Shown piece by piece: positions 1-64,000 of a stretch of 64,000 nucleotides of DNA; the first letter of the stretch is position 1; every line of letters begins with the position of its first letter. The notes beneath the pieces were generated by a model. That model was not told the DNA's origin. It was given only the letters and a program-made list of their open reading frames with translations, and ran no database searches. Origin of the DNA: Klenkia marina (GTDB lineage Bacteria > Actinomycetota > Actinomycetes > Mycobacteriales > Geodermatophilaceae); contig NZ_FMUH01000007.1 of NCBI RefSeq assembly GCF_900101025.1, forward strand, positions 1 through 64,000, given 5' to 3'. A program made the position numbers and the translations under genes.

Positions 1-248
1 AAGCTGATAGGCCGCGGGCCCATCCCCAGCCGAAAAACTTTCCACACAACCCCATGCGAGGAAGCGTGAATATCCGGTATTAGCACCAATTTCTTGGAGT
101 TATCCCAGAGCCGGGGGCAGGTTGCCCACGTGTTACTCACCCGTTCGCCACTAATCCACCAGCAAGCTGGCTTCATCGTTCGACTTGCATGTGTTAAGCA
201 CGCCGCCAGCGTTCGTCCTGAGCCAGGATCAAACTCTCCGTAGATGAA
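1..248 (-). rRNA. rrs: 16S ribosomal RNA, 5' part only (gene runs off the left edge)
   Basis: Read on the minus strand, the stretch contains the universal 5' 16S primer site AGAGTTTGATCCTGGCTCAG (about 213-236). It is followed by GACGAACGCTGGCGGCGTGC and the conserved GTGAGTAACACGTGGGCAA and GGAAAGTTTTTCGGCTGGGG blocks of actinobacterial 16S. Only the first roughly 248 nucleotides are in the window. The mature 5' end is put near 248 by analogy with related genes and could differ by a few bases. Confidence 0.97.
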
Positions 249-359
249 TTTCGATCCAAGGCCGAGAACCAAGAGTTGGCACTCTCGATATCAATCAACC
301 CAACACCCACCCCCCAAAAGGAGGCGGGGATCAAACATATGGCACTGACTTTCGGCACG

Positions 360-378
360 CTGTTGAGTTCTCAAAGAG
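360..378 (-). promoter_or_regulatory. rRNA leader boxA-like antitermination element
   Basis: The minus strand reads CTCTTTGAGAACTCAACAG. This is the sequence typically found in actinobacterial rRNA leaders and matches the NusB/NusE boxA pattern. It lies about 110 bases upstream of the mature 16S end, between the predicted promoter and the gene. Function is inferred from known rrn leaders. Confidence 0.65.
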
Positions 379-424
379 CGGACGCGCAGAACCTCCGGCC
401 GTTTCCGGCCTTCGCTTTCTGGCG

Positions 425-460
425 GCTACTACACGTTACTCCACGATCCGAGTTCGTCAA
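425..460 (-). promoter_or_regulatory. Predicted rRNA operon promoter
   Basis: On the minus strand a -35 box TTGACG (455-460) and a -10 box TAACGT (433-438) are separated by 16 bases. They predict a transcript start near 425, about 180 bases upstream of the 16S gene. This is the best sigma-70-type promoter in the 249-630 gap; further promoters upstream are possible. The rest of that gap (379-432) is leader sequence with no ORF I believe. Confidence 0.55.
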
Positions 461-551
461 CCCCGGGGGGTTTCGCTCGCGGTGTCGGCCTCGCGGCCTT
501 GCCGGTGTTTCGCGGTGCAGGGAGAACCATACACGGCTCTCAGAGAGTCGT

Positions 552-588
552 GCAGGGGGGTCCCCGCAGGGGGGTCCAGCTCCCCTGC
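552..588 (-). terminator. Possible terminator after alkB
   Basis: A 12-base sequence GCAGGGGGGTCC occurs twice (552-563 and 566-577). It is followed by CTCCCCTGC (580-588), which can pair with either copy. The resulting G/C hairpin lies between the end of alkB and the rRNA promoter, where it would insulate rrn from read-through. There is no T-tract, which is usual in high-GC actinobacteria. Confidence 0.4.
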
Positions 589-630
589 GTCGAGCCCCGC
601 ACAGGCCGTCGAGCAGGCCGTACGCAACCG

Positions 631-1260
631 TCAGGCCACGCCGCGGGGTCGGAACTGCACGCTCACCCGCGGCCCGACGGGCTTGGCCGTCTTCGGGACG
701 CAGTGCTCCCACGTGCGCTGACAACTGCCGCCCATCACGACCAGATCGCCGTGCCCCAGCGAGAACCGCACCGACGCACCGCCGCCGACCGGCCGAAGCA
801 TCAAGGCTCGGGGCGAGCCGAAGGAGACGATCGCGACCAAGGTGTCCTGGCTGCGCCCCCGGCCGACGCGGTCGCCGTGCCAGGCGACGGAGTCGCGCCC
901 GTCGCGGTACAGGCACATGCCCGCCGAGACGAACGGCTCGCCCAGCTCGGGCAGGTAGTGGGCGTCGAGCGCCCGCCTGGCCTGGATCAGTGCGGGGTGC
1001 GGCAATGCTTCGCCGGCACCGAACCACCGGAGCAGGCGGGGCACGGCGACCTCGCGGTCGTACATCTGGCGCCGGTCGGCCCGCCACCCGATGTCACCGA
1101 GGAGCACCTCCAGCACCTCGTCGGACCTCTCGACCCAGCCGGGTAGGTGGTCCACCCAGGCGCCGTGGGCCAAGCGGTGCCGGACGACCCGCCCCGCGAG
1201 CGGCGTCGTCGCCGCCGTCGTGCCGATGTCCCACATCGAGGGCTGGTGCGCCACGGTCAT
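631..1260 (-). CDS. alkB: AlkB-family Fe(II)/2-oxoglutarate dioxygenase (DNA dealkylation repair)
   Basis: This 209-residue protein is the usual length for bacterial AlkB-like dioxygenases. The family oxidatively removes methyl or etheno groups from DNA bases using 2-oxoglutarate and O2. The iron-binding HxD is visible as WHGDRVG near residue 125. The C-terminal RVSVQFRP segment (about residues 198-205) matches the family's Arg-rich cofactor and substrate motif, and SFGSPRALMLRP is the conserved strand before the distal His. It lies 97 bases downstream of recQ on the same strand. The gap carries two LexA-like boxes, so damage induction is likely. The start is the ATG at 1260, just inside the boxes. 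Confidence 0.88.
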   Translation of the reverse strand: MTVAHQPSMWDIGTTAATTPLAGRVVRHRLAHGAWVDHLPGWVERSDEVLEVLLGDIGWRADRRQMYDREVAVPRLLRWFGAGEALPHPALIQARRALDAHYLPELGEPFVSAGMCLYRDGRDSVAWHGDRVGRGRSQDTLVAIVSFGSPRALMLRPVGGGASVRFSLGHGDLVVMGGSCQRTWEHCVPKTAKPVGPRVSVQFRPRGVA

Positions 1261-1281
1261 CCCCGCAGCCTAGACCGGGTT

Positions 1282-1297
1282 TCGAACAGGTGTGCGA
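1282..1297. promoter_or_regulatory. LexA-like SOS box 1 upstream of alkB
   Basis: The sequence TCGAACAGGTGTGCGA matches the actinobacterial SOS box TCGAAC-N4-GTTCGA with one mismatch (GTG for GTT). It sits 22 bases before the alkB start codon. Binding by LexA is inferred from the motif only. Confidence 0.6.
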
Positions 1298-1323
1298 AAG
1301 TCTGTGGACAACTTTCCTGGGTT

Positions 1324-1339
1324 TCGAACAGGTGTGCGG
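1324..1339. promoter_or_regulatory. LexA-like SOS box 2 upstream of alkB
   Basis: The sequence TCGAACAGGTGTGCGG is a second copy of the box, 42 bases (about four helical turns) from box 1. The shared block GGGTTTCGAACAGGTGTGCG is identical at both sites, so the second box looks like a duplication of the first. Confidence 0.55.
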
Positions 1340-1357
1340 AACCCTGTGGACGGTGGA

Positions 1358-3637
1358 TCAGGCGGACAGGGCCAGCACGAACGGCAGCACGCCCGGGGCC
1401 CCCGCGCGGCGCAGTTCTCGACCGGCCACCGTCATCGTCCAGCGCGAGTCGGCCAGGTCGTCGACGAGCAGCACCGGACCGTCGGCACCGGCGAGCCGTT
1501 CGCGCAGCTGCTCCCCCACGGTGATGCGCTGCCACACGCCGGCCAGGCGGAACGCCGAGTTGCCTCCCGGCCCCCCGGTCGGGCCGCCGTGCTGCAGCTC
1601 GAGCTCCCCGAGGTAGGGCAACCGGCCCATGCGCGACAGCGCCTCGGCCACCCCGCGGACCAGGGCCGGCCGGCGACGCGACGGCACCGACACCACGGCG
1701 ACCGGGCGGTCGGCCCAGTCCCAGGCCTTGAGCACCCGCGCGCAGGCCTGCACCAGCTCGTCCGACGGCGGTGCGTCGTGGCCCCGTTGCAGGGGCCCGC
1801 GGTGAGCCTGCGCGTCGTCGGGGGCAACGGGGTGCTCCTGCCGGCGAGCCACGTCGAACGCGGCATCGGGGTCCTCCTCGAGCGGCGGGGCCTCGAGCTC
1901 CTCGGCCAACGTGGCCACCCCACCCACTCCGTCGTCGCCCAGCAGGGTGCGCAGGCGCTGCCCCCAGCCCAGGTCGGTCAGCCGGGCCACGGCCCGGCCG
2001 GGCAGCACCTGCTCGTCGGGCGAGATCTTGCCCTTGACCTGCACCCCGAGGCGGTCGGCACCGGTGGGCCACTGCGCCCGCGGCGGCAGCTCGACCCCGG
2101 GCCGGTCCAGCCGGGCGGTGGCCGCCTCGGCGGCGTCGGCGGGCACGTCGGTGGCGTACCAGGGCCCGGCGCAGACGTCGCAGCGACCGCACGGCGCCGC
2201 TGTCGGGTCGTCGAGCGCCGTCTGCAGGAACGCCATGCGGCACTCGGCCTCCTCGACCGGCCGCGCGTAGGCGATCATCGAGCGCTGCTCGGCCTCGCGC
2301 GTGCGGGTGACCCGGGCGTAGCGGTCGGCGTCGTAGACCCACGGCACCCCGGTGGCGCGCCAACCGCCCTGCACCCGCTCGACCGCGCCGTCGACCGAGA
2401 GCACCTTCAGCAGGAGCTCGAGCCGGGAGCGGCGCACGTCGGCCACGGTCTCCAACCGGGCGACCGACCAGGCCTTGCCGTCGGACATGGCGCCGAGCAC
2501 GGCGGCCGCGTGGTCCTCCCGGGGCATGGACGAGGTGGCGAACCACTGCCAGATCGCGAGGTCCTCGGGGCCGGGGAGGAGCAGGACGTCGGCGTGCTCG
2601 ACGGCGCGGCCGGCGCGGCCGACCTGCTGGTAGTAGCTGACCGGCGAGGACGGCGCCCCCAGGTGGACGACGAACCCGAGGTCGGGCTTGTCGAACCCCA
2701 TGCCCAGCGCCGAGGTGGCCACCAGCGCCTTCACCCGGTTCTCGCGCAGGGCCTCCTCGGCCTCCTTGCGGTCGGCGTCGTCGAGGCGGCCGGTGTAGGC
2801 GCGGACGTCGTAGCCGGCGTCGCGGAGCAGTGCCGCGGTCTCCTCCGCCGCGGCGACGGTGAGCGCGTAGACGATGCCGCTGCCCGGCAGGTCACCCAGG
2901 TGGGCGGCCAACCACCCCAGCCGGGCGCGGTCGGTGGGCAACCGGAGCACGCCCAGCCGCAGCGAGTCGCGGGCCAGCGGGCCGCGCACCGTGGTGACCT
3001 CGACACCCCCGGTGCCCAGCTGCTCGGCGACGTCGGCCACCACCCGCTCGTTGGCCGTGGCGGTGGTGGCCAGCACCGGGGTGCCGGCCGGCAGGCGCCC
3101 CAGCAGCTCGCGGATGCGCCGGTAGTCGGGGCGGAAGTCGTGTCCCCAGTCGGAGACGCAGTGCGCCTCGTCGACCACCAGCAGGCCGCAGCGCTCGACG
3201 AGGTCGGGCAGCTGCTCGTCGCGGAACCTGGGGTTGGTGAGCCGCTCGGGCGACACCAGCAGGACGTCGACGTCGTCGGCGGCGAGGCGGGCGGCGACGT
3301 CGTCCCACTCGGTGGCGTTCGCGCTCGAGATCTCGACGGCCTTGATGCCCGCCCGGGCCGCCGCGGCCACCTGGTCGCGCATCAGCGCGAGCAGGGGGCT
3401 GACCAGCAGGGTGGGACCGCGGCCCCGTCGGCGCAGCAACGCGGTGGACACGAAGTAGACCGCCGACTTGCCCCACCCGGTGCGCTGCACCACCAGGGCC
3501 CGTTGCTGGCGCTCGACCAGCGCGGACACCGCTGCGTCCTGCCCCTCGCGGAAGACCGCATCGGGGCGGCCGGTGAGCTCCCGCAGCACCGCCAGGGCCT
3601 CGTCGGCGAGTGCGGTCTCCACCACGGCGCTGCTCAT
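1358..3637 (-). CDS. recQ: RecQ-family ATP-dependent DNA helicase with C-terminal phosphoribosyltransferase-like segment
   Basis: The start is the ATG at 3637; the frame stays open further upstream, but that stretch overlaps the PHP gene and looks non-coding. The 759-residue product has Walker A TGWGKS (about 53-58), DEAH (156-159) followed by CVSDWGHDFRPDYRRI, and the helicase C domain with GMGFDKPDLGFVVHLG and QQVGRAGR. It also has a Cys cluster (PCGRCDVC) of the RecQ zinc domain. The last part differs from classical RecQ: near residues 720-740 it has VLLVDDLADSRWT followed by MTVAG, a PRPP-binding-loop-like pattern of type I phosphoribosyltransferases. Helicase function in recombinational repair is well supported; what the PRTase-like end does is unknown. 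Confidence 0.9.
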   Translation of the reverse strand: MSSAVVETALADEALAVLRELTGRPDAVFREGQDAAVSALVERQQRALVVQRTGWGKSAVYFVSTALLRRRGRGPTLLVSPLLALMRDQVAAAARAGIKAVEISSANATEWDDVAARLAADDVDVLLVSPERLTNPRFRDEQLPDLVERCGLLVVDEAHCVSDWGHDFRPDYRRIRELLGRLPAGTPVLATTATANERVVADVAEQLGTGGVEVTTVRGPLARDSLRLGVLRLPTDRARLGWLAAHLGDLPGSGIVYALTVAAAEETAALLRDAGYDVRAYTGRLDDADRKEAEEALRENRVKALVATSALGMGFDKPDLGFVVHLGAPSSPVSYYQQVGRAGRAVEHADVLLLPGPEDLAIWQWFATSSMPREDHAAAVLGAMSDGKAWSVARLETVADVRRSRLELLLKVLSVDGAVERVQGGWRATGVPWVYDADRYARVTRTREAEQRSMIAYARPVEEAECRMAFLQTALDDPTAAPCGRCDVCAGPWYATDVPADAAEAATARLDRPGVELPPRAQWPTGADRLGVQVKGKISPDEQVLPGRAVARLTDLGWGQRLRTLLGDDGVGGVATLAEELEAPPLEEDPDAAFDVARRQEHPVAPDDAQAHRGPLQRGHDAPPSDELVQACARVLKAWDWADRPVAVVSVPSRRRPALVRGVAEALSRMGRLPYLGELELQHGGPTGGPGGNSAFRLAGVWQRITVGEQLRERLAGADGPVLLVDDLADSRWTMTVAGRELRRAGAPGVLPFVLALSA

Positions 3638-3716
3638 GGGACCGACAGTAGGCACCGGGTCCGACACTCCGGGCCCGGGAGGCGGGACCTGTGGACGGCG
3701 GGGAAGATGCACGGTG

Positions 3717-4538
3717 ATGCTGCCGCCGGACAACCACGTGCACAGCGAGTTCTCGTGGGACACCGGGCCCTGGGCCTCGATGGTGGAGGCGTGCGAGCGG
3801 GCCGTGCGCGTCGGGCTCCCCGCCGTCGCGTTCACCGAGCACCTGGACTTCACCGTCTGGGCCGCCGAGGACCGGGCCACCCGCGACGGGATCGTCGACC
3901 GGCACCCCGCCCACCAGCAGCCCATCGACGTCGAGGCCTACGCCGCGTCGATCGCCGAGTGCCGAGACCGCTTCCCCGAGCTGCGGGTGGTCTCCGGCGT
4001 CGAGGCCGGCGAGCCGCACCTGTTCGCCGGCAGCATCGCCGCGCACCTGGCCGCTGCCCCGGTCGACCGGGTGCTCGGCTCGCTGCACTCGCTGACCGAC
4101 GGCGACCGGCTGGTGGGGGTCAGCCGCATGCTCACCGCCTCGGGCGCCGACGCCACGATGCGGCGCTACCTGGGCGAGATGGCGCAGATGGTCCGCGACA
4201 GCGACGTCTTCGAGGTGCTCGCCCACGTCGACTTCCCGCGCCGCTACTGGCCCGGGGGCTCGAACCGGTACGCCGAGCAACCGTTCGAGGCCGAGTACCG
4301 CGAGGTGTTCCGGGCCCTCGCCGAGACCGGACGCGCGCTGGAGGTCAACACCACGAGCCCGCTGGCCTCGGTCGAGCTGGTGCGGTGGTTCCGCGACGAG
4401 GGCGGCTCCGCGGTGAGCTTCGGCAGCGACGCGCACACCCCCACGGCCGTGGGTCAGCGCTTCGACCTGGCGGTGGACGTCGTCGAGGCAGCCGGGTTCC
4501 GGCCCGGGCGCGACCGGTTCGACTTCTGGCGTCGATGA
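3717..4538 (+). CDS. PHP-domain phosphoesterase (histidinol-phosphatase-like)
   Basis: The 273-residue protein begins with the PHP metal-binding signature [11 protein letters not shown] (residues 5-15). Further metal ligands follow: [36 protein letters not shown] and FGSDAHTP. This is the full set of His/Asp/Glu motifs of the PHP family that includes HisK histidinol-phosphate phosphatases. No other histidine genes are nearby, so the substrate could be another phosphomonoester. It is divergent from recQ with about 80 bases between the starts. Either ATG 3717 or the GTG just before it could start the protein. Confidence 0.85.
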
Positions 4539-4544
4539 ACGAAC

Positions 4545-4576
4545 TACTTCACCGCTAAGAGAAATCCCGCTAGGGT
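4545..4576 (+). promoter_or_regulatory. Regulon palindrome S1 and leaderless promoter of the carbamate kinase-barbiturase operon
   Basis: TACTTCACCGCTAAG (4545-4559), followed by AGAAATC to 4566, is one of six related palindromes in this window (consensus about TAnyTCASCGSTRAGG). A -10 box TAGGGT (4571-4576) lies 6 bases before ATG 4583, so transcription probably starts at the start codon and gives a leaderless mRNA. The palindrome centre is about 30 bases upstream of that start, in the -35 region. Confidence 0.7.
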
Positions 4577-4582
4577 CTGCGC

Positions 4583-5551
4583 ATGACCTCGCAACGACGC
4601 GTCGTGATCGCCCTGGGCGGCAACGCGATGACCGGCCCCGACGGCTCGGCCACGCCGGCCGCCCAGCGGGCCGCCATCGCCGTCGCCGCCGGGCACGTCG
4701 CCGGCGTCGTGGCCACCGGCGCCGAGGTCGTGGTCACCCACGGCAACGGCCCCCAGGTGGGCAACCTGCTGGTGAAGAACGAGCTCTCGGCGCACGAGGT
4801 GCCCCCGGTGCCGCTGGACTGGAACGTGGCCCAGACGCAGGGCACGATCGGGTTCACCGTCGTCGACGAGCTCGACGCCGCCCTCGCCGCACGCGGCCTC
4901 GCCCAGCGGGCCACCGCCCTGGTCACCCGCACGCTCGTCGACGCCGACGACCCCGGGTTCAGCGAGCCCACCAAGCCGGTCGGCCGCTTCCTGCCGCGCG
5001 AGCGCGCCCAGCAGTTCGTCGACCTCGGGCAGAACTGGGAGGACCGCGGCGAGAAGGGCTGGCGCCGCGTCGTCGCCTCGCCCGAGCCCCGCTCGGTGCT
5101 CGACTCCCCCGCGATCCGCGCCCTGGCCGGCGCCGGGTTCGTCGTGGTCTGCGCCGGCGGCGGGGGCATCCCCGTCGTCGACGACGGCCAGGACGGCGCC
5201 GCACTGCGGGGCGTCGAGGCCGTCATCGACAAGGACCTCACCGCCGCGCTCATGGCCGCCGAGCTCGGCGCCGACACGCTGGTGATCGCCACCGACGTCG
5301 ACCACGTGATGGTCGACTTCGGCACCCCCGACTCCCGGCCCCTGGGCCGGGTCACCACCGCCGAGCTGCGTGCGCACGCCGCAGCCGGCCAGTTCGCGCG
5401 CGGCAGCATGGGACCCAAGGTCGACGCAGCTCTCCGCTTCGTCGAGGGCGGGCCCGGCCGTCGCGCCGTCGTCACCTCGCTCCAGAACATCGCAGCAGCC
5501 GTCGACGGCGACGCCGTCGGCACCGTCATCACCCACCACGAGGAGTCCTGA
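4583..5551 (+). CDS. arcC: Carbamate kinase (amino-acid kinase family)
   Basis: This enzyme catalyses carbamoyl phosphate + ADP to carbamate + ATP, so it can harvest ATP from carbamoyl phosphate. The 322-residue protein shows IALGGNAM (9-16), [11 protein letters not shown] (about 49-59), the family block [10 protein letters not shown] and the nucleotide loop CAGGGGIPV. There is no arginine deiminase or ornithine transcarbamylase nearby. Instead its stop overlaps the start of a ring-opening amidohydrolase by one base (TGATG), and FdrA/DUF1116 genes lie 3-7 kb away. In the E. coli allantoin system carbamate kinase likewise accompanies FdrA/YlbE. I infer that it consumes carbamoyl phosphate made by that complex. 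The promoter appears leaderless and carries palindrome S1. Confidence 0.9.
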
Positions 5552-6654
5552 TGCCCGCACCCATCGAGGTCCGCAAGGTCCCCCTGCACAACGTCAGCGA
5601 CGCCTCCGAGCTGGCCAAGCTCATCGACGAAGGCGTCATGGAGGCCGACCGGGTCATCGCCGTCATCGGCAAGACCGAGGGCAACGGCGGCGTCAACGAC
5701 TACACCCGCATCATCGCCGACCGCGCGTTCCGCGAGGTGCTGATGGAGAAGGGCACGCGCAGCGAGGCCGAGGTCAAGCAGATCCCGATCGTGTGGTCCG
5801 GCGGCACCGACGGCGTCATCAGCCCGCACGCCACCATCTTCGCCACGCTGCCCGAGGACGCCGTCGAGAAGACCGACGAGCCCCGGCTGACCGTCGGCTT
5901 CGCGATGAGCGACGTCCTGCTGCCCGAGGACATCGGCCGCATCTCGATGGTGGAGAAGGTCGCCGAGGGCGTGAAGCGTGCGATGGCCGAGGCCGGCATC
6001 ACCGACCCCGCCGACGTGCACTACGTGCAGACCAAGACCCCGCTGCTCACCATCGAGACCATCCGCGACGCCAAGTCCCGTGGCAAGGACACCTACTACG
6101 ACGAGCCGCACGGCTCGATGGACCTGTCGAACGGGACGACGGCCCTGGGCATCGCCCTGGCCCTCGGCGAGATCGAGCTCCCGAAGCAGGAGCAGGTCAT
6201 GCGCGACTTCTCGCTGTTCTCCGCCGTCGCCTCCTGCTCCTCGGGCGTCGAGCTCGACCAGGCCCAGATCGTCGTCGTCGGCAACGCCCGCGGCCAGGGC
6301 GGCAACTACCGCATCGGCCACTCGGTCATGAAGGACGCCCTCGACCAGGACGGCATCTGGGACGCCATCCGCGAGGCCGGCCTCGAGCTGCCCGAGCGCC
6401 CGCACGTCTCCGACCTCGGCGACAAGCTGGTCAACGTGTTCCTCAAGTGCGAGGCCGACCCGACCGGCTACGTCCGCGGCCGCCGCAACGCGATGCTGGA
6501 CGACTCCGACGTGTTCTGGCACCGCCAGATCAAGGCCACCGTCGGCGGCGTCGCCGCCTCGGTGACCGGCGACCCGGCGGTCTTCGTGTCCGTCGCCGCG
6601 GTGCACCAGGGCCCCTCGGGCGGCGGTCCCGTCGCCGCCATCGTCAAGGCCTGA
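5551..6654 (+). CDS. Ring-opening amidohydrolase, barbiturase / cyanuric acid hydrolase family
   Basis: The 367-residue length and three-fold repeated architecture fit the AtzD/barbiturase (toblerone-fold) family. The three Ser-Lys pairs line up with those reported for AtzD: K41/S83 (IGKTEGN, WSGGTDG), K162/S230-231 ([17 protein letters not shown]) and K299/S347 ([19 protein letters not shown]). R53 and R325 match two of the three substrate-binding arginines. The third position reads SNGTTALG where I recall Arg in AtzD, which argues against strict cyanurate hydrolysis. Next to a UraA permease and a Mo hydroxylase, barbiturate hydrolysis to ureidomalonate is the most sensible role. It is translationally coupled to carbamate kinase. 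Confidence 0.88.
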
Positions 6655-6665
6655 TCCCCCTACGC

Positions 6666-6701
6666 GAGCGGCCCGCACCCCGACCGGGGTGCGGGCCGCT
6701 C
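6666..6701. terminator. Strong hairpin, bidirectional terminator
   Basis: GAGCGGCCCGCACCCC pairs perfectly with GGGGTGCGGGCCGCTC (16-base-pair stem) around a GACC loop. It lies between the convergent barbiturase-family gene and ohr. Confidence 0.8.
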
Positions 6702-6718
6702 GTGCGTCCGCGGGGCGC

Positions 6719-7144
6719 TCAGGCGACGGTGGTCTCGAGGGCCACCGGGATGTTGCCGCGGGTGGCGTTGGAGTACGGGCAGACCTGGTGGGCGGCCTCG
6801 ACCAGCTTCTCCGCGGCGGCCTGGTCGATCCCGCCGCCCAGCTCGACGTGCAGGGCCGCCTCGAGGCCGAACCCGCCCTCGCCGTTCGGCCCGATGCCGA
6901 TCTCGGCGGTGACGGCCGCGTCGACCAGGTCGACCTTCTCCTGCCGGGCCACCACCTTGAGGGCGCTCAGGAAGCAGGCGGCGTAGCCGGCGGCGAACAG
7001 CTGCTCGGGGTTGGTCGCGCCGCCCGCGCCCCCCAGCTCGACCGGGGTGGCGAGGTCGTGGTCGACCAGGCCGTCGGAGGAGCGGGTGTGGCCGTTGCGG
7101 CCGTCCCCGGTGGCGGTGGCGATGGCGGTGTAGGCAGCGGGCAC
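6719..7144 (-). CDS. ohr: Organic hydroperoxide resistance protein, Ohr subfamily of OsmC
   Basis: This 141-residue protein is a thiol peroxidase that reduces organic and lipid hydroperoxides in the cytosol. It begins with the family pattern YTAIATATGDGRNGH. Both catalytic cysteines are present, in GYAACFLSAL (about residue 57) and QVCPYSNATRGN (about residue 121). The latter is the Ohr-type CPYSNATRGN signature that separates Ohr from OsmC. No MarR-type OhrR is adjacent; the next gene upstream is a TetR regulator read in the same direction, 73 bases away. Function is secure from the motifs. Confidence 0.93.
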   Translation of the reverse strand: MPAAYTAIATATGDGRNGHTRSSDGLVDHDLATPVELGGAGGATNPEQLFAAGYAACFLSALKVVARQEKVDLVDAAVTAEIGIGPNGEGGFGLEAALHVELGGGIDQAAAEKLVEAAHQVCPYSNATRGNIPVALETTVA

Positions 7145-7217
7145 GGTGGTTCCTCCAGGGGTCGCGGATGATCTCCGCAGACAGGAAGGCGGGGGCGCCG
7201 GCGACTGTTCCCGCTGG

Positions 7218-7793
7218 TCAGCCGACCGTGCTCACCGTCACCCGGTCGACGCCGGCGGCGACCAGCTCGGCGAAGTGGGCGGGGTCGTCGTCGGGCTGCC
7301 ACACGGCGAACGCCGCCGAGAGCACCGCACCCGCGGTCTCGGTGAGCAGCCGGGCCCCGAAGGGGTCGTCGGGCAGCCGCCGCCGCGACCAGGCCCCCAC
7401 GGCGCCGCCGACGTAGGCGTGCGCGGAGCGGACGTAGGCGTCGAGCTCCGGGTGCTCGGCGACCAGCCGACGCCGGACGGCGAGCGGACCGACCTCACCG
7501 GCGGCGAAGGCCACCAGCACGCCGCGGAGGGCCGGCCACGCACCCGCCGTGGTGTCGGCGGCCTCCAGCAGGGCCGCCAACCGCTGCTCGGCGTCCGGCT
7601 CGGGGTCGAACAGGGCTGCGGCCTTGGTCGGGAAGTGGTTGAAGAAGGTGCGGCGGGACACCCCGGCGGCAGCGGCGACGTCGTCCACCGTGACGGCGGC
7701 GAAGCCGTGCCGGCCCACCAGGTCGACGGCCGCGGCCTGCAGGGCCAGCCAGGTGGCCCGTCGCTGGTCCTCGCGAGCAGGCACGGTGCGCAC
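7218..7793 (-). CDS. TetR-family transcriptional regulator
   Basis: The 191-residue protein has the TetR N-terminal helix-turn-helix at about residues 35-63 (VTVDDVAAAAGVSRRTFFNHF). A variable ligand domain follows. It is divergent from a mycofactocin-type SDR, with a perfect 17-base palindrome between them, so it most likely represses that SDR and itself. The longest frame starts at GTG 7793. A -10-like TAGGGT sits directly on that codon, so the true leaderless start may be the in-frame GTG at 7784. Confidence 0.85.
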   Translation of the reverse strand: MRTVPAREDQRRATWLALQAAAVDLVGRHGFAAVTVDDVAAAAGVSRRTFFNHFPTKAAALFDPEPDAEQRLAALLEAADTTAGAWPALRGVLVAFAAGEVGPLAVRRRLVAEHPELDAYVRSAHAYVGGAVGAWSRRRLPDDPFGARLLTETAGAVLSAAFAVWQPDDDPAHFAELVAAGVDRVTVSTVG

Positions 7794-7816
7794 CCTAGCC
7801 CGGCACCGCTAGGGTG
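7791..7816. promoter_or_regulatory. Mirror-image -10 boxes between tetR and SDR
   Basis: CACCCTAGC (7791-7799) and GCTAGGGTG (7808-7816) form an inverted repeat with an 8-base spacer. Each arm contains a TAGGGT -10 hexamer, one per strand, giving back-to-back promoters for the two divergent genes. Confidence 0.45.
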
Positions 7817-7827
7817 ACCCCGCTCAC

Positions 7828-7844
7828 GTTGCACTCAGTGCAAC
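7828..7844. promoter_or_regulatory. Probable TetR operator
   Basis: GTTGCACTCAGTGCAAC is a perfect palindrome of two 8-base arms around a single C. It lies between the divergent tetR and SDR starts, 20 bases before the SDR start codon. Size and placement are typical of TetR operators. Assignment to the adjacent regulator is inferred. Confidence 0.7.
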
Positions 7845-7864
7845 CAACACGCTCGGGAGGCGTC

Positions 7865-8674
7865 ATGGCGGGTCGGATGGCAGGGAAGGTCGCGCTGATC
7901 ACGGGGGCCGCGCGCGGGCAAGGTCGGGCGCACGCCGTCCGGCTGGCGTCGGAGGGGGCCGACGTCATCGCCGTCGACGTCTGCGCCCAGCCGGTGACCA
8001 CGCACTACGCCGGCGCCACGGCCGACGACCTCGCCGAGACGGTGCGGCTGGTCGAGGCCCAGGACCGGCGGGTCGTCGCCCGCCAGGCCGACGTCGCCGA
8101 CTTCGCGGGGCTGTCGGCCGCGGTGTCCGAGGGCGTCGCCGAGCTGGGGCGGCTGGACGTCGTCGTCGCCAACGCCGGCATCTGCTCGGCCGGCAACAGC
8201 TGGGAGATCACCCTCGAGCAGTGGAACGAGACCGTGGCGGTCAACCTGACCGGCGTCTTCCACACCTGCAAGGCGACCATCCCCACCCTGCTCGAGCAGG
8301 GCACCGGCGGCTCGATCGTGATCACCAGCTCGGTGGCCGGGCTGCGCGGGTTGCCGTTCCTGTCGGCCTACGCCGCCACCAAGCACGGCGTGGTCGGCTA
8401 CGCGAAGTCGTTGGCCAACGAGCTGGCGCAGCACCGCATCCGGGTCAACACGGTGCACCCGCACGGTGTCGCCACCGGCATGACCGTCGACGACCTGGGC
8501 CCGCTGATCGCCGCGCACGCGCAGACGCTGGCGCCGATCTTCATGCAGGCGCTGCCCGACCAGGTGTCCGAGCCCGAGGACATCGCGAACGCCGTCGCGT
8601 TCCTCGCCAGCGACGAGGCCCGGCACGTCACCGGGATCCAGCTGCCCGTCGACCTGGGCACGCTCATCCGCTGA
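7865..8674 (+). CDS. Short-chain dehydrogenase, mycofactocin-coupled type
   Basis: The start is ATG 7865, preceded by GGGAGG. The 269-residue SDR has the cofactor loop TGAARGQGRAHA (about 13-24), an NAGIC strand, catalytic Ser (ITSSVAG) and YxxxK (YAATK). The GAARGQGR loop and the long insertion after the second strand (AVDVCAQ...ADDLAETVRLVE) are typical of SDRs annotated as carveol-dehydrogenase-like or mycofactocin-dependent. These bind NAD tightly and hand electrons to mycofactocin. The substrate is presumably an alcohol, but no mycofactocin biosynthesis gene is in the window. It sits between the amidohydrolase and FdrA blocks without sharing their palindrome, so it is probably unrelated to them. 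Confidence 0.85.
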   Translation: MAGRMAGKVALITGAARGQGRAHAVRLASEGADVIAVDVCAQPVTTHYAGATADDLAETVRLVEAQDRRVVARQADVADFAGLSAAVSEGVAELGRLDVVVANAGICSAGNSWEITLEQWNETVAVNLTGVFHTCKATIPTLLEQGTGGSIVITSSVAGLRGLPFLSAYAATKHGVVGYAKSLANELAQHRIRVNTVHPHGVATGMTVDDLGPLIAAHAQTLAPIFMQALPDQVSEPEDIANAVAFLASDEARHVTGIQLPVDLGTLIR

Positions 8675-8695
8675 CGGGCCGGGCCCGCGCCGTCC

Positions 8696-10102
8696 TCAGG
8701 CGAGGGCGGCGCGGGACTCCTCGGCGAGGGCGGCCACGGCCTGCTCGAAGCAGGCCGCCGGGGGCTGCACCAGGCCGGCACCGACCTGGCCGGTGCCGGC
8801 GACCCGACCGGCCATGCCGGTGTTGATCTGCGGCAGCCAGCCCGTGCGGGCCACGCTCAGCACGTCGATGCCGGTCGGGGCGCCGCGGAAGCCCAGGATC
8901 GGCACCTGCATGGCCGGGTTCTCCTGCAGGGTGATCTGGTACATCCGCTCGGTGGTGGCCAGCGCGTCGGGCACGGTGCCGCCGACGAAGCGCACGATCG
9001 CCGGGGCAGCAGCCATGCAGAACCCGCCGATGCCGTACGTCTCCATGATCGCGGAGTCGCCAATGTCGGGGTTGGCGTCCTCGGGGCCGTAGTCGCCCAG
9101 GAACAGGCCGACCGGGGTGTTCGCGGGGGCGGTGAACCAGCGGTCGCCGGTGCCCGCCGTGCGGATGCCGAACTCGGTGCCGTTGCGGGCCAGCGTGGTG
9201 ACCATCGTCGAGCCCGGGATCGAGCCCACGGCGTCCATCGCGAGCTTGGCGCTGGGCATGCCCAGGTTCAAGAAGAAGTGCTCGTTGCCGCCGATGAAGC
9301 GCAGCACCTCGGCGATGTCGTCCTTCGGGGCGTCGACGGCGACGATCGCCGGCGACAGCTCGCGCAGGGTCATGAGCGAACCGGCGCGGTTGCGGTTGTG
9401 CGCCTCGTCGCCCATCTGCAGCATCTGCGCCAGCACGCCGGTGACGTCGAGCGGCTCGGGCCGCGACCGGACGGCGGCCTGCAGGATCGGGCCCATCACG
9501 TCGGTCATCCAGTGCAGCCGGGTGATCACCTCGGGGCCGTAGGCGCCCATGCGCAGCACCTTGCCCAGGCCCTCGTTGAGGTTGCTGAACGCCTGCCGGC
9601 CGTCGGTCGGGTCGGTGAGGCACCACATCCACATGGACGGGCTGGTCACCCCGGCCATCGGGCCGACGGCGCGGTGGTGGTGGCAGCTGTCGAGCTCGAC
9701 GCCGCCGGAGGCGAGCAGCTGCTCGGCGGCCTCGGGGGTGTCGGCCCAGCCCTCGAAGAGGCAGGCACCCATGAGCGCTCCGCGCATCGGGCCCGAGGCG
9801 GTCTCCCAGGTCAGCGGCGGGCCCGAGTGCAGCAGGATGCGGCCGGACAGCCCGAGGACGTCGGACGCCGGCCGGACGTCGGTCAGGGTGGACCGGCTGG
9901 CCAGCACCCGCTCGACGGCGACCCGGTTGGCCGCGGCGCGGCGCGGGTCCAGCGCCAGCTGGGTGAGGTCGTCGGCGGACCCGATCGTCGGCGGGCGCCA
10001 CTCGACGTCGGTGACGGCCACGCCCTGGGCGCGCAGGGCGTCGGAGAACACGTCGACGCCGGCGGCCACCACGGCCGGGCGTCCGCTCAGCAGGTTGCTC
10101 AC
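8696..10102 (-). CDS. DUF1116 protein, YlbE/AllG-like subunit of an oxamate-transcarbamylase-type complex
   Basis: The GTG start at 10102 overlaps the fdrA stop by four bases (GTGA), so the two are translationally coupled. The 468-residue protein matches the DUF1116 family in length and conserved blocks, including SGPMRGALMGAC, SCHHHRAVGPMAGV, MWMWCL and DEAHNRNRAGS. In E. coli the homologue YlbE (AllG) forms oxamic transcarbamylase with FdrA (AllF) and YlbF (AllH), which converts oxalurate plus phosphate to oxamate plus carbamoyl phosphate. No DUF2877/YlbF gene is visible here. Beside a barbiturase-family enzyme and carbamate kinase, I infer that the complex acts on ureidomalonate or another carbamoylated acid. 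Confidence 0.85.
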   Translation of the reverse strand: MSNLLSGRPAVVAAGVDVFSDALRAQGVAVTDVEWRPPTIGSADDLTQLALDPRRAAANRVAVERVLASRSTLTDVRPASDVLGLSGRILLHSGPPLTWETASGPMRGALMGACLFEGWADTPEAAEQLLASGGVELDSCHHHRAVGPMAGVTSPSMWMWCLTDPTDGRQAFSNLNEGLGKVLRMGAYGPEVITRLHWMTDVMGPILQAAVRSRPEPLDVTGVLAQMLQMGDEAHNRNRAGSLMTLRELSPAIVAVDAPKDDIAEVLRFIGGNEHFFLNLGMPSAKLAMDAVGSIPGSTMVTTLARNGTEFGIRTAGTGDRWFTAPANTPVGLFLGDYGPEDANPDIGDSAIMETYGIGGFCMAAAPAIVRFVGGTVPDALATTERMYQITLQENPAMQVPILGFRGAPTGIDVLSVARTGWLPQINTGMAGRVAGTGQVGAGLVQPPAACFEQAVAALAEESRAALA

Positions 10103-11559
10103 TTGGAGGCCCCGATCAGGTCGAGCGCGAACCGGGTGGCCGCGGAGTTGGAGGCGAACACGTGCGCGCCGGCGGCGGCCAGCGCATCGGCCTGGCGGGA
10201 CCACCCCTGGGGGTCGCCCTCGGTGCCGACCAGCGCGACGACCACCGGGAAGGCCAGGTCGCGGATGGCCGGCACGAGCGCGCCGGCCGGGTCGGGGTCG
10301 GCGCCGTACCCGAGGACGACGTCCATGAGCAGGACGGCGGGCTCGCCGCTCGCGGCCAGGCCAGCGACGGCCTCCAGCCGCAGCGTGGGGTCGATCATCG
10401 GGTGCGCCCGGCCCACGGTGAGCGCGTCGTCGCCGAAGTCGACGACGACGTGCCCGGTGGCGCCGAACTCGGCGCCCAGGTCGAGCTCGGGCTTCAGCGG
10501 GGTGTTGCTGCGGACGTCGCCCAGCGCGGGGGCGGCGACCAGCATCGCCTCGTCGGCCAGGGTGCCGCCGGAGTAGAAGCCCTTGAGGACGGCGCCCGCG
10601 GGGGTCGGGCGGTCGGCGCCGGCGCGGGTCGGCCAGGCGGGGACCTCGGTGCCCATGTCGCGCAGCAGGGCCTCCACCGCGGCGGTGAGGTCGGGGCTGT
10701 CGGCGCTCAGGGCTGCGCTGGAGAAGACGGTGCCGAGCTCGGCCGCCGTCCGGGTGACCTCGGCGGCCACCTCGGGGGCCGGCGGCTTGCTGACCAGCAG
10801 CACCCGCTCGGTGGCGTCGTCGGCGTCGAGCATGCGCAGCGCGTCGAGGGTGGCCAGGCCGCCGACGGCGGCGGACAGGTCGCGCCCGCCGGTGCCGAGC
10901 ACGTGGCTGACGCCGACGCCGGCCATGTCGAGCAGGCAGCTGACCTGCTGGGCGCCGGTGCCCGACGCGGCGACCAGGCCGACCGGCCCGGGGCGGACGA
11001 CGTTGGCGAAGCCCAGGGCGACGCCGGAGACGATCGCGGTGCCGCAGTCGGGGCCCATGACCAGCACGCCGGCCTCGTGGGCGGCCTGCTTGAGCGCGAC
11101 CTCGTGCTCGACCGGGACGCCGTCGGAGAAGACCAGCACGCTGCGGCCGGCGGCGACGGCGTCCATCGCCTCGGCGACCGCGTACGGGCCGGGGACGCTG
11201 ATGACGGCCAGCGGGACGTCCTGGTCCTCGCCCATGGCGAAGCCGAGCGTGCGCGGGGGGATGGCGTCGGCCGAGCCGCGCTCCTCGCGGGCGGTCAGCG
11301 CGGCCTCGACGGCGGTGACCGCGGCGGCCAGCTCGGCGTCGTCGGTGGCCCGCAGCGCGATCAGCAGCTGGTCGGGCTTGGGGTCGCCCTCGGGCGAGAG
11401 GCCCATGCCGGCGGCGAGTTCGAGGTTCAGCGGCGTGGCCATGGCGACCAGGACGGCGACCACGCCGTCGCGGGCACCCACGGTCTTGCTGACCTGCATC
11501 AGCTTGACCGAGTCGGCGTAGACGCCGCTGCGGAGGGAGACGTGCACGGAGTCGCTCAC
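10099..11559 (-). CDS. fdrA: FdrA/AllF family protein (acyl-CoA-synthetase-like fold; transcarbamylase subunit)
   Basis: The GTG start at 11559 gives 486 residues, the family's normal size. N-terminal blocks such as SGVYADSVKLMQVSK and the two CoA-ligase-like Rossmann segments (VMGPDCGTAIVSGV and GLVAASGTGAQQVSCLLD) are characteristic. FdrA resembles the succinyl-CoA ligase alpha subunit, and its phosphoryl-type chemistry suits making an acyl phosphate such as carbamoyl phosphate. In E. coli it is one subunit of oxamic transcarbamylase. It is the first gene of a two-gene operon with DUF1116 and is divergent from the uracil-type permease. A -10 box TAGCGT lies 7 bases before GTG, so the mRNA is probably leaderless, with palindrome S2 just upstream. 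Confidence 0.87.
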   Translation of the reverse strand: MSDSVHVSLRSGVYADSVKLMQVSKTVGARDGVVAVLVAMATPLNLELAAGMGLSPEGDPKPDQLLIALRATDDAELAAAVTAVEAALTAREERGSADAIPPRTLGFAMGEDQDVPLAVISVPGPYAVAEAMDAVAAGRSVLVFSDGVPVEHEVALKQAAHEAGVLVMGPDCGTAIVSGVALGFANVVRPGPVGLVAASGTGAQQVSCLLDMAGVGVSHVLGTGGRDLSAAVGGLATLDALRMLDADDATERVLLVSKPPAPEVAAEVTRTAAELGTVFSSAALSADSPDLTAAVEALLRDMGTEVPAWPTRAGADRPTPAGAVLKGFYSGGTLADEAMLVAAPALGDVRSNTPLKPELDLGAEFGATGHVVVDFGDDALTVGRAHPMIDPTLRLEAVAGLAASGEPAVLLMDVVLGYGADPDPAGALVPAIRDLAFPVVVALVGTEGDPQGWSRQADALAAAGAHVFASNSAATRFALDLIGASK

Positions 11560-11566
11560 GGCTGCG

Positions 11567-11603
11567 ACGCTACCCGGAAAGTATTTCAGCGGTAAGGGAA
11601 ATC
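11567..11603 (-). promoter_or_regulatory. Regulon palindrome S2 and leaderless fdrA promoter
   Basis: The minus strand has -10 TAGCGT (11567-11572) 7 bases before the fdrA GTG. On the plus strand TATTTCAGCGGTAAGG (11582-11597), followed by GAAATC, matches S1 at 18 of 22 aligned bases. The distance from palindrome centre to -10 box is about 20 bases in both S1 and S2, so the operator architecture is conserved between the two operons. Confidence 0.72.
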
Positions 11604-11627
11604 TCGTGGCAACATCACGGGTACGAA

Positions 11628-11644
11628 GATTTAGCGCTGAGGTA
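11628..11644. promoter_or_regulatory. Regulon palindrome S3, permease side of the divergent region
   Basis: The minus strand reads TACCTCAGCGCTAAATC, a third member of the palindrome family and 45 bases from S2. It faces the permease-xdh operon, whose ATG is 110 bases downstream with a clear GGAGGA ribosome site. A pair of sites in one divergent control region suggests looping or independent control of each operon. Confidence 0.7.
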
Positions 11645-11753
11645 CTTCCGTTGTGTCGGTGGTGGGTGTCACAGTGGCCGCGCCCGGTGGGATCGAGCCC
11701 ACCGGAGAGCGTCTGCGGCCACGAACCCGGCCGCACCGAGCAGGAGGAACGTC

Positions 11754-13241
11754 ATGGCGTTCGGGTGGAAGTTGTACGGCGACGGGAAGACCCCGCCGCT
11801 GGGTGAGGCCGTGGCCCCGGACGAGCGCCTGTCCTGGCCCCGGACCATCGGCATCGGTGCGCAGCACGTGGTGGCCATGTTCGGCGCCACCTTCGTCTTC
11901 CCGCTGATCATGGGCCTGGACGCCAACCTCGCGATCATGATGAGCGGCATCGCGACGATCGTGTTCCTGCTGATCGTGAAGGGCCAGGTACCCAGCTACC
12001 TGGGCACCAGCGCGGCCTTCGTCGGCGGCGTGGTCGCCGTCCGCGCCAACGGCGGCGACTCCGGCGACGTCGTCGGCGCCATCCTCGTCTCGGGCGTCGT
12101 GCTGGCCCTGGTCGGGCTGGCGGTGCACTACGCGGGCCCGATCTGGGTGAACCGCATCCTGCCCCCGGCCGTCACCGGCGCGGTCATCATCATCATCGGC
12201 TTCAACCTGGCGCCGGTCGTGGCCAACACCTACTGGCCCCAGGACCAGTGGGTCGGCCTGTCGGTCATGGTGTTCGTGATCGTGGCCTCGCTGCTGCTGC
12301 GCGGCTTCTGGTCCCGCATCTCGATCCTGCTCGGCCTGGTCTTCGGCTACGTGCTGTCGATCGTGCTCGACGTCGCGGCCGGCCCCATCACGGGCCCCGA
12401 CGGCGCCGGCGTGGTCAGCACGCACGACCGCATCAGCTTCGACTCCGTCGGCGCCGCCGACTGGATCGGCCTGCCGTCGTTCACCGCCCCGAGCTTCTCG
12501 CTGAACTTCAGCCTGCTCGTGCTGCCGGCCGTCATCGCCCTCATCGCCGAGAACGCCGGGCACGTCAAGGCCGTCGCCGCGATGACCAAGCGCGACCTCG
12601 ACCCGGTGATGGGCCGCGCGATCTTCGCCGACGGCGTGGGCACCGTGCTGGCCACCTCGGTCGGCGGCTCGCCCACCACCACCTACGCCGAGAACATCGG
12701 CGTCATGGCCGCCACCCGCGTCTACTCGACGGCGGCCTACTACGTCGCCGCGATCGTGGCCATCCTGCTCGGCCTGTGCCCGAAGTTCGGCGCCCTGGTC
12801 AACATCATCCCGGGCGGGGTGCTCGGCGGGATCACCGTCGTCCTCTACGGGATGATCGGTCTGCTGGGCGCCAAGATCTGGAAGGAGAACCGGGTCGACT
12901 TCGCCAACCCGATCAACCTCGTGCCGCTCGCGGCCGGGATCATCATCGGCGTCGGCAACGTCAACCTCCAGGTCACCGACGAGTTCGCGCTGGGCGGCAT
13001 CTCCCTCGGCTCGATCGTGGCCGTCGTGGGCTGGCACCTCGCCCGCGCGCTGGCCCCGGCCGACATGAAGCAGTCCCTGCTGGCCGAGGACGGCTTCGCC
13101 CACGGCACCGGCCCGGCCCTCGGGGTCACCGGTGCCCACACCGCCGCCGCCGGTACCGGCAACGGCACCGCCGACCCGTCCTCGGTGGACGAGACGGCGG
13201 GCACCACCCAGACGATCGAGAGGGAGACCCGCAACCCGTGA
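11754..13241 (+). CDS. uraA: Uracil permease, NCS2 family, UraA type
   Basis: This is a proton-coupled nucleobase importer of the inner membrane. The 495-residue protein has about 14 hydrophobic segments and a hydrophilic tail of about 50 residues. The uracil-contacting residues of E. coli UraA are conserved: Glu and His in AENAGH (E266, H270) and Glu in TTTYAENIGVMAATRVYS (E313). That signature is UraA/RutG-like rather than xanthine-permease-like, which points to uracil as the imported compound. A GGAGGA ribosome site precedes ATG. Its stop overlaps the next start (GTGA), heading a five-gene operon with a molybdenum hydroxylase. Palindrome S3 lies upstream. Confidence 0.92.
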   Translation: MAFGWKLYGDGKTPPLGEAVAPDERLSWPRTIGIGAQHVVAMFGATFVFPLIMGLDANLAIMMSGIATIVFLLIVKGQVPSYLGTSAAFVGGVVAVRANGGDSGDVVGAILVSGVVLALVGLAVHYAGPIWVNRILPPAVTGAVIIIIGFNLAPVVANTYWPQDQWVGLSVMVFVIVASLLLRGFWSRISILLGLVFGYVLSIVLDVAAGPITGPDGAGVVSTHDRISFDSVGAADWIGLPSFTAPSFSLNFSLLVLPAVIALIAENAGHVKAVAAMTKRDLDPVMGRAIFADGVGTVLATSVGGSPTTTYAENIGVMAATRVYSTAAYYVAAIVAILLGLCPKFGALVNIIPGGVLGGITVVLYGMIGLLGAKIWKENRVDFANPINLVPLAAGIIIGVGNVNLQVTDEFALGGISLGSIVAVVGWHLARALAPADMKQSLLAEDGFAHGTGPALGVTGAHTAAAGTGNGTADPSSVDETAGTTQTIERETRNP

Positions 13242-14107
13242 AGCCCGCGCCCTTCGGCTACGCCGACCCCACCTCGCTCGACGAGGCGCTCACCCTCCTG
13301 ACCGAGGACGGCGCCAAGGTGTTGGCCGGAGGGCAGTCGTTGCTCCCCCTGCTGTCCATGCGCCTGGCCTCCCCGGCCACGCTGGTGGACATCAACAAGG
13401 TGCCCGGCCTGGACACCGTCGCCGTCAGCGGCGACGGGGTCCGGGTCGGGGCCCTGGTGCGGCACGCGCAGCTGCTGCACCACCCCGAGGCCGCACGCGT
13501 CCAACCGCTGCTGGCCCGGGCCACCGCGAACGTGGCCCACCCCGCGATCCGCAACCGCGGCACGACCGTCGGTTCCATCGCGCACGCCGACCCCTCCGGC
13601 GAGATGACCTCCGTGCTGGCGCTGACCGGTGGCTCCGTCACCGTCGCGACGCCCGAGGGCTCCTCCGCCGTCGACTGGGCCGACTTCTTCGTCGGCCCCC
13701 TCGAGACCTCGGTGCACGGCCCCGCCGTGGTCACCGACGCCTTCTTCCCCGCCCTGCCGCCGCGCTCGGGCACCGCCTTCGAGGAGGTGTCCCGCCGCAA
13801 GGGCGACTACGCCGTCTGCGGCGCCGGCGTGACCGTGACCCTCGACGACGACTCGAGGGTCGTCTCGGCTCGGGCGGCCTACATCTCCGTCGGGCTCGTG
13901 CCCGAGGTGCACGACCTCACCGAGGCCGTGCACGGTCGTACCGTCGACCAGGCCGACTGGGCCGCTGCCGGCGACCTCGCCCGCACCCTGGTCGACCCGG
14001 ACGGCGACCTGCACGCCAGCGCGGACTACCGCCGGCTGCTGGTCGGCGTCCTCACCGAACGCACCCTCGCCCGCGCGGGTGCCGAAGCCGCTGGGAGGAC
14101 CGCATGA
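13238..14107 (+). CDS. Molybdenum hydroxylase FAD subunit (xanthine dehydrogenase/CoxM family)
   Basis: The GTG start at 13238 gives 289 residues, the standard size for the medium subunit. The FAD-binding motifs AGGQSLLPLLSMR (about 32-44) and NRGTTVGSIAHADPSGE (about 106-122) are clear. It relays electrons from the 2Fe-2S subunit to an acceptor. The four-base overlaps on both sides place it in a single transcript with the permease and the other two subunits. Since the transporter is UraA-like, the complex is a candidate uracil/thymine dehydrogenase producing barbiturate; that substrate is inferred, not shown. Confidence 0.92.
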   Translation: MKPAPFGYADPTSLDEALTLLTEDGAKVLAGGQSLLPLLSMRLASPATLVDINKVPGLDTVAVSGDGVRVGALVRHAQLLHHPEAARVQPLLARATANVAHPAIRNRGTTVGSIAHADPSGEMTSVLALTGGSVTVATPEGSSAVDWADFFVGPLETSVHGPAVVTDAFFPALPPRSGTAFEEVSRRKGDYAVCGAGVTVTLDDDSRVVSARAAYISVGLVPEVHDLTEAVHGRTVDQADWAAAGDLARTLVDPDGDLHASADYRRLLVGVLTERTLARAGAEAAGRTA

Positions 14108-14625
14108 GCACCCCCGTCCAGACCGAGCGGGCCATCACCGTGACCGTGAACGGTGTGCCACGTGAAACCACCGTGCCGGTCCGCCGGCTGCTGTCGGACG
14201 CCCTGCGCCACGACCTGCAGCTCACCGGCACCCACGTCGGGTGCGAACACGGCGTGTGCGGTGCCTGCACCGTGCTCGTCGACGGCACCCCCGTGCGGTC
14301 GTGCCTCGTGCTCGCCGTGCAGGTGGACGGCAAGGAGGTCACCACCGTCGAGGGCCTGGCCCGCGACGACGGCCGGGGCGGGGAGATCCTGCACCCGGTG
14401 CAGGAGGCCTTCCGCGAGTGCCACGCCCTGCAGTGCGGGTTCTGCACCCCCGGGTTCCTCATGACCATGGCCGCCGGCCTCGAGGCCCGCGACACCTCGG
14501 CCGACATCACCGAGGAGGAGGTCGACGAGATCGTCGGCGGCAACCTGTGCCGGTGCACCGGCTACGCCAACATCAAGAAGGCCTGCCGGCACGCCGCCGG
14601 GCTCATGAAGGAGGCCGGCCAGTGA
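14104..14625 (+). CDS. Molybdenum hydroxylase 2Fe-2S subunit
   Basis: The 173-residue protein carries both iron-sulphur centres of the family. The plant-type N-terminal cluster is in GCEHGVCGACTVLVDG with a fourth Cys in VRSC. The all-helical C-terminal cluster is in QCGFCTPGF and NLCRCTGY. It links the molybdenum site to FAD. ATG 14104 overlaps the previous stop by four bases. Length and cysteine spacing are standard for CoxS/XdhC-type subunits. Confidence 0.95.
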   Translation: MSTPVQTERAITVTVNGVPRETTVPVRRLLSDALRHDLQLTGTHVGCEHGVCGACTVLVDGTPVRSCLVLAVQVDGKEVTTVEGLARDDGRGGEILHPVQEAFRECHALQCGFCTPGFLMTMAAGLEARDTSADITEEEVDEIVGGNLCRCTGYANIKKACRHAAGLMKEAGQ

Positions 14626-17033
14626 CCACGAAGCTGTTCGGCGAGCCGGTCCGCCGGCGCGAGGACCTCCGGCTGATCACCGGCCGCGGCCGCTACACCG
14701 ACGACATCGGCCACGGCGCGCTCGCCGCCGCCTTCGTGCGCAGCCCCTACGCGCACGCCCGCATCCTCGACATCGACGTCGACGCGGCGCTGGACGTCGA
14801 GGGCGTCGTCGCCGTCTACACCTACGAGGACCTGTACGGCCCGATGGCCGAGCCGCTGCCGGTGCTCATCCCGCACCCGCAGCTCACCGCGCCGCGCACC
14901 GGCTACCCGTTGGCCCGTGACGTCGTCCAGCACGTGGGCGAGGCCGTGGTCATGGTCGTGGCCACCGACCGGTACGTCGCCGAGGACGTCTGCGACCGCA
15001 TCGCCGTCTCCTACGAGGAGCTGCCGGTCGTCGTCGGCGTCGACGCGGCCAGGGAAGCCGTCCACAGCGTCCACAGCGACGTCCCCGACAACGTCGCCGC
15101 CCGGCACCACCAGGAGACCGGCGACGTCGAGGCCGCGCTGGCCGCCTCGGCGCACACGCTCAGCTTCACCCAGTACATCGAGCGCAGCGCCTGCATGCCC
15201 ATGGAGGGCAAGGGCGTGCACGCCGTCTGGAACCACGACGACTCCTCGCTGCGGGTGCACACCTCCACCCAGGCGTCCACCTCGGTGCGCGCGGCCATCG
15301 CGGCCAAGCTGCAGCTGTCGCTGGAGAAGGTCGAGGTCGTCGCCCCCGACGTCGGCGGCGGGTTCGGCGTCAAGATCGTGCACCCGTGGCCCGAGGAGCT
15401 GCTGGTGCCGATGGCCGCCATGGCCCTGGGCCAGCCGGTGCACTGGGCCGAGGACCGCCGGGAGCACTTCATCTCCTCCGCGCACGAGCGCGAGCAGCGC
15501 CAGGAGATCACCGTCGGCTACGACGACGAGGGCCGGGTCACCGCGCTCGACGTGCGCGGCTGGCACGACAACGGCGCCTACACCCCCTACGGGATCATCG
15601 TGCCGATCGTGACGGCCACCCAGCTGGTCGGCCCGTACGCGATCCCCGTCTACCGGGTGCGCATCGACAGCGTCTACACCAACACGGTCATCGTCACGCC
15701 GTACCGCGGCGCCGGGCGGCCCCAGGGCTGCTACGCCATGGAGCGGACGATGGACCGCATCGCGCAGGACCTCGGGCTCGACCGGGCCGAGGTGCGCCGG
15801 CGCAACCTCATCCAGCCCGACCAGTTCCCCTACGACCACCACCTGACCTTCCAGGACGGCCGGCCGGTCATCTACGACTCGGGCAACTACGAGGGCCTGC
15901 TCGACAAGCTCGTCGCGCTCGTCGGCTGGGACCGGGCCGAGGAGCGCCGGGCCGAGGCGGCCGCGCGCGGCAAGCAGCTGGGCATCGGCATGGCCATGTA
16001 CGTCGAGGGCACCGGTCCCGGCCCCTACGAGGGCGGCCACGTGCAGGTGCTCGGCAGCGGGAAGGTGCTGGTCTCCACCGGCCTCACCTCGCAGGGGCAG
16101 GGCCACGAGACCGCGTTCGCCCAGATCGTCGCCTCCGAGCTCGGCGTCCCCATCGAGGACATCGAGGTGGTCACCGGCGACACCCGGCGCTTCGGCTACG
16201 CGGTGGGCACCTTCGCCTCCCGGGCGGCGGTGATGAGCGGCAACGCCATCGCGCTCGCCGCCCGCGGGGTGCGCGCCAAGGCGCTGCGCATCGCCGCCGA
16301 CGTCCTGGAGGCCGACGTCGACGACCTCGAGATCGACGAGGGCGTCGTCCAGGTCAAGGGGACGCCGGGCGCCTCGATCCCGTTGCGCACCGTCGCCGTC
16401 CTGTCCAACCCGCTGCGCTACGCCTTCGACGAGGCCGCGCGTCAGGCCACCCAGTTCGCCGGGCCCGGCGACGACTCCAAGCCCCCCGTGGCCGTCGGCG
16501 ACGCCCCCGGCCTGGAGCACGTCGACTACTACTCCCCCATCCGGTCGACCTTCGCCTCCGGCGCGCACGCCGCGGTGGTGGAGATCGACCCGACCACCTG
16601 GGAGATCGACGTCGTCGACTACGCCGTGGTGCACGACTGCGGCAACATCGTGAACCCGATGATCGTCGAGGGCCAGGTCCACGGCGGGGTCGCCCAGGGC
16701 GTGGGCGGCGCGCTCTACGAGCGCATGGCCTACGACGCCGACGGCCAGCTGCAGAACGCCTCGTTCATGGACTTCCTCATGCCCTACGCCAGCGAGGTCC
16801 CCGACGTGGTCATCGACCACCAGGAGACCCCGTCGCCGCTGAACCCCCTGGGGCTCAAGGGCGCCGGCGAGGCCGGCGTCATCCCGGGCACCGCGTGCAT
16901 CGCCTCGGCCATCGAGGACGCCGTGGGCCGCCGCATCGCGGCCATGCCCATCTCCCCCACCGAGCTCTACGACCTGGTCCGCAACCCCGACGCCGAGCGC
17001 GTCCCCGCCGCTACCACTGGAGTCCCCGCGTGA
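14622..17033 (+). CDS. Molybdenum hydroxylase large (molybdopterin) subunit, xanthine-dehydrogenase-like
   Basis: The GTG start at 14622 gives 803 residues. The N-terminal block GEPVRRREDLRLITGRGRYTDD is typical of CoxL/XdhA-type subunits. Active-site loop PYRGAGRP (about residue 360) replaces the VAYRCSFR loop of true CO dehydrogenase, and the catalytic Glu sits in GLKGAGEAGV (about residue 748). The enzyme therefore hydroxylates a heterocycle or aldehyde, not CO. Co-transcription with a UraA-type permease, and the nearby barbiturase-family gene, suggest uracil or thymine at carbon 6. Xanthine or another azaheterocycle remains possible. Confidence 0.92.
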   Translation: MTTKLFGEPVRRREDLRLITGRGRYTDDIGHGALAAAFVRSPYAHARILDIDVDAALDVEGVVAVYTYEDLYGPMAEPLPVLIPHPQLTAPRTGYPLARDVVQHVGEAVVMVVATDRYVAEDVCDRIAVSYEELPVVVGVDAAREAVHSVHSDVPDNVAARHHQETGDVEAALAASAHTLSFTQYIERSACMPMEGKGVHAVWNHDDSSLRVHTSTQASTSVRAAIAAKLQLSLEKVEVVAPDVGGGFGVKIVHPWPEELLVPMAAMALGQPVHWAEDRREHFISSAHEREQRQEITVGYDDEGRVTALDVRGWHDNGAYTPYGIIVPIVTATQLVGPYAIPVYRVRIDSVYTNTVIVTPYRGAGRPQGCYAMERTMDRIAQDLGLDRAEVRRRNLIQPDQFPYDHHLTFQDGRPVIYDSGNYEGLLDKLVALVGWDRAEERRAEAAARGKQLGIGMAMYVEGTGPGPYEGGHVQVLGSGKVLVSTGLTSQGQGHETAFAQIVASELGVPIEDIEVVTGDTRRFGYAVGTFASRAAVMSGNAIALAARGVRAKALRIAADVLEADVDDLEIDEGVVQVKGTPGASIPLRTVAVLSNPLRYAFDEAARQATQFAGPGDDSKPPVAVGDAPGLEHVDYYSPIRSTFASGAHAAVVEIDPTTWEIDVVDYAVVHDCGNIVNPMIVEGQVHGGVAQGVGGALYERMAYDADGQLQNASFMDFLMPYASEVPDVVIDHQETPSPLNPLGLKGAGEAGVIPGTACIASAIEDAVGRRIAAMPISPTELYDLVRNPDAERVPAATTGVPA

Positions 17034-17719
17034 AGCTCGACGGCACCGCCACCCTGTCCGCTCCCCCGGAGAAGGTCTGGGCGGCGATCACCGACCCGGC
17101 CGTGCTGGCCCGCACCATCCCCGGGTGCCAGGGCCTCGAGCGCACCGGCGAGGACGAGTACGCCATGACCGTCTCGGTCGGCGTCGGCGCCATCCGCGGC
17201 GTCTACGCCGGCGAGGTGAAGCTCACCGACAAGACCGAGCCCACCCGGTACGTCATGCACGCCTCGGGTTCGGGCGGGCCCGGCTCGGTGCGCGCCACCG
17301 TGCCGATCACCCTCGAGGCCGTCGACGGCGGCACCAAGCTCACCTACGACGCCGACGCCGTCGTCGGCGGTGCGGTGGCCGGCGTGGGTCAGCGGATGAT
17401 CACCGGCGTCGCGAAGCGGCTGGCCGGCCAGTTCTTCTCCGCCATCGACGCCGAGCTGACCGGGAAGGCCCCCGCCGTGCAGGCCCCGGCGAACACGAAT
17501 GTCACCCCGTCGGCCGCCGCGGTCAGCGACACCGCGGTGCACGGTGGGTCGGCCCCGGAGAGCACCTCCTCGGCGTCCCCGGTGCGCTTCTCGGCACCGG
17601 CGGCGGCGGGCTCCGCGGGCGGGTCCGCCCCGGCCGAGCTGGCCCTGGCCGCCGTCGGCGGTGGCGTGCTCACGCTGCTCGGCGTCCTGGTCGGCTACCT
17701 GCTGGGTCGCCGCAGCTGA
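17030..17719 (+). CDS. CoxG-like SRPBCC protein with C-terminal membrane anchor
   Basis: The GTG start at 17030 gives 229 residues. Residues 1-145 form a CoxG/SRPBCC domain beginning KLDGTATLSAPPEKVWAAI, with the motif RTIPGCQGLE. A low-complexity Ala/Pro/Ser linker (about 150-200) leads to a single hydrophobic helix, LALAAVGGGVLTLLGVLVGY, and a short RRS tail. CoxG proteins accompany Mo hydroxylases and are reported to help recruit them to the membrane or deliver their acceptor. Here it would tether the dehydrogenase to the respiratory chain. It is the last gene of the operon, followed by a strong terminator. Confidence 0.88.
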   Translation: MKLDGTATLSAPPEKVWAAITDPAVLARTIPGCQGLERTGEDEYAMTVSVGVGAIRGVYAGEVKLTDKTEPTRYVMHASGSGGPGSVRATVPITLEAVDGGTKLTYDADAVVGGAVAGVGQRMITGVAKRLAGQFFSAIDAELTGKAPAVQAPANTNVTPSAAAVSDTAVHGGSAPESTSSASPVRFSAPAAAGSAGGSAPAELALAAVGGGVLTLLGVLVGYLLGRRS

Positions 17720-17738
17720 TCCCCCTCGTCGAGCGCTG

Positions 17739-17776
17739 AGCCAGGCCGGTCATCCCCGCGGATGACCGGCCTGGCT
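17739..17776. terminator. Strong terminator of the permease-xdh operon
   Basis: AGCCAGGCCGGTCATCC pairs without mismatch with GGATGACCGGCCTGGCT (17-base-pair stem, CCGC loop), 20 bases after the coxG stop. Confidence 0.85.
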
Positions 17777-17817
17777 GCGCACTGGGCGGGCGTCGGCCCG
17801 GCTGACAGGATGCGGAC

Positions 17818-18273
17818 GTGAGCGACTCGGTGCCCCCCTCGCAGCTGCGGGTCTCCGACGCCGAGCGCGCACTGGTCGAGACCCGGTTGCGGCGGTCCGT
17901 CGAGATCGGCCAGCTCGAGCTGCGCGAGTTCGACCAGCGTGCCGCCCTGACCTGGGCGGCGAAGACGCGCGGGGACCTCGACGCCGTCACGGCGGACCTC
18001 GGGCCACTGCCCGCCCCGGCCGTGACGGCGGCCTCGCGGCACCCCGCCCGACGCGGACGGCGACAGGTCTTCAGCGACACCGGCGGCGGCACCGCCATGC
18101 GGGTGCTGACCATCATCTGGGCCTGCGTGCTCGTGGTGAACATCGTGACCTGGGCATCGGTCAGCCTCGGCACCGCCGACCTGGTGTTCCCCTGGCCGCT
18201 GTTCGTGCTGGCGCCGGGTGCGGTGCTGGCGACCCTCTACGCCGCAGGCATCGGCCGCCCCGACACCGACTGA
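17818..18273 (+). CDS. DUF1707 domain membrane protein
   Basis: The 151-residue protein starts with the DUF1707 signature: LRVSDAERALVETRLRRS at about residues 10-27, then GQLELREFDQR and AALTWAAKTRGDL. It continues with two hydrophobic helices (about 94-112 and 119-142). DUF1707 proteins are common small actinobacterial membrane proteins of unknown function. The start is GTG 17818, 42 bases after the terminator, so it has its own promoter. It is not obviously linked to the upstream catabolic operon. Confidence 0.85.
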   Translation: MSDSVPPSQLRVSDAERALVETRLRRSVEIGQLELREFDQRAALTWAAKTRGDLDAVTADLGPLPAPAVTAASRHPARRGRRQVFSDTGGGTAMRVLTIIWACVLVVNIVTWASVSLGTADLVFPWPLFVLAPGAVLATLYAAGIGRPDTD

Positions 18274-18357
18274 GCTGCCTCCGCGGCTCGACAGGTGGGG
18301 TGGGCCGACTTCGGGCATCGTGGCCCGGGCACGCCGTCGATCTCGGAGGTTCCAACC

Positions 18358-19677
18358 ATGGGCGACTCGGTCCGCAACGCACTGGGCGACGTCGTGTCGT
18401 TCGTGCCCAAGCTCCTGCTCGCCGCGGTCATCCTCGTGGTCGGGTGGTTCATCGCCAAGGCGCTGGAGAAGCTCCTGGTGAAGGTGCTCGAGAAGGTCGG
18501 CTTCGACCGGGCCGTCGAGCGCGGCGGGATCCGCAAGCTGCTCGCCGGCTCCCAGTACGACGCCTCGCAGATCCTCGCGAAGATCGTCCTCTACGCGGTG
18601 ATGCTCTTCGTGCTCTCCACCGCGTTCGGGGTGTTCGGGCAGAACCCCATCAGCGACTACCTGGCCGCGATCATCGGCTACCTGCCGAAGGTCTTCGTGG
18701 CGATCCTCATCCTGGTCATCGCCGCGGCCATCGCCGCCGCGGTCAGGCTGGTCGTGCAGAACGCCCTGGGGTCCCTCTCCTACGCCCGCACGCTGGCCAC
18801 CGTCGCCTCCACCGTGGTGCTGGCGCTGGGCGTCGTCGCCGCGCTGAACCAGCTCGAGATCGCGCCGGACGTCGTCAACGCCGTCCTGTACGCGGTGCTC
18901 GTGGCGCTGGTCGGCGTCGTCGTGGTCGCCGTCGGCGGTGGCGGCATCGTCCCGATGCGGCAGCGCTGGGAGAACGCGCTGACCAAGGTCGAGGCCGAGG
19001 CACCCCAGATGCGGCGCGAGGCCCAGCAGGCCCGGCCGGCGTCCGAGGTGCTCAAGGCCGAGGGCGACCGCATCGCCGCCGAGGCCCGGCGCGCCCGCGA
19101 GGAGCAGGAGGCCGCCGAGCGCGCCCGCCAGGAGGCCGAGCGGGCCGAGGCCGAGCGCCAGCGCGCCCTGCAGGCCGAGGAGGAGCGTCGGCGGGCCGAG
19201 CGGGCAGCAGCGGAGCGCGCCGCCGCCGACCGGGCAGCTCAGCAGGCCCAGGCCCAGGCCCAGGCCCAGGCCGCGGCCCAGGCCGGAGCCCCGACTGCTC
19301 CGCCCGGGTACGGCCAGACCGACGGGGGTGCCCACCCCACCCAGGTCTTCTCCGCCACCGCCGACCCCTACCAGCAGCCGACCCCCGAGCAGCCCGGGGC
19401 CACCCGCTACGAGCCCGGCGACCAGCAGTACGGGGACCAGCAGCAGTACGGCGACCAGCAGTACGGGGACCAGCAGTACGGGGACCAGGAGTACGGCTCG
19501 CCGCAGCCGTGGTCCGGCGGCGCGCCGGCCCCGGACCCGCAGCAGGCCTACGACCGACCGCCCGTCCCGACCGACGAGCCGCCGATCTGGGAGCAGGACC
19601 GCACCGACGACCCGGGCACGGCCCAGCTGCCCCGGATCACCGACGACACGCCGCCGCCGGACGACCAGCGCCGCTGA
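18358..19677 (+). CDS. Mechanosensitive-channel-like membrane protein with long charged C-terminal tail
   Basis: ATG 18358 follows a clear GGAGG. The 439-residue product has about five transmembrane helices in residues 1-205, with the conserved TM-helix repeat of small MscS-like/CmpX proteins (LLAAVILVVGWFIAKALEKLL and LPKVFVAILILVIAAAIAAA). It lacks the classical MscS beta domain. Residues about 215-310 are a long Glu/Arg/Ala-rich helix likely to form a coiled coil. The tail is disordered and contains a tandem repeat of GDQQYGDQQYG type (DNA about 19425-19500). A hairpin overlapping the next gene's start follows the stop. Channel activity is uncertain. Confidence 0.8.
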   Translation: MGDSVRNALGDVVSFVPKLLLAAVILVVGWFIAKALEKLLVKVLEKVGFDRAVERGGIRKLLAGSQYDASQILAKIVLYAVMLFVLSTAFGVFGQNPISDYLAAIIGYLPKVFVAILILVIAAAIAAAVRLVVQNALGSLSYARTLATVASTVVLALGVVAALNQLEIAPDVVNAVLYAVLVALVGVVVVAVGGGGIVPMRQRWENALTKVEAEAPQMRREAQQARPASEVLKAEGDRIAAEARRAREEQEAAERARQEAERAEAERQRALQAEEERRRAERAAAERAAADRAAQQAQAQAQAQAAAQAGAPTAPPGYGQTDGGAHPTQVFSATADPYQQPTPEQPGATRYEPGDQQYGDQQQYGDQQYGDQQYGDQEYGSPQPWSGGAPAPDPQQAYDRPPVPTDEPPIWEQDRTDDPGTAQLPRITDDTPPPDDQRR

Positions 19678-19683
19678 CGGGAA

Positions 19684-19717
19684 CATGCCACGGCCGGCAG
19701 GCGCTGGCCGTGGCATG
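19684..19717 (+). terminator. Hairpin enclosing the start codon of the next gene
   Basis: CATGCCACGGCC (19684-19695) pairs perfectly with GGCCGTGGCATG (19706-19717), leaving a 10-base loop. It can end transcription of the channel gene. The right arm contains ATG 19715, the SDR start, so read-through mRNA would hide that start codon. Confidence 0.55.
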
Positions 19718-20536
19718 TCGAAGACCTGGTTCATCACCGGCGCCTCCCGCGGTTTCGGCCGCGCCTGGACCATCGCCGCCCTCGAGCGCGGTGACTCCGT
19801 CGCCGCCACCGTCCGCGACACCGCGTCGCTGGAGGACGTCGTCGCCCGCTTCGGTGACCGGGTGCTCCCCGTGCAGCTCGACGTCGACGACCGGACGGCG
19901 GTGTTCGCCGCCGTCGAGCGGGCGCACGCCCACTTCGGTCGGCTCGACGTCGTGGTCAACAACGCCGGCTACGGCCAGTTCGGCATGGTCGAGGAGATCT
20001 CCGAGGCCGAGGCCCGCGCGCAGTTCGAGACCAACGTGTTCGGCGCCCTCTGGGTCACCCAGGCAGCGCTGCCCTTCCTGCGCGAGCAGGGCTCGGGGCA
20101 CGTGCTGCAGGTCTCGAGCATCGGCGGCATCTCGGCGTTCCCGAACATCGGGATCTACAACGCGTCGAAGTGGGCGCTCGAGGGCTTCTCGCAGGCACTG
20201 GCCGCGGAGGTCGCCGACTTCGGCATCCACGTCACGCTCATCGAGCCCGGTGGGTTCGACACCGACTGGCCGGGCGCCTCGGCCAAGCACGCCACCCCCA
20301 ACCCGGTCTACGACGGATTCCGCGTGAAGGCCGCCGAGCAGCGCGCGGCCCGGGTCTCCAGCCCCGGCGACCCGGAGGCCTCCGCAGCCGCCGTCCTGCA
20401 GCTGGTGGACATGGACACCCCGCCGCTGCGGGTGTTCTTCGGCACCGCCCCGCTGGGCATCGCCGAGAAGGACTACGAGTCGCGGCTGCAGGGCTGGCGC
20501 GACACCCAGCACATCGCCGAGCTGGCCCAGGGCTGA
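19715..20536 (+). CDS. Short-chain dehydrogenase/reductase
   Basis: The 273-residue classical SDR has the cofactor loop TGASRGFGRAW (8-18), NNAGYG, catalytic Ser in QVSSIGG and YNASK. The GASRGFGR loop and the PGGFDTDW segment place it with the large group of NADP-dependent oxidoreductases whose substrates are rarely known. The start must be near 19715, because the nucleotide-binding strand begins at residue 3. No ribosome site is visible, and the start codon lies in a hairpin arm. Neighbours give no clue to its substrate. Confidence 0.85.
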   Translation: MSKTWFITGASRGFGRAWTIAALERGDSVAATVRDTASLEDVVARFGDRVLPVQLDVDDRTAVFAAVERAHAHFGRLDVVVNNAGYGQFGMVEEISEAEARAQFETNVFGALWVTQAALPFLREQGSGHVLQVSSIGGISAFPNIGIYNASKWALEGFSQALAAEVADFGIHVTLIEPGGFDTDWPGASAKHATPNPVYDGFRVKAAEQRAARVSSPGDPEASAAAVLQLVDMDTPPLRVFFGTAPLGIAEKDYESRLQGWRDTQHIAELAQG

Positions 20537-20566
20537 CCCGGCGCTCGCCGGGCCCGGTAGGCGGCC

Positions 20567-20606
20567 GGCCCGGCAGCTGGCGGTCCGGCCCGGCAGCTGG
20601 CGGTCC
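20567..20606. repeat. Perfect 20-base tandem duplication
   Basis: GGCCCGGCAGCTGGCGGTCC occurs at 20567-20586 and again at 20587-20606 without a mismatch. It lies in the 379-base gap between the SDR and the PRC-barrel gene. Confidence 0.85.
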
Positions 20607-20700
20607 GGCGTGGACCAGCTGGGTCCACGGGTGTCCGTCCTGGCTCACCGGCGTCGGCGAGCCAGGACGGACGCGGCCGAACCCAGCTGATCACCGCCGC
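20607..20700. repeat. Dispersed palindromic repeat, family A copy 1
   Basis: TCCGTCCTGGCTC (20634-20646) and GAGCCAGGACGGA (20659-20671) form a 13-base-pair hairpin around ACCGGCGTCGGC. It is flanked by CAGCTGGGT on the left and ACCCAGCTGATC on the right. The same core and flanks recur near 46.6 kb and 55.5 kb. The rest of this gap (20701-20915) holds no gene I can support. Confidence 0.8.
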
Positions 20701-20915
20701 ACGGATCGGTGGCGGAACGGGTTCGGGGGAAAACACCGGCGTGTCGTTTCAACCCCTTCGGCGGCCGGGAAGTGGCTGCGTGTCCGTTCCTGGCCCTCCC
20801 GCTCCAGACCACGAGGTGGGCCCGCCAGGTCACCCCCCGCCCCACAGCCGGTGACCACCCGTGCGCCGGCTTACGCGGGGATCCGTCAGCACCGCCCACA
20901 GGCAGGAGCCCGCAC

Positions 20916-21854
20916 GTGATCACCGAGCGCGACATCGACACCCTCATCGGCACCACCGCCGTCGACTCCGACGGCGACAAGATCGGATCGGTCAGCGAGG
21001 TGTACCTCGACGACCAGAGCGGCCGCCCCGAGTGGGCCACCGTCAAGACCGGCCTGTTCGGCACCCGCGAGACCTTCATCCCGCTGCGCGAGGCCCAGCT
21101 GGACGACGGCTCGGTGCGCTTCCCGTACGACAAGGCCATGGTCAAGGACGCCCCCACCATCGAGGCCGAGGGTCACCTCTCCCCCGCCGAGGAGAGCGAG
21201 CTGTACCGCTACTACGGCGTGGGTGACGGCACCGGCATGGTCGGCGACCAGGGCCGCACCGAGGCCGGCACGGCGCGTCTCGGCGACGACCTCGACGACC
21301 GCGGCAACCGCACCGCCGGCGGCACCGCGCGCCTCGGCGACGACCTCGACGACCGTGGTCAGCACGTCGCCCGGGCCGGCGACCACGACGACAGCACCCT
21401 GACCGGCACCCGCAACGACGCCGGGACCGTCGGCCGGGACACCTCGGGCCCGATCACCGACGACGCGATGACCCGCTCGGAGGAGCGGCTGTCCGTGGGC
21501 ACCGAAGCGGTGGAGACCGGCCGGGCCCGGCTGCGCAAGCACGTCGTGACGGAGAACGTGACCCGCACGGTGCCGGTCACCCACGAAGAGGTGCGCATCG
21601 AGCGCGAGCCGATCACCGACGCCAACCGCGGCGACGCCCTCGACGGCCCCGCGCTGTCGGAGGAGGAGCACGAGGTGACGCTCCACGCCGAGCGCCCGGT
21701 GGTGGACAAGGAGACCGTGCCGGTCGAGCGGGTGCGCCTGGCCACCGACACCGTCACCGAGGAGCAGCAGGTGAACGCGGAGGTCGCGCACGAGGAGATC
21801 GAGCAGGTCGAGGGCGGCGCCCGCGGCGACGTCCCGGGCGACACCCGTCGCTGA
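20916..21854 (+). CDS. PRC-barrel and DUF2382 (YsnF/AvaK) stress-type protein
   Basis: The GTG start at 20916 gives 312 residues. Residues 1-90 form a PRC-barrel-type domain (ITERDIDTLIGTTAVDSDG, IGSVSEVYLDD). A hydrophilic linker contains GTARLGDDLDDRG twice. The C-terminal 110 residues are DUF2382: SEERLSVGTEAVETGRARLR, then VTHEEVRIEREP and HAERPVVDKETVPVERVRL. Proteins of this type are linked to general stress responses, but their biochemical role is unknown. A shorter DUF2382 protein follows 62 bases downstream, probably in the same operon. Confidence 0.85.
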   Translation: MITERDIDTLIGTTAVDSDGDKIGSVSEVYLDDQSGRPEWATVKTGLFGTRETFIPLREAQLDDGSVRFPYDKAMVKDAPTIEAEGHLSPAEESELYRYYGVGDGTGMVGDQGRTEAGTARLGDDLDDRGNRTAGGTARLGDDLDDRGQHVARAGDHDDSTLTGTRNDAGTVGRDTSGPITDDAMTRSEERLSVGTEAVETGRARLRKHVVTENVTRTVPVTHEEVRIEREPITDANRGDALDGPALSEEEHEVTLHAERPVVDKETVPVERVRLATDTVTEEQQVNAEVAHEEIEQVEGGARGDVPGDTRR

Positions 21855-21916
21855 CCCGACCGGCCGGGGTGGGCACCCGCCCACCCCGGCACCTCCCTGC
21901 CGAGCGGAGCACTACC

Positions 21917-22276
21917 GTGTCCGGTGAGCACGCCGTCACCCGCGCCGAGGAACGTCTGGACGTCGGCGTCGAGGTGATCCCGGTCGGCCGGGCACGCCTG
22001 GTGGTGGAGACGACCACCGAGGAGGTGCTCGTCCCCGTCCGGGTCACCCGTCAGCGGGTGCGCGTGGAGATGGGTCCCCCGCCGGACACCTCCCCCGTGG
22101 AACGTGCCCCGGCCACGGCGTCCGGGTGGTTGACGCTGCACGCCGACGAGCCGGTGGTGACGGTCCGGTCCGTCCCGGTCGAGCGCGTCCGCCTGGTGAC
22201 CGCGTGGGTGCCCGGCGAGACCCAGGTGACGGCGACGGTCGCCCACGAGGTGGTCGAGGTCGAGACTCCGGGTTGA
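21917..22276 (+). CDS. Short DUF2382 protein
   Basis: The 119-residue protein consists only of a DUF2382-like domain: TRAEERLDVGVEVIPVGRAR and then ADEPVVTVRSVPVERVRLV. It resembles the C-terminal half of the gene just upstream, which suggests duplication within the operon. The start is GTG 21917, after GGAGC. Function is unknown beyond the stress-associated family. Confidence 0.75.
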   Translation: MSGEHAVTRAEERLDVGVEVIPVGRARLVVETTTEEVLVPVRVTRQRVRVEMGPPPDTSPVERAPATASGWLTLHADEPVVTVRSVPVERVRLVTAWVPGETQVTATVAHEVVEVETPG

Positions 22277-22281
22277 TCGTC

Positions 22282-22323
22282 GGCAGGGGGCTGCCCGGCA
22301 CGCCGTCGCGTCAGCCCCCTGCC
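22282..22323. terminator. Bidirectional terminator
   Basis: GGCAGGGGGCTG (22282-22293) pairs with CAGCCCCCTGCC (22312-22323) between the convergent DUF2382 gene and fprB. Confidence 0.75.
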
Positions 22324-22347
22324 GATGCTCGACCGCGGAAGGAGCGG

Positions 22348-23772
22348 TCAGCGGCGGCCGATCCTCCCGGCGGCGGCGTCGGCGAGCAGGGAGTCCACCG
22401 TCTCCTCGGCGTCCGTGCGGTTGGCGCCGATGCCACCGGCCGGCCCGCGCTTGGCCCAGCCGACCACGTAGGTCCCGGCCGGTGCGCCGGCCACCCGGCC
22501 GGCCTCGTGCGGCACCCGGCCCGCCTCGGCGTCGAAGGGCAACCCCGGGAGCTCGGTGCCCCGGTGCCCGATCGCCCGGACGACGAGCTCGGCCGGCACC
22601 GTGACGTCGCCGTCGGTCGAGCCCAGCACGATGCCGGTGACCCGCCCGTCGGACCCGACCACCTCGCGGGTCGCCTGGCCGAACGCGAACACGATGCGCC
22701 GGCCGGGCTCGGGGGCGACCGAGAGGTCGTCGTCGAACCGGTCGAGGCCGGCGAACAGCTCGGCCTTGGACCCCGGCTCGACGACGTCTGGCGCCTTGCC
22801 GCTGAGCACCGTGCGAACACCCGGGAGATGGGTGAGCGCACGCAGCTCGGAGCTGCTGCAGGCGGCGTCCGCGGCACCCCGACGCCCGAGGACGACGACC
22901 TCGCGCAGCGCACTGGTGCGCAGCGCGGCGAGCGCCGCCGGGGACGTCTCGGTGCTGGCGAGCCGGTCGGCTCGGCCGGCGAGCATGCGCGCGACGTCGA
23001 GCGCCACGTTGCCGGTGCCGACGACGACCGCCCGCTGGACGCGGGAGAGGTCGACCGGTGCGGCCTCGGGGTGGCCGGTGTACCAGTTGACGACCTCGCG
23101 GGCCGACACGCTGCCGGCCAGTTCCTCGCCGGGGACGCCGAGGGCGCGGTCACCGGCGGCCCCGGTGGCGTACAGGACGGCGTCGTACCGCTCGGCGAGC
23201 TGCGCGGGGGTGACGTCACGGCCCACCTCGACGCCCAGCTGCAGCGTCACCCGGGGGTGCCGCAGCACGGCGGTGGTGTGCTCGAGCACGCGACGGGTGC
23301 CGGGGTGGTCGGGGGCGACGCCGTAGCGGGCCAGCCCGCCCGGGGTCGGGAGCCGCTCGAGGAAGGTGACCCGCGCGTCGGTGGCCCGCAGGATCGACTG
23401 GGCGGCGTAGACGGCCGCGGGGCCGGTGCCCACGACTGCGACGTCGAGCCGGCCGATGGCCGACAGGTCGACGCTGGGGAACCGCGGCGCACCCCAGGCC
23501 GGGGCGGGGACGGCGTCCGGGCGGGCGTACCAGTCGGCGTTGATCTGGGTGAAGACCTGCTGGTCGGGGCGCAGCACCCAGGTGGGCGCGATCGCGTCGA
23601 CGGGGCAGGCGTCGGCGCAGGCGCCGCAGTCGATGCAGGTGTCGGGGTCGACGTAGAGGGTCTCGGTGTGCCCGAACTCGGGCTCGTCCGGGGTGGGGTG
23701 GATGCAGTTGACCGGGCACACCGAGACGCAGGAGGCGTCCGAGCAGCAGTTCTGGGTGATCGCGAACGCCAT
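22348..23772 (-). CDS. fprB: Ferredoxin fused to NADPH:ferredoxin reductase (FprB type)
   Basis: The 474-residue protein joins an N-terminal 7Fe-type ferredoxin to a glutathione-reductase-type ferredoxin-NADP reductase. Iron ligands are in CCSDASCVSVCPVNC (9-23) and CIDCGACADACPV (46-58). The FAD loop VVGTGPAAVYAAQSI begins near residue 112 and the NADP loop VVVGTGNVALDVARM near 255. This fusion is known from mycobacterial FprB. It lies 9 bases downstream of a diiron oxygenase and is almost certainly its electron donor. Confidence 0.92.
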   Translation of the reverse strand: MAFAITQNCCSDASCVSVCPVNCIHPTPDEPEFGHTETLYVDPDTCIDCGACADACPVDAIAPTWVLRPDQQVFTQINADWYARPDAVPAPAWGAPRFPSVDLSAIGRLDVAVVGTGPAAVYAAQSILRATDARVTFLERLPTPGGLARYGVAPDHPGTRRVLEHTTAVLRHPRVTLQLGVEVGRDVTPAQLAERYDAVLYATGAAGDRALGVPGEELAGSVSAREVVNWYTGHPEAAPVDLSRVQRAVVVGTGNVALDVARMLAGRADRLASTETSPAALAALRTSALREVVVLGRRGAADAACSSSELRALTHLPGVRTVLSGKAPDVVEPGSKAELFAGLDRFDDDLSVAPEPGRRIVFAFGQATREVVGSDGRVTGIVLGSTDGDVTVPAELVVRAIGHRGTELPGLPFDAEAGRVPHEAGRVAGAPAGTYVVGWAKRGPAGGIGANRTDAEETVDSLLADAAAGRIGRR

Positions 23773-23781
23773 GACCGTGCC

Positions 23782-24714
23782 TCAGATCATGTGCAGGCGG
23801 CGGTAGATCGCCACCGCGGGCCCGGTGAGGAAGCCGCACTCGCCGAGGAAGGCCATGAGGTGCCGGCTGCTGGTGCGCATCATCGCGTGGTGGTGCTTGT
23901 TCGCCCTGGCCTCGCGCACGGCGCGGTCGGCGTCGAGACCGGCGGCGGTGTAGACGTCGCGGTGCACCAGGTTGGTCACCACGACCTGGGTGACGATCGC
24001 GATGAGCAGCGCCGAGGAGCGGACGCGGGCCCTGCTGGCACCGACCAGGCTCTCGCGCACCTCCTGGCGGGCGTAGGTCATGTGCCGGGACTCCTCGACC
24101 ACGTGGATGCGGCTCGTGGTTCGGATCATCGGCAGGACGTCCTCGCCGCGCATCCAGTCGCGCTGCATGACGTCGAGCACCTCCTCGGCGACCAGCGCGG
24201 CGGCGAAGGCCCGCTCGGCGCTGGCGAACGACTTGAAGAACCGGCCCAGCTCGATGCCGCTGCGCTTGGGTGCGTAGCCGGTCGCGCCGAGCTTCTCGCA
24301 GGCGCGGGCGAACATGATCGAGTGGCGGCACTCGTCGGCGATCTCGGTGAGCGCGAACTGGAAGTCCTTGCGCGTGGTGTCGCCGGCGTAGTGCTCGCGC
24401 AGCAGCATCTGCTGCAGGATCATCTCGAACCAGATGCCCGTGCTCATGATCGACGCGACCTCGTGCCGGGTCAGCGTGACCCGCTGCTCGTCGGTCATCT
24501 CGTCCCACAGCTCGGTGCCGTAGAGCGTGCTCCACTCGGGGTTGAGGCCGTGCAGGGCCGGGTCGAGCGGCTCGTCCCAGTCGACCTCGGTGGTCGGGTC
24601 GTAGGACAGCTGCGCCGCGGAGTCCAGCAGGCGAGCCGACACCGCCTCGCCGTCGCGCTGGCCGGCGCCGAAGACGGCGGACAGCTGGTCGGTGCTCGGG
24701 AGCGTGCTGGTCAT
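23782..24714 (-). CDS. Diiron oxygenase, AurF / p-aminobenzoate N-oxygenase family
   Basis: The start is ATG 24714, since the longer frame crosses a promoter region. The 310-residue protein has the helical diiron carboxylate pattern, with iron ligands in LTRHEVASIMS, TEIADECRHSIMF and VVEESRHMTYA. The E-x-x-H and E-E-x-R-H motifs are those of the AurF family. Such enzymes N-oxygenate aryl amines, and others are uncharacterised homologues common in actinobacteria. It forms an operon with fprB, giving a complete NADPH to ferredoxin to diiron electron path. The natural substrate cannot be read from context. A palindromic operator lies 26 bases upstream. Confidence 0.87.
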   Translation of the reverse strand: MTSTLPSTDQLSAVFGAGQRDGEAVSARLLDSAAQLSYDPTTEVDWDEPLDPALHGLNPEWSTLYGTELWDEMTDEQRVTLTRHEVASIMSTGIWFEMILQQMLLREHYAGDTTRKDFQFALTEIADECRHSIMFARACEKLGATGYAPKRSGIELGRFFKSFASAERAFAAALVAEEVLDVMQRDWMRGEDVLPMIRTTSRIHVVEESRHMTYARQEVRESLVGASRARVRSSALLIAIVTQVVVTNLVHRDVYTAAGLDADRAVREARANKHHHAMMRTSSRHLMAFLGECGFLTGPAVAIYRRLHMI

Positions 24715-24739
24715 GGAACGGCCCTCCGTGATCGTTGCG

Positions 24740-24756
24740 TGTAACACCCGGTTACA
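24740..24756. promoter_or_regulatory. Palindromic operator before the diiron oxygenase-fprB operon
   Basis: TGTAAC-ACCCG-GTTACA is a 17-base inverted repeat (6-base arms, 5-base spacer) in the 185-base divergent region between the diiron oxygenase and hyuA. Its size suggests a TetR-type site. No matching regulator is adjacent. Confidence 0.55.
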
Positions 24757-24875
24757 TGTACAAGGATGGCCCATGCCACACCTACCTGCAACCCCGCGAC
24801 ACATCTTCCCGGACGAAGTGTGACCCAACCCTCATCGGCCGCCGATCTTCTCCCCTCGACACCTTCCCCGCCAGG

Positions 24876-24892
24876 TATCTCAGCGCTAAGGT
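24876..24892 (+). promoter_or_regulatory. Regulon palindrome S4 overlapping the leaderless hyuA promoter
   Basis: TATCTCAGCGCTAAGG (24876-24891) matches the window-wide palindrome. Its right half contains the -10 box TAAGGT (24887-24892), 7 bases before ATG 24900, so the mRNA is probably leaderless. A protein bound here would cover the -10 box, which suits a repressor. Confidence 0.72.
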
Positions 24893-24899
24893 TTCTGCC

Positions 24900-26975
24900 A
24901 TGACGAGCAGGCGGGTACGCATCGGCATCGACACCGGTGGCACGTTCACCGACGTGGTGGCGGTCGACGAGGAGTCCGGCGCCACGACCACCACGAAGAC
25001 CCCCTCGACGCCGGGCAACCCGGCCGACGGGTTCCTCGCCGGGGTGCAGAAGGTCCTCGACCTCATGGGCCTCACCGGCGAGGCCGTGACCGCGGTCAGC
25101 CACGGCACCACCGTCGCCACGAACCAGCTGCTCGAGGGCAAGCTCGACCGCATCGGCTTCATCACCACCGAGGGCTACGCCTCGGTGCTCGAGATCGCAC
25201 GGCAGTCGGTGCCCGACGGCTACGGCAACAGCTACTTCTGGGTCAAGCCGCCCCGCATCGTCCCGGCCGACCTGGTGAAGACCGTCGGTGGCCGGCTGGA
25301 CCACACCGGCGCCGAGGTGCGGCCCTTCGACCGCGAGCAGGCCGTCGCCGCGGCCACCTTCTTCAAGGACGCCGGGATCACCACCGTCGGCGTCTGCTTC
25401 CTGCACGCGTACTCGAACGACGCCCACGAGCAGGCCATGCTCGAGGTGCTGCGCGAGGTGCACCCCGAGTGCGTCGTGTCGATCAGCTCCGGCGTGCTGC
25501 GCGAGTACCGCGAGTACGAGCGCTCGGTCACCACGCTGGTCGACGCCGCCGTCAAGCCCAAGGTCGGCGCCTACGTCACCAACATCCGGGCCCGGCTCGA
25601 CGAGCTCGCCCCCGAGGTGCCCTTCTACGTCATGAAGAGCAACGGCGGCGTGCTGAGCGCCGAGGAGGTCGTGCACCAGCCGATCACCACGATGCTCTCC
25701 GGCCCGGCCGCCGGCGCCCTGGGCGCCGCGCTCATCGCCGGCACCGCCGGGTTCGACCGCATCCTCACCTGCGACGGCGGCGGCACCTCCACCGACGTCA
25801 CCGTGGTCATCGACGGCGAGCCCGCGCTCACCACCGAGGGCACGGTGGGCGCCTACCCGTCGAAGATCCCGATGATCGACGTCGTCACCGTGGGCGCCGG
25901 CGGTGGCTCCATCGCGTGGCTGGCCCCCGAGGGCACGCTCAAGGTGGGCCCCAAGAGCGCCGGCGCCGACCCGGGCCCGATGTGCTACCCCAGCCGCGGC
26001 CCCGAGCCCACCGTCACCGACGCCCACGTCGTGCTCGGCCGGATCCCCCCGCACCTGCTGGGCGGGGAGATCCCGCTGTCGGTCGAGGCGGCCACCGGTG
26101 GCCTGGAGACCCTGGGCGGCAAGCTCGGCCTGGCCATGGAGAAGACCGCCACCGGCATCCTCGAGATCTCGGCGTGGAACCAGGCCAACGCCCTGCGCCA
26201 GGTCACCGTCGCCCGCGGCCTCGACGTCCGCGACTTCACCCTCACCACGTTCGGCGGCTCGGGCTCCCTGCTGGCCTGCCGGCTGATGGACATCCTCGGC
26301 CTGCCGCGCACGCTGGTGCCGCCGAACCCGGGCAACGTCAGCGCGTTCGGGCTGCTCACGGTCGACGTCCGCAACGACTACGTGCAGACCATGATCACCA
26401 AGCACGCCGCCCTCGACGCGGGTGTCGTGGCGGCCGCCTACGGCGACCTGGAGGCCCAGGCCGCCACCGCCCTGGACGGCGAGGGCTTCGCCCGCGACGA
26501 GCAGCGCATGCAGCGCACGGCCGACCTGCGCTACGTCGGGCAGGCCTTCGAGGTGCGGGTCCCCGTGCCCGACGGCGACCTCGACGACGCCGCGCTGGCC
26601 ACCGTGGCCGAGGCGTTCCACGCCGCGCACCGTCAGCTCTACGGCTACGACTTCGCCGCCGACCCCCGCCAGGCGGTCGAGTGGGTCAACCTGCGCGTCA
26701 GCGGCATCGGCCCGATCCGCCGTCCCGACCTGGTGGCCCGGCCCGACCGCACCGAGGGGTCGGTCGCCGACGCCGTCAGCGGCTCGCGGCGGGTGTTCTT
26801 CGACGAGTGGGTCGACACCCCCACCTACACCCGCACCGACCTGCAGCCCGGCGACGTCGTCGTCGGCCCGGCGATCGTCGAGGAGTTCGGCTCCACGGTG
26901 CCGGTGCACCCCGGCTTCGTCGCCACCGTCGACAGCTACTCCAACCTGCTGCTCACCAAGGAGACCGCGCGATGA
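24900..26975 (+). CDS. hyuA: Hydantoinase/oxoprolinase subunit A (HyuA), ATP-dependent
   Basis: The 691-residue protein begins with the family's ASKHA-type ATP site RIGIDTGGTFTDVVAVD (7-23). A second nucleotide motif, CDGGGTSTDVTVVIDG, and SNGGVLSAEEV are in the middle. The family pairs an ATPase subunit A with a subunit B for ATP-driven hydrolysis or carboxylation: N-methylhydantoinase, 5-oxoprolinase, caprolactamase, acetone and acetophenone carboxylases. The gene overlaps hyuB by four bases. It carries the same operator as the pyrimidine-type catabolic operons, so the substrate may be a cyclic amide or ureide from nucleobase breakdown. That is an inference. Confidence 0.9.
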   Translation: MTSRRVRIGIDTGGTFTDVVAVDEESGATTTTKTPSTPGNPADGFLAGVQKVLDLMGLTGEAVTAVSHGTTVATNQLLEGKLDRIGFITTEGYASVLEIARQSVPDGYGNSYFWVKPPRIVPADLVKTVGGRLDHTGAEVRPFDREQAVAAATFFKDAGITTVGVCFLHAYSNDAHEQAMLEVLREVHPECVVSISSGVLREYREYERSVTTLVDAAVKPKVGAYVTNIRARLDELAPEVPFYVMKSNGGVLSAEEVVHQPITTMLSGPAAGALGAALIAGTAGFDRILTCDGGGTSTDVTVVIDGEPALTTEGTVGAYPSKIPMIDVVTVGAGGGSIAWLAPEGTLKVGPKSAGADPGPMCYPSRGPEPTVTDAHVVLGRIPPHLLGGEIPLSVEAATGGLETLGGKLGLAMEKTATGILEISAWNQANALRQVTVARGLDVRDFTLTTFGGSGSLLACRLMDILGLPRTLVPPNPGNVSAFGLLTVDVRNDYVQTMITKHAALDAGVVAAAYGDLEAQAATALDGEGFARDEQRMQRTADLRYVGQAFEVRVPVPDGDLDDAALATVAEAFHAAHRQLYGYDFAADPRQAVEWVNLRVSGIGPIRRPDLVARPDRTEGSVADAVSGSRRVFFDEWVDTPTYTRTDLQPGDVVVGPAIVEEFGSTVPVHPGFVATVDSYSNLLLTKETAR

Positions 26976-28840
26976 CCGCCTCGCAGACCCCCGAGCAGAC
27001 CACCGCCGCGGACCCGGTCCTCGTCGAGATCGTCGCCGGCACGCTGGCCGCGATCGAGATGGAGGTCGAGACCGCCATCGGACGCACCTCGCGCTCCCCG
27101 ATGATCCGCGACGCGCACGACTTCCGGGCCGGCATCCACGACCGCCAGCTGCGCAAGCTGACCGGCCGCTCGTACTCCGCGCTGGTGCAGCCGGTGGTGC
27201 GCGACTACCCGATCGACCAGATGAACGTGGGCGACGTCTTCTTCCACAACGACGTCTACCTCTCCGAGGGGGGCATCGGCCACCTGCCCGACCTCTGCGT
27301 CACCGTCCCGGTGTTCGCCGAGGGCGAGGTGGTCGCCTTCATCCAGGCGTTCGGCCACCACGACGACATCGGCGGCGCCGTCCCCGGCTCCATGCCCTCG
27401 GCGGCGACCAGCATGTTCGAGGAGGGCCTGATGGTCCCCCCGATCAAGCTGTGGGACCGCGGCGTGCCCAACGAGTCGGCGCTGAAGATCATGACCCGCA
27501 ACTCGCGGATGCCCGACTCGCTGGCCGCCGACCTCGACGCCGAGTGCTCGGCCTGCCTGGCCGGCGCCCGCCGCCTGGGCGAGCTGTTCGAGCGCTACGG
27601 GGTCGCGGCGGTCGAGGCGTGCTTCGACGCGATCCTGGCCAACTCGACCGAGGTCTACCGCACCGAGATCCTCAGCCAGATCCCCGACGGCACCTACGTC
27701 TGGGAGGACTACGCCGAGCACGACGGCGTCGACGAGCCGATGCTGCACCGCCAGCGGATCACGCTGATCATGGACTCGACCGCCGACGTCCCGCTGGTCA
27801 TCGACTTCACCGGCACCGGGCCGCAGGCCAAGGGCCCGATCAACCACTGCGGCGACTACTCCGACGGCAACTTCCTCAAGAAGTGGCTCGCGCCGATCCT
27901 GCGCAACCTGGCGGCGACGCCCGAGCGCATGGCCGAGCTCGACGTCAACGAGGGCGTCGTCCCGCTCATCGAGATGCGCTTCCCGGAGAAGGGCACGCTG
28001 CTCACCCCGGTGTTCCCCGCACCCACCAACGCCCGCACGTTCGTGATCCTGCGGCTGCTGGGCGTGCTGGCCGGGGTGCTGGCCAAGGCCACCGGCGGCC
28101 GCATGCCCGCCGACCAGGAGACGATCCGGTACACCGGTGTGTACGGGACCGACTTCGACGGCGAGCCCTACCTCATGCGCGAGGTGCTCGGCGGCGGCTC
28201 GGGCGGGCGGTACTACGCCGACGGCGAGGACACCATCCACGTCGTCCCCGACTCCCGGAACCTGCCCACGGAGTTCACCGAGGGCCGCTTCCCGCTGCGC
28301 ATCGAGGCCCTGGGCCTGGCCCTGGACTCCGGCGGCCCCGGCCGATACCGCGGTGGCTGCGGCTACGAGAAGCACATCCGGGTGCTGCGCGACGCGCACT
28401 TCATGTCCATCGCCGACCGCTCGATCCTGGCCTGCTGGGGCGTCAAGGGCGGCAAGGCCGGCCGACCGTTCCAGATCACGGTCGACCCGGGTGGCCCCGA
28501 CGAGCACGAGGTCGACGCCCTCGCCGACGCCGAGCCGCTGAAGGCCGGCACCGTCGTGCGGGTGCGGACGACGGGCGGCGGTGGCTGGGGCGACCCGCTC
28601 GACCGGCCGGTCGAGGAGGTCCTCCAGGACATCGCGTGGCTCAAGGTGAGCGTCGAGGGCGCCCGTCGCGACTACGGCGTGGTGGTGGACGCCGACGGCG
28701 ACGCCGACCTCACCGCCACCGAGGCGCTGCGCGAGGAGATGCGGGCCGCCCGCACCGGCGAGGAGCCGTTCTTCGACCGCGGTCCCGGCTACGCCACCCT
28801 GTCCGGCGGCGCGGCGTTCAACGAGTTCGACGTCCTCTGA
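26972..28840 (+). CDS. hyuB: Hydantoinase/oxoprolinase subunit B (HyuB)
   Basis: ATG 26972 overlaps the hyuA stop (ATGA). The 622-residue protein shows subunit B hallmarks: SRSPMIRDAHDFRAGI, FFHNDVYLSEGGIGHLPD, GHHDDIGGAVPGSM and DFTGTGPQ. Gly-rich TTGGGGWGDPLDRP near the C-terminus is also typical. With HyuA it would form the ATP-dependent amidohydrolase or carboxylase complex. A carboxylase would normally need a small third subunit, and none follows here. This favours hydrolysis of a cyclic amide such as a hydantoin or oxoproline-like ring. A terminator follows the stop. Confidence 0.9.
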   Translation: MTASQTPEQTTAADPVLVEIVAGTLAAIEMEVETAIGRTSRSPMIRDAHDFRAGIHDRQLRKLTGRSYSALVQPVVRDYPIDQMNVGDVFFHNDVYLSEGGIGHLPDLCVTVPVFAEGEVVAFIQAFGHHDDIGGAVPGSMPSAATSMFEEGLMVPPIKLWDRGVPNESALKIMTRNSRMPDSLAADLDAECSACLAGARRLGELFERYGVAAVEACFDAILANSTEVYRTEILSQIPDGTYVWEDYAEHDGVDEPMLHRQRITLIMDSTADVPLVIDFTGTGPQAKGPINHCGDYSDGNFLKKWLAPILRNLAATPERMAELDVNEGVVPLIEMRFPEKGTLLTPVFPAPTNARTFVILRLLGVLAGVLAKATGGRMPADQETIRYTGVYGTDFDGEPYLMREVLGGGSGGRYYADGEDTIHVVPDSRNLPTEFTEGRFPLRIEALGLALDSGGPGRYRGGCGYEKHIRVLRDAHFMSIADRSILACWGVKGGKAGRPFQITVDPGGPDEHEVDALADAEPLKAGTVVRVRTTGGGGWGDPLDRPVEEVLQDIAWLKVSVEGARRDYGVVVDADGDADLTATEALREEMRAARTGEEPFFDRGPGYATLSGGAAFNEFDVL

Positions 28841-28854
28841 CGGAGGACCCCGTA

Positions 28855-28886
28855 CGGCGCCGGTCCCCCACTGGGGGCCGGCGCCG
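28855..28886 (+). terminator. Terminator of hyuAB
   Basis: GGCGCCGG-t-CCCCC pairs with GGGGGCCGGCGCC around an ACT loop, 16 bases after the hyuB stop. Confidence 0.75.
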
Positions 28887-28955
28887 TCGTCGTCCCGGGG
28901 GGTGATGGTGATCATCTCGGCTTGACCACGTGGCGGCGCTGCCGACGGTGCGGGC

Positions 28956-29294
28956 ATGGACATCAACGCGTTGACCGTGGACCGCGGCACCCCGCAGGCC
29001 ACCTTCATGGCGTCGGTGCGCGCCTCCGCCACCACGACCCAGGCCGCCCAGGACGCCCCGGGCGCGAAGCAGGGCGCCGTCAGCCCCCAGGCCGCCGCGC
29101 TCCAGGCGCTGCGCGCGGACCTCGACGCCGCCCAGGCGGCGCTGCGGCAGGCCGAGCAGAGCCAGGCCGGCCAGGACGCCGTCGCCGCAGCCCGGCAGCG
29201 GGTCGCCCTCGCCGCGCAGGCCCTTGCCGACGCCCAGCTCCGCCAGGCCCAGCAGGCCGGCGTCTCGGGTGGCTCGATCGACACCTACGCCTGA
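28956..29294 (+). CDS. Small hypothetical helical protein
   Basis: The 112-residue protein is rich in Ala and Gln. After a short N-terminus (MDINALTVDRGTP) residues about 45-100 form a regular heptad-like helix (ALQALRADLDAAQAALRQAE, then VAAARQRVALAAQALADAQL) likely to be a coiled coil. There is no signal peptide or membrane segment. I do not recognise the family. The GC-ending codons and a following small gene 10 bases away support a real two-gene unit. Confidence 0.65.
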   Translation: MDINALTVDRGTPQATFMASVRASATTTQAAQDAPGAKQGAVSPQAAALQALRADLDAAQAALRQAEQSQAGQDAVAAARQRVALAAQALADAQLRQAQQAGVSGGSIDTYA

Positions 29295-29304
29295 CGCTGG
29301 GGGC

Positions 29305-29454
29305 ATGACCGACCCCGAGAAGGACCCGTCCGGCACCTCGTCCGACGGCGAGGCCCAGCTGCACCCCGGCCCCCGCGACGAGGGCGGCGAGGGCGGCATG
29401 GCCACCCGCGAGCTGAAGGCCCACGAGGCCGAGGACCACGAGCAGGGCGACTAA
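29305..29454 (+). CDS. Very small acidic hypothetical protein
   Basis: The 49-residue protein is strongly hydrophilic and acidic (MTDPEKDPSGTSSDGEAQ, ending EAEDHEQGD), with no hydrophobic core, so it is probably disordered. It starts 10 bases after the previous small gene, with a GGGGG stretch as ribosome site. Its end overlaps the convergent Mur ligase gene by four bases. Function is unknown. Confidence 0.5.
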   Translation: MTDPEKDPSGTSSDGEAQLHPGPRDEGGEGGMATRELKAHEAEDHEQGD

Positions 29455-31001
29455 CCCGCCAGCCGGCGACGGCCCTCCCCCAGCGCGGCCCGCGCCACGT
29501 CGGCGTCGGCGAACCGCTGCGCCGTCGCCGGGTCCAGTGCCCCGGGCGCGTCCTGCAGCAGGGTCTCGTGCCCACGCCCGACCACCAGGACGACGTCCTC
29601 CGGCCCGGCCGCGTCGACGGCCGCCGTGATCGCCGCCCGCCGGTCGAGCACGGTGCGCACCCGGGCGTTGGACCCGAGCAGGCCCACCGCGAGCTCGGCG
29701 ACGATGGCCGCCGGGTCCTCGCCGTGGCTGCCCTCGTTGGTGAGCCAGACGTGGTCGGCGGCCCGGGCCGCGGTGCCCAGCCCCTGCCGCTTCCACCGGT
29801 CCCGGGCCCCGCGGGCCCCGAGCACGAGGTGCACCTCGCCGTACGGGCGCAGCTCCGACGCGGTGGCCACCGCGTCGGCCAACGCCCCGGGAGTGTGCGC
29901 GTAGTCGACGACCACCAGTGGTGACCCCGGGGCGGTGAGCAGGGTGTTCCGCCCGTCCGGGGGCGCCACGGACGCCAAGCGGCGCGCTGCGGTGGCCGGG
30001 GCGACCCCCATCGCCACGGCGGCGGCCCAGGCGGCGGCCAGGTTGGTGACGTGCACCCGGCCGACGACGGGGCTGCGCACGAGGTGGCGTCCTCCGTCGT
30101 GCTCGAGCAGCACCTCGGTGCCCGCAGCGCCACTGGTGCCGCGCAGCACCCGGACGTCGCAGTCGGCGTCGTGGCCGACGCGGGTCACCGGGACCACCGC
30201 CTGGTCGGCCAGCCGCCGCCCCCACGGGTCGTCGGTGACGACGACGGCGGCTCGAGCCCGGTCGGGGGTGAACAGCCGGGCCTTGCTGGCCCAGTACTGC
30301 TCGAGGGTGCCGTGGTGGTCCAGGTGGTCGGGCTCGAACCCGGTGAACACCGCGACCTCGGCGCACAGGCCGTCGACCCGTCCGACGTCGACCGCGATCG
30401 AGGACGCCTCGACGACCGCCGTGGTGGCGCCGCGCTGCACCATCCAGCGCAGCAGCCGGTGCAGGTCGGGCGCCTCCGGGGTGGTCAGCGCCGTGCTGCG
30501 GGTGTGTCGGCCGACGGTCGCGCCCACCGTCGTGAGCAGCCCGCACCGGCCGCCCAGCGCCCCGGCGAGCAGGGTGCTCGTCGTCGTCTTGCCGTTGCTG
30601 CCGGTGACCGCGACGACGCGCAACCGGTCGGCCGGGTCCCCGGCCAGCAGCGCGCCGACCGGGCCGAGCACCGCCCGCACGGCGGGCACGACGAGCACCG
30701 GCACACCCAGGTCGTGCGGCAGCCGGTCGGGCCGGTCGGCGAGCACCGCGACGGCACCGGCGGCCACGGCGGCCGCCGCGTGCTCGTGGCCGTCGGACCG
30801 GGCGCCGCGCACGCAGGCGAACAGGTCGCCCGGTGCGACCCGGCGGGAATCCATCACGAGGGCGTCCACGACCGGGCCGGCAGGCGGCAGCGCCGCCCCG
30901 GCGCGGGCGGCGACGGCGGCCAGGGGTGTCCAGCGGGACGGCGGATCAGCGAGCACCAGCGCCTCTTCAGTGGGGACGACGAGGGCGCGGACTCGACCCA
31001 C
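29451..31001 (-). CDS. MurE-like Mur ligase paralogue without the DNPR motif
   Basis: The 516-residue protein has the three Mur ligase domains. These are a UDP-sugar domain with DSRRVAPGDLFACVRG (51-66), the ATP loop VTGSNGKTTT (132-141) with TTPEAPDLHRLL and DHLDHHGT, and a C-terminal domain with DYAHTPGAL. The amino-acid-specifying DNPR motif of MurE, expected near residues 421-426, reads TNEGSHGEDP. The usual VSSHA is ASSIA. It therefore probably does not add diaminopimelate. It stands alone, far from any division cluster seen here. It could ligate a different amino acid onto a muropeptide or act in a secondary pathway. Confidence 0.8.
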   Translation of the reverse strand: MGRVRALVVPTEEALVLADPPSRWTPLAAVAARAGAALPPAGPVVDALVMDSRRVAPGDLFACVRGARSDGHEHAAAAVAAGAVAVLADRPDRLPHDLGVPVLVVPAVRAVLGPVGALLAGDPADRLRVVAVTGSNGKTTTSTLLAGALGGRCGLLTTVGATVGRHTRSTALTTPEAPDLHRLLRWMVQRGATTAVVEASSIAVDVGRVDGLCAEVAVFTGFEPDHLDHHGTLEQYWASKARLFTPDRARAAVVVTDDPWGRRLADQAVVPVTRVGHDADCDVRVLRGTSGAAGTEVLLEHDGGRHLVRSPVVGRVHVTNLAAAWAAAVAMGVAPATAARRLASVAPPDGRNTLLTAPGSPLVVVDYAHTPGALADAVATASELRPYGEVHLVLGARGARDRWKRQGLGTAARAADHVWLTNEGSHGEDPAAIVAELAVGLLGSNARVRTVLDRRAAITAAVDAAGPEDVVLVVGRGHETLLQDAPGALDPATAQRFADADVARAALGEGRRRLAG

Positions 31002-31043
31002 CGGTCATCATGGGGACCTCGCGCCCGGCCCGGCCACCGGAGC

Positions 31044-31643
31044 TCAGGCTGCGGTGCGCCCCCGGGCCACGGCCCGCACCACCGGGGCCAGCGCCTCGGC
31101 GATGAGCGCGTAGCCGGCCGACGACGGGTGGAACCGGTCGGCCGAGAACAGCGCCGGCTGCGCCCGGAACCGCTCGCCGAGCTCGGTGCCGATCGGCACG
31201 GCCACCCCTCCGGCGGCCCGCACGGCCCCGGTCTGCCGGCGCTGCAGCTCGGCGCTCGCCGTCGCCACCAGGGCCTGGAAGGCCGGTGGCACCCACGGCA
31301 CGGTCGAGAGGTCCGGCGCCGGGACGACCAGGACGTCGGCGCCCAGGAGCCGGAGGTCCTGCACCGCCGCGCCCAGCTGCTCGGCGGCGGTGGCCGGCGG
31401 CACCAACCGGGTCAGGTCGTTGGCGCCCACCACGACCAGCGCGAGGTCGCACCGGGTCACCGACCGCACCTGCCCGGCCAGGGCGGCCGACACCGCACCC
31501 GGCACCGCCACGACCTGCAGCGTCGCGTCGACGCCGTCCTCGGCCAGCGCGGCGACCAGCCGGGGCCCGATCGCGTCGGCCGGTCGGGCGGCCCCCGTGC
31601 CGAAGGCGATGGAGTCGCCGAGCACGGCGAGGGAGAAGCTCAC
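31044..31643 (-). CDS. SGNH/GDSL-family hydrolase
   Basis: The GTG start at 31643 gives 199 residues. Block I is LGDSIAFGTGA (residues 7-17, nucleophile Ser in GDS), block III VVVGANDLT, and block V DRFHPSSAGYAL with the catalytic Asp and His. All blocks are in the right order, so an esterase or lipase-like activity is secure, but the ester is unknown. There is no signal peptide, so it acts in the cytosol. The reading frame stays open far upstream, but that part is antisense to the phosphofructokinase gene. Confidence 0.83.
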   Translation of the reverse strand: MSFSLAVLGDSIAFGTGAARPADAIGPRLVAALAEDGVDATLQVVAVPGAVSAALAGQVRSVTRCDLALVVVGANDLTRLVPPATAAEQLGAAVQDLRLLGADVLVVPAPDLSTVPWVPPAFQALVATASAELQRRQTGAVRAAGGVAVPIGTELGERFRAQPALFSADRFHPSSAGYALIAEALAPVVRAVARGRTAA

Positions 31644-31772
31644 GGTGGTCGAACGGGCCCGGTCACCGCCCTGTTCCGCGCCGGCAACACGTCTGGGACG
31701 TCTACCCCGTTCGTGCAGGTCAGCGGCGAGCCGGGGTCCCCGCCGGGGCGCGGGACAGGGCACCATGGAGGC

Positions 31773-33110
31773 ATGGACACCGACGAGCAGCTCCAGCTGA
31801 CCCCGGAGAACCTCGCCGTCCGCACCCTCGGGGAGCTGACCGTCCCCTCCCCCCTCGACGGCGGCCTGCTCGAGCGCGGCGAGTCGGTGCACTACGTCGG
31901 CGAGCACGACCGCGTGCTGGTCGACGGCACGCTGGGCGTGGCCGCCCGGCGGGGCGTGCCGGTGGACGAGCTGCCCACCTTCGAGCCCGGCGGCCCGCGG
32001 CGCTCGCTGTACTTCGACCCCAAGAAGACCAAGGTCGGCATCGTGACCTGCGGCGGCCTCTGCCCGGGTCTGAACAACGTCATCCGCGGCCTGGTCGGCG
32101 AGCTCGCCGAGCACTACGGCGTGCACTCGGTGCTCGGGTTCCGCGACGGCTACCTGGGGCTGACCCCCGACGGCGACGAGCCGCTGGACCTCACCCCGGA
32201 GTCGGTGCGCTGGATCAACCAGCAGGGCGGCACCGTGCTGGGCACCTCGCGCGGCGGCCAGGACCCCAAGGTGATGGTCGAGACGCTGCGGCTGCGGCAG
32301 ATCGACATCCTGTTCGTGATCGGCGGCGACGGGTCGCTGCGCGGCGCCCAGGCCATCGCCGACGAGGCCACCCGGCAGGGTCTGGCGATCGCGGTGGTCG
32401 GCGTCCCCAAGACCATCGACAACGACATCCCCTGGATCGACCGCAGCTTCGGCTTCCAGACCGCCTTCGGCCGGGCCGCGGAGTCGATCCGTGCGGCGGC
32501 CACCGAGGCGCGCTCGCACCGCGGCGGCGTCGGGCTGGTCAAGCTCATGGGCCGGCACTCCGGGTTCATCGCCGCCTACGCCACCCTGGCCAGCGACGAC
32601 GTCGACCTCGTGCTCATCCCCGAGGTCCCCATGCCCCTGGACGGCGACCGCGGCGTGCTGGCGCACGTGCAGCGGGTGCTCGACGAGCAGGGCCACGCGG
32701 TGATCGTGGTGGCCGAGGGCTACGGGCAGGACATGTTCGCCGGGGTCGAGGGCGGCGCCGACGCCTCGGGCAACGCCAAGCTCTTCGACATCGGCAAGAA
32801 GCTGCGCGACGAGCTGAGCAGCCACCTGAACGCCAGCGGCGTGCCGTTCCAGCTGCGCTACGTGGACCCCGGCTACGCCATCCGCAGCGTGCCGGCCAAC
32901 AGCCACGACTCGGTCTACTGCACCCGGCTGGCGCAGGCCGCCGTCCACGCGGCCATGGCCGGGCGCACGGCGACGGTGGCCGGGCGCTGGCACGGCCGGT
33001 TCGTGAACCTGCCGATCCCGCTGGTCACCCGCACCCGCAACCAGGTCGACCCGCGCGGTGACCTGTGGCTCTCGGTCCTGGAGGCCACCGGCCAGCCGGT
33101 GCACGTCTGA
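31773..33110 (+). CDS. pfkA: 6-phosphofructokinase (ATP-dependent, long-N-terminus group)
   Basis: The 445-residue protein carries an extra N-terminus of about 85 residues, as in plant/trypanosomatid-like group III enzymes. The nucleotide loop TCGGLCPGLNNVIRG lies at about 91-105. GGDGSLRGAQ has Gly where PPi-dependent enzymes have Asp, and PKTIDNDI has Asn where they have Gly-Asp, so ATP is the expected donor. GRHSGFIA and AEGY complete the substrate site. It phosphorylates fructose 6-phosphate in glycolysis. It is divergent from the SGNH gene, with no operon partner. Confidence 0.9.
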   Translation: MDTDEQLQLTPENLAVRTLGELTVPSPLDGGLLERGESVHYVGEHDRVLVDGTLGVAARRGVPVDELPTFEPGGPRRSLYFDPKKTKVGIVTCGGLCPGLNNVIRGLVGELAEHYGVHSVLGFRDGYLGLTPDGDEPLDLTPESVRWINQQGGTVLGTSRGGQDPKVMVETLRLRQIDILFVIGGDGSLRGAQAIADEATRQGLAIAVVGVPKTIDNDIPWIDRSFGFQTAFGRAAESIRAAATEARSHRGGVGLVKLMGRHSGFIAAYATLASDDVDLVLIPEVPMPLDGDRGVLAHVQRVLDEQGHAVIVVAEGYGQDMFAGVEGGADASGNAKLFDIGKKLRDELSSHLNASGVPFQLRYVDPGYAIRSVPANSHDSVYCTRLAQAAVHAAMAGRTATVAGRWHGRFVNLPIPLVTRTRNQVDPRGDLWLSVLEATGQPVHV

Positions 33111-33111
33111 G

Positions 33112-33669
33112 TCAGCGGCGGACGGCGTGGCGGACGGCGACGAAGCCGCCGACCCGCCGGGTGCTGAGCAGCTCCAGGGCCAGCGGGACGTCGTCGGGCA
33201 GCGCCCTCAGGCCGCGGCCGACGACGGCGGGGGCCAGCAGCAGGTGCACCTCGTCGACCAGGCCGGCGCGGAAGGCGTGCGCGGCCAGCGTCGGCCCGTC
33301 CACGGTGACGTCGAGCTCGGCGTCGCGCACCAGCGCGGCCACCTCGGCGGGGTCGAACGAGCGCACCAGCCGGGTGCGGGCGGTGACGACGTCCTGGAGC
33401 GTGGTGGAGACGACGACCTTCTCGGCCCGCTGCCAGTGCCGGGCGAACTCGGCCTCGCCGGCGTCGCCCTCGGCCCACGAGGGGTCGGTCTCCCAGCCCT
33501 GCATGAGCTCGTACATGCGGCGGCCGTGCAGGAACGTGCCGATGCGTGCGGTGTCGGCGTTGACCGCGGCCAGCACCTCGGGCTCGGGGAAGGCGAAGCC
33601 GAAGTCACCCCCGGCGTCGGCCACGAAGCCGTCGAGCGAGCAGATCGCGGAGTACAGCAGCTTCGCCAC
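33112..33669 (-). CDS. Dihydrofolate-reductase-like (RibD C-terminal domain) protein
   Basis: The GTG start at 33669 gives 185 residues. The fold pattern is that of the RibD C-terminal/YwjB group: KLLYSAICSLDGFVADAGGDF at the N-terminus, GRRMYELM, VVSTTLQDV and TVDGPTLAAHAFRAGLVDE. These small NADPH-binding reductases are common in actinobacteria and their substrates are unknown. The stop is one base from the convergent phosphofructokinase stop. It follows the DUF1295 gene by 20 bases on the same strand, so the two are probably co-transcribed. Confidence 0.8.
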   Translation of the reverse strand: MAKLLYSAICSLDGFVADAGGDFGFAFPEPEVLAAVNADTARIGTFLHGRRMYELMQGWETDPSWAEGDAGEAEFARHWQRAEKVVVSTTLQDVVTARTRLVRSFDPAEVAALVRDAELDVTVDGPTLAAHAFRAGLVDEVHLLLAPAVVGRGLRALPDDVPLALELLSTRRVGGFVAVRHAVRR

Positions 33670-33689
33670 CGCGCCAGCATGGACCTCGA

Positions 33690-34475
33690 TCAGGTCCCGG
33701 GGAAGAAGAACGACACGCGGCGCTGGTAGTCCCGGTAGCCCGGGCGGTCGGCCATGCGGCGCTCGGTGCGCTTCGCGCCCGTGGCGAACACCAGGAACCA
33801 GGTCATCGCGGCCGGGGCCGGGAACAGCAGGGCCCCCGGTGCGGACGCCGCCCCGGCCAGCCAGATGCCGTCCCACGTGATCGAGTCGCCCAGGTAGTTG
33901 GGGTGCCGCGAGACACCCCAGAGGCCGGTGTCCAGGACGTCGGGCCGCTCGTCGCGGTCCCGCGCGGAGTAGGCGGCCTTCTGCCGGTCGGCCACCGCCT
34001 CGACGACGGCCCCGGCCACCGCCACCGCGGCACCGACGGGGAACAGCCAGCGGCGGGCCGAGCGGGGCAGCGTGCTGGCCGCGGCGAGCTGGAGCGGCGC
34101 CGAGACCAGCAGCTGGGCCACCGCCTGGGTGCCGAACACCTTGGCCAGCACCGTCGGGGTGGACGCGCCCTCGAGGAACTCGGTGTAGCGCTCGTCCTCG
34201 GTGTCGCTGCCGCGCAGCCGCCGCAGCATCAGCGTCTCCAGGCGCACGGCCCAACCGGTCGTGATCGCGGCCGTCGTCCAGCGGCGCCACGGGTCACCGG
34301 TTCCCAGGGCCGCGCCGGTGATGGCCACCGCGGCGAGGCCCGGGCCCCACACGCCGTCGGCGTAGTCGCGCCGTCCCTTCCGCAGCGCCAGGGCGGCGGT
34401 GCCCGCCTGGAGCGCGGTCACCACCGCCGCCGACGCACCGACCACCCGCTTGAGGTTCGCCCTGTCCACGCTCAC
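33690..34475 (-). CDS. DUF1295 / steroid 5-alpha-reductase-like membrane protein
   Basis: The GTG start at 34475 gives 261 residues with about six hydrophobic segments. The family signature near the C-terminus is clear: DTGLWGVSRHPNYLGDSI, then ATGAKRTERRMADRPGYRDY. Family members resemble 3-oxo-5-alpha-steroid 4-dehydrogenases and isoprenylcysteine methyltransferases. The true substrate of this group is not known. It precedes the RibD-like gene on the same strand. Confidence 0.83.
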   Translation of the reverse strand: MSVDRANLKRVVGASAAVVTALQAGTAALALRKGRRDYADGVWGPGLAAVAITGAALGTGDPWRRWTTAAITTGWAVRLETLMLRRLRGSDTEDERYTEFLEGASTPTVLAKVFGTQAVAQLLVSAPLQLAAASTLPRSARRWLFPVGAAVAVAGAVVEAVADRQKAAYSARDRDERPDVLDTGLWGVSRHPNYLGDSITWDGIWLAGAASAPGALLFPAPAAMTWFLVFATGAKRTERRMADRPGYRDYQRRVSFFFPGT

Positions 34476-34513
34476 CGGGACGTCCTCCCCCACCGCGGCC
34501 CGGCTCAACCCGC

Positions 34514-35284
34514 TCAGGCGGGAACGATCGCCAAGGCGCGCGCGGGTGAGCCCGTGCCGCCGACGACCGGCAGCGGCGAGACCACGAGCACCGCGCCGGT
34601 GCGCGGCAGCTTGTCCAGGTTCTGCAGCTGGGTCAGGCCGTACTTGTCGGCGCCGAGCAGGAAGTGGTGCACCGGGAACGGCGGCTCGAGACCACCGGCC
34701 TGGCCGGCGTCGATGCCCACCGTCTCCACGCCGAAGCCCGAGATGCGCGAGGCGGCCAACCACTGCGCACCGGCGGCGGAGACCCCGGGGGTGTGCGGGC
34801 CGTTGTCGTCGGCGTTGGCGAAGGCTGCGGCGTCACCGCCGAAGCGGCTCCATCCGCTGCGGAACAGCAGCCAGGCGCCCTCGGGGAGCGGGCCGTGCTC
34901 GGCCACGTAGGCCTCGAAGTGCGCGGGCTCGAGCAGGAGGTCGGGGTCGGCCTGCGCCTCGTCGGTGAAGTCGAGGACGACGGCCGGGCCGATCAGGCGG
35001 CGCGGAGGGATCAGGTCGACCGTGTGGCCGTCGCGGCCGGTGGCCCAGTGCGCGGGGGCGTCGACGTGGGTGCCGGTGTGCTCCCCGGTGTGGATGTTGT
35101 TCCAGCCCCAGAACGGGCCGTCGTCGTCGAAGTCGCTGACCTTCTCCAGCGACAGCGGGATCGTGTTGGCGAACGGCGGAGGCAGCTGGAGCACAGGGGT
35201 CCGGGGGGACAAGGGGGCGGTCAGGTCGATGATCTCGACCTCCCCCGCCTCGAGGGCTGCCAGGAGGGCGTCGATGACGGTCAC
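34514..35284 (-). CDS. Cyclase-family (kynurenine-formamidase-like) metal-dependent hydrolase
   Basis: GTG 35284 is the likely start; the extra residues of the longer frame lack family similarity. The 256-residue protein has the metal-binding motif HTGEHTGTHVDAPAHW near residues 66-81, typical of the family that includes kynurenine formamidase and isatin hydrolase. Later blocks DAGQAGGLEPPFPVHHFLLG are those of larger cyclase-family members. Such enzymes open cyclic or N-formyl amides. A role with the hydantoinase or ureide genes is possible, but it does not carry their operator. Confidence 0.82.
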   Translation of the reverse strand: MTVIDALLAALEAGEVEIIDLTAPLSPRTPVLQLPPPFANTIPLSLEKVSDFDDDGPFWGWNNIHTGEHTGTHVDAPAHWATGRDGHTVDLIPPRRLIGPAVVLDFTDEAQADPDLLLEPAHFEAYVAEHGPLPEGAWLLFRSGWSRFGGDAAAFANADDNGPHTPGVSAAGAQWLAASRISGFGVETVGIDAGQAGGLEPPFPVHHFLLGADKYGLTQLQNLDKLPRTGAVLVVSPLPVVGGTGSPARALAIVPA

Positions 35285-35427
35285 GGGGAGAGCATCCCCC
35301 GGACGTCGATCGTCGGGGCTCTCCCCCTGCACCCAGATGTGGGCGTGACCGTCAGGAAGCACCTGAGCACCGTCAGGGACGCGTCAAGGGCCTGGCGTGC
35401 GGGCCGGGGCCGGCGCCCACTGGGGGC

Positions 35428-35544
35428 ATGGACTCGCTGATCGTCATCGCCTGGGGCGCCGTGGCCACCCTCGTGAACGTGGGGATCGGCCGCTGGTGCC
35501 GCGCCCGCGACCACCACTCCGCCAGGGTGGCCCGACAACCCTGA
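35428..35544 (+). CDS. Possible 38-residue single-helix membrane peptide
   Basis: A short frame from ATG 35428 encodes MDSLIVIAWGAVATLVNVGI followed by a basic tail (GRWCRARDHHSARVARQP). That is one hydrophobic helix plus positive charges, as in many small membrane proteins. A GGGGG stretch precedes it and a strong terminator follows 25 bases after the stop. It is too short to be sure. Confidence 0.35.
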   Translation: MDSLIVIAWGAVATLVNVGIGRWCRARDHHSARVARQP

Positions 35545-35568
35545 CGGTCGTCCGGCCGACGGTGGGGG

Positions 35569-35606
35569 CCGGTCGTCGCCGGGCGGCGGGCACCGGCGAC
35601 GACCGG
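35569..35606. terminator. Bidirectional terminator
   Basis: CCGGTCGTCGCCGG (35569-35582) pairs perfectly with CCGGCGACGACCGG (35593-35606), just before the convergent esterase stop. Confidence 0.8.
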
Positions 35607-35610
35607 GGTC

Positions 35611-36585
35611 TCAGGGGTGCAGGAGCTCGCGCAGCCAGGCCAGCTGCTCGGCCTCCTGGTGGAACTGGCCGCCCTCGTGGTCGTTGTAGGGGTAGCTGCG
35701 GATCTGCTTCTCCCCCGCGTAGGCGTTGTGCGCCGCGTAGACCGTCGAGGGCGGGCAGACGTTGTCCATCAGCGCCACGGAGAACAGCGCCGGTGCGGTC
35801 GAGCGGGTGACCAGCACCGCCGCGTCGACGTAGGCCAGCGTCGCGAAGGCGGCGGCGGCGTGGTCGCGGTGGCTGGCCAGGTAGGCCGCGATCTCCGGGT
35901 ACGGCCCGGCCGAGGCGGTGACCACCGCCCGCGGGAAGTCCGAGAGGAACGGGACGTCGGCCATGACGCCGGCGAGGTCGTCGCGCAGTGCGGACACCGC
36001 CAGCGCGATGCCGCCGCCCTGGCTGATCCCGGCCACGACGACCTTCGACGGGTCGACCCCGGGCAGCTGCTGGGCGGCGTCCACGGCGAGGACGGCGTCG
36101 GTGATCAGCCGGCGGTAGTAGTAGTCCTCCGGGTCGAGGATCCCGCGGGTCATGAACCCGCCCAGGTACGAGGGCCCGTGGCCGTGCGGGTCGGGGGTGT
36201 CACCGACCCAGCCGTAGCCGGTGCCCTGGCCGCGGCTGTCGACCTCGAGCACGGCGTACCCGGCCAGCGGGTAGGGGCCGGTCTGGTGCGGCAGGCCGCG
36301 GCCGCCGGTGTAGCCCTGGTAGCGGACGACGACCGGCAGGTCGCCGTCCACCCCGGCCGGCCGGCGGTACCAGGCCTTGATCGGATCACCGTCGAAACCG
36401 CTGAACGTGACGTCGGAGACCTCGACGAGGGTCAGGCCGCTGTCGACGGGCTGCACCTTCGGCGGCGACGCGACCTCGCGGGCCGAGCGCAGCGTGCGGG
36501 TCCAGAACTCCTCGAGGTCGGCGGGAGGGGTGACCGCGCTGCGGTACCGCAGCAGCTCGGGCAGGGGCAGGTCGTACTGGGGCAC
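35611..36585 (-). CDS. axe1: Acetylxylan esterase / cephalosporin-C deacetylase family
   Basis: The 324-residue alpha/beta hydrolase has the family's oxyanion-side motif RYQGYTGGRG, nucleophile elbow GISQGGG (Ser about 188), acid MDNVCPPSTV and catalytic His in YNDHEGGQF. RGQGTGY is a second signature. This is the complete carbohydrate esterase family 7 set, so it removes acetyl groups from xylo-oligosaccharides or related esters. No signal peptide is seen, so it works inside the cell on imported acetylated sugars. It is the last gene of the downstream sugar ABC operon (27 bases after the permease). Confidence 0.92.
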   Translation of the reverse strand: MPQYDLPLPELLRYRSAVTPPADLEEFWTRTLRSAREVASPPKVQPVDSGLTLVEVSDVTFSGFDGDPIKAWYRRPAGVDGDLPVVVRYQGYTGGRGLPHQTGPYPLAGYAVLEVDSRGQGTGYGWVGDTPDPHGHGPSYLGGFMTRGILDPEDYYYRRLITDAVLAVDAAQQLPGVDPSKVVVAGISQGGGIALAVSALRDDLAGVMADVPFLSDFPRAVVTASAGPYPEIAAYLASHRDHAAAAFATLAYVDAAVLVTRSTAPALFSVALMDNVCPPSTVYAAHNAYAGEKQIRSYPYNDHEGGQFHQEAEQLAWLRELLHP

Positions 36586-36612
36586 GGGGAGGTCCTGTCG
36601 GGTGGAGGGCGG

Positions 36613-37437
36613 TCAGCCCTTGACGGCGCCTTGGAGCAGGGCCTGGGAGAACTGGCGCTGGAAGAGCAGGAACACCGCGATCGTGGGCGCCATGATCAGC
36701 AGCGCGCCGGCCGACAGCAGCACGATGTCGGTGCCGTAGCGGCCCTGGAAGGCGCCCAGCGCGCCGGCCATCGTCCGCTTGAGCGGGTCGTCGACCATGA
36801 CGATGGCGAGGATGAACTGGTTCCAGGTCCACAGGAACAGCAGGATCGCCAGCGACGAGAGCGCCGGCACCGCCAGCGGCAGGTGGATGCGGCGGAACGC
36901 GCCCCACGGGCCGGCGCCGTCGAGGGCTGCGGCCTCGCTCAGCTCGACCGGCACGGTCTGGAAGTGCGCCCGCATCCAGAAGACGCCGAAGGGCATGAAC
37001 AAGGCGATCAGCGGCAGGATGATCGCCCACCGCGTGTTCAGCAGCCCGAGCTCCTGCATCTGGTAGTAGAGCGGCGTGATCAGCGACTCGAACGGGATGG
37101 TCAGCCCGGCGACGAACACCAGGAACAGCGCGCCGGCGAAGGGCACCTTGAGCTGCGCGAGGCCGTAGCCGGCGAACGCGGCGAACAGCAGCGAGATCGG
37201 GACGACGCCGAGCACGATGAGCAGGCTGCTGCCCAGCAGCGGGCCGAGGTTGGCGACCTGGAACGCGTCGACGAAGTTGTGCCACTGCGGATCGCTGGGC
37301 CAGCTGACCCCGGTGGGGATGCTGCCCTGCGGCTGCAGCGCGGTGGAGAAGATCGTGACGAACGGGATGAGCGTCGCGACCATGAAGACCACGAGGAGGC
37401 CGCGCCCGGCCAGCGTGCTGCGGGTGTTCGGGTTCAC
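36613..37437 (-). CDS. Sugar ABC transporter permease (MalG-like)
   Basis: The GTG start at 37437 gives 274 residues with six hydrophobic helices. The EAA loop EAAALDGAGPWGAFRRIHLP contacts the ATPase. It overlaps the preceding permease stop by four bases. Together with the next permease, the binding protein and the acetylxylan esterase it forms a carbohydrate uptake operon, probably for acetylated xylo-oligosaccharides. No ATPase gene is present, as is usual when a shared MsiK-type ATPase serves several importers. Confidence 0.9.
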   Translation of the reverse strand: MNPNTRSTLAGRGLLVVFMVATLIPFVTIFSTALQPQGSIPTGVSWPSDPQWHNFVDAFQVANLGPLLGSSLLIVLGVVPISLLFAAFAGYGLAQLKVPFAGALFLVFVAGLTIPFESLITPLYYQMQELGLLNTRWAIILPLIALFMPFGVFWMRAHFQTVPVELSEAAALDGAGPWGAFRRIHLPLAVPALSSLAILLFLWTWNQFILAIVMVDDPLKRTMAGALGAFQGRYGTDIVLLSAGALLIMAPTIAVFLLFQRQFSQALLQGAVKG

Positions 37438-38381
37438 TGGTCGCTCCGCTGGGTGAGGCGCTGCACGGGCAGGATCGCGACCAGCACGAGCACCATGAGG
37501 ACGACGGCCATGGCCGAGGCCTGGCCCACCTCGCGCTCGGAGAACGCCAGCCGGTAGATCTCGACGCCGGGGACCATCGTCTGGTTGCCCGGTCCGCCCT
37601 GCGTGGTGATGTAGACGATGTCGAAGCTGGCCAGCGCCGCGATCATCGTGACCGTCACGCAGACGCCGATCTCGCGGCGCAGACCGGGCACCGTCACGTG
37701 CCGGAAGACCTGCAGCCCGCTGGCGCCGTCGAGCCGGGCGGCCTCGTAGAGCGAGGGGTCGATCTTGGCGATGCCGGTGAGCAGCAGCAGCGTGCACAGA
37801 CCCAGCTGCACCCACGAGCCGATGAGGCCGACGGCGGGCAGCGCGGTGTCGAAGTCGGCCAGCCACGGGCGGGCGATGCCGTCGAGGCCGACGGCCGACA
37901 GCATCTGGTTGGCGATGCCGTTGGTCGAGTAGACCCAGTCCCACACGATGCCGGCGGCGACCAGCGGGATGACCTGGGGGATGAAGAGCACCGACCGCGA
38001 GACGGTGGTGAACGACCCGCGCGGCAGGCCGTGCATCAGGGCGGCGGCCAGCAGGCCCAGGGCCACCGGGATGACGGTGAAGAAGAGGACCAGCACGATG
38101 GCGTTGCCGATGATGCCGAGCTGGTCGGGGTCGGTGAGGACCTTCGCGTAGTTGTCCCCGCCGACGAAGGTGGCGACGCCGATGCCGTTCCACTCGTACA
38201 GCGAGTACTGCACCGACGTGATGAGCGGGCGCAGCACGAAGAACGCGTAGACGGCCAGGGCCGGGGCGACCCAGACCAGCTGGCCCCAGCGACGACGCCC
38301 GCCCGGTCGGCGCCGGGGGGCGGCCGCCCCGGCCCCGTCCACGAGGGACGGGACCGAGGCGACCACGGCGGACGACGTCAC
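37434..38381 (-). CDS. Sugar ABC transporter permease (MalF-like)
   Basis: The GTG start at 38381 gives 315 residues. A Pro/Arg-rich cytoplasmic N-terminus of about 35 residues precedes six membrane helices, and the EAA loop is YEAARLDGASGLQVFRHVTVP. It overlaps both neighbours by four bases. It partners the MalG-like subunit to form the membrane channel of the importer. Confidence 0.9.
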   Translation of the reverse strand: MTSSAVVASVPSLVDGAGAAAPRRRPGGRRRWGQLVWVAPALAVYAFFVLRPLITSVQYSLYEWNGIGVATFVGGDNYAKVLTDPDQLGIIGNAIVLVLFFTVIPVALGLLAAALMHGLPRGSFTTVSRSVLFIPQVIPLVAAGIVWDWVYSTNGIANQMLSAVGLDGIARPWLADFDTALPAVGLIGSWVQLGLCTLLLLTGIAKIDPSLYEAARLDGASGLQVFRHVTVPGLRREIGVCVTVTMIAALASFDIVYITTQGGPGNQTMVPGVEIYRLAFSEREVGQASAMAVVLMVLVLVAILPVQRLTQRSDQ

Positions 38382-39727
38382 GGGCCGACTTCGTCCTCGT
38401 ACGCGGCCTGGATGGCGGCCACCGCGTCCTCGGGGGTGGTGCGGTCGTCGATCAGCGACTGCAGCTCGGGGCGGATCGACCCGGCGTAGATGCCGGCGGT
38501 GGCGTTGGCGACGAAGTCGACCAGCGTGCCGTCGGCGCCGACGGTCTGGCCGGCGGCCAGCGTCTGCTGCGTCAGCGGGTTGGCGGCCTCGGGGATCTCG
38601 AGGTCCGAGGGCCCGCCGGGGTTGGCGCCCGAGGAGTTGACGATGATCTCGCGCGCGGTCTCGTCGGTGTGCAGCCAGTTGAGGAAGTAGGCCGCCTCGT
38701 CGGGGTGCTCGGCCTTGGCCGGGATCGTGTAGGTGTTCGGCGCACCCATGGCGACCGGCGCGGCGCCCTCCTCGGTGCCCGGCATGAGGAAGAAGCCGAC
38801 GTCGTCGCCCATCGACTCGCTGAGGTTGGCCGACTCCCAGTCGCCGTTGAACATGAACAGGCCCTCGCCGCCGGAGAAGCGGCCCATCATGGTCGTGTAG
38901 TCCAGGCTGTTGGCGTCGGACGGGAAGTAGCCGGCGTCGGCCCACTCCTGGATGGTGGCCATGGCCTCGGTGGCCTCGGGGTTGTCGATCGTGGCCCCGG
39001 GCTGCTGGAAGGTCCAGTCGGCGATGTCGGTGGGGTCGGCGAGCTGGTTGTACAGCGCCTGGAACGGGAAGGCGATGCCACCGATGTCGTTGAACTGCAT
39101 GATCGGCTGCTGCCCGGCCGCCTTCGCGGTGGCCATGTCGGCCTCGAGCTCCTCGATCGTGGCGGGGGCCTCGGTGATGCCCAGCTGCGCGGCGATCGCC
39201 TTGTTCCAGTAGACGCCGGTCACCGAGTAGCCGATGCCCATGCCGTAGAGCGAGCCGGTGCCGCGGGCGTCGTCGCTGATGCGCATCTGCTGCAGCTGCG
39301 ACTCGGGGAAGGCGTCCCAGCCGTAGGCGTCGAAGTAGGGGTCGAAGTCCAGCAGCAGGCCGTCGCGGGCCGGGTCGACCAGCTGCGGCAGGCGGATGAG
39401 GTCCGGGGCGTCGTCGGAGGCCATGACGCGCGAGGCGTTCTCGGTGAGCACGGCGAACTGGTCGCTGCGGATGTTGAACGTGATGTTCGGGTGCTGCTCC
39501 GTGAACTCGTCGGCCAGCTCCTGCGCGATCGGGAAGCCGGTCTCGATGTAGAAGTCGAGCTCGACGTCCTCGCTGGTCAGCTCGGTGCTGATCTCGCGGT
39601 CCTCGTCCTGCCCGGCGGAGGTGTTGTCGGCCCCGGGTGCACTGCACGCGGTGAGGACGGCCAGGGAGAGCACCGAGGCGCCCACGGCGGCCCGGGTGAT
39701 CAGGCTGCGCCCGGTTCGGGTGTTCAC
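38378..39727 (-). CDS. Sugar-binding lipoprotein of ABC transporter
   Basis: The GTG start at 39727 gives 449 residues. The signal sequence ends in the lipobox LTAC, with the anchored Cys near residue 28 followed by SAPGADN. The mature protein has extracellular-solute-binding family 1 features: ITFNIRSDQFAVL, DAPDLIRLPQLVD and MGRFSGGEGLFMFNGDWE. It captures the sugar outside the membrane and heads the importer-esterase operon. A LacI-type operator lies about 90 bases upstream. The acetylxylan esterase in the operon hints at xylo-oligosaccharides as ligand. Confidence 0.9.
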   Translation of the reverse strand: MNTRTGRSLITRAAVGASVLSLAVLTACSAPGADNTSAGQDEDREISTELTSEDVELDFYIETGFPIAQELADEFTEQHPNITFNIRSDQFAVLTENASRVMASDDAPDLIRLPQLVDPARDGLLLDFDPYFDAYGWDAFPESQLQQMRISDDARGTGSLYGMGIGYSVTGVYWNKAIAAQLGITEAPATIEELEADMATAKAAGQQPIMQFNDIGGIAFPFQALYNQLADPTDIADWTFQQPGATIDNPEATEAMATIQEWADAGYFPSDANSLDYTTMMGRFSGGEGLFMFNGDWESANLSESMGDDVGFFLMPGTEEGAAPVAMGAPNTYTIPAKAEHPDEAAYFLNWLHTDETAREIIVNSSGANPGGPSDLEIPEAANPLTQQTLAAGQTVGADGTLVDFVANATAGIYAGSIRPELQSLIDDRTTPEDAVAAIQAAYEDEVGP

Positions 39728-39814
39728 ACGCCACTCCTTCGTGTCGAGCTGGCCGCGGCGCGCGGGCAGCACGGTGACCGTAAGTGGGGCGCCTCACACC
39801 GTCAAGAACTTCGA

Positions 39815-39828
39815 GTAAAGCTCTTTAC
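39815..39828. promoter_or_regulatory. LacI-type operator of the sugar uptake operon
   Basis: GTAAAG-CT-CTTTAC has 6-base arms around a 2-base centre. It lies between the binding-protein start and the end of the lacI gene. A related site abuts the lacI start itself. Confidence 0.65.
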
Positions 39829-39838
39829 AACGGTCCGG

Positions 39839-40852
39839 TCACAGCGGCGGCGGGGCCGTCGTCCGGCGGTCCACGACCGTGCAGTCGAGCAGGGTCATGC
39901 GCCGCTGGGTGGCCCCGGCGATGGCCTCCAGCAGCAGCCCCACGGCCACTGCGCCCGACTCCTCGAAGGGCTGCCGGATGGTGGACAACCCGGCCGCCTC
40001 GGCCGCCGGCCCGTCGTCGAACCCGAGCACCGAGAGGTCCCCGGGGACGTCGAGACCCAGCTCGGCGGCGGCGTGCACCACCCCGAGGGCCAGGTCGTCG
40101 AAGTGCGCCATCACCGCCGTCGGACGGTCCGGGCCGGAGAGCAGGGTGAGCGCGGCCTCCCGCGCGGCGGCCATCGTGCCCTCGGCCTGCGCGACGGTGA
40201 GGACGACGTCCGGGTGCGCCGCGAGCTCGCTGCGGAAGCCACCCAGCCGACGCCGGGCCTGCGACTCGTAGTCCGAGGCCTGCTGCTCGGAGAGGTAGCC
40301 GATGCGCCGGTGGCCCAGGGCCAGCAGGTGCTGCGCGGCCCGCCGTCCGGCGCCGTGGTCGTCGATGTTGACCACGCTGAACCGGTCGCTGTCGGCGTCC
40401 ACCAGCACCACCGGCAGGCCGCGGGTGGCCAGCCGCTCCTCGGTGGACTCCTCGATCGGGGCGCCCATGACGATGAGCCCGTCGACCACCCCGCGGATGG
40501 GCATGCTGGCCAGCAGCGGCGAGCTGGCGGTGGCCGCGGACTCCTGGTCGATGAGCGAGATGTCCACCGCCTGCGCCTTGGTGGCCCGCATGACGCCGAC
40601 CAGCCGGCGCAGGTAGCTGGGGTAGGTGGAGAACGGCGCGACGACGCCGATGCGTCCGGCCTGCTTGCGGGCCAGGTCGATGGCGGTGGCCTTGGGCAGG
40701 TAGCCGAGCTCGTCGGCGACCTGCAGCACCTTGCGCCGGGTGCCGACGGCGACCCGGTCGGGCTTGTTCAGCACGTTGGAGACCGTCGAGATGCTGACCC
40801 CGGCGTGCTCGGCGACGTCGTAGATGGTCGCCGGCTTGGCGGGGTCGGTCAT
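39839..40852 (-). CDS. LacI-family transcriptional regulator of the sugar operon
   Basis: The start is ATG 40852. The 337-residue protein has the LacI helix-turn-helix TIYDVAEHAGVSISTVSNVL at about 9-28 and the hinge TAIDLARKQ. A periplasmic-binding-like ligand domain follows (IGVVAPFSTYPSYLRRLVGV, VVNIDDHGAGRRAAQHLLAL). It lies directly upstream of the binding-protein operon in the same direction. GNAAAGNNCTTTNN-like sites occur before both genes, so local repression and autoregulation are likely, relieved by the imported sugar. Confidence 0.9.
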   Translation of the reverse strand: MTDPAKPATIYDVAEHAGVSISTVSNVLNKPDRVAVGTRRKVLQVADELGYLPKATAIDLARKQAGRIGVVAPFSTYPSYLRRLVGVMRATKAQAVDISLIDQESAATASSPLLASMPIRGVVDGLIVMGAPIEESTEERLATRGLPVVLVDADSDRFSVVNIDDHGAGRRAAQHLLALGHRRIGYLSEQQASDYESQARRRLGGFRSELAAHPDVVLTVAQAEGTMAAAREAALTLLSGPDRPTAVMAHFDDLALGVVHAAAELGLDVPGDLSVLGFDDGPAAEAAGLSTIRQPFEESGAVAVGLLLEAIAGATQRRMTLLDCTVVDRRTTAPPPL

Positions 40853-40866
40853 GAAAAGCACTTTAG
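40853..40866. promoter_or_regulatory. LacI-type operator abutting the lacI start codon
   Basis: GAAAAG-CA-CTTTAG immediately precedes the lacI ATG (minus strand). It resembles the site at 39815 and fits autoregulation. It also lies in the divergent region shared with the deacetylase gene. Confidence 0.55.
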
Positions 40867-40906
40867 GTCCCGCCCGGTTCCCCCTCGGGCACGGGAGCAT
40901 CGGCGT

Positions 40907-41986
40907 GTGACGATCGGGCACGAGGAACTGCTGGCCGCCGCCCACGCCGTGGCGGCCGAGGACGAGGACCGCGCCGGCGTGGCGATGCTGGTCGCGCTGC
41001 ACGACCGCACCCGGCCGGACCCGGACGTCGTCCGGCGCACCGCGGACGCCGAGCTGGCCGCCGACGTCGGGCGGGCGTGGGAGGTGCTGCGCGACGCCGA
41101 CCCGGACACCACGGTCCAGGACGCGCTGGCCGCCCTGGCCCACCTCCGCCTCCGCCCCCCGGGCCCGGACGCCCCGGGTACCGGAAGCTCTGCGCCCCCT
41201 GTCGGGCCCCATGAGGGGGGTGGAGCTCCCGGTACCCCGGGTGGGTCGGCGCCGGGGTTGGCGGCGTGGCGGCCGGCCGACAGCGACCGGCCCGACGCCG
41301 CCGCCCGCGACGCCGAGGCAGCCCGGGTGGTCGACGCCGTGCTGCACGGGCGGCACCTGCGGGTCGTCAACTGGCACAACACGCCCGCCTCGCACTCGGC
41401 CGAGCTGCGCCGGGAGCTGGCCTGGTACGCCGACCGCTTCTCCCCCGTCACCGAGGCCGACCTGCACGCCGCGCTGGACACCGGCCGCTGGGCCGACGCG
41501 CGTCCCGGCGTCGTCCCGGCGTTCTTCGACGGGTTCGCCAGCGCCGCGCAGGTGGCCGCCCCGCTGTGCGAGGAGCTCGGTCTGGTCGGCTGGTTCTACC
41601 CGCCGACGGAGTTCCTGGACTGCCCACCCGGGGAGCAGCGCGCCTTCGCCGCCGAGCACGACCTGGGGGTGCTGGACGAGGACCTCGCGGGGGACGCACC
41701 GCTGGCCATGACCTGGGACGCGCTGGCCGACCTCGCCACCCGGCACGTCGTCTGCGGCCACTCGGCCACCCACGCCAGCTCGGCATCGGTGCGCACCCCG
41801 GCCGACGTCGAGCGACAGGTCACCCGGCCGTTGGCCCGGCTGACCGAGGCGATCGGACGACGTCCGGCCGGCTGGGCCTGGCTGGGCGGCACCCCGTTCG
41901 ACCCGACCGCCCCGGGGGACGGCGCGGTCGCCGCCGCCGGCATCCGGTTGTGGACGTCGAACGCCGCGCTGGAACGGCTGGCCTGA
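40907..41986 (+). CDS. Polysaccharide-deacetylase-like protein with variable N-terminus
   Basis: The GTG start at 40907 gives 359 residues. Residues 1-85 are a helical domain I do not recognise (EELLAAAHAVAAEDEDRAGV). A Pro/Gly linker at about 88-120 is encoded by a palindromic DNA element. The C-terminal part resembles NodB-type polysaccharide deacetylases: LRVVNWHNTPASHSAELR, VVPAFFDGFASAAQVAAPLC, LVGWFYPPTEFLD and a late VVCGHSATHASSA. In the second motif the usual FDDG is changed to FFDGF, so activity may be altered. It is divergent from lacI and precedes another sugar ABC operon. Confidence 0.7.
   Translation: MTIGHEELLAAAHAVAAEDEDRAGVAMLVALHDRTRPDPDVVRRTADAELAADVGRAWEVLRDADPDTTVQDALAALAHLRLRPPGPDAPGTGSSAPPVGPHEGGGAPGTPGGSAPGLAAWRPADSDRPDAAARDAEAARVVDAVLHGRHLRVVNWHNTPASHSAELRRELAWYADRFSPVTEADLHAALDTGRWADARPGVVPAFFDGFASAAQVAAPLCEELGLVGWFYPPTEFLDCPPGEQRAFAAEHDLGVLDEDLAGDAPLAMTWDALADLATRHVVCGHSATHASSASVRTPADVERQVTRPLARLTEAIGRRPAGWAWLGGTPFDPTAPGDGAVAAAGIRLWTSNAALERLA
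41174..41240. repeat. Palindromic element inside the deacetylase coding sequence
   Basis: CCGGGTACCGGAAGCTC (41174-41190) is mirrored by GAGCTCCCGGTACCCCGG (41223-41240). An inner CCCCCT/AGGGGG pair lies at 41195 and 41214. The element keeps the reading frame and encodes a Gly/Pro/Ser linker (DAPGTGSSAPPVGPHEGGG). It looks like an inserted hairpin element tolerated between domains. Confidence 0.6.
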
Positions 41987-42049
41987 CAGCGCAAAGGCCG
42001 TTCACAAGATCGACTGGTGCCGGGGCCCCCCAAGCCGCAAGGTCGTGCG

Positions 42050-43345
42050 GTGATCAGCTCACGGCTGTCCCGGCGGGGGTTCCTCGGCGCCACCGCGGCA
42101 GGGGCCTTGGCTCTCTCGGGGTGCGGCACCGGCTTCGCCCTGCAGCGCGGCGACGGCACCGGCAGCAGCGAGGGGCGGCTCAGCTTCACGCTGTGGGCCG
42201 GGGAGTCCGAGCTGGCCGCGTTCCGCACCGTCGCCGAGCGGTGGACCGCCTCCAGCGGCATCCCGGTCGTGTTCAACGTCGTCCCGTTCTCCGAGGCCCT
42301 GACCGGGGTCGACGCGAACCTGGCCAGCGACCGCGGGCCCGACCTGTTCCGGGTCACCTACCAGGACATCGGCATCTACGCCGCCGGCGGCGCGCTGCTC
42401 GACCTCACCGACCTGCTGCCGGCCGGGTACGTCGACGGCTTCGGCGAGGCGTTCGTGTCGGCGGTGCAGAGCGGGGGCCGGGTGTACGGCGTCCCGCACC
42501 ACACCGACACCTCGCTGGTGCTCTACGACACCGAGGCGCTGGCCGGCGCGCGCATCCCGACCAGCCTCGACGAGGCGTGGACGTGGGACGAGTTCCGGTC
42601 GATCGCGGCGGGCCTGCCCACCGGGGACGCCCAGTTCGCCTTCGGGGTCAACTGGCAGCTGGCCGGGGCCTACCGGTGGCTGAACTGGGTGGACCAGCGC
42701 GGCGGGCGGTTGCTCACCGACGGGCTGGACGAACCGGCGATCGACAGCCGCGCGGGCCGCGACGCCCTGGCCTTCACGCAGGGCTTCTTCACCGACGGAC
42801 TGGTGCCGCCGACGACGTCGACCAAGGGCTCCTACGTCGACGAGCTGTTCACCACCGGCACCATCGCGATGGTCTTCGCCGGCGACTTCCTGCTGCCCAC
42901 CATCGACCCGGCGTTCGTCTCGGCCGGCCGCGAGTACGGGGCGACGTTCCTGCCCGCCGACGAGCGGGCCTCGGCCGACCTGGGCGGCAACGCCGTCGTC
43001 GCCACCGCGCAGTCGGTCAACCCCGAGGCGGCCGCGGACTTCCTGGCGTTCCTGGCCGACGACGAGCAGCAGGCGCTGTTCTGCGAGCAGGCCACCGTGC
43101 TGCCCACCCGCACCGCCCTGCTCGGCGAACGGCTCGACTACGCCGTGCGCCCCGACCTCATGGAGCTGTTCGTGGAGCAGGCGACCACCATCACCCCGCA
43201 GCTGTCGGCGCAGGTGACCGTGCCGCAGTTCAACGCGGTGAACGCCTCGATCGTCGACCGGCTCGAGCAGGCGTTCCTGGCCGGTGACGACCCCGGCGAG
43301 GTGCTGGCCGCGCTCGCCGAGGACGTCGCCGGGCGGCTCTCGTGA
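42050..43345 (+). CDS. Tat-exported sugar-binding lipoprotein of a second ABC transporter
   Basis: GTG 42050 is chosen as start because it leaves a compact twin-arginine signal, RLSRRGFLGATAAGALALSG, ending in lipobox LSGC. The 431-residue protein then follows extracellular-solute-binding family 1: LSFTLWAGESELAAFRTVAE, GPDLFRVTYQDIGIYAAGG and TTGTIAMVFAGDFL. It binds a carbohydrate outside the cell. The next two permeases each overlap by four bases, giving one operon. Its ligand is unknown; the deacetylase upstream may hint at an amino- or acetyl-sugar. Confidence 0.88.
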   Translation: MISSRLSRRGFLGATAAGALALSGCGTGFALQRGDGTGSSEGRLSFTLWAGESELAAFRTVAERWTASSGIPVVFNVVPFSEALTGVDANLASDRGPDLFRVTYQDIGIYAAGGALLDLTDLLPAGYVDGFGEAFVSAVQSGGRVYGVPHHTDTSLVLYDTEALAGARIPTSLDEAWTWDEFRSIAAGLPTGDAQFAFGVNWQLAGAYRWLNWVDQRGGRLLTDGLDEPAIDSRAGRDALAFTQGFFTDGLVPPTTSTKGSYVDELFTTGTIAMVFAGDFLLPTIDPAFVSAGREYGATFLPADERASADLGGNAVVATAQSVNPEAAADFLAFLADDEQQALFCEQATVLPTRTALLGERLDYAVRPDLMELFVEQATTITPQLSAQVTVPQFNAVNASIVDRLEQAFLAGDDPGEVLAALAEDVAGRLS

Positions 43346-44277
43346 CGACGGCGGCGCCGGCCGCGGTCACCGCCCCCGTGCCCGGGGACCCCCCGCCCCG
43401 CCGGCGACGGGTCTCCCGCGACACGGTCGCCGCCTGGGGCCTGCTCTCCCCCAACCTCGTCGTCTTCACCGTCTTCCTCTTCGTCCCCCTGCTGGCCACC
43501 GTGTGGCTGTCGCTCTACTCGTCCTCGGGCTTCGGGCCGCGCGAGTTCGTCGGAGCCGACAACTACACCGAGCTGTTCGGGGACTCCACGTTCTGGCGCG
43601 CCACCGCCAACACCGGCCTGTACGCCCTGCTCACCGTGCCGGTCTCGCTGGTGATCGGGCTGGGCATCGCGCTGGCGATGAACCGGCCGCTGCGCGGCCG
43701 CGGGGTGCTGCGGGCGATCTACTACGTGCCCTACGTGATCAGCGGCGTCGTCGTCGCGGTCGCCGGCCGGTGGATCTTCAACGAGAACGTCGGCGTGGTG
43801 AACCGGTTGCTGCGCTCGGCCGGCCTCGACGGCGTCCCGTGGCAGAGCGACGCCGTGGGCGCGATGGGCTCGCTGGTGCTGATCAGCATCTGGACCAAGA
43901 TCGGCTTCGTCATGGTGGTCTACCTGGCCGGCCTGCAGTCCATCCCCGCCGAGTACCTGGAGGCCGCGCAGACCGACGGTGCCGGGAAGTGGCAGCGGCT
44001 GCGCTACATCGTGGTGCCGCTGCTCAAGCCGACGACGATCTTCCTGGTGGTGCTCGGGGTGATCGAGAGCTTCCAGGTGTTCGACATCGTCTACGTGCTC
44101 ACCGGCGGTGGGCCCGGCAACGCCACCGAGATGCTGGTGACCTACGCCTACGCCGAGGGCTTCGACGCCCGCCGGCAGGGCTACGCGGCGACCATCGGCG
44201 TCGTCACCTACCTGTTCATCGCCGTGCTCACCGCGCTCTGGTACCGCCGGCAGCGCGCCCAGGAGGCCGACCTGTGA
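43342..44277 (+). CDS. Sugar ABC transporter permease (MalF-like)
   Basis: The 311-residue protein has a GTG start overlapping the binding-protein stop. After a Pro/Arg-rich N-terminus come six helices beginning AWGLLSPNLVVFTVFLFVPL. The EAA loop is LEAAQTDGAGKWQRLRYIVVP. It pairs with the next gene, and no ATPase subunit is encoded nearby. Confidence 0.9.
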   Translation: MTTAAPAAVTAPVPGDPPPRRRRVSRDTVAAWGLLSPNLVVFTVFLFVPLLATVWLSLYSSSGFGPREFVGADNYTELFGDSTFWRATANTGLYALLTVPVSLVIGLGIALAMNRPLRGRGVLRAIYYVPYVISGVVVAVAGRWIFNENVGVVNRLLRSAGLDGVPWQSDAVGAMGSLVLISIWTKIGFVMVVYLAGLQSIPAEYLEAAQTDGAGKWQRLRYIVVPLLKPTTIFLVVLGVIESFQVFDIVYVLTGGGPGNATEMLVTYAYAEGFDARRQGYAATIGVVTYLFIAVLTALWYRRQRAQEADL

Positions 44278-45140
44278 GCACCGCCGTCCGCACCTCGTCG
44301 AAGGCACGCCGCGGGTCGGCCCGGGGCGGGGCCGGCTGGGCCTCGTGGCAGGCCGTGGCGCTGGTCGTCGGCGCGCTGGTGATGCTCTTCCCGCTGTACT
44401 GGATGGTCATCACGGCGTTCAGCGGGCAGGGCGCGCTGACCAGCGGGCCGCTGCGGTTCTTCCCGGAGGACCCGACGCTCGACGGCTTCCGCCGGGCCTT
44501 CGAGCTGCTGCCGTTCGGGCAGTTCTTCCTCAACTCGACCGCCATCGCGCTGGTGGCGATGGCGCTGTCGGTGACCCTCAACCTGCTGGCCGGGTACGTG
44601 CTGGCCAAGTACCGGTTCCGCGGGCAGCAGGTCGTCTTCGTGATGATCGTGTCGACGCTGATGATCCCGGTGCAGGTCGTGATGGTGCCGCAGTTCCAGC
44701 TGGTCGCCGGGCTGGGCTGGATCAACTCGTACTGGGCGGTGATCGTCCCGCGGGCGGCCGAGGCGTTCGGCATCTTCCTGTGCCGGCAGTTCATGCTCGG
44801 CATCCCCGACGAGGTGCTCGAGGCCGCCCGCCTCGACGGCGCCGGGCACCTGCGCATCTTCTGGTCGATCGTGCTGCCGATGAGCCGCCCGCTCATCGCG
44901 GTGCTGGTGATCCTCACGTTCATGTACCGCTGGAACGAGTTCGCCTGGCCGCTCATCGTGCTCAACGACCAGCAGCTGTTCACCGTGCCGATCGGCCTGT
45001 CGTTCCTGCAGGGCGAGTACGGCACCGACTACCCGGCCCTCATGGGCATGGCCCTGCTGTCCACCCTGCCGGTGCTCGTGGTCTTCGCGGTCTTCCAGCG
45101 GCAGTTCGTGGAGGGCGTCGCCCGCAGCGGCCTGCGCTGA
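44274..45140 (+). CDS. Sugar ABC transporter permease (MalG-like)
   Basis: The GTG start at 44274 overlaps the previous stop (GTGA). The 288-residue protein has six helices, a typical MalG start (LVMLFPLYWMVITAFSGQGAL) and EAA loop LEAARLDGAGHLRIFWSIVLP. It completes a binding protein-permease-permease operon that needs an external ATPase. Its stop is immediately adjacent to the convergent YcaO gene's stop, leaving no room for an intergenic terminator. Confidence 0.9.
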   Translation: MSTAVRTSSKARRGSARGGAGWASWQAVALVVGALVMLFPLYWMVITAFSGQGALTSGPLRFFPEDPTLDGFRRAFELLPFGQFFLNSTAIALVAMALSVTLNLLAGYVLAKYRFRGQQVVFVMIVSTLMIPVQVVMVPQFQLVAGLGWINSYWAVIVPRAAEAFGIFLCRQFMLGIPDEVLEAARLDGAGHLRIFWSIVLPMSRPLIAVLVILTFMYRWNEFAWPLIVLNDQQLFTVPIGLSFLQGEYGTDYPALMGMALLSTLPVLVVFAVFQRQFVEGVARSGLR

Positions 45141-46556
45141 TCAGCCCAGCCGCTCGGGGGCGTGCCGGGTGGGCTCGCGGTACAGCGGGTAGAGCCGGCC
45201 GACCGTGCGGTCGACGGCGGCGACGTCGAGCCAGACCGGCCCGCCCAGCCGCTCGGTCGCCTCGGGGGTGAGCCGCACCTGCCGCCGGTCGGCGCCGTCG
45301 GCCGTGCCCCGGCCGACGAGCTCGGACCCGCGGTCGAGCAGCCGGCGGGCAACGCGCTCACCGATGCGCCCGTAGGACAGCGTCTCCACCTCCAGCCCGG
45401 GCACCACCACCTTGGCCACGTGCACGTCGCCGACCCGGGCCGGGGCGACGAGGAGGTCGAACCCCGCGAGCCGCTCCCGGTGGAGGGCGAGGGTGGCCGT
45501 GGGCCCGACGACGTCGGAGGTCGGGAGGTCGGCGTACGCGACCTCCGTCGTCCGCCGCCAGAGCGGGGCCAGCAGGTCGTCGAGCTGGTCCGTGGTCAGG
45601 TCGGCCCAGTCCTGCATCGCGGCCAGTGCGCGCGGCTCCTGCGGTCCGAGCGGGACGGCGAGCTCGGCGGCCAGGTAGTCGGGGTGCAGCTCGCGCACCC
45701 GGTCCAGCGGGCCGAACGCGAAGGCCCGCCGGGCCCGGGACGACGCCAGCTCGAGCACCGCCTTGCGCACCGCCTCGGCGCGGTCGGGGGCGGCGGCCTC
45801 GCCGATCGCGCTGAGCACCACCGGCGGGTCGGCCCGGGGGTCGCGGGCCACGGCGTGCACCACCACCGCGAACTCCGTGCTGTCGAGCTTCACGGTGACC
45901 TCGAGACCGGCCGCCGCCAACTCGTCGAGCAGCGCGGTGGTCCGCGGGTCGTCGATCCCCGTGATCACCCGGCCGGTGTCCAGCGCCCGGAAGTCCACCG
46001 TGTCGCCGTCGCGCTGGAGCAGCTCACCGATGCCGTGCGCGACGGCCCGCTCGGCGGTGTCGCCGGCGCCCATGCCGTTGGTGATCGGGGTGACCAGCCA
46101 GCCGCCGTCCGGCGGGGGTGCGGCGATGCCGCCGGCGTGCGGCGCGACGAACTCGGCCGGCACCAGCACCTCCTCACCGGTGGCCCAGCGGACGGTGGGC
46201 AGCCAGCGCAGGGGCCGGTCGACGTCGGCGCCGGCGGGCAGCACCAGCGTCAGCGGATCAGCCACCCGGTCGGGACCCCGTTCGCGCACCAGCTCGGCGT
46301 AGGTGGCCGTGCGCGGTTCCACGTGCAACAACCGGTCGTCGAGCAGCACCTGCTCGGCCAGCTCGCCCCAGGCGCCGATCGCGGCGGCCTCGGCGGTGGT
46401 GCCGTACCCGACCCCGTGGCCCGATCGCGTGCCGTCCGCCGAGCGCCACACGGTCGCGGTGACCGGCACCCCGGTGCGGTCGTACCCGCGCAGGTCGAGC
46501 TCGGTGGTCCGCCCCGGAGGGAGGGCGGACCGGTAGGCGGCGGCGGGGTCGGTCAC
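45141..46556 (-). CDS. Stand-alone YcaO-family protein
   Basis: The GTG start at 46556 gives 471 residues. YcaO ATP-binding elements are visible: SGHGVGYGTTAEAAAIGAWG ending in ELAEQ (about 45-69), and TNGMGAGDTAERAVAHGIGE then LLQRDG (about 159-184). The Glu-rich pattern resembles the family's ATP/Mg site. YcaO enzymes activate peptide-bond amides with ATP to make azolines, thioamides or amidines, or they assist ribosomal methylthiolation. No precursor peptide, TfuA partner or dehydrogenase is adjacent, so the substrate is unknown. The C-terminus lacks the Pro-rich end typical of azoline-forming members. Confidence 0.82.
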   Translation of the reverse strand: MTDPAAAYRSALPPGRTTELDLRGYDRTGVPVTATVWRSADGTRSGHGVGYGTTAEAAAIGAWGELAEQVLLDDRLLHVEPRTATYAELVRERGPDRVADPLTLVLPAGADVDRPLRWLPTVRWATGEEVLVPAEFVAPHAGGIAAPPPDGGWLVTPITNGMGAGDTAERAVAHGIGELLQRDGDTVDFRALDTGRVITGIDDPRTTALLDELAAAGLEVTVKLDSTEFAVVVHAVARDPRADPPVVLSAIGEAAAPDRAEAVRKAVLELASSRARRAFAFGPLDRVRELHPDYLAAELAVPLGPQEPRALAAMQDWADLTTDQLDDLLAPLWRRTTEVAYADLPTSDVVGPTATLALHRERLAGFDLLVAPARVGDVHVAKVVVPGLEVETLSYGRIGERVARRLLDRGSELVGRGTADGADRRQVRLTPEATERLGGPVWLDVAAVDRTVGRLYPLYREPTRHAPERLG

Positions 46557-46606
46557 GAGGCCACTGTCCCCGCTCCAGCGGCCACCCGCAGGGGACGCCG
46601 GACGCC

Positions 46607-46684
46607 GATCAGCCGGGTGCACCGGGGTACGTCCTGGCTCACGGGGTCGGTGAGCCAGGACGGACGATGGTGATCGCAGCTGGT
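46607..46684. repeat. Dispersed palindromic repeat, family A copy 2
   Basis: GTCCTGGCTCAC (46631-46642) pairs with GTGAGCCAGGAC (46650-46661) around a 7-base loop. It is flanked by GATCAGCCGGGTGCACC and GGTGATCGCAGCTGGTC. It occupies the gap between the ycaO start and the aquaporin stop, on the path between two same-strand genes. Confidence 0.8.
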
Positions 46685-47460
46685 CAGTGCCGGGCGGTGC
46701 GCTCCGTCGCGGCCGGGGTGGTCGGGTCGGGCGTCGCGGTGGTGACGGCGTGGCCGCCGTCGGCGCTCCACAGCACCCGGTGCAGCACAGCGCCGACCAC
46801 CGCGCCGACCAGCGGGACGACGACGAACAGCCAGACCTGCGACAGTGCGGTGCCGCCGGAGAGCAGCGCCGGGCCCAGGCTGCGGGCCGGGTTGACCGAC
46901 GTGCCGTCGACCGGGACGGCGACCAGGTGCGCCACGACCAGCGCGAGGCCGATCGGGATGCCGGCCACCGCGGCGTTCGACGTCCGGGCGGTGGCGGCCA
47001 GCACGACCATCACCAGCAGGGCGGTGAGCACCAGCTCGACGACGATCGCTGCGCCGATGCCGTAGCCGCCGGTCGAGGCCTCACCCCAGCCGTTGGTGCC
47101 CAGTCCGTCGGCGGCCAGGTCGAAGGTGGGGTCGGCGGAGCGGAAGCCGAGCACGACCCCGGCGCCGGCCAGACCGCCGAGCACCTGCGCGACGACGTAG
47201 GCGCCGGCCGCGACCGGCTCGATGCGCTTGGCGACGAGGGCGCCGAGGGTGACGGCGGGGTTGATGTGGCAGCCCGACACCGGGCCGATCGTGTAGGCGA
47301 GCACCAGCAGGCTCAGGCCGAAGGCGAGCGCGATGCCCACCGTGCCGGTGTCCGGGGCGGCGACGGCCGTGCCGACACCGCCGACGACCAGCAGGGCGGT
47401 GCCCAGGAACTCGGCGAGGGCGCGGATCGGCAGCGCGGGCTGCGCGGGGGCGGCGCTCAT
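46684..47460 (-). CDS. Aquaporin / MIP-family channel
   Basis: The 258-residue protein has six membrane helices and both half-helix signatures: GCHINPAVTLGAL in the first half and GTSVNPARSLGPAL in the second. The second NPARS, with the conserved Arg of the selectivity filter, is typical of water-selective AqpZ-like channels rather than glycerol facilitators. ATG 47460 overlaps the stop of a 79-residue gene by four bases, so the two are co-transcribed. A regulon palindrome lies about 200 bases upstream of that operon. The C-terminal tail (DGGHAVTTATPDPTTPAATE) is polar. Confidence 0.9.
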   Translation of the reverse strand: MSAAPAQPALPIRALAEFLGTALLVVGGVGTAVAAPDTGTVGIALAFGLSLLVLAYTIGPVSGCHINPAVTLGALVAKRIEPVAAGAYVVAQVLGGLAGAGVVLGFRSADPTFDLAADGLGTNGWGEASTGGYGIGAAIVVELVLTALLVMVVLAATARTSNAAVAGIPIGLALVVAHLVAVPVDGTSVNPARSLGPALLSGGTALSQVWLFVVVPLVGAVVGAVLHRVLWSADGGHAVTTATPDPTTPAATERTARH

Positions 47461-47696
47461 GCCGCACGCCGGGTACCGGTGGCGGCGTCGGCCGCGGTGG
47501 CGGCGCCCTTGCGGGCCACCCGGCCGGTCAGGTCACCGGCCTTGCGCAGACCGCGGGAGAGGTTGCTGGGGCCGCGGCGGGCCTCCAGGCGCTGACCCGC
47601 GGTGCGCAGCAGCCGCGAGACCAGCGGCACGGCGACGGTCAGCAGCAGCCAGGTGCGCAATCGACTGGACAGCAGAGCCCACACGGTTTCCTCCAC
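47457..47696 (-). CDS. Small hypothetical protein with one membrane helix
   Basis: The 79-residue protein starts MEETVWALLSSRLRTWLLLT, continues hydrophobically to about residue 28, then becomes strongly basic and Arg/Gly/Ala-rich to the end. This suggests an N-in membrane anchor with a cytoplasmic basic tail. Its stop overlaps the aquaporin start (ATGA), which supports expression and a link to that channel. I do not recognise the family. Confidence 0.65.
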   Translation of the reverse strand: MEETVWALLSSRLRTWLLLTVAVPLVSRLLRTAGQRLEARRGPSNLSRGLRKAGDLTGRVARKGAATAADAATGTRRAA

Positions 47697-47890
47697 AGGA
47701 CGACGCGTCCCGCCGCGGTCCCCCGCCGGCGGGGCGGCGGTCGGGCCGCTCGTGCGACCCGCTCCGCCATCGGTCGCGCCCCACCTTTCCTACAACGTAA
47801 GGCGCGTCGGGGTCTTGATGGCCCCGGCAGGCTCGCCTCAAACGTGGAACGACCCCACATGTGGTGCGACCACCTCACTCGTACCGATGA

Positions 47891-47908
47891 TGTCTCAGCG
47901 CTGAGGTA
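47891..47908. promoter_or_regulatory. Regulon palindrome S5
   Basis: TGTCTCAGCGCTGAGGTA contains CTCAGCGCTGAG, a perfect 12-base palindrome and the most symmetrical member of the set. It lies in the 314-base gap 47697-48010 between the aquaporin operon (leftward) and the hypothetical gene at 48011 (rightward). Apart from this site I see only a candidate -10 TGAGGT within it and no further gene in the gap. Confidence 0.7.
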
Positions 47909-48010
47909 TGTCCACGGCGGCGGTGGGCATGGTGCGCTCACGATGTCGGGTCGAACGGACGGCCACACCACGGGCGGCGGCCCCCGGACATCGCCCCCGG
48001 CCGAGTCGAG

Positions 48011-48370
48011 ATGTGGAGCAGCCTGGTGCCGACCTACCTGACCTGCGCGGTGGTGCAGACCCCCGAGGCGTACTCCTTCGGCATGGACCTCGCCCTGCGC
48101 ATGGACGCACCCGAGGGCACGACGACCCGCGAGGACCCCCACGTGCCGGGGACCCACTACGTCGAGTCGACCGTCCAGGCCCCCGACCTCGCGACCGCCC
48201 TGACCTCCAGCGGGCTGGCGGTGGCCGGCCTGGTCGCCGGCGCCGGCCTGCCGGGCGAGGTCGTGGAGATCACCGTCCTCGGGGACGACGGCGCGGTGAC
48301 CTGGGTGCCGGGCGTCGAGCTCCCGGCCGCGGACCTGCTCGTCCCCGAGGCGGAGCACCCCGGCCGCTGA
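48011..48370 (+). CDS. Hypothetical protein, possible regulon member
   Basis: The 119-residue protein has normal codon use and a mixed alpha/beta composition (MWSSLVPTYLTCAVVQTPEA, TTREDPHVPGTHYVESTVQA, GLPGEVVEITVLGDDGAVTW). There is no signal peptide or membrane helix. I do not recognise its family. Palindrome S5 lies about 100 bases upstream, so it may be co-regulated with the nucleobase catabolic operons. No good ribosome site is visible before ATG 48011, so the start is uncertain. Confidence 0.6.
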   Translation: MWSSLVPTYLTCAVVQTPEAYSFGMDLALRMDAPEGTTTREDPHVPGTHYVESTVQAPDLATALTSSGLAVAGLVAGAGLPGEVVEITVLGDDGAVTWVPGVELPAADLLVPEAEHPGR

Positions 48371-48385
48371 TCACGGCACCGGGGC

Positions 48386-48844
48386 TCAGCGGCCGCCCCG
48401 GTCGTGCTCGAAGATCAAGCTGGTGTTGGTGGCCGCGACCATCGGCTGGGTGGAGATGCGGTCGGTGACGAAGTCGCGCAGGTGCGCGGTGTCGCTGGCC
48501 CGCACGTGCACCACGAAGTCCTCCGCGCCGGCCAGGTAGAAGAACTGCGCCACCTCCGGCAGCGAGCGCAGCCCGTCGGCGAAGGCGGTGAGCTGGTGGC
48601 GCGCGCCCGGGCGCAGCCGCACCGACACCAGCGCCTGCAGCGGCTCCCCGAAGGCGTCGGGGTCGACGTCGACGGTGAACCGGGTGATCACGCCGTCGGC
48701 CACCAGGGCGCGCACCCGCGCCAGGCAGGTGGACGGCGAGATGCCCACCGCTGCTGCCAGCTGGTTGTTCGGACGTCGTCCGTCGGCGCGCAGCAGCTCC
48801 AGCAGCCGGCGGTCGACGTCGTCCAGCGTTCGGCCGGTCAGCAC
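48386..48844 (-). CDS. aldR: Lrp/AsnC-family regulator of alanine dehydrogenase (AldR-like)
   Basis: GTG 48844 is the best start; the longer frame runs into the divergent promoter. The 152-residue protein has the Lrp helix-turn-helix (LDDVDRRLLELLRADGR, NQLAAAVGISPSTCLARV) and the RAM ligand domain (VSVRLRPGARHQL, FYLAGAEDFVVHVRA). It is divergent from ald with 124 bases between the starts. That is the arrangement known for AldR, which activates ald when alanine is present. I see no obvious palindrome in that gap. Confidence 0.88.
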   Translation of the reverse strand: MLTGRTLDDVDRRLLELLRADGRRPNNQLAAAVGISPSTCLARVRALVADGVITRFTVDVDPDAFGEPLQALVSVRLRPGARHQLTAFADGLRSLPEVAQFFYLAGAEDFVVHVRASDTAHLRDFVTDRISTQPMVAATNTSLIFEHDRGGR

Positions 48845-48968
48845 TGCGACCCGCCCAGACCGAACATCCTGCGGTCGTGGGACCGAAGTCTGCGCACTTG
48901 TTCGTCTCCTCTGGTCCGCCACCGCAGTCGGTGGGTGGATGGTGTCACCCGTCACCGAGGAGGACCCC

Positions 48969-50084
48969 GTGCGCATCGGCATCCCCAGCGAGATCAAGGA
49001 CAACGAGCAGCGGGTGTCGCTGCAGCCCGACGGCGCCGCCGAGCTGGTGCACCACGGGCACGAGGTGCTGGTGCAGCGCGGCGCGGGCGTCGGCTCGCGG
49101 TTCGCCGACGCCGAGTACGAGGCCGCCGGGGCGCGGGTGGTCGCCGACGCCGACGCCGTGTTCGCCGGGGCCGACCTCGTCGTCAAGGTCAAGGAGCCGG
49201 TGCCCGAGGAGTACCACCGCTTCCGCGCCGGGCAGCAGCTGTTCACCTACCTGCACGCCGCCGCCGACCGCTCCCTCACCGACTTCCTCGTCGAGCGGCG
49301 CATCGACTCGATCGCCTACGAGACCGTGCAGACCCCCGACGGCCGGCTGCCGCTGCTGACGCCGATGAGCGAGGTGGCCGGCCGCATGGCCGTGCAGGCC
49401 GCCGCGCACCACCTCGAGAGCCCGGCCGGCGGCGCGGGGATCCTGCTGGGCGGCGTCCCGGGCACGCCGGCGGCGAAGGTGACCATCATCGGCGGCGGCG
49501 TCTCCGGCACCGAGGCGGCCAAGATCGCCGTCGGCATGCGCGCGATCGTGCGGGTCTTCGACACCAACCCCTCGCGGCTGGCCTACCTCTCCGACGTCTT
49601 CGACGGGCGGCTGGACCTCGTGCAGCCGAACCGGGCCCGGCTGGCGGCCTACGTCGCCGACTCCGACGTGCTGATCGGCGCCGTCCTGGTGCCCGGCACC
49701 AAGGCCCCGAAGCTCGTCAGCCGCGAGATGGTCGCCTCGATGCGCCCGGGCAGCGTCGCGGTCGACATCGCCATCGACCAGGGCGGCTGCTTCGAGACCA
49801 GCCGGCCCACCACGCACTCGCACCCGACGTACGTCGAGGAGGGGGTCGTGCACTACTGCGTCGCGAACATCCCCGGCGCGGTCGCCCGCACCTCGACCCT
49901 CGCGCTGACCTCGGCGACCCTGCCGTACCTGGTCACCGTCGCCGACCACGGCGTCCGCGGTGCGGCCGCGACCTCCCCGGTTCTGGCGAAGGGCCTGACC
50001 AGCCTGGACGGCGTGCTCACCAGCGAGCCGGTGGCCGCCGCCCACGACCTCCCCTGGACCTCAGCCGCCGACCTGCTCGGCTGA
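48969..50084 (+). CDS. ald: Alanine dehydrogenase
   Basis: The GTG start at 48969 follows GAGGAGGA. The 371-residue length is standard. Substrate-site blocks are RIGIPSEIKDNEQRVSLQPD and VVKVKEPVPEEY, with catalytic His in FTYLHAAAD. The NAD loop is IIGGGVSGTEAAKIAVGM at about 171-188, and VDIAIDQGGCFETSRPTTHS closes the site. It interconverts alanine with pyruvate and ammonium using NAD. In a nitrogen-scavenging neighbourhood it may also reassimilate ammonium. It overlaps the convergent marR gene by 24 bases at their 3' ends. Confidence 0.95.
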   Translation: MRIGIPSEIKDNEQRVSLQPDGAAELVHHGHEVLVQRGAGVGSRFADAEYEAAGARVVADADAVFAGADLVVKVKEPVPEEYHRFRAGQQLFTYLHAAADRSLTDFLVERRIDSIAYETVQTPDGRLPLLTPMSEVAGRMAVQAAAHHLESPAGGAGILLGGVPGTPAAKVTIIGGGVSGTEAAKIAVGMRAIVRVFDTNPSRLAYLSDVFDGRLDLVQPNRARLAAYVADSDVLIGAVLVPGTKAPKLVSREMVASMRPGSVAVDIAIDQGGCFETSRPTTHSHPTYVEEGVVHYCVANIPGAVARTSTLALTSATLPYLVTVADHGVRGAAATSPVLAKGLTSLDGVLTSEPVAAAHDLPWTSAADLLG

Positions 50085-50594
50085 GGGCACCCGGCCCAGC
50101 GCCACCAGGAACCGGCGCAGCAGCTCGGCCAGCTGCTCGCGGTCGGTGTCGCTGAGGCCGGCCAGCAGGGCGTGCTCGGTGTCGAGGTGGTCGGGCAGCG
50201 CGGCGTCCAGGGCCGACCGCCCTGCCTCGGTCAGCGTGACGACGACGGCCCGGCCGTCGGCCTCGCTGCGGCCGCGGGTGATCAGGCCCTTCTCCTCGAG
50301 CCGGTCCAGCCGCTGGGTGATGGCGCCGCTGGTGACCAGCGCGGTGCGCATGAGGGCGGTCGGGGTGAGCTGGTAGGGCTCGCCGGCCCGGCGCAACGCC
50401 GCCAGGACGTCGAAGGACGGCGCGTCGAGCCCGTGCTTGGCGAACGTCGACCGCTGGGCCAGGAACACCTCGCGCTGCAGCTGGGAGATGCGGCCGATGA
50501 CGCCCATCGGGGAGCAGTCGAGGTCGGGCCGCTCGCGGGCCCACTGGGCCAGGATGACGTCCATCGCATCGCCGGAGGACGCCCCGGTGCTCAT
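50061..50594 (-). CDS. MarR-family regulator, candidate controller of the palindrome regulon
   Basis: The 177-residue protein has a winged helix-turn-helix (LTPTALMRTALVTSGAITQRLDRLEEKGL at about 76-104, wing RGRSEADGRAVVVTLT). An N-terminal extra helix contains VILAQWARERPDLDCSP. The Trp in that helix, plus Asp in SFDVLAALRRAG and Arg in the recognition segment, recall urate-responsive MarR proteins such as HucR. This likeness is suggestive only. ATG 50594 overlaps the NmrA-like gene's stop, and the operon starts with palindrome S6, so it may bind S1-S6 and repress itself. Confidence 0.85.
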   Translation of the reverse strand: MSTGASSGDAMDVILAQWARERPDLDCSPMGVIGRISQLQREVFLAQRSTFAKHGLDAPSFDVLAALRRAGEPYQLTPTALMRTALVTSGAITQRLDRLEEKGLITRGRSEADGRAVVVTLTEAGRSALDAALPDHLDTEHALLAGLSDTDREQLAELLRRFLVALGRVPSAEQVGG

Positions 50595-51409
50595 CGGGGC
50601 AGCTCGGCGAGGTGCTGGGCGAAGGTGCGCGGGGCCCGGCCGATGAGGTCGGTCAGCACCCGGGGGCTGCCGGTGAACCCGTGCGCCCGGTAGTGCTCGA
50701 ACATCGTGCGCAGGCACCGCCCGGCGTAGCTGTCCTGCTCCGGCGCCCGGCTGTCGACGGCGCGCACCGGCCGGCCCAGGTGCTCGGCCATCGCCGCGGC
50801 GACGTCGACCGCGGTCAGCGGCTGCGGTCCGACCGCCTCGAAGGTGCCGCCGTCCAGGCCGTCCTCGGTGAGCAGCACGGCCGCCGCAGCGGCGACGTCG
50901 CGCAGGTCCACCAGCGACTGCGCCTGCGTCGTGCCCCACGCGCTGCGCAGCTCACCGGTCTCGGCGGCGCTGGTCAGCGCCGCGTCGAGGTTGTCGGCGT
51001 AGGCGCAGGGCTGGAGCACCCGCCAGGGCACCCCGGCGGCGTCGAGGGCCTCCTCGGCGCGGTCCTTGGCGGCGTGGTGCGGCATCGAGCGCAGCTGGGG
51101 GCGCAGCACCGAGTGGTAGACCACCCGGCCGACCCGGGCGTCGCGGGCGGCCCGGAACGCGGTCGGGGCGCCGGCGGCCTCGGAGGGCTCGAAGTTCGGC
51201 CAGATCAGGTAGAGGGCGTCGGCGCCGTCGAGCGGCAGGCCGGCCGGGTCGCCCACGAGGTCGCCGACCACGACCTCGGCACCCAGCGCGTCGAGCTCGG
51301 GCCGGGGCCGCGCACTGCCCACCACGGCGCGCACCTGCTCGCCCCGGGCCCGCAGCTCGCGCACCACCGCCGTCCCCGTGCCGCCCCCGGCGGCCGTCAC
51401 CACGATCAC
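50591..51409 (-). CDS. NmrA-like NAD(P)-binding protein (atypical SDR)
   Basis: The 272-residue protein has the N-terminal nucleotide loop VVTAAGGGTGTAVVRELRAR (about 3-22). It is the glycine-rich pattern of NmrA/QOR2-like atypical SDRs, followed by VVVGDLVGDP and VVYHSVLRPQ. Members sense or reduce quinones or bind NAD(P) without catalysis. It is translationally coupled to the MarR gene downstream. The start is GTG 51409. The -10-like TGAGGT is 6 bases upstream and inside palindrome S6, so the transcript is probably leaderless. Confidence 0.83.
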   Translation of the reverse strand: MIVVTAAGGGTGTAVVRELRARGEQVRAVVGSARPRPELDALGAEVVVGDLVGDPAGLPLDGADALYLIWPNFEPSEAAGAPTAFRAARDARVGRVVYHSVLRPQLRSMPHHAAKDRAEEALDAAGVPWRVLQPCAYADNLDAALTSAAETGELRSAWGTTQAQSLVDLRDVAAAAAVLLTEDGLDGGTFEAVGPQPLTAVDVAAAMAEHLGRPVRAVDSRAPEQDSYAGRCLRTMFEHYRAHGFTGSPRVLTDLIGRAPRTFAQHLAELPR

Positions 51410-51414
51410 GTCAC

Positions 51415-51430
51415 TACCTCAGCGGTGAGG
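51415..51430 (-). promoter_or_regulatory. Regulon palindrome S6 before the NmrA-MarR operon
   Basis: TACCTCAGCGGTGAGG matches the consensus. On the minus strand its TGAGGT half (51416-51421) is positioned as a -10 box 6 bases before GTG 51409. The layout is nearly the same as S4 before hyuA, so both sites would block the -10 element. Confidence 0.7.
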
Positions 51431-51466
51431 GACCGCGCCGTCAAGCCCGGCCCGGCGAGCCCTGGC

Positions 51467-52408
51467 TCAGGCCGGTCGGCGGACGGCGGTGGTGAGCCGG
51501 ACGGTCAGGCCCCGCTCGGTCTGCTCGAGGTCGACGTGGTCGCACAGCTTGCGGGCCAGCCACAGGCCCATGCCGCCGCGGGACAGGTCGTCGCCGTGTG
51601 CGGGCCGGTAGCCGGCCAGGGGCCCGACGAAGGCCTGTCCGCCGTCGGAGATCGAGACCACGACCCGCTGGGCGGAGGCCCACACGCGTGCGGACACCGG
51701 GCGCACCCCGTGCCGGAAGGCGTTGGCGGCGATCTCGCTGGCCGCCAGGTGGACGTCGTCGTCGGCGTCGCGGTGGCCCAGCCGGCCGCGCAGCGCCGTG
51801 GCCAGGGCGTGCCGCAGGTCGGCGAGGGAGGGTGCGTCGTCGATCGCCAGCACGGGCTCGCCCTGCTGCACCGGCTCGGCGGGGACGCCGAGGGAGGAGA
51901 CGAACGTGGCCGGCTCGACGTGCCCGGCGTTGTCGACGACGCGGCCACCCACCATCCGGTGGGGATGGACGCGCAGCGCCTCGTCGAGGACGTCGGACGG
52001 GGTGCGCCGGTCGTAGAGGCACAGCGTGGCCGTGTGCGCCCGACCGAGGATGTGCTCGTAGGCGGCCTCGCTGCGGACGCACTCGTCCCAGCCCCGCCGG
52101 TCGTCGCCCAGGACCTGTCCGACGACGCGCAGCCGGCGCCCCTCGGCCTGTGCCCGGGCGTGCACGGCCAGCTGCCACGCGATGCCCTCGGGTCCGCGGG
52201 GGGTGGGGGCGCAGAGCTCGGCGACCTCGACGCCGGGCAGGGCGGCCCGCAGGTGCTCGGCCAACCAGGGCAGCACGGCGGCCACGACCAGGTCGCCCTC
52301 GGCCTCGCCGCGTCGGGCCCAGTCGAGCGCGACCGCGACGAGCTCGTCGTCGTCGGCGGGTGCGGCGAGCGCGTGCACCCGCTCCCGAGCCACCGCCTCC
52401 GCGCCCAC
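51467..52408 (-). CDS. MEDS-type sensor with anti-sigma-factor-like ATPase domain
   Basis: The 313-residue protein begins with a domain resembling MEDS/DcmR-like sensors: a Rossmann-like segment with AHTATLCLYDRRTPSDVLDE and HPHRMVGGRVV (about 10-180). It ends with an RsbW-type histidine-kinase-like ATPase domain: N box VHLAASEIAANAFRHGVRP, then SISDGG and the G box GGMGLWLARKLCDHV. Such proteins regulate stress sigma factors through protein binding and phosphorylation. No sigma factor or anti-anti-sigma gene is adjacent. The start is GTG 52408. Confidence 0.8.
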   Translation of the reverse strand: MGAEAVARERVHALAAPADDDELVAVALDWARRGEAEGDLVVAAVLPWLAEHLRAALPGVEVAELCAPTPRGPEGIAWQLAVHARAQAEGRRLRVVGQVLGDDRRGWDECVRSEAAYEHILGRAHTATLCLYDRRTPSDVLDEALRVHPHRMVGGRVVDNAGHVEPATFVSSLGVPAEPVQQGEPVLAIDDAPSLADLRHALATALRGRLGHRDADDDVHLAASEIAANAFRHGVRPVSARVWASAQRVVVSISDGGQAFVGPLAGYRPAHGDDLSRGGMGLWLARKLCDHVDLEQTERGLTVRLTTAVRRPA

Positions 52409-52517
52409 CCGACTCCCTCCGCCGACCGTTCAACCCATTGTGCCGCTTCCGGTCGTGCACGACGGGTCCGGCTCGCAGGAGCACCGGACGAGATGCTAGC
52501 CCGGCCGTCCTCGTTCG

Positions 52518-53720
52518 TCAGCCCGACGTCCGCCCGGCCAGCCGGTCCAGCGCGGCCCGGTCCAGCCCGGCGGCGACCTCGACCTCGGCGACGTCGAGCG
52601 CCCCGCAGTCCAGGCCCCGCAGCACCACGGTTGCCAGCGCCTTCGCCGTCGCCGGCTCGTCGAGCACCCCGCCGTCCACGCGCGCGACGTAGGCGGCCAG
52701 CCGCGCGCCGGCCGCCGGCAGTGCGGCCCGGAAGAACGCGTAGGTCGCCGTGTAGCGGGTGACCAGCTGGGCCGGGTGCAGGTCCCAGCCCTGGTAGAAG
52801 CCGCGCTCCAGCGCCCGCCGCACCAGCCCCGCGTGCAGCTGCCACGCCGCGTGCACCTGCTCGCGCGAGCCCACCGGCAGCACGTTGGTCGACCCGTCGA
52901 CCGCCCGCGCCCCGGTGCCGGCCACGGCCACCTGCATCGTCGCCTTGGCGTGGTCGGCGGCGGGGTGGTCGCTGGCCTGGTGCGCGGCGGCGATGCCGAG
53001 GGACGCCGAGTAGTCGTAGGTGCCGTAGTGCAGCCCGGTCACCCGGCCACCCCCGGCGTGCAGCATCGCGGCGAGGGTGGCGGCGCCGCCGGCACCCAGC
53101 ACCGCCTGCGGCGTCTCGACCTGCAGCTCGAGGTCCAGGCCGAGCCCGTGCGCCTGCTCGAGGGCGTCGAGCACCGGCAGGAACGCGGTGACCTGCTCGA
53201 CCGCGGTGACCTTGGGCAGCGTGACGACGGCACTCCCCCGGCCCGCGAGGCCGGCCAGGAAGAGGTCGAGGGAGCGGACGCCGCGCCGGCGGGTGGGGCC
53301 CTCCAGGGACTTGGCGCGGGTGCCCCAGAACGGCGGCAGGGTGGGCTCGGCGGCGAGGACGGCGGCCGCCGTCCGCACGTCGTCGTCCTCGCGGTCGGGC
53401 GGGCCGCGGTAGCCGTCCTCGCTGTCGACCCGGAGGTCCTCCACCGGCTCGCGCTCGAGCTTGGCGCGCACCCGGGGCAGCACCTGCTCGATGAGGCCGG
53501 GGTCGAGCCCGAGGTCGGGCAGGCCGTGCTCGTCGAGGGCGGCCAGCGCCCCCTCGCCCCACGAGGCGACCAGCCCGGGGACGACGGCGTCGGCCGGCAC
53601 GTAGCAGGTGTGCACGGGCTGACGGGTGGACCGCTCACCCGGGTACGCGGCGGTGCGGGCGGCGTCGACCGGGGCCAGGCGGCGGTCGAGCTCGGCGTAG
53701 ACGTCGTCGGTGAGGCTCAT
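52518..53720 (-). CDS. HpcH/HpaI-aldolase/citrate-lyase-like protein (DUF6986 type) next to uricase operon
   Basis: The 400-residue protein has a TIM-barrel aldolase pattern: RVDSEDGYRGPPDRED, ending a metal-ligand region; VVTLPKVTAVEQV; ELQVETPQAVL with a conserved Glu; and LHYGTYDYSASLGI. It resembles malate-synthase/citrate-lyase-beta-like enzymes of a group often seen beside urate oxidase genes in actinobacteria. It is divergent from uraD, with only 21 bases between start codons, so the expression of the two is linked. A role in handling glyoxylate from ureide breakdown is an inference. Confidence 0.75.
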   Translation of the reverse strand: MSLTDDVYAELDRRLAPVDAARTAAYPGERSTRQPVHTCYVPADAVVPGLVASWGEGALAALDEHGLPDLGLDPGLIEQVLPRVRAKLEREPVEDLRVDSEDGYRGPPDREDDDVRTAAAVLAAEPTLPPFWGTRAKSLEGPTRRRGVRSLDLFLAGLAGRGSAVVTLPKVTAVEQVTAFLPVLDALEQAHGLGLDLELQVETPQAVLGAGGAATLAAMLHAGGGRVTGLHYGTYDYSASLGIAAAHQASDHPAADHAKATMQVAVAGTGARAVDGSTNVLPVGSREQVHAAWQLHAGLVRRALERGFYQGWDLHPAQLVTRYTATYAFFRAALPAAGARLAAYVARVDGGVLDEPATAKALATVVLRGLDCGALDVAEVEVAAGLDRAALDRLAGRTSG

Positions 53721-53741
53721 CGGCTGGCATCCTCTCGTCCC

Positions 53742-54236
53742 GTGGACCTCGCCGAGTTCAACACAGCCGACGACGAGCGGCTGACCAGCGCACTGGTGGC
53801 CTGCAACGCAGCCGCCTCGTTCGCCCCCGCCGTCGTCGCCGGTCGCCCGTACGGGTCGGTCGACGCGCTGGTCGCCCGGGCCGGTGAGGTGTCCCGGGCG
53901 CTGGCCTGGGCCGAGGTCGAGGACGCGCTGGCCGCGCACCCGCGCATCGGCGACCGGGTGTCCGGGGGATCGGCGGAGGCCGCGTCGTCGCGCCGCGAGC
54001 AGGCGTCCATGTCGACCGCGGAGACCTCCGTGAGGGACGCGATCCTGGCTGGCAACCGGGACTACGAGGAGCGGTTCGACCACGTGTTCCTGGTCCGGGC
54101 CGCCGGGCGGTCGCCGGAGGAGATGCTCGCGGAGCTCCGGCGCCGCCTGTCGCACACGCCCGACCAGGAACGGCCCGAGGTGGTCGAGCAGCTGGCCCAG
54201 ATCACCGAGCTGCGCGTGCGGGGGCTGGTCTCGTGA
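53742..54236 (+). CDS. uraD: OHCU decarboxylase (urate pathway)
   Basis: The GTG start at 53742 gives 164 residues, the normal length for 2-oxo-4-hydroxy-4-carboxy-5-ureidoimidazoline decarboxylase. The catalytic His is in AAHPRIGDRV (about 65-74), and the helical core FLVRAAGRSPEEMLAELRRRL is characteristic. It converts OHCU to S-allantoin, the third step after uricase and HIU hydrolase, and those genes follow at once. Its stop overlaps the uraH start by four bases. The pathway's next enzyme, allantoinase, is not in the window. Confidence 0.93.
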   Translation: MDLAEFNTADDERLTSALVACNAAASFAPAVVAGRPYGSVDALVARAGEVSRALAWAEVEDALAAHPRIGDRVSGGSAEAASSRREQASMSTAETSVRDAILAGNRDYEERFDHVFLVRAAGRSPEEMLAELRRRLSHTPDQERPEVVEQLAQITELRVRGLVS

Positions 54237-54550
54237 GCGTGTCGACGCACGTGCTGGACGCGGTGCTGGGGCGGCCCGCGGCGGGGGTGGTCGTGCAGCT
54301 GTTCGCCGGGGACGCGCTGATCGGTGAGGGGGTCACCGACGCCGACGGCCGGTTCCGGTTGGCCGACCGCGACACCGGCACCGGGCCGCACCGGGTGGTG
54401 TTCGGGACCGGGGCCTGGTTCGCCGAGCAGGGGCGCGAGACCTTCTACCCGTCGGTGACGCTGGACTTCACCGTCGTCGACGGCAGCGCGCACCACCACG
54501 TGCCGCTGCTCCTGTCGCCCTTCGCGTTCTCGACCTACCGCGGCTCCTGA
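54233..54550 (+). CDS. uraH: 5-hydroxyisourate hydrolase (transthyretin-like)
   Basis: The 105-residue protein has the N-terminal signature VSTHVLDAVLGRPAAGV with catalytic His, HHHVPLLLSPFAFSTYRG, and the C-terminal tetrapeptide YRGS that marks true HIU hydrolases rather than transthyretin. The start is GTG 54233. It hydrolyses 5-hydroxyisourate from uricase to OHCU. The start overlap with uraD and the uricase 48 bases downstream make one operon. Confidence 0.95.
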   Translation: MSVSTHVLDAVLGRPAAGVVVQLFAGDALIGEGVTDADGRFRLADRDTGTGPHRVVFGTGAWFAEQGRETFYPSVTLDFTVVDGSAHHHVPLLLSPFAFSTYRGS

Positions 54551-54598
54551 CGTTCCACGTGCAACACCGCTGACATCCCGACCGGAGAAGGTGCACCC

Positions 54599-55489
54599 AT
54601 GGCGATCGTGCTCGGACCCAACCAGTACGGGAAGGCCGAGGTGCGCGTGGTCGCGGTCGACCGCTCCACCCCCCGGCACACCCTCGTGGACCTCAACGTC
54701 AGCTCCGCGCTGCGGGGCGACTTCTCCGCCGCGCACCTGACCGGCGACAACGCGCACGTGCTGACCACCGACGCGCAGAAGAACACGGTGTTCGCCTTCG
54801 CCCGCGACGGCGTGGCCTCGCCCGAGGCCTTCGCGCTGCGGCTGGCGACGCACTTCGCCGGCTCCTACCCCTGGATCAGCGGGGCGCGGGTGGCCGTCGA
54901 GTCCTACGGGTGGGACCGCATCGCCGTCGACGGCGCCCCCCACGACCACGCGTTCCGCCGGGCCGGGGGTGAGGTGCGCACCGCGGTGGTCACCGCCGAC
55001 GACGGCGACCTGCACGTGGTCGCCGGGCTGACCGACCTCGTGGTGCTCAAGACCACCGGGTCGGAGTTCTGGGGCTTCCCGCGCGATGCGTACACGACAC
55101 TGAAGGAGACCCGGGACCGCATCCTGGCCACCGCCGTGACCGCCCGGTGGCGGTACACGGGCACCGGGCTCGACTGGCACACCACGTACGACACCGTGCG
55201 GACGACGATGCTCGAGGCCTTCGCGTCCACCCACTCGCTGGCCCTGCAGCAGACCCTGCACGCCATGGGCGCAGCCGTGCTGGAGACCGTGCCCGAGGTG
55301 GCCGAGGTGCGGCTGTCGATGCCGAACAAGCACCACTTCCTGCAGGACCTCTCGGCGTTCGGCCTGGACAACCCCGACGTGGTCTACCACGCCGACGACC
55401 GCCCCTACGGCCTCATCGAGGGCACCGTGCTGCGCGACGACGTGCCGGCCGCCGAGGTCGCCTGGCAGGGCACGCCGGGCTTCGTCTGA
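54599..55489 (+). CDS. uox: Urate oxidase (uricase)
   Basis: The 296-residue cofactor-free uricase contains the tunnelling-fold signatures GPNQYGKAEVRVV near the N-terminus, TTDAQKNTVFAFA with the substrate-contacting Thr/Asp, LTDLVVLKTTGSEFWGF and MPNKHHFLQDLSAFG. It oxidises urate to 5-hydroxyisourate with O2, releasing H2O2. GGAGAAGG precedes ATG. It is the last gene of the uraD-uraH-uox operon and is followed by two palindromic repeats. I find no S1-type palindrome before this operon. Confidence 0.95.
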   Translation: MAIVLGPNQYGKAEVRVVAVDRSTPRHTLVDLNVSSALRGDFSAAHLTGDNAHVLTTDAQKNTVFAFARDGVASPEAFALRLATHFAGSYPWISGARVAVESYGWDRIAVDGAPHDHAFRRAGGEVRTAVVTADDGDLHVVAGLTDLVVLKTTGSEFWGFPRDAYTTLKETRDRILATAVTARWRYTGTGLDWHTTYDTVRTTMLEAFASTHSLALQQTLHAMGAAVLETVPEVAEVRLSMPNKHHFLQDLSAFGLDNPDVVYHADDRPYGLIEGTVLRDDVPAAEVAWQGTPGFV

Positions 55490-55532
55490 GCGCCCTCGGC
55501 TGCCGCTCCTGACACCCAGCGCGCTCGGCTTC

Positions 55533-55612
55533 GATCAGCTGGGTTCACGGGACGCCGTCCTGGCTCACCGGCGTCGGTGAGCCAGGACGGCCGATGGTGA
55601 ACCGAGCTGATC
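55533..55612. repeat. Dispersed palindromic repeat, family A copy 3 (best preserved)
   Basis: The inner stem GCCGTCCTGGCTCACC (55554-55569) pairs perfectly with GGTGAGCCAGGACGGC (55576-55591) around GGCGTC. The outer arms are GATCAGCTGGGTTCAC (55533-55548) and GTGAACCGAGCTGATC (55597-55612). It lies just after uricase. Together with family B it fills most of the 299-base gap 55490-55788, in which I see no gene. Confidence 0.85.
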
Positions 55613-55629
55613 CACGCCGAGCCGGGCGC

Positions 55630-55711
55630 GTCCCCCTCCACCGGAGTCCATCCCCCTCGACGAACTCCGGTGGAGGGGGACGGACGTCCGTGCACCCCCC
55701 TGATCGACGCT
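55630..55711. repeat. Dispersed palindromic repeat, family B copy 1
   Basis: GTCCCCCTCCACCGGAGT (55630-55647) pairs with ACTCCGGTGGAGGGGGAC (55664-55681). It is followed by a conserved tail GCACCCCCCTGATCGACGCT. The same hairpin core and tail recur at 60398-60463. Confidence 0.85.
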
Positions 55712-55788
55712 GAGCGGGTGGGTGCGGGGCGCGCTACGTTGCGGTACGCACCGAGCACGTGGTGCGACGAGCTCGGAGGACCCGCACG

Positions 55789-56799
55789 ATGACCAGACCG
55801 CCCCGCCGGGCCCGGGCGGTCGACGTCGCCGCCCACGCCGGCGTCTCGGTGGCCACCGTCTCGTTCGTCGTCAACGGCAAGGCCGAGGGCCGGGTCTCCC
55901 CCGCCACCCGACTGCGGGTGCTCGACGCCATCGCCGCCCTGGGCTACGTCACCGACGCCTCCGCCCGCGCCCTGGCCACCGGCCGCCGGCGCCAGGTCGC
56001 GCTGCTGGCCCACGACATGACCAACCCGTTCACCGCGCAGGTGGCGGCCGGCGCAGCGGCGGGCATCGCCGAGGCGACCGAGGGCACCGGGCACCTGCTG
56101 CTCCTGCTCGGGTCCGACGAGACCGGCCCGGACGTCGAACCGGTGGGCGCGGCCACGGTCGACGGCGTGCTCATCAACTACCCCGGCACGCTGCCGGCCG
56201 GCCGGCCCGACCTGCCGGTGGTGCACCTCGACGACCCGGCCGCCGGCGGGCACCAGGTCTCGATGGACGTCGAGGTCGGCGCCCGCGAGCTGGCCCGCCA
56301 CCTCGCCGGCCTGGGCCATCGCCGCGTGCTCTACCTGGGCACCCCCCGACCCTGGTCCACCTTCGCCCAGCGCCGCGACGCCTTCGCCGCCGAGCTCGCC
56401 GCGGTGGCCCCCGGCGCCGTCGTGCTCGACGACCGGTGCGACATCGACCTGGCGGCCGGCGTGCAGCTGGCCGGCGAGCACGCGCAGCGGTGGCTCGCCG
56501 ACGGCGTCACCGCCGTGGTGGCCGCGACCGACCTGCAGGCCATCGGCGTCCTGGCCGGGCTCGCCGCCGCGGGTGTGCAGGTGCCCGGGCGGTTGTCGGT
56601 GGCCGCGTTCGACGACATCCCCTTCGCCGCCGTGTCCGCCCCGCCGCTCACCACCGTGGCCCTGCCGGCCCGCGAGCTCGGCCGGCGCGGCGCGGTGCTG
56701 CTGGCCGGGGTGATCGCCGGCGACCGCACCGAGCCCGGCGACCCGGTGGTGCTGCCGGCCCGGCTCGTGGTCCGTGACAGCACGGGACCGGCCTGCTAG
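55789..56799 (+). CDS. LacI-family regulator of pseudouridine catabolism
   Basis: ATG 55789 follows GGAGGA. The 336-residue protein has the LacI helix-turn-helix RAVDVAAHAGVSVATVSFVV (about 8-27) and hinge (ASARALATG). A ligand-binding core follows, with RRQVALLAHDMTNPFTAQV and AFDDIPFAAVSAPPLTTVAL. A canonical LacI operator sits between it and psuK, 39 bases downstream, so it most likely represses psuK-psuG until pseudouridine or a derivative appears. Confidence 0.88.
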   Translation: MTRPPRRARAVDVAAHAGVSVATVSFVVNGKAEGRVSPATRLRVLDAIAALGYVTDASARALATGRRRQVALLAHDMTNPFTAQVAAGAAAGIAEATEGTGHLLLLLGSDETGPDVEPVGAATVDGVLINYPGTLPAGRPDLPVVHLDDPAAGGHQVSMDVEVGARELARHLAGLGHRRVLYLGTPRPWSTFAQRRDAFAAELAAVAPGAVVLDDRCDIDLAAGVQLAGEHAQRWLADGVTAVVAATDLQAIGVLAGLAAAGVQVPGRLSVAAFDDIPFAAVSAPPLTTVALPARELGRRGAVLLAGVIAGDRTEPGDPVVLPARLVVRDSTGPAC

Positions 56800-56806
56800 C
56801 GTCGGC

Positions 56807-56820
56807 GTTAAGCGCTTAAC
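56807..56820. promoter_or_regulatory. LacI-type operator before psuK
   Basis: GTTAAGCGCTTAAC is a perfect 14-base palindrome with the central CG step typical of LacI-family sites. It is 18 bases before the psuK GTG and just after the lacI stop. Confidence 0.8.
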
Positions 56821-56838
56821 GTCAACGAGGGGAACGCT

Positions 56839-57693
56839 GTGCTGGTCTGCATCGGCGACGTCGTCGAGGACGTCGTCATCTGGACCGACGCACCCCTGCA
56901 CCACGGCACCGACAACCCCGGGCGCATCGTGCGCACCCGCGGGGGCAGCGCGGCGAACGTCGCCGTCTTCGCCGCCGCCTCCGGTGCGCCCACCCGGTTC
57001 GTCGGCCGGGTCGGCGACGACGCCCTGGGCCGATCGCTGGAGGAGCAGCTGACCGTCGACGGCGTCGAGCCCCGGCTCCAGCACCTCGGCCGCACCGGCA
57101 GCATCGTCGTCCTGGTGGCCCCCGACGGGGAGCGCACGATGTTCCCCGACCGGGCAGCCGCCGCGGAGCTCGCCGACGTCCCGGCCGACTGGCTGGCCGG
57201 CGCCCGCGTCGTGCACGCCCCGGCGTACTCGCTGCTCGACGGCCCCATCGGCGCCACCACCCGCGAGCTGCTCACCGCCGCCCGGGCCGCCGGCGCCCTG
57301 GTGAGCGTCGACGTCTCCTCGGTCGACCTGGTGCGCCGGGTCGGGGCCGAGGCCTTCGCCGACCTGCTGCGCGCGATCGCCCCGGACCTGCTGTTCGCCA
57401 ACGCCGACGAGGCCGCCGCGCTCGGTCTGGGCACGTCGTCCGCGCTGCCCGGCACCACCCTGGTGCTCAAGGCCGGGGCCGGCACCGCCGTCGTCCTCGC
57501 ACCCGACGGCACCCGGCACGAGGTGGCGCCCGAGCCGGTCGCCGCCGTCCGCGACACCACGGGGGCCGGCGACGCGTTCGCCGCCGGCTACCTGTCCGCC
57601 CTGCTCGACGGCGCGGCGCCGCCCGCCGCAGCCCTGGCCGGCCACCGGCTGGCCGCCCGCGTGCTGGCCTCGCCCGGCGCCCGGCTCGCCTGA
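56839..57693 (+). CDS. psuK: PfkB-family kinase, probable pseudouridine kinase
   Basis: The 284-residue ribokinase-fold kinase begins VCIGDVVEDVVIWTDAP and has RTRGGSAANVAVFAAASGA and the anion-hole signature DTTGAGDAFAAGYLSAL (about 239-255). The PfkB family phosphorylates sugars and nucleosides. Placement directly before psuG identifies it as the kinase that makes pseudouridine 5'-phosphate. The start is GTG 56839 after GAGGGGAAC. The LacI-type operator lies just upstream. Confidence 0.85.
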   Translation: MLVCIGDVVEDVVIWTDAPLHHGTDNPGRIVRTRGGSAANVAVFAAASGAPTRFVGRVGDDALGRSLEEQLTVDGVEPRLQHLGRTGSIVVLVAPDGERTMFPDRAAAAELADVPADWLAGARVVHAPAYSLLDGPIGATTRELLTAARAAGALVSVDVSSVDLVRRVGAEAFADLLRAIAPDLLFANADEAAALGLGTSSALPGTTLVLKAGAGTAVVLAPDGTRHEVAPEPVAAVRDTTGAGDAFAAGYLSALLDGAAPPAAALAGHRLAARVLASPGARLA

Positions 57694-57721
57694 TCCCGCA
57701 CCCCACCCGAGGAGAACCCCC

Positions 57722-58651
<930 letters not shown>

Positions 58652-58670
58652 CCCCACCAGCCGCCGCCTG

Positions 58671-58711
58671 ACGCCGAGGACCCGGACCAGCTGGTTCTGG
58701 GTCCTCGGCGT
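58671..58711 (+). terminator. Terminator of psuKG
   Basis: ACGCCGAGGACCC (58671-58683) pairs with GGGTCCTCGGCGT (58699-58711). The loop itself contains the palindrome ACCAGCTGGT. Confidence 0.8.
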
Positions 58712-58741
58712 CGTGTGACGGTCGTGGGCCAGGGTGCCAGG

Positions 58742-59257
58742 ATGAGCGGCGTGACCGAGCAGCAGACGGCCCCGCGGGAAGTGCTCACCTACGAGCTGTT
58801 CGGGACGGCGGGGCGCGACCTCGCCCAGCAGGTCGCCGACGACGGCTTCGAGCCCGACCTGATCCTGGCCATCGCCCGCGGGGGTCTGTTCCTGGGCGGG
58901 GCGCTGGGCTACGCGCTCGACGTGAAGAACCTGTTCGTCATGAACGTCGAGTTCTACACCGGCGTCGACGAGCGGCTCGACCTGCCGGTGATGCTGCCGC
59001 CCAACCTCGACCGGGTGGACCTCACCGGCGCGAACGTGCTCATCGCCGACGACGTCGCCGACACCGGCAAGACCCTCGAGCTGGTGCGCGACTTCTGCGC
59101 CGGCTACGTCGCCGAGGTGCGCTCGGCCGTGGTCTACGAGAAGCCCCGCTCGGTGGTCAAGTGCGACTACGTCTGGAAGCGCACCGACGCCTGGATCGAC
59201 TTCCCCTGGTCGGTGCAGCCCCCGGTGGTCAACCGCCGCGGCGGACTCGCGCACTGA
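58742..59257 (+). CDS. Phosphoribosyltransferase (xanthine/hypoxanthine-type)
   Basis: The 171-residue protein has the PRPP-binding loop NVLIADDVADTGKTLELV (about 99-116) and an early ILAIARGGLFLGGALGYAL. The WKRTDAWIDFPWS end is that of Gpt-like purine phosphoribosyltransferases. It would salvage xanthine, guanine or hypoxanthine to nucleotides, competing with the degradation route in this window. ATG 58742 is chosen because the conserved domain starts about 20 residues later; an in-frame GTG is also close. It is separated from psuG by a terminator. Confidence 0.82.
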   Translation: MSGVTEQQTAPREVLTYELFGTAGRDLAQQVADDGFEPDLILAIARGGLFLGGALGYALDVKNLFVMNVEFYTGVDERLDLPVMLPPNLDRVDLTGANVLIADDVADTGKTLELVRDFCAGYVAEVRSAVVYEKPRSVVKCDYVWKRTDAWIDFPWSVQPPVVNRRGGLAH

Positions 59258-59261
59258 GCGG

Positions 59262-60359
59262 TCAGCGGCGGGTCGACTCCGTCACCGTGAACTTCGGGTC
59301 GCGCGAGAGCTGACGCGTCGGCCCCACCAGGCGCTGCAGGGCCGGCCGGTGCGGCAGGTGCGAGTTGTAGACCGTGAGCAGCCGACCACCCGGGCGCAGC
59401 ACCCGCGCCGCGGCCTCGAACAGGCGCTCGGCGATGCCCGCGTGCACCGTCGTCCCCTGGTGGAAGGGCGGGTTGCACGCGACGAGGTCGACGCTGCCCG
59501 GCTCGACGCCGGCCAGCGCGTCGTCCCGGGTGACGGTCACGCGGTCGGCCACCCCGTTGCGGACGGCGGTCTCGCGTGCCGAGGCCACGGCCGCGGCGGA
59601 GGCGTCCGACGCCAGGACGGCGAACCCCGCGCGGGCCAGCGCCACGGCCAGCACGCCGGTGCCGCAGCCGAGGTCGACCGCTACACCCGGCCCCTCGGCC
59701 GGGAGCTGGCGGAGCAGGGCGCGAGTGCCGATGTCGACCTTCGTGCCGGCGAACGCGGCGCCGTGCGCCGCGACGGTGATCCCGAGGTCGGGGTGCTCGG
59801 CCACCCGCGGGAACGACGAGGGACCCGGGCGCGGGCCGGTGGCCACCAGCACGCGGGACTTCTGCCGGGCGAGCGTGGCGTGCACGTGCTCGAACGAGTC
59901 GGCCAGCACGTCGTTCATCGCACGGGTCATGTGCTTGACGCGGCCGCCGACGAACAGCGTGACGGAGGGGTCCGCACCGGCGGCCACGACCTCGGCGACC
60001 TCGCGCAGCGCGTCGAGCGACTTGGGCGCCTGCACCAGCACGACCCGGGCGCCGGTGGCGTCGAGCTGCGGGAGCACGGTGAACCCCTGCACCCCGGTGC
60101 GCTCGGCGTTGGCGGCCAGAGCCAGCTCGGCGACCCGCAGGTCGGTGTGCGCGCGCACGCCGGTCGCCCCGTGCAGCGCGACGGCACCCAGGGTCAGTGC
60201 CCCGTGGGTGTCGTCGACGGTGAGCACGCCGTCGGGGTGGACGGCGATCGCCGCGGCGGCCTCGTCGAGCAGCAGCCGGTCGGTGGCGTCGACCGCCACC
60301 AGGTCGGGCGCCTCGACGTCGGGGGCGCGGCGAAGCTGGTCGAAGAAGGGGTCGGGCAC
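59262..60359 (-). CDS. rsmC: RsmC-like methyltransferase (two-domain, rRNA guanine-N2 type)
   Basis: The GTG start at 60359 gives 365 residues. The N-terminal half is a degenerate methyltransferase-like domain (DATDRLLLDEAAAAIAVHPD). The C-terminal half is active, with the SAM loop AVDLGCGTGVLAVALARAGF and the catalytic ACNPPFHQG (NPPF). The duplicated layout is that of RsmC/RlmG, which methylate guanine N2 in 16S or 23S rRNA. The exact position is not readable from sequence. Its stop is 5 bases from the convergent PRTase stop. Confidence 0.85.
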   Translation of the reverse strand: MPDPFFDQLRRAPDVEAPDLVAVDATDRLLLDEAAAAIAVHPDGVLTVDDTHGALTLGAVALHGATGVRAHTDLRVAELALAANAERTGVQGFTVLPQLDATGARVVLVQAPKSLDALREVAEVVAAGADPSVTLFVGGRVKHMTRAMNDVLADSFEHVHATLARQKSRVLVATGPRPGPSSFPRVAEHPDLGITVAAHGAAFAGTKVDIGTRALLRQLPAEGPGVAVDLGCGTGVLAVALARAGFAVLASDASAAAVASARETAVRNGVADRVTVTRDDALAGVEPGSVDLVACNPPFHQGTTVHAGIAERLFEAAARVLRPGGRLLTVYNSHLPHRPALQRLVGPTRQLSRDPKFTVTESTRR

Positions 60360-60397
60360 CGCGACGACGCTAGACCCCGTCGTCCTCCGGCACGGAG

Positions 60398-60463
60398 GTC
60401 CGTCCCCCTCCACCAGATCCGGTGGAGGGGGACGGACTTCTGCGCACCCCCCTGATCGACGCT
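60398..60463. repeat. Dispersed palindromic repeat, family B copy 2
   Basis: GTCCGTCCCCCTCCACC (60398-60414) pairs perfectly with GGTGGAGGGGGACGGAC (60421-60437) around AGATCC. It is followed by GCACCCCCCTGATCGACGCT, the same tail as copy 1. It lies between msrA and the rsmC-like gene, both on the minus strand. Confidence 0.85.
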
Positions 60464-60469
60464 CGGGGG

Positions 60470-61126
60470 TCAGACCCCGGTGAGGCCCACGGGACAGCTC
60501 ACGCCGGTGCCGTTCACCGGGCAGTAGCCGTTCGGGACCTTGTACAGGTACTGCTGGTGGTAGTCCTCGGCGTAGAAGAAGTCGCCCAGCGGCTCGATCT
60601 CGGTGGTGATCGCGCCGTAGCCGGCCGCGGTCAGCCGCTCCTGGTACGCCGCCCGCGACGCCTCGGCGGCAGCCTGCTGCTCGGGGCCGGTCACGTAGAC
60701 CGCCGAGCGGTACTGGGTGCCGACGTCGTTGCCCTGCCGCATGCCCTGGGTGGGGTCGTGCTCCTCCCAGAACTCCTTGAGCAGCACGTCGTAGGAGATC
60801 ACCGCGGGGTCGAAGACCACCAGCACGACCTCGGTGTGCCCGGTGCGCGCCGAGCAGACCTCCTCGTAGGTGGGGTTCGGGGTGAAGCCGCCGGCGTAGC
60901 CCGCGGCGGTGGAGTACACGCCGGGCAGCTGCCAGAACACCTTCTCCACGCCCCAGAAGCAGCCGGCGCCGAAGACGGCGGTCTGCAGGCCCTCGGGGAA
61001 CGGCGGCTGGATGCGGTTGCCGTTGACCGCGTGCAGCTCGGGGATGTGCGGCAGCACCTGGGACCGGCCCGGCAGGGCGTCCTCCGCGGTGACCGACTGG
61101 GTCTTGGCACGGGAGAAGAACGACAT
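60470..61126 (-). CDS. msrA: Peptide methionine-S-sulfoxide reductase
   Basis: The 218-residue MsrA has the active-site [13 protein letters not shown] (catalytic Cys about 56), then [16 protein letters not shown] and the central EVVLVVFDP and [22 protein letters not shown]-terminal [14 protein letters not shown] supplies the resolving cysteines. It repairs oxidised methionine with thioredoxin. It stands alone, with no MsrB adjacent. Together with Ohr it gives the window two oxidative-damage defences. Confidence 0.95.
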
Positions 61127-61160
61127 GCCCCGAATGTAGGACCGGCCCGCAACCGAGCGG

Positions 61161-62927
61161 TCAGCCCTGCACCGGGGTGCGCGCCGGGACGGCGGCGGGC
61201 CGCCCGAAGAGGTACCCCTGCGCGAACGTGCAGCCCAGCTCCACGAGGGTGGCCTGCTGCGCCTGGGTCTCCACGCCCTCGGCCACGACGTCCAGCGAGA
61301 GGCTCCGCGACAGCTCGACGATCGACGCGACCAGGGTCGTGGCCGCGCCGCCGCGGTACAGGTCGGCGACGAAGCTGCGGTCGATCTTGACGATGTCGGC
61401 GGGCAGGCGGCGCAGGTAGGACAGGCTGGAGTACCCGGTGCCGAAGTCGTCGATGGCGATGCGCACCCCGAGGTCGCGCAGCTCCTGCAGCCGGCCGGAC
61501 ACGGTGTCCAGGTCGTCGGCCAGCAGGCTCTCGGTGACCTCCAGGACCAGCCGCTGGGCCGGCAACCCGCTGTCGGCCAGGGCGTCGCGCACCGTCTGCA
61601 CGAACTCGGGGTCGGCCAGCTGGACGGCGGACACGTTGACCGCCACCCGGCTGGGGCCGACCTCCTCCCCCAGACCCCGCACGGCGTCCTGGGCAGCCCG
61701 GCGCAGCACCCAGGTGCCCAGCGCGGAGATCGCGCCGGTCTGCTCGGCGAGGGGCACGAACTGCAGGGGCGCGATGGGCCCGCGGGTGGGGTGCCGCCAG
61801 CGCACCAGGGCCTCGTACCCGTGCACCTGCCCGTCGGGCAGGGCGACGACGGGCTGGTAGTGCACGGACAGCTGGTCCCCCGACGCCATCGCGGCGGTGA
61901 GGTCCTCGGCCAGCGCCGCGCGGTCCGTGGCGGCCTCGGCCATGCCGGGCGCGAAGGTGACGACCTTGTCCCGGCCGGCCGCCTTGGCCTGGTACATCGC
62001 CAGGTCGGCGTTGCGCAGCAGCAGGTCGGCGTCCCGGCGTCCGGCCGTGCCCGTGCCGGCGATGCCGACGCTGGTGGTGACCGACACGGGCCGGCCCCCG
62101 AGCTGCACGGGGAAGCGGACGGCGGCCTGCAGCCGGTGCGCGACCTCGGCGGCGTGGCTGGCCGGTCCGGGCACCAGGACGGCGAACTCGTCGCCGCCCA
62201 GCCGCACCACCAGGTCGTCGCTGCGGACCCCGGCCCGCAGCCGGTCGGCCACCTCGACCAGCAGCGCGTCGCCGATGGCGTGGCCGCGGCCGTCGTTGAC
62301 CGCCTTGAAGCCGTCGAGGTCCAGGAACAGCACCGACAGCGGCCCGTCGCCGCGCAGCAGCCCCACGGTGGCCTCGGCCAGCCGCCGGCGGTTGCCCAGC
62401 CCGGTGAGCGGGTCGGTGCGGGCGCCGTGCTCGGCCAGCTGCCACGTGCGGTGGTGCACCAGGCAGACCAGCAGGGTGGCCGCGACCGGGAGCAGGTCGA
62501 AGGGGTCGATGTCGTGGGAGCCGAAGACGACGACGGCGAAGTCGACCAGCGCGACCACCACGGCGGTGGGCACGATGACCCAGTCCTGGTAGAGGGCGCA
62601 CACGGCGATGGCCAGCAGCATCCAGCTGAACGCCTCGCCCTGGCCGGTGATCGGCACCAGCACGGCCGCCCCGGCGGTCAGCGAGAGGGTGGCCAGGACG
62701 GTGCGCAGCCGCGCCGGCCAGGCCGGCCGTGCGGCGAACACCGCGGGCAGCCCGGTGCCGACCAGCACGAGGGCCGCCGCACCCCGGCCGTGGCCGAGCG
62801 CGCCGGTGGTCAGGGCCAGGACGACGGCCTGCCAGAGGGCACCGCGGACGATCCAGCGGTGCCGCGACTCCCACTCGGCCGCGGTCAGCGACGTGCCGCC
62901 GCGCCGTCGGCCGAGCTCCCAGGTCAT
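61161..62927 (-). CDS. Membrane GGDEF-EAL cyclic-di-GMP enzyme
   Basis: The 588-residue protein has about six N-terminal membrane helices (about 28-165). A GGDEF domain follows with intact [10 protein letters not shown] (about 243-252) and no RxxD inhibitory site that I can identify. The EAL domain has YEALVRW, NVS, EVTES and [13 protein letters not shown] intact. Both cyclase and phosphodiesterase signatures are preserved, so either direction of c-di-GMP turnover is possible, possibly switched by the membrane sensor region. It is not in an operon. Confidence 0.92.
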
Positions 62928-63025
62928 GCCTCCACCTCGGCAGCCCGGCGACCGGGGTCGAGCCCGACGGGTGCCGGATCACCCTTTGGGGTGCGGGCGA
63001 ACCGTCGAGCGCCCACGATCGAACG

Positions 63026-63721
63026 GTGCAGGTGACCGATCCTCAGCTCGAGCGCCACCCCGTCGACGGCGAGACCCGTGGGGTCGCCCTGTTCTGCCAC
63101 GGCGGCACCGCCGCCAGCCAGGCCCCGCCCAAGGACCGCGCGTTGTCGTTGGTGCGCATGCGGGCCTTCGAGAAGTTCGTCCGCGACGACCTCGGCGGCC
63201 GCGGGGTCGAGACGGCGCTGGTGCGCTACCGGGTGGCCGGCTGGAACGGCGAGGCCGCCGACGCCTACCAGGACGTGCGGTGGTCGATCGAGCAGCTGCG
63301 CGCCGACCTCGGCAAGGACGTGCCGGTCGTGCTGGTGGGCCACTCGATGGGCGGTCGTGCTGCGCTCAAGGCCGGCGGCGACCCGCAGGTGACCGCCGTC
63401 TGCGCGCTGGCGCCGTGGACCCCGCCCGGCGAGCCCGTCATGCAGCTGCGCGAGCAGACGGTGGCGATCCTGCACGGCTCGGGCGACCGCTGGGTGCCGG
63501 CCAAGCTCTCGGCCGACTTCGCCGTGCGGGCCCGGCGGGCCGGCGCCCGGGTGGCCCGGTTCACCGTCCCCGGCGGGCACTCGATGCTGCGGCGGGCCCA
63601 CACATGGCACGCGTTCGCCCGCGACGTCGTGCTGGCGGGCACCGGACTCGAACCGATGCGGGCCGACGTGGCGAACGCCCTCCAGCTGCCCAGCCCGGAG
63701 GGCCTCGCGGTACCGCTCTGA
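63026..63721 (+). CDS. Alpha/beta hydrolase
   Basis: The 231-residue hydrolase has the nucleophile elbow VVLVGHSMGGRAAL (Ser about 115), an ALFCHGGTAASQAPP oxyanion loop near residues 22-36, acid GSGDRWVPA and catalytic His in VPGGHSMLRRAHTWH. The small size and simple lid suggest a soluble esterase or thioesterase. GTG 63026 and GTG 63032 are both possible starts. The end overlaps a hairpin. No neighbour points to the substrate. Confidence 0.85.
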   Translation: MQVTDPQLERHPVDGETRGVALFCHGGTAASQAPPKDRALSLVRMRAFEKFVRDDLGGRGVETALVRYRVAGWNGEAADAYQDVRWSIEQLRADLGKDVPVVLVGHSMGGRAALKAGGDPQVTAVCALAPWTPPGEPVMQLREQTVAILHGSGDRWVPAKLSADFAVRARRAGARVARFTVPGGHSMLRRAHTWHAFARDVVLAGTGLEPMRADVANALQLPSPEGLAVPL

Positions 63722-63739
63722 CTCCTCCGAGCGGTACCG
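63708..63739 (+). terminator. Hairpin over the hydrolase stop codon
   Basis: CGGTACCGCTC (63708-63718) pairs with GAGCGGTACCG (63729-63739). The stop codon sits at the loop edge. The hairpin separates the hydrolase from the downstream flavoprotein gene. Confidence 0.6.
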
Positions 63740-63769
63740 GGGGGCGCCCCGACTGCCGAGGAGAAGAAG

Positions 63770-64000
63770 ATGTCCGCCGTGCACAATCGACCGACCGCCG
63801 CCGTCGTGGGTTCCGGGGTCTCCGGCCTCACCGCCGCGTACCTCCTGCAGCGCACCCACGACGTCACCCTCTTCGAGACCGAGGGCCGGCTCGGCGGGCA
63901 CGCGCACACCCACGACGTCGAGACCCCCGACGACCGGGTGATCCCGATCGACACCGGCTTCATCGTGCACAACGAGCGCACCTACCCGAACCTGCTCAAG
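63770..64000 (+). CDS. FAD-dependent amine-oxidase-like flavoprotein, N-terminus only
   Basis: Only 77 residues fall within the window. ATG 63770 follows GAGGAG. The dinucleotide-binding loop [18 protein letters not shown] (about 11-28) and [14 protein letters not shown] are those of the NAD(P)/FAD oxidoreductases often encoded beside cyclopropane-fatty-acid synthases and DUF1365 proteins. Those partners would lie beyond the right edge and cannot be confirmed. Confidence 0.75.

Follow-up and report, generated by a model that had tools for sequence, protein, structure and literature searches.

Doubled LexA-type boxes and adjoining DnaA-box-like elements upstream of alkB in Klenkia marina

The alkB locus and its repeated upstream block

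The window analyzed here, a stretch of 64,000 nucleotides, forms the start of a 277-kb contig (C14) within the 4.22-Mb genome of Klenkia marina. Near its beginning lies alkB, whose product of 209 amino acids matches the AlkB-type dioxygenase family in Pfam (PF13532, 7.7e-14, above its cut-off). The nearest solved structures were human ALKBH3 (1.8e-15), followed by ALKBH2 (3e-7); E. coli AlkB was absent among the 22 structure matches, and a search of NCBIfam assigned no family. Removal of 1-methyladenine and 3-methylcytosine from DNA is the activity that defines an AlkB dioxygenase, and by its domain the product belongs to this type, its enzymatic activity being predicted. Upstream of alkB, on the same (minus) strand and separated from it by an intergenic gap of 97 bp (1261–1357), is a gene for a RecQ-like DEAD-box helicase, which scored 272 bits against the recQ equivalog model, below the cut-off of 640. 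By eye, the C-terminal part of this helicase looks phosphoribosyltransferase-like. The complement of positions 1–245 resembles the beginning of a 16S rRNA gene, and alkB in relatives is often found close to a contig end, as expected next to rRNA operons.

The features of the locus are as follows; LexA scores are matches to the 12 consensus positions of TCGAACN4GTTCGA, sought within 150 bp upstream of alkB.

631–1260, minus strand: alkB, 209-aa 2-oxoglutarate/Fe(II) dioxygenase of the AlkB family
1267–1272, minus strand: -10 element TAGGCT, read in the sequence, 6 nt before the alkB ATG
1277–1296, plus strand: first copy of the exact 20-bp repeat GGGTTTCGAACAGGTGTGCG
1282–1297, minus strand: proximal LexA box TCGCACACCTGTTCGA (plus strand TCGAACAGGTGTGCGA), 11/12
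1303–1311, minus strand: inner DnaA-like element TTGTCCACA, 5 bp from the proximal LexA box, an exact sequence match to a high-affinity DnaA box
1319–1338, plus strand: second copy of GGGTTTCGAACAGGTGTGCG, 42 bp from the first
1324–1339, minus strand: distal LexA box CCGCACACCTGTTCGA, 10/12, the same 16-mer in six of nine Klenkia genomes
1345–1353, minus strand: distal DnaA-like element CCGTCCACA, 5 bp from the distal LexA box, not an exact match to that DnaA box
1358–3634, minus strand: RecQ-like DEAD-box helicase gene, 758 aa, ending 97 bp before the alkB start

The initial annotation had described two copies of TCGAACAGGTGTGCG, 42 bases apart inside an identical 20-base block upstream of alkB, and our sequence search confirmed them. 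This 15-mer occurs exactly at 1282–1296 and 1324–1338, and every other match in the window carries two or three mismatches; with up to three mismatches allowed there are 12 matches, compared with 3.2 ± 1.8 in shuffled sequence. Few 20-mers recur within 200 bp in the window, the only others being runs starting near 19.24, 19.42, 20.57 and 21.28 kb. Although the 20-mer is exact, it understates the repeated unit, as GTCCACAG closely precedes both boxes when read on the alkB strand (distal copy at 1344–1351). The 16-bp LexA-type boxes themselves lie 22–37 and 64–79 nt upstream of the alkB ATG; each scores at least 10/12, the distal box falling one match short of the proximal one.

LexA-type boxes within the genome and across relatives

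The genome encodes a LexA with the DNA-binding (PF01726) and S24 peptidase (PF00717) domains. The pattern TCGAACN4GTNCGA was found 11 times forward and 11 times in reverse, compared with one match in each direction for the reversed pattern. The proximal alkB box is among these matches. Two more lie in the lexA promoter (C6:87233 and 87249, 16 bp apart; LexA domain at 87641), the second of which, TCGAACGTCTGTGCGA, has half-sites identical to those of the proximal alkB box, including GTGCGA. Another coincides with the start of a dinB-like polymerase gene or immediately precedes it, and recA has the palindrome CGAACACGTGTTCG upstream. A perfect LexA palindrome directly before a DUF5131 gene (L002, C5:58819) marks a candidate SOS gene from a family of unassigned function, and two proteins adjoining LexA-type boxes gave no match in Pfam.

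We then compared the region upstream of alkB in two sets of relatives. The family set comprised 112 genomes, in 99 of which alkB was found. A second set of 80 named loci was reduced to 61 by setting aside the first 19 (Klenkia, Blastococcus, Modestobacter, Geodermatophilus and Goekera), which overlap with the family set. As controls we used 777 windows, mostly coding DNA, that lie farther upstream at the named loci. A box scoring at least 10/12 was present in all 99 family loci, compared with 6 of the 777 controls (0.8%) and 0.6% of Markov-resampled upstream regions. Among the other actinobacterial loci, 45/61 reached at least 10/12 and 56/61 at least 9/12 (controls at least 9/12: 73/777); the loci share ancestry, so that none of these conservation counts is made up of independent cases. 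In one draft genome (G037; L292, C282), about 2.6 kb separate the composite operator described below from alkB, with another LexA-type box directly upstream of the gene; this separation may be an assembly fault. A near-consensus palindrome, its conservation before orthologues and a LexA carrying both domains are what characterizes an actinobacterial SOS box, and on these grounds the alkB boxes are predicted to be of this type.

The promoter layout is also conserved. In 97 of 98 family loci (L133 is not among them) and 49 of the 61 others, the box is followed 7–10 bp on by TANNNT and, mostly 6–7 nt later, by a start codon; the family exception, L055, has TAGCGT with neither ATG nor GTG at the aligned start. 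This arrangement suggests that the alkB mRNA is probably leaderless, with the LexA box lying over the -35/spacer region. TTGTCC was considered as a -35 element of alkB and set aside, the TTGTCCACA element ending 30 bp before the -10. A PafBC-type promoter at alkB was rejected on the same spacing, which does not place the element at -35.

Adjoining DnaA-like elements and the doubling in Klenkia

The element beside the proximal box, TTGTCCACA, has the exact sequence that a table of PMC4285127 gives as the high-affinity DnaA box of Streptomyces coelicolor and Mycobacterium tuberculosis. It occurs 16 times in the genome of K. marina, compared with seven occurrences of the reversed word. The composite TCCACA-N0-4-TTCGNACANNTGTNCGAA was found once in each of 72 of the 112 family genomes and its reversed pattern in none; 71 of these 72 composites lie within 400 bp upstream of alkB (71 of the 99 alkB-bearing genomes). 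The gap between TCCACA and TTCG is 4 nt in 70 of the 71 alkB composites, also when gaps of 0–40 nt were allowed. This pattern is not matched by the window's distal copy, and two Klenkia genomes (G077 and G082) had no match to it at all. On the same strand, TCCACA alone is present upstream of alkB in 72 of 99 family loci, only one of them among the 23 g4 loci, and in 21 of the 777 controls. The fuller word TTRTCCACA (either strand) was retrieved at 21 of the 99 loci, most relatives' copies not being exact TTGTCCACA. Among the 61 named loci it is found upstream of alkB in five, all from Actinoplanes or Paractinoplanes, compared with 2 of the 777 controls (mostly coding); coming from five related loci, this enrichment is at most a faint hint.

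The same core accompanies the LexA box of recA. In the best-matching 30 of the 102 genomes with a match, none of them from g4, TCCACA stands 10–14 bp after the LexA-box core in 29 loci, each with a second copy 19 bp further on, and the thirtieth has the far copy only. By eye, the recA promoter (L216, C6:107368–107400; L261–L290) continues after the LexA box and the TCCACA pair (29/30) with a TGTCRGAC...TAG stretch, which resembles a PafBC-type RecA-independent promoter. TCCACA was detected in one of 31 lexA loci (our genome and the 30 best), searched on either strand within 500 bp upstream of the HTH, and among 14 LexA-type places examined in our own genome (16 rows, two places being counted twice) it lies within about 40 bp only at alkB and recA, with a further case 54 bp away at L005. 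Upstream of dnaA, by comparison, TCCACA is about 23 times denser near the gene: 102 copies in 17.5 kb (up to 700 bp upstream, 5.83 per kb) against 5 in 20 kb further out (0.25 per kb). These counts cover 25 loci, including one (L316) with hardly any genuine upstream DNA. CTG is the commonest triplet preceding TCCACA there, and TTG precedes it in 5 of the 102 sites.

The exact TTGTCCACA at 1303–1311 and the clustering of its core before dnaA qualify the inner element as a putative DnaA site, and alkB might then be controlled jointly by DnaA and LexA. We tentatively propose that alkB and recA of Geodermatophilaceae carry composite LexA–DnaA operators, in which DnaA would bind beside LexA (at a fixed gap in the case of alkB) and thereby tie alkylation repair and the supply of RecA to the replication cycle, and that in Klenkia the whole composite has been doubled at alkB. 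There is also a real possibility that some protein different from DnaA binds the (T)TGTCCACAG element, or that it forms part of the promoter. The near-invariant 4-nt gap, as if TCCACA and TTCG formed one composite motif, is consistent with such an origin, as are the small share of family loci with TTRTCCACA, the absence of the element from 22 of the 23 g4 loci, the scarcity of TTG before TCCACA at dnaA itself and the count of 16 for TTGTCCACA in the genome against seven for its reversed word. Against it stand the density of TCCACA before dnaA, with CTG as the most frequent triplet ahead of it there, and two g2 alkB loci that have TTATGCACA instead; the E. coli DnaA-box consensus is TTWTNCACA, and the change in these two loci falls at a degenerate position of it.

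Within the family, the doubling itself is confined to one genus. Six of the 99 loci have two sites scoring at least 10/12 within 150 bp, and all six belong to the nine Klenkia genomes, with spacings of 42, 42, 67, 43, 42 and 42 bp; the 61 other loci contributed one further case, an overlapping pair in Nocardioides (L187). What the initial annotation had noticed before alkB holds across the family as a box, but as a pair only in those six genomes. In a tree built from 1.7 kb from recA onward, including eight of the nine Klenkia genomes (the single-copy G081 was left out) and four outgroups, both single-copy genomes included fall within the group of doubled ones (fork support 92/98). The history is most simply explained by a single gain followed by a single loss, and independent gains were discarded. 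In the three single-box Klenkia promoters (L038, L100 and L115), an inverted CTGTGGAC immediately precedes the start codon of alkB.

The second copy may, although this is less likely than not, be a neutral duplication, the proximal box alone being of consequence: the distal box is the weaker of the two, lies as far out as about -79 to -64 and is missing from three of the nine Klenkia genomes, two of which are the nested cases of probable loss. Conversely, distal CCGCACACCTGTTCGA is the same 16-mer in all six doubled genomes while the sequence between the copies varies, and five of the six doubled promoters keep a spacing of 42–43 bp. A fixed helical phasing of the two boxes was not upheld, one of the six spacings being 67 bp, which is not a whole number of turns; the phasing is suggestive only.

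Proposed control of alkB and comparison with known systems

We consider it highly probable that the region is an SOS operator-promoter of alkB, repressed by LexA, released upon DNA damage and doubled in Klenkia. The placing of alkB in the SOS response by two LexA boxes, as the initial annotation had it, is the best-supported reading, given the half-sites shared with lexA, the box in all 99 family loci and the published actinobacterial precedent. Weighing on the other side are the imperfect scores of both boxes (11/12 and 10/12), the drifted and low-scoring sites described next, the 67-bp spacing in one doubled promoter and, as set out below, the poor match of the S. venezuelae alkB box and the behaviour of AlkB in M. 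tuberculosis. It is improbable that a different dimeric regulator owns the palindrome TTTCGNACANNTGTNCGAAA upstream of alkB, although the drift of the site in some lineages would fit one. Four genera (g2, g3, g10 and g12) have an alkB box of 10/12 that mostly reads TCGCAC-N4-GTGCGA and departs from the consensus in both halves, whereas each lexA box seen in g2 and g3 retains TCGAAC in at least one half. In g2 and g3 the alkB half-site is mostly GTGCGA on both sides, with flanking TTT/AAA as part of the conserved palindrome. Five of the 61 named loci, one of them Streptomyces, score only 8/12, all with a related word at the same place: TAGCAC-N4-GTGCTA in L158 and L173 (Micromonosporaceae), similar words in L171 and L189 and CCGTACACCTGTGCCA in L159. 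Drift of this kind, alike in both halves, points to a dimer that prefers a different sequence. On the other hand, the half-site GTGCGA is also found in the second lexA box here and in the lexA promoters of several relatives, g4 sites keep GTTCGA on one side, and LexA itself has been located at alkB in Streptomyces venezuelae, as listed in a table of PMC9380542.

Control mainly by Ada as in E. coli, with the boxes incidental, is very improbable: the genome does encode an Ada-AlkA fusion (Ada-HTH-AlkA_N, L293), but this is the sole match to the Ada zinc domain (C7:259385) and lies on another contig than alkB (C14), its 3.2-kb locus yielded no LexA-like site of at least 10/12, and LexA-type boxes precede alkB throughout the family. 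Membership of alkB in an Ada operon, either next to ada or under a shared promoter, was rejected since the two are on separate contigs.

Under SOS control, alkB would be transcribed, probably without a leader, from a promoter with TAGGCT as its -10 element, a start of transcription on or close to the ATG, and the LexA box at about -37 to -22. A LexA dimer on this box would block RNA polymerase and keep alkB off; upon DNA damage, RecA would promote self-cleavage of LexA and alkB would be released. In Klenkia, a second copy of the block of DnaA-like element and LexA box appears to have arisen by duplication, 42 bp or roughly four turns of the helix further upstream, so that a second LexA dimer could fit on the same face and would probably tighten repression. 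DnaA, if bound beside the boxes, would probably contribute further repression or a timing effect, in the way reported for uvrB and recN of E. coli.

Geodermatophilaceae are known for stress-tolerant bacteria of soil and stone. Judging by the presence of the box at every family locus examined, and frequently beyond, regulation of AlkB through the SOS response, which contrasts with its regulation by Ada in E. coli, is likely to be an old feature; in this genome the Ada-AlkA branch lies on a separate contig. Should the adjoining elements prove to be DnaA sites, the replication initiator would be directly linked to two core SOS genes.

In principle, SOS control of alkB in Actinobacteria is already known from the literature. 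In S. venezuelae, alkB (vnz_32390) is listed among the LexA ChIP-seq targets, its RNA changed 11-fold upon treatment with mitomycin C, and the LexA motif is given as tCGAAC-N4-GNNCGa (PMC9380542). As in Klenkia, the same motif and an SOS box near the gene start are found there; the alkB box, printed as GGTTACGCTGGATC at -20, is itself a poor match to the consensus, and the table gives a single box, whereas the Klenkia window has two boxes with DnaA-like elements. In M. tuberculosis, alkB is described as induced by mitomycin C in a RecA-dependent manner, and AlkB (Rv1000c), detected only after mitomycin C, belongs to the SOS-box set; it was also overproduced in a strain that lacked RecA and in which PafBC had been knocked down, so that control there is not simply by RecA and LexA (PMC8151990). 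In a moxifloxacin study, a table gives Rv1000c a value of 8.09-fold under 'SOS response' (PMC7911356). Compared through the literature, M. tuberculosis thus has an AlkB of the SOS-box set, as predicted for Klenkia, and differs in this overproduction. PMC5057432, with about 20 up-regulated genes with putative SOS boxes, names alkB in another context only. Control of alkB by LexA as a departure from the Ada rule, a point raised in the initial annotation, is supported but, given the S. venezuelae and M. tuberculosis precedents, unsurprising for the phylum.

In the titles and abstract openings of the open-licence literature we found no report of a DnaA–LexA operator at alkB or recA in Actinobacteria, and our searches of that literature gave no paper on a doubled alkB operator or on the DnaA-like composite. 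Several boxes per promoter are also found in tandem LexA operators such as that of lexA in this genome, where they lie 16 bp apart; at alkB the distance is 42 bp and the DnaA-like element is repeated too. The nearest parallel for the composite is in E. coli, where uvrB and recN are controlled by DnaA together with LexA according to PMC6015884, a link reviewed, along with a RecA-independent one in Bacillus subtilis, in PMC8203912. Both systems join LexA boxes and DnaA boxes, putative ones in Klenkia, at SOS genes. In E. coli, DnaA-box6 overlaps LexA-box4 and the two proteins compete (PMC6015884), whereas the putative elements of Klenkia lie adjacent to the LexA boxes, at a fixed gap at alkB and as TCCACA near the box of recA.
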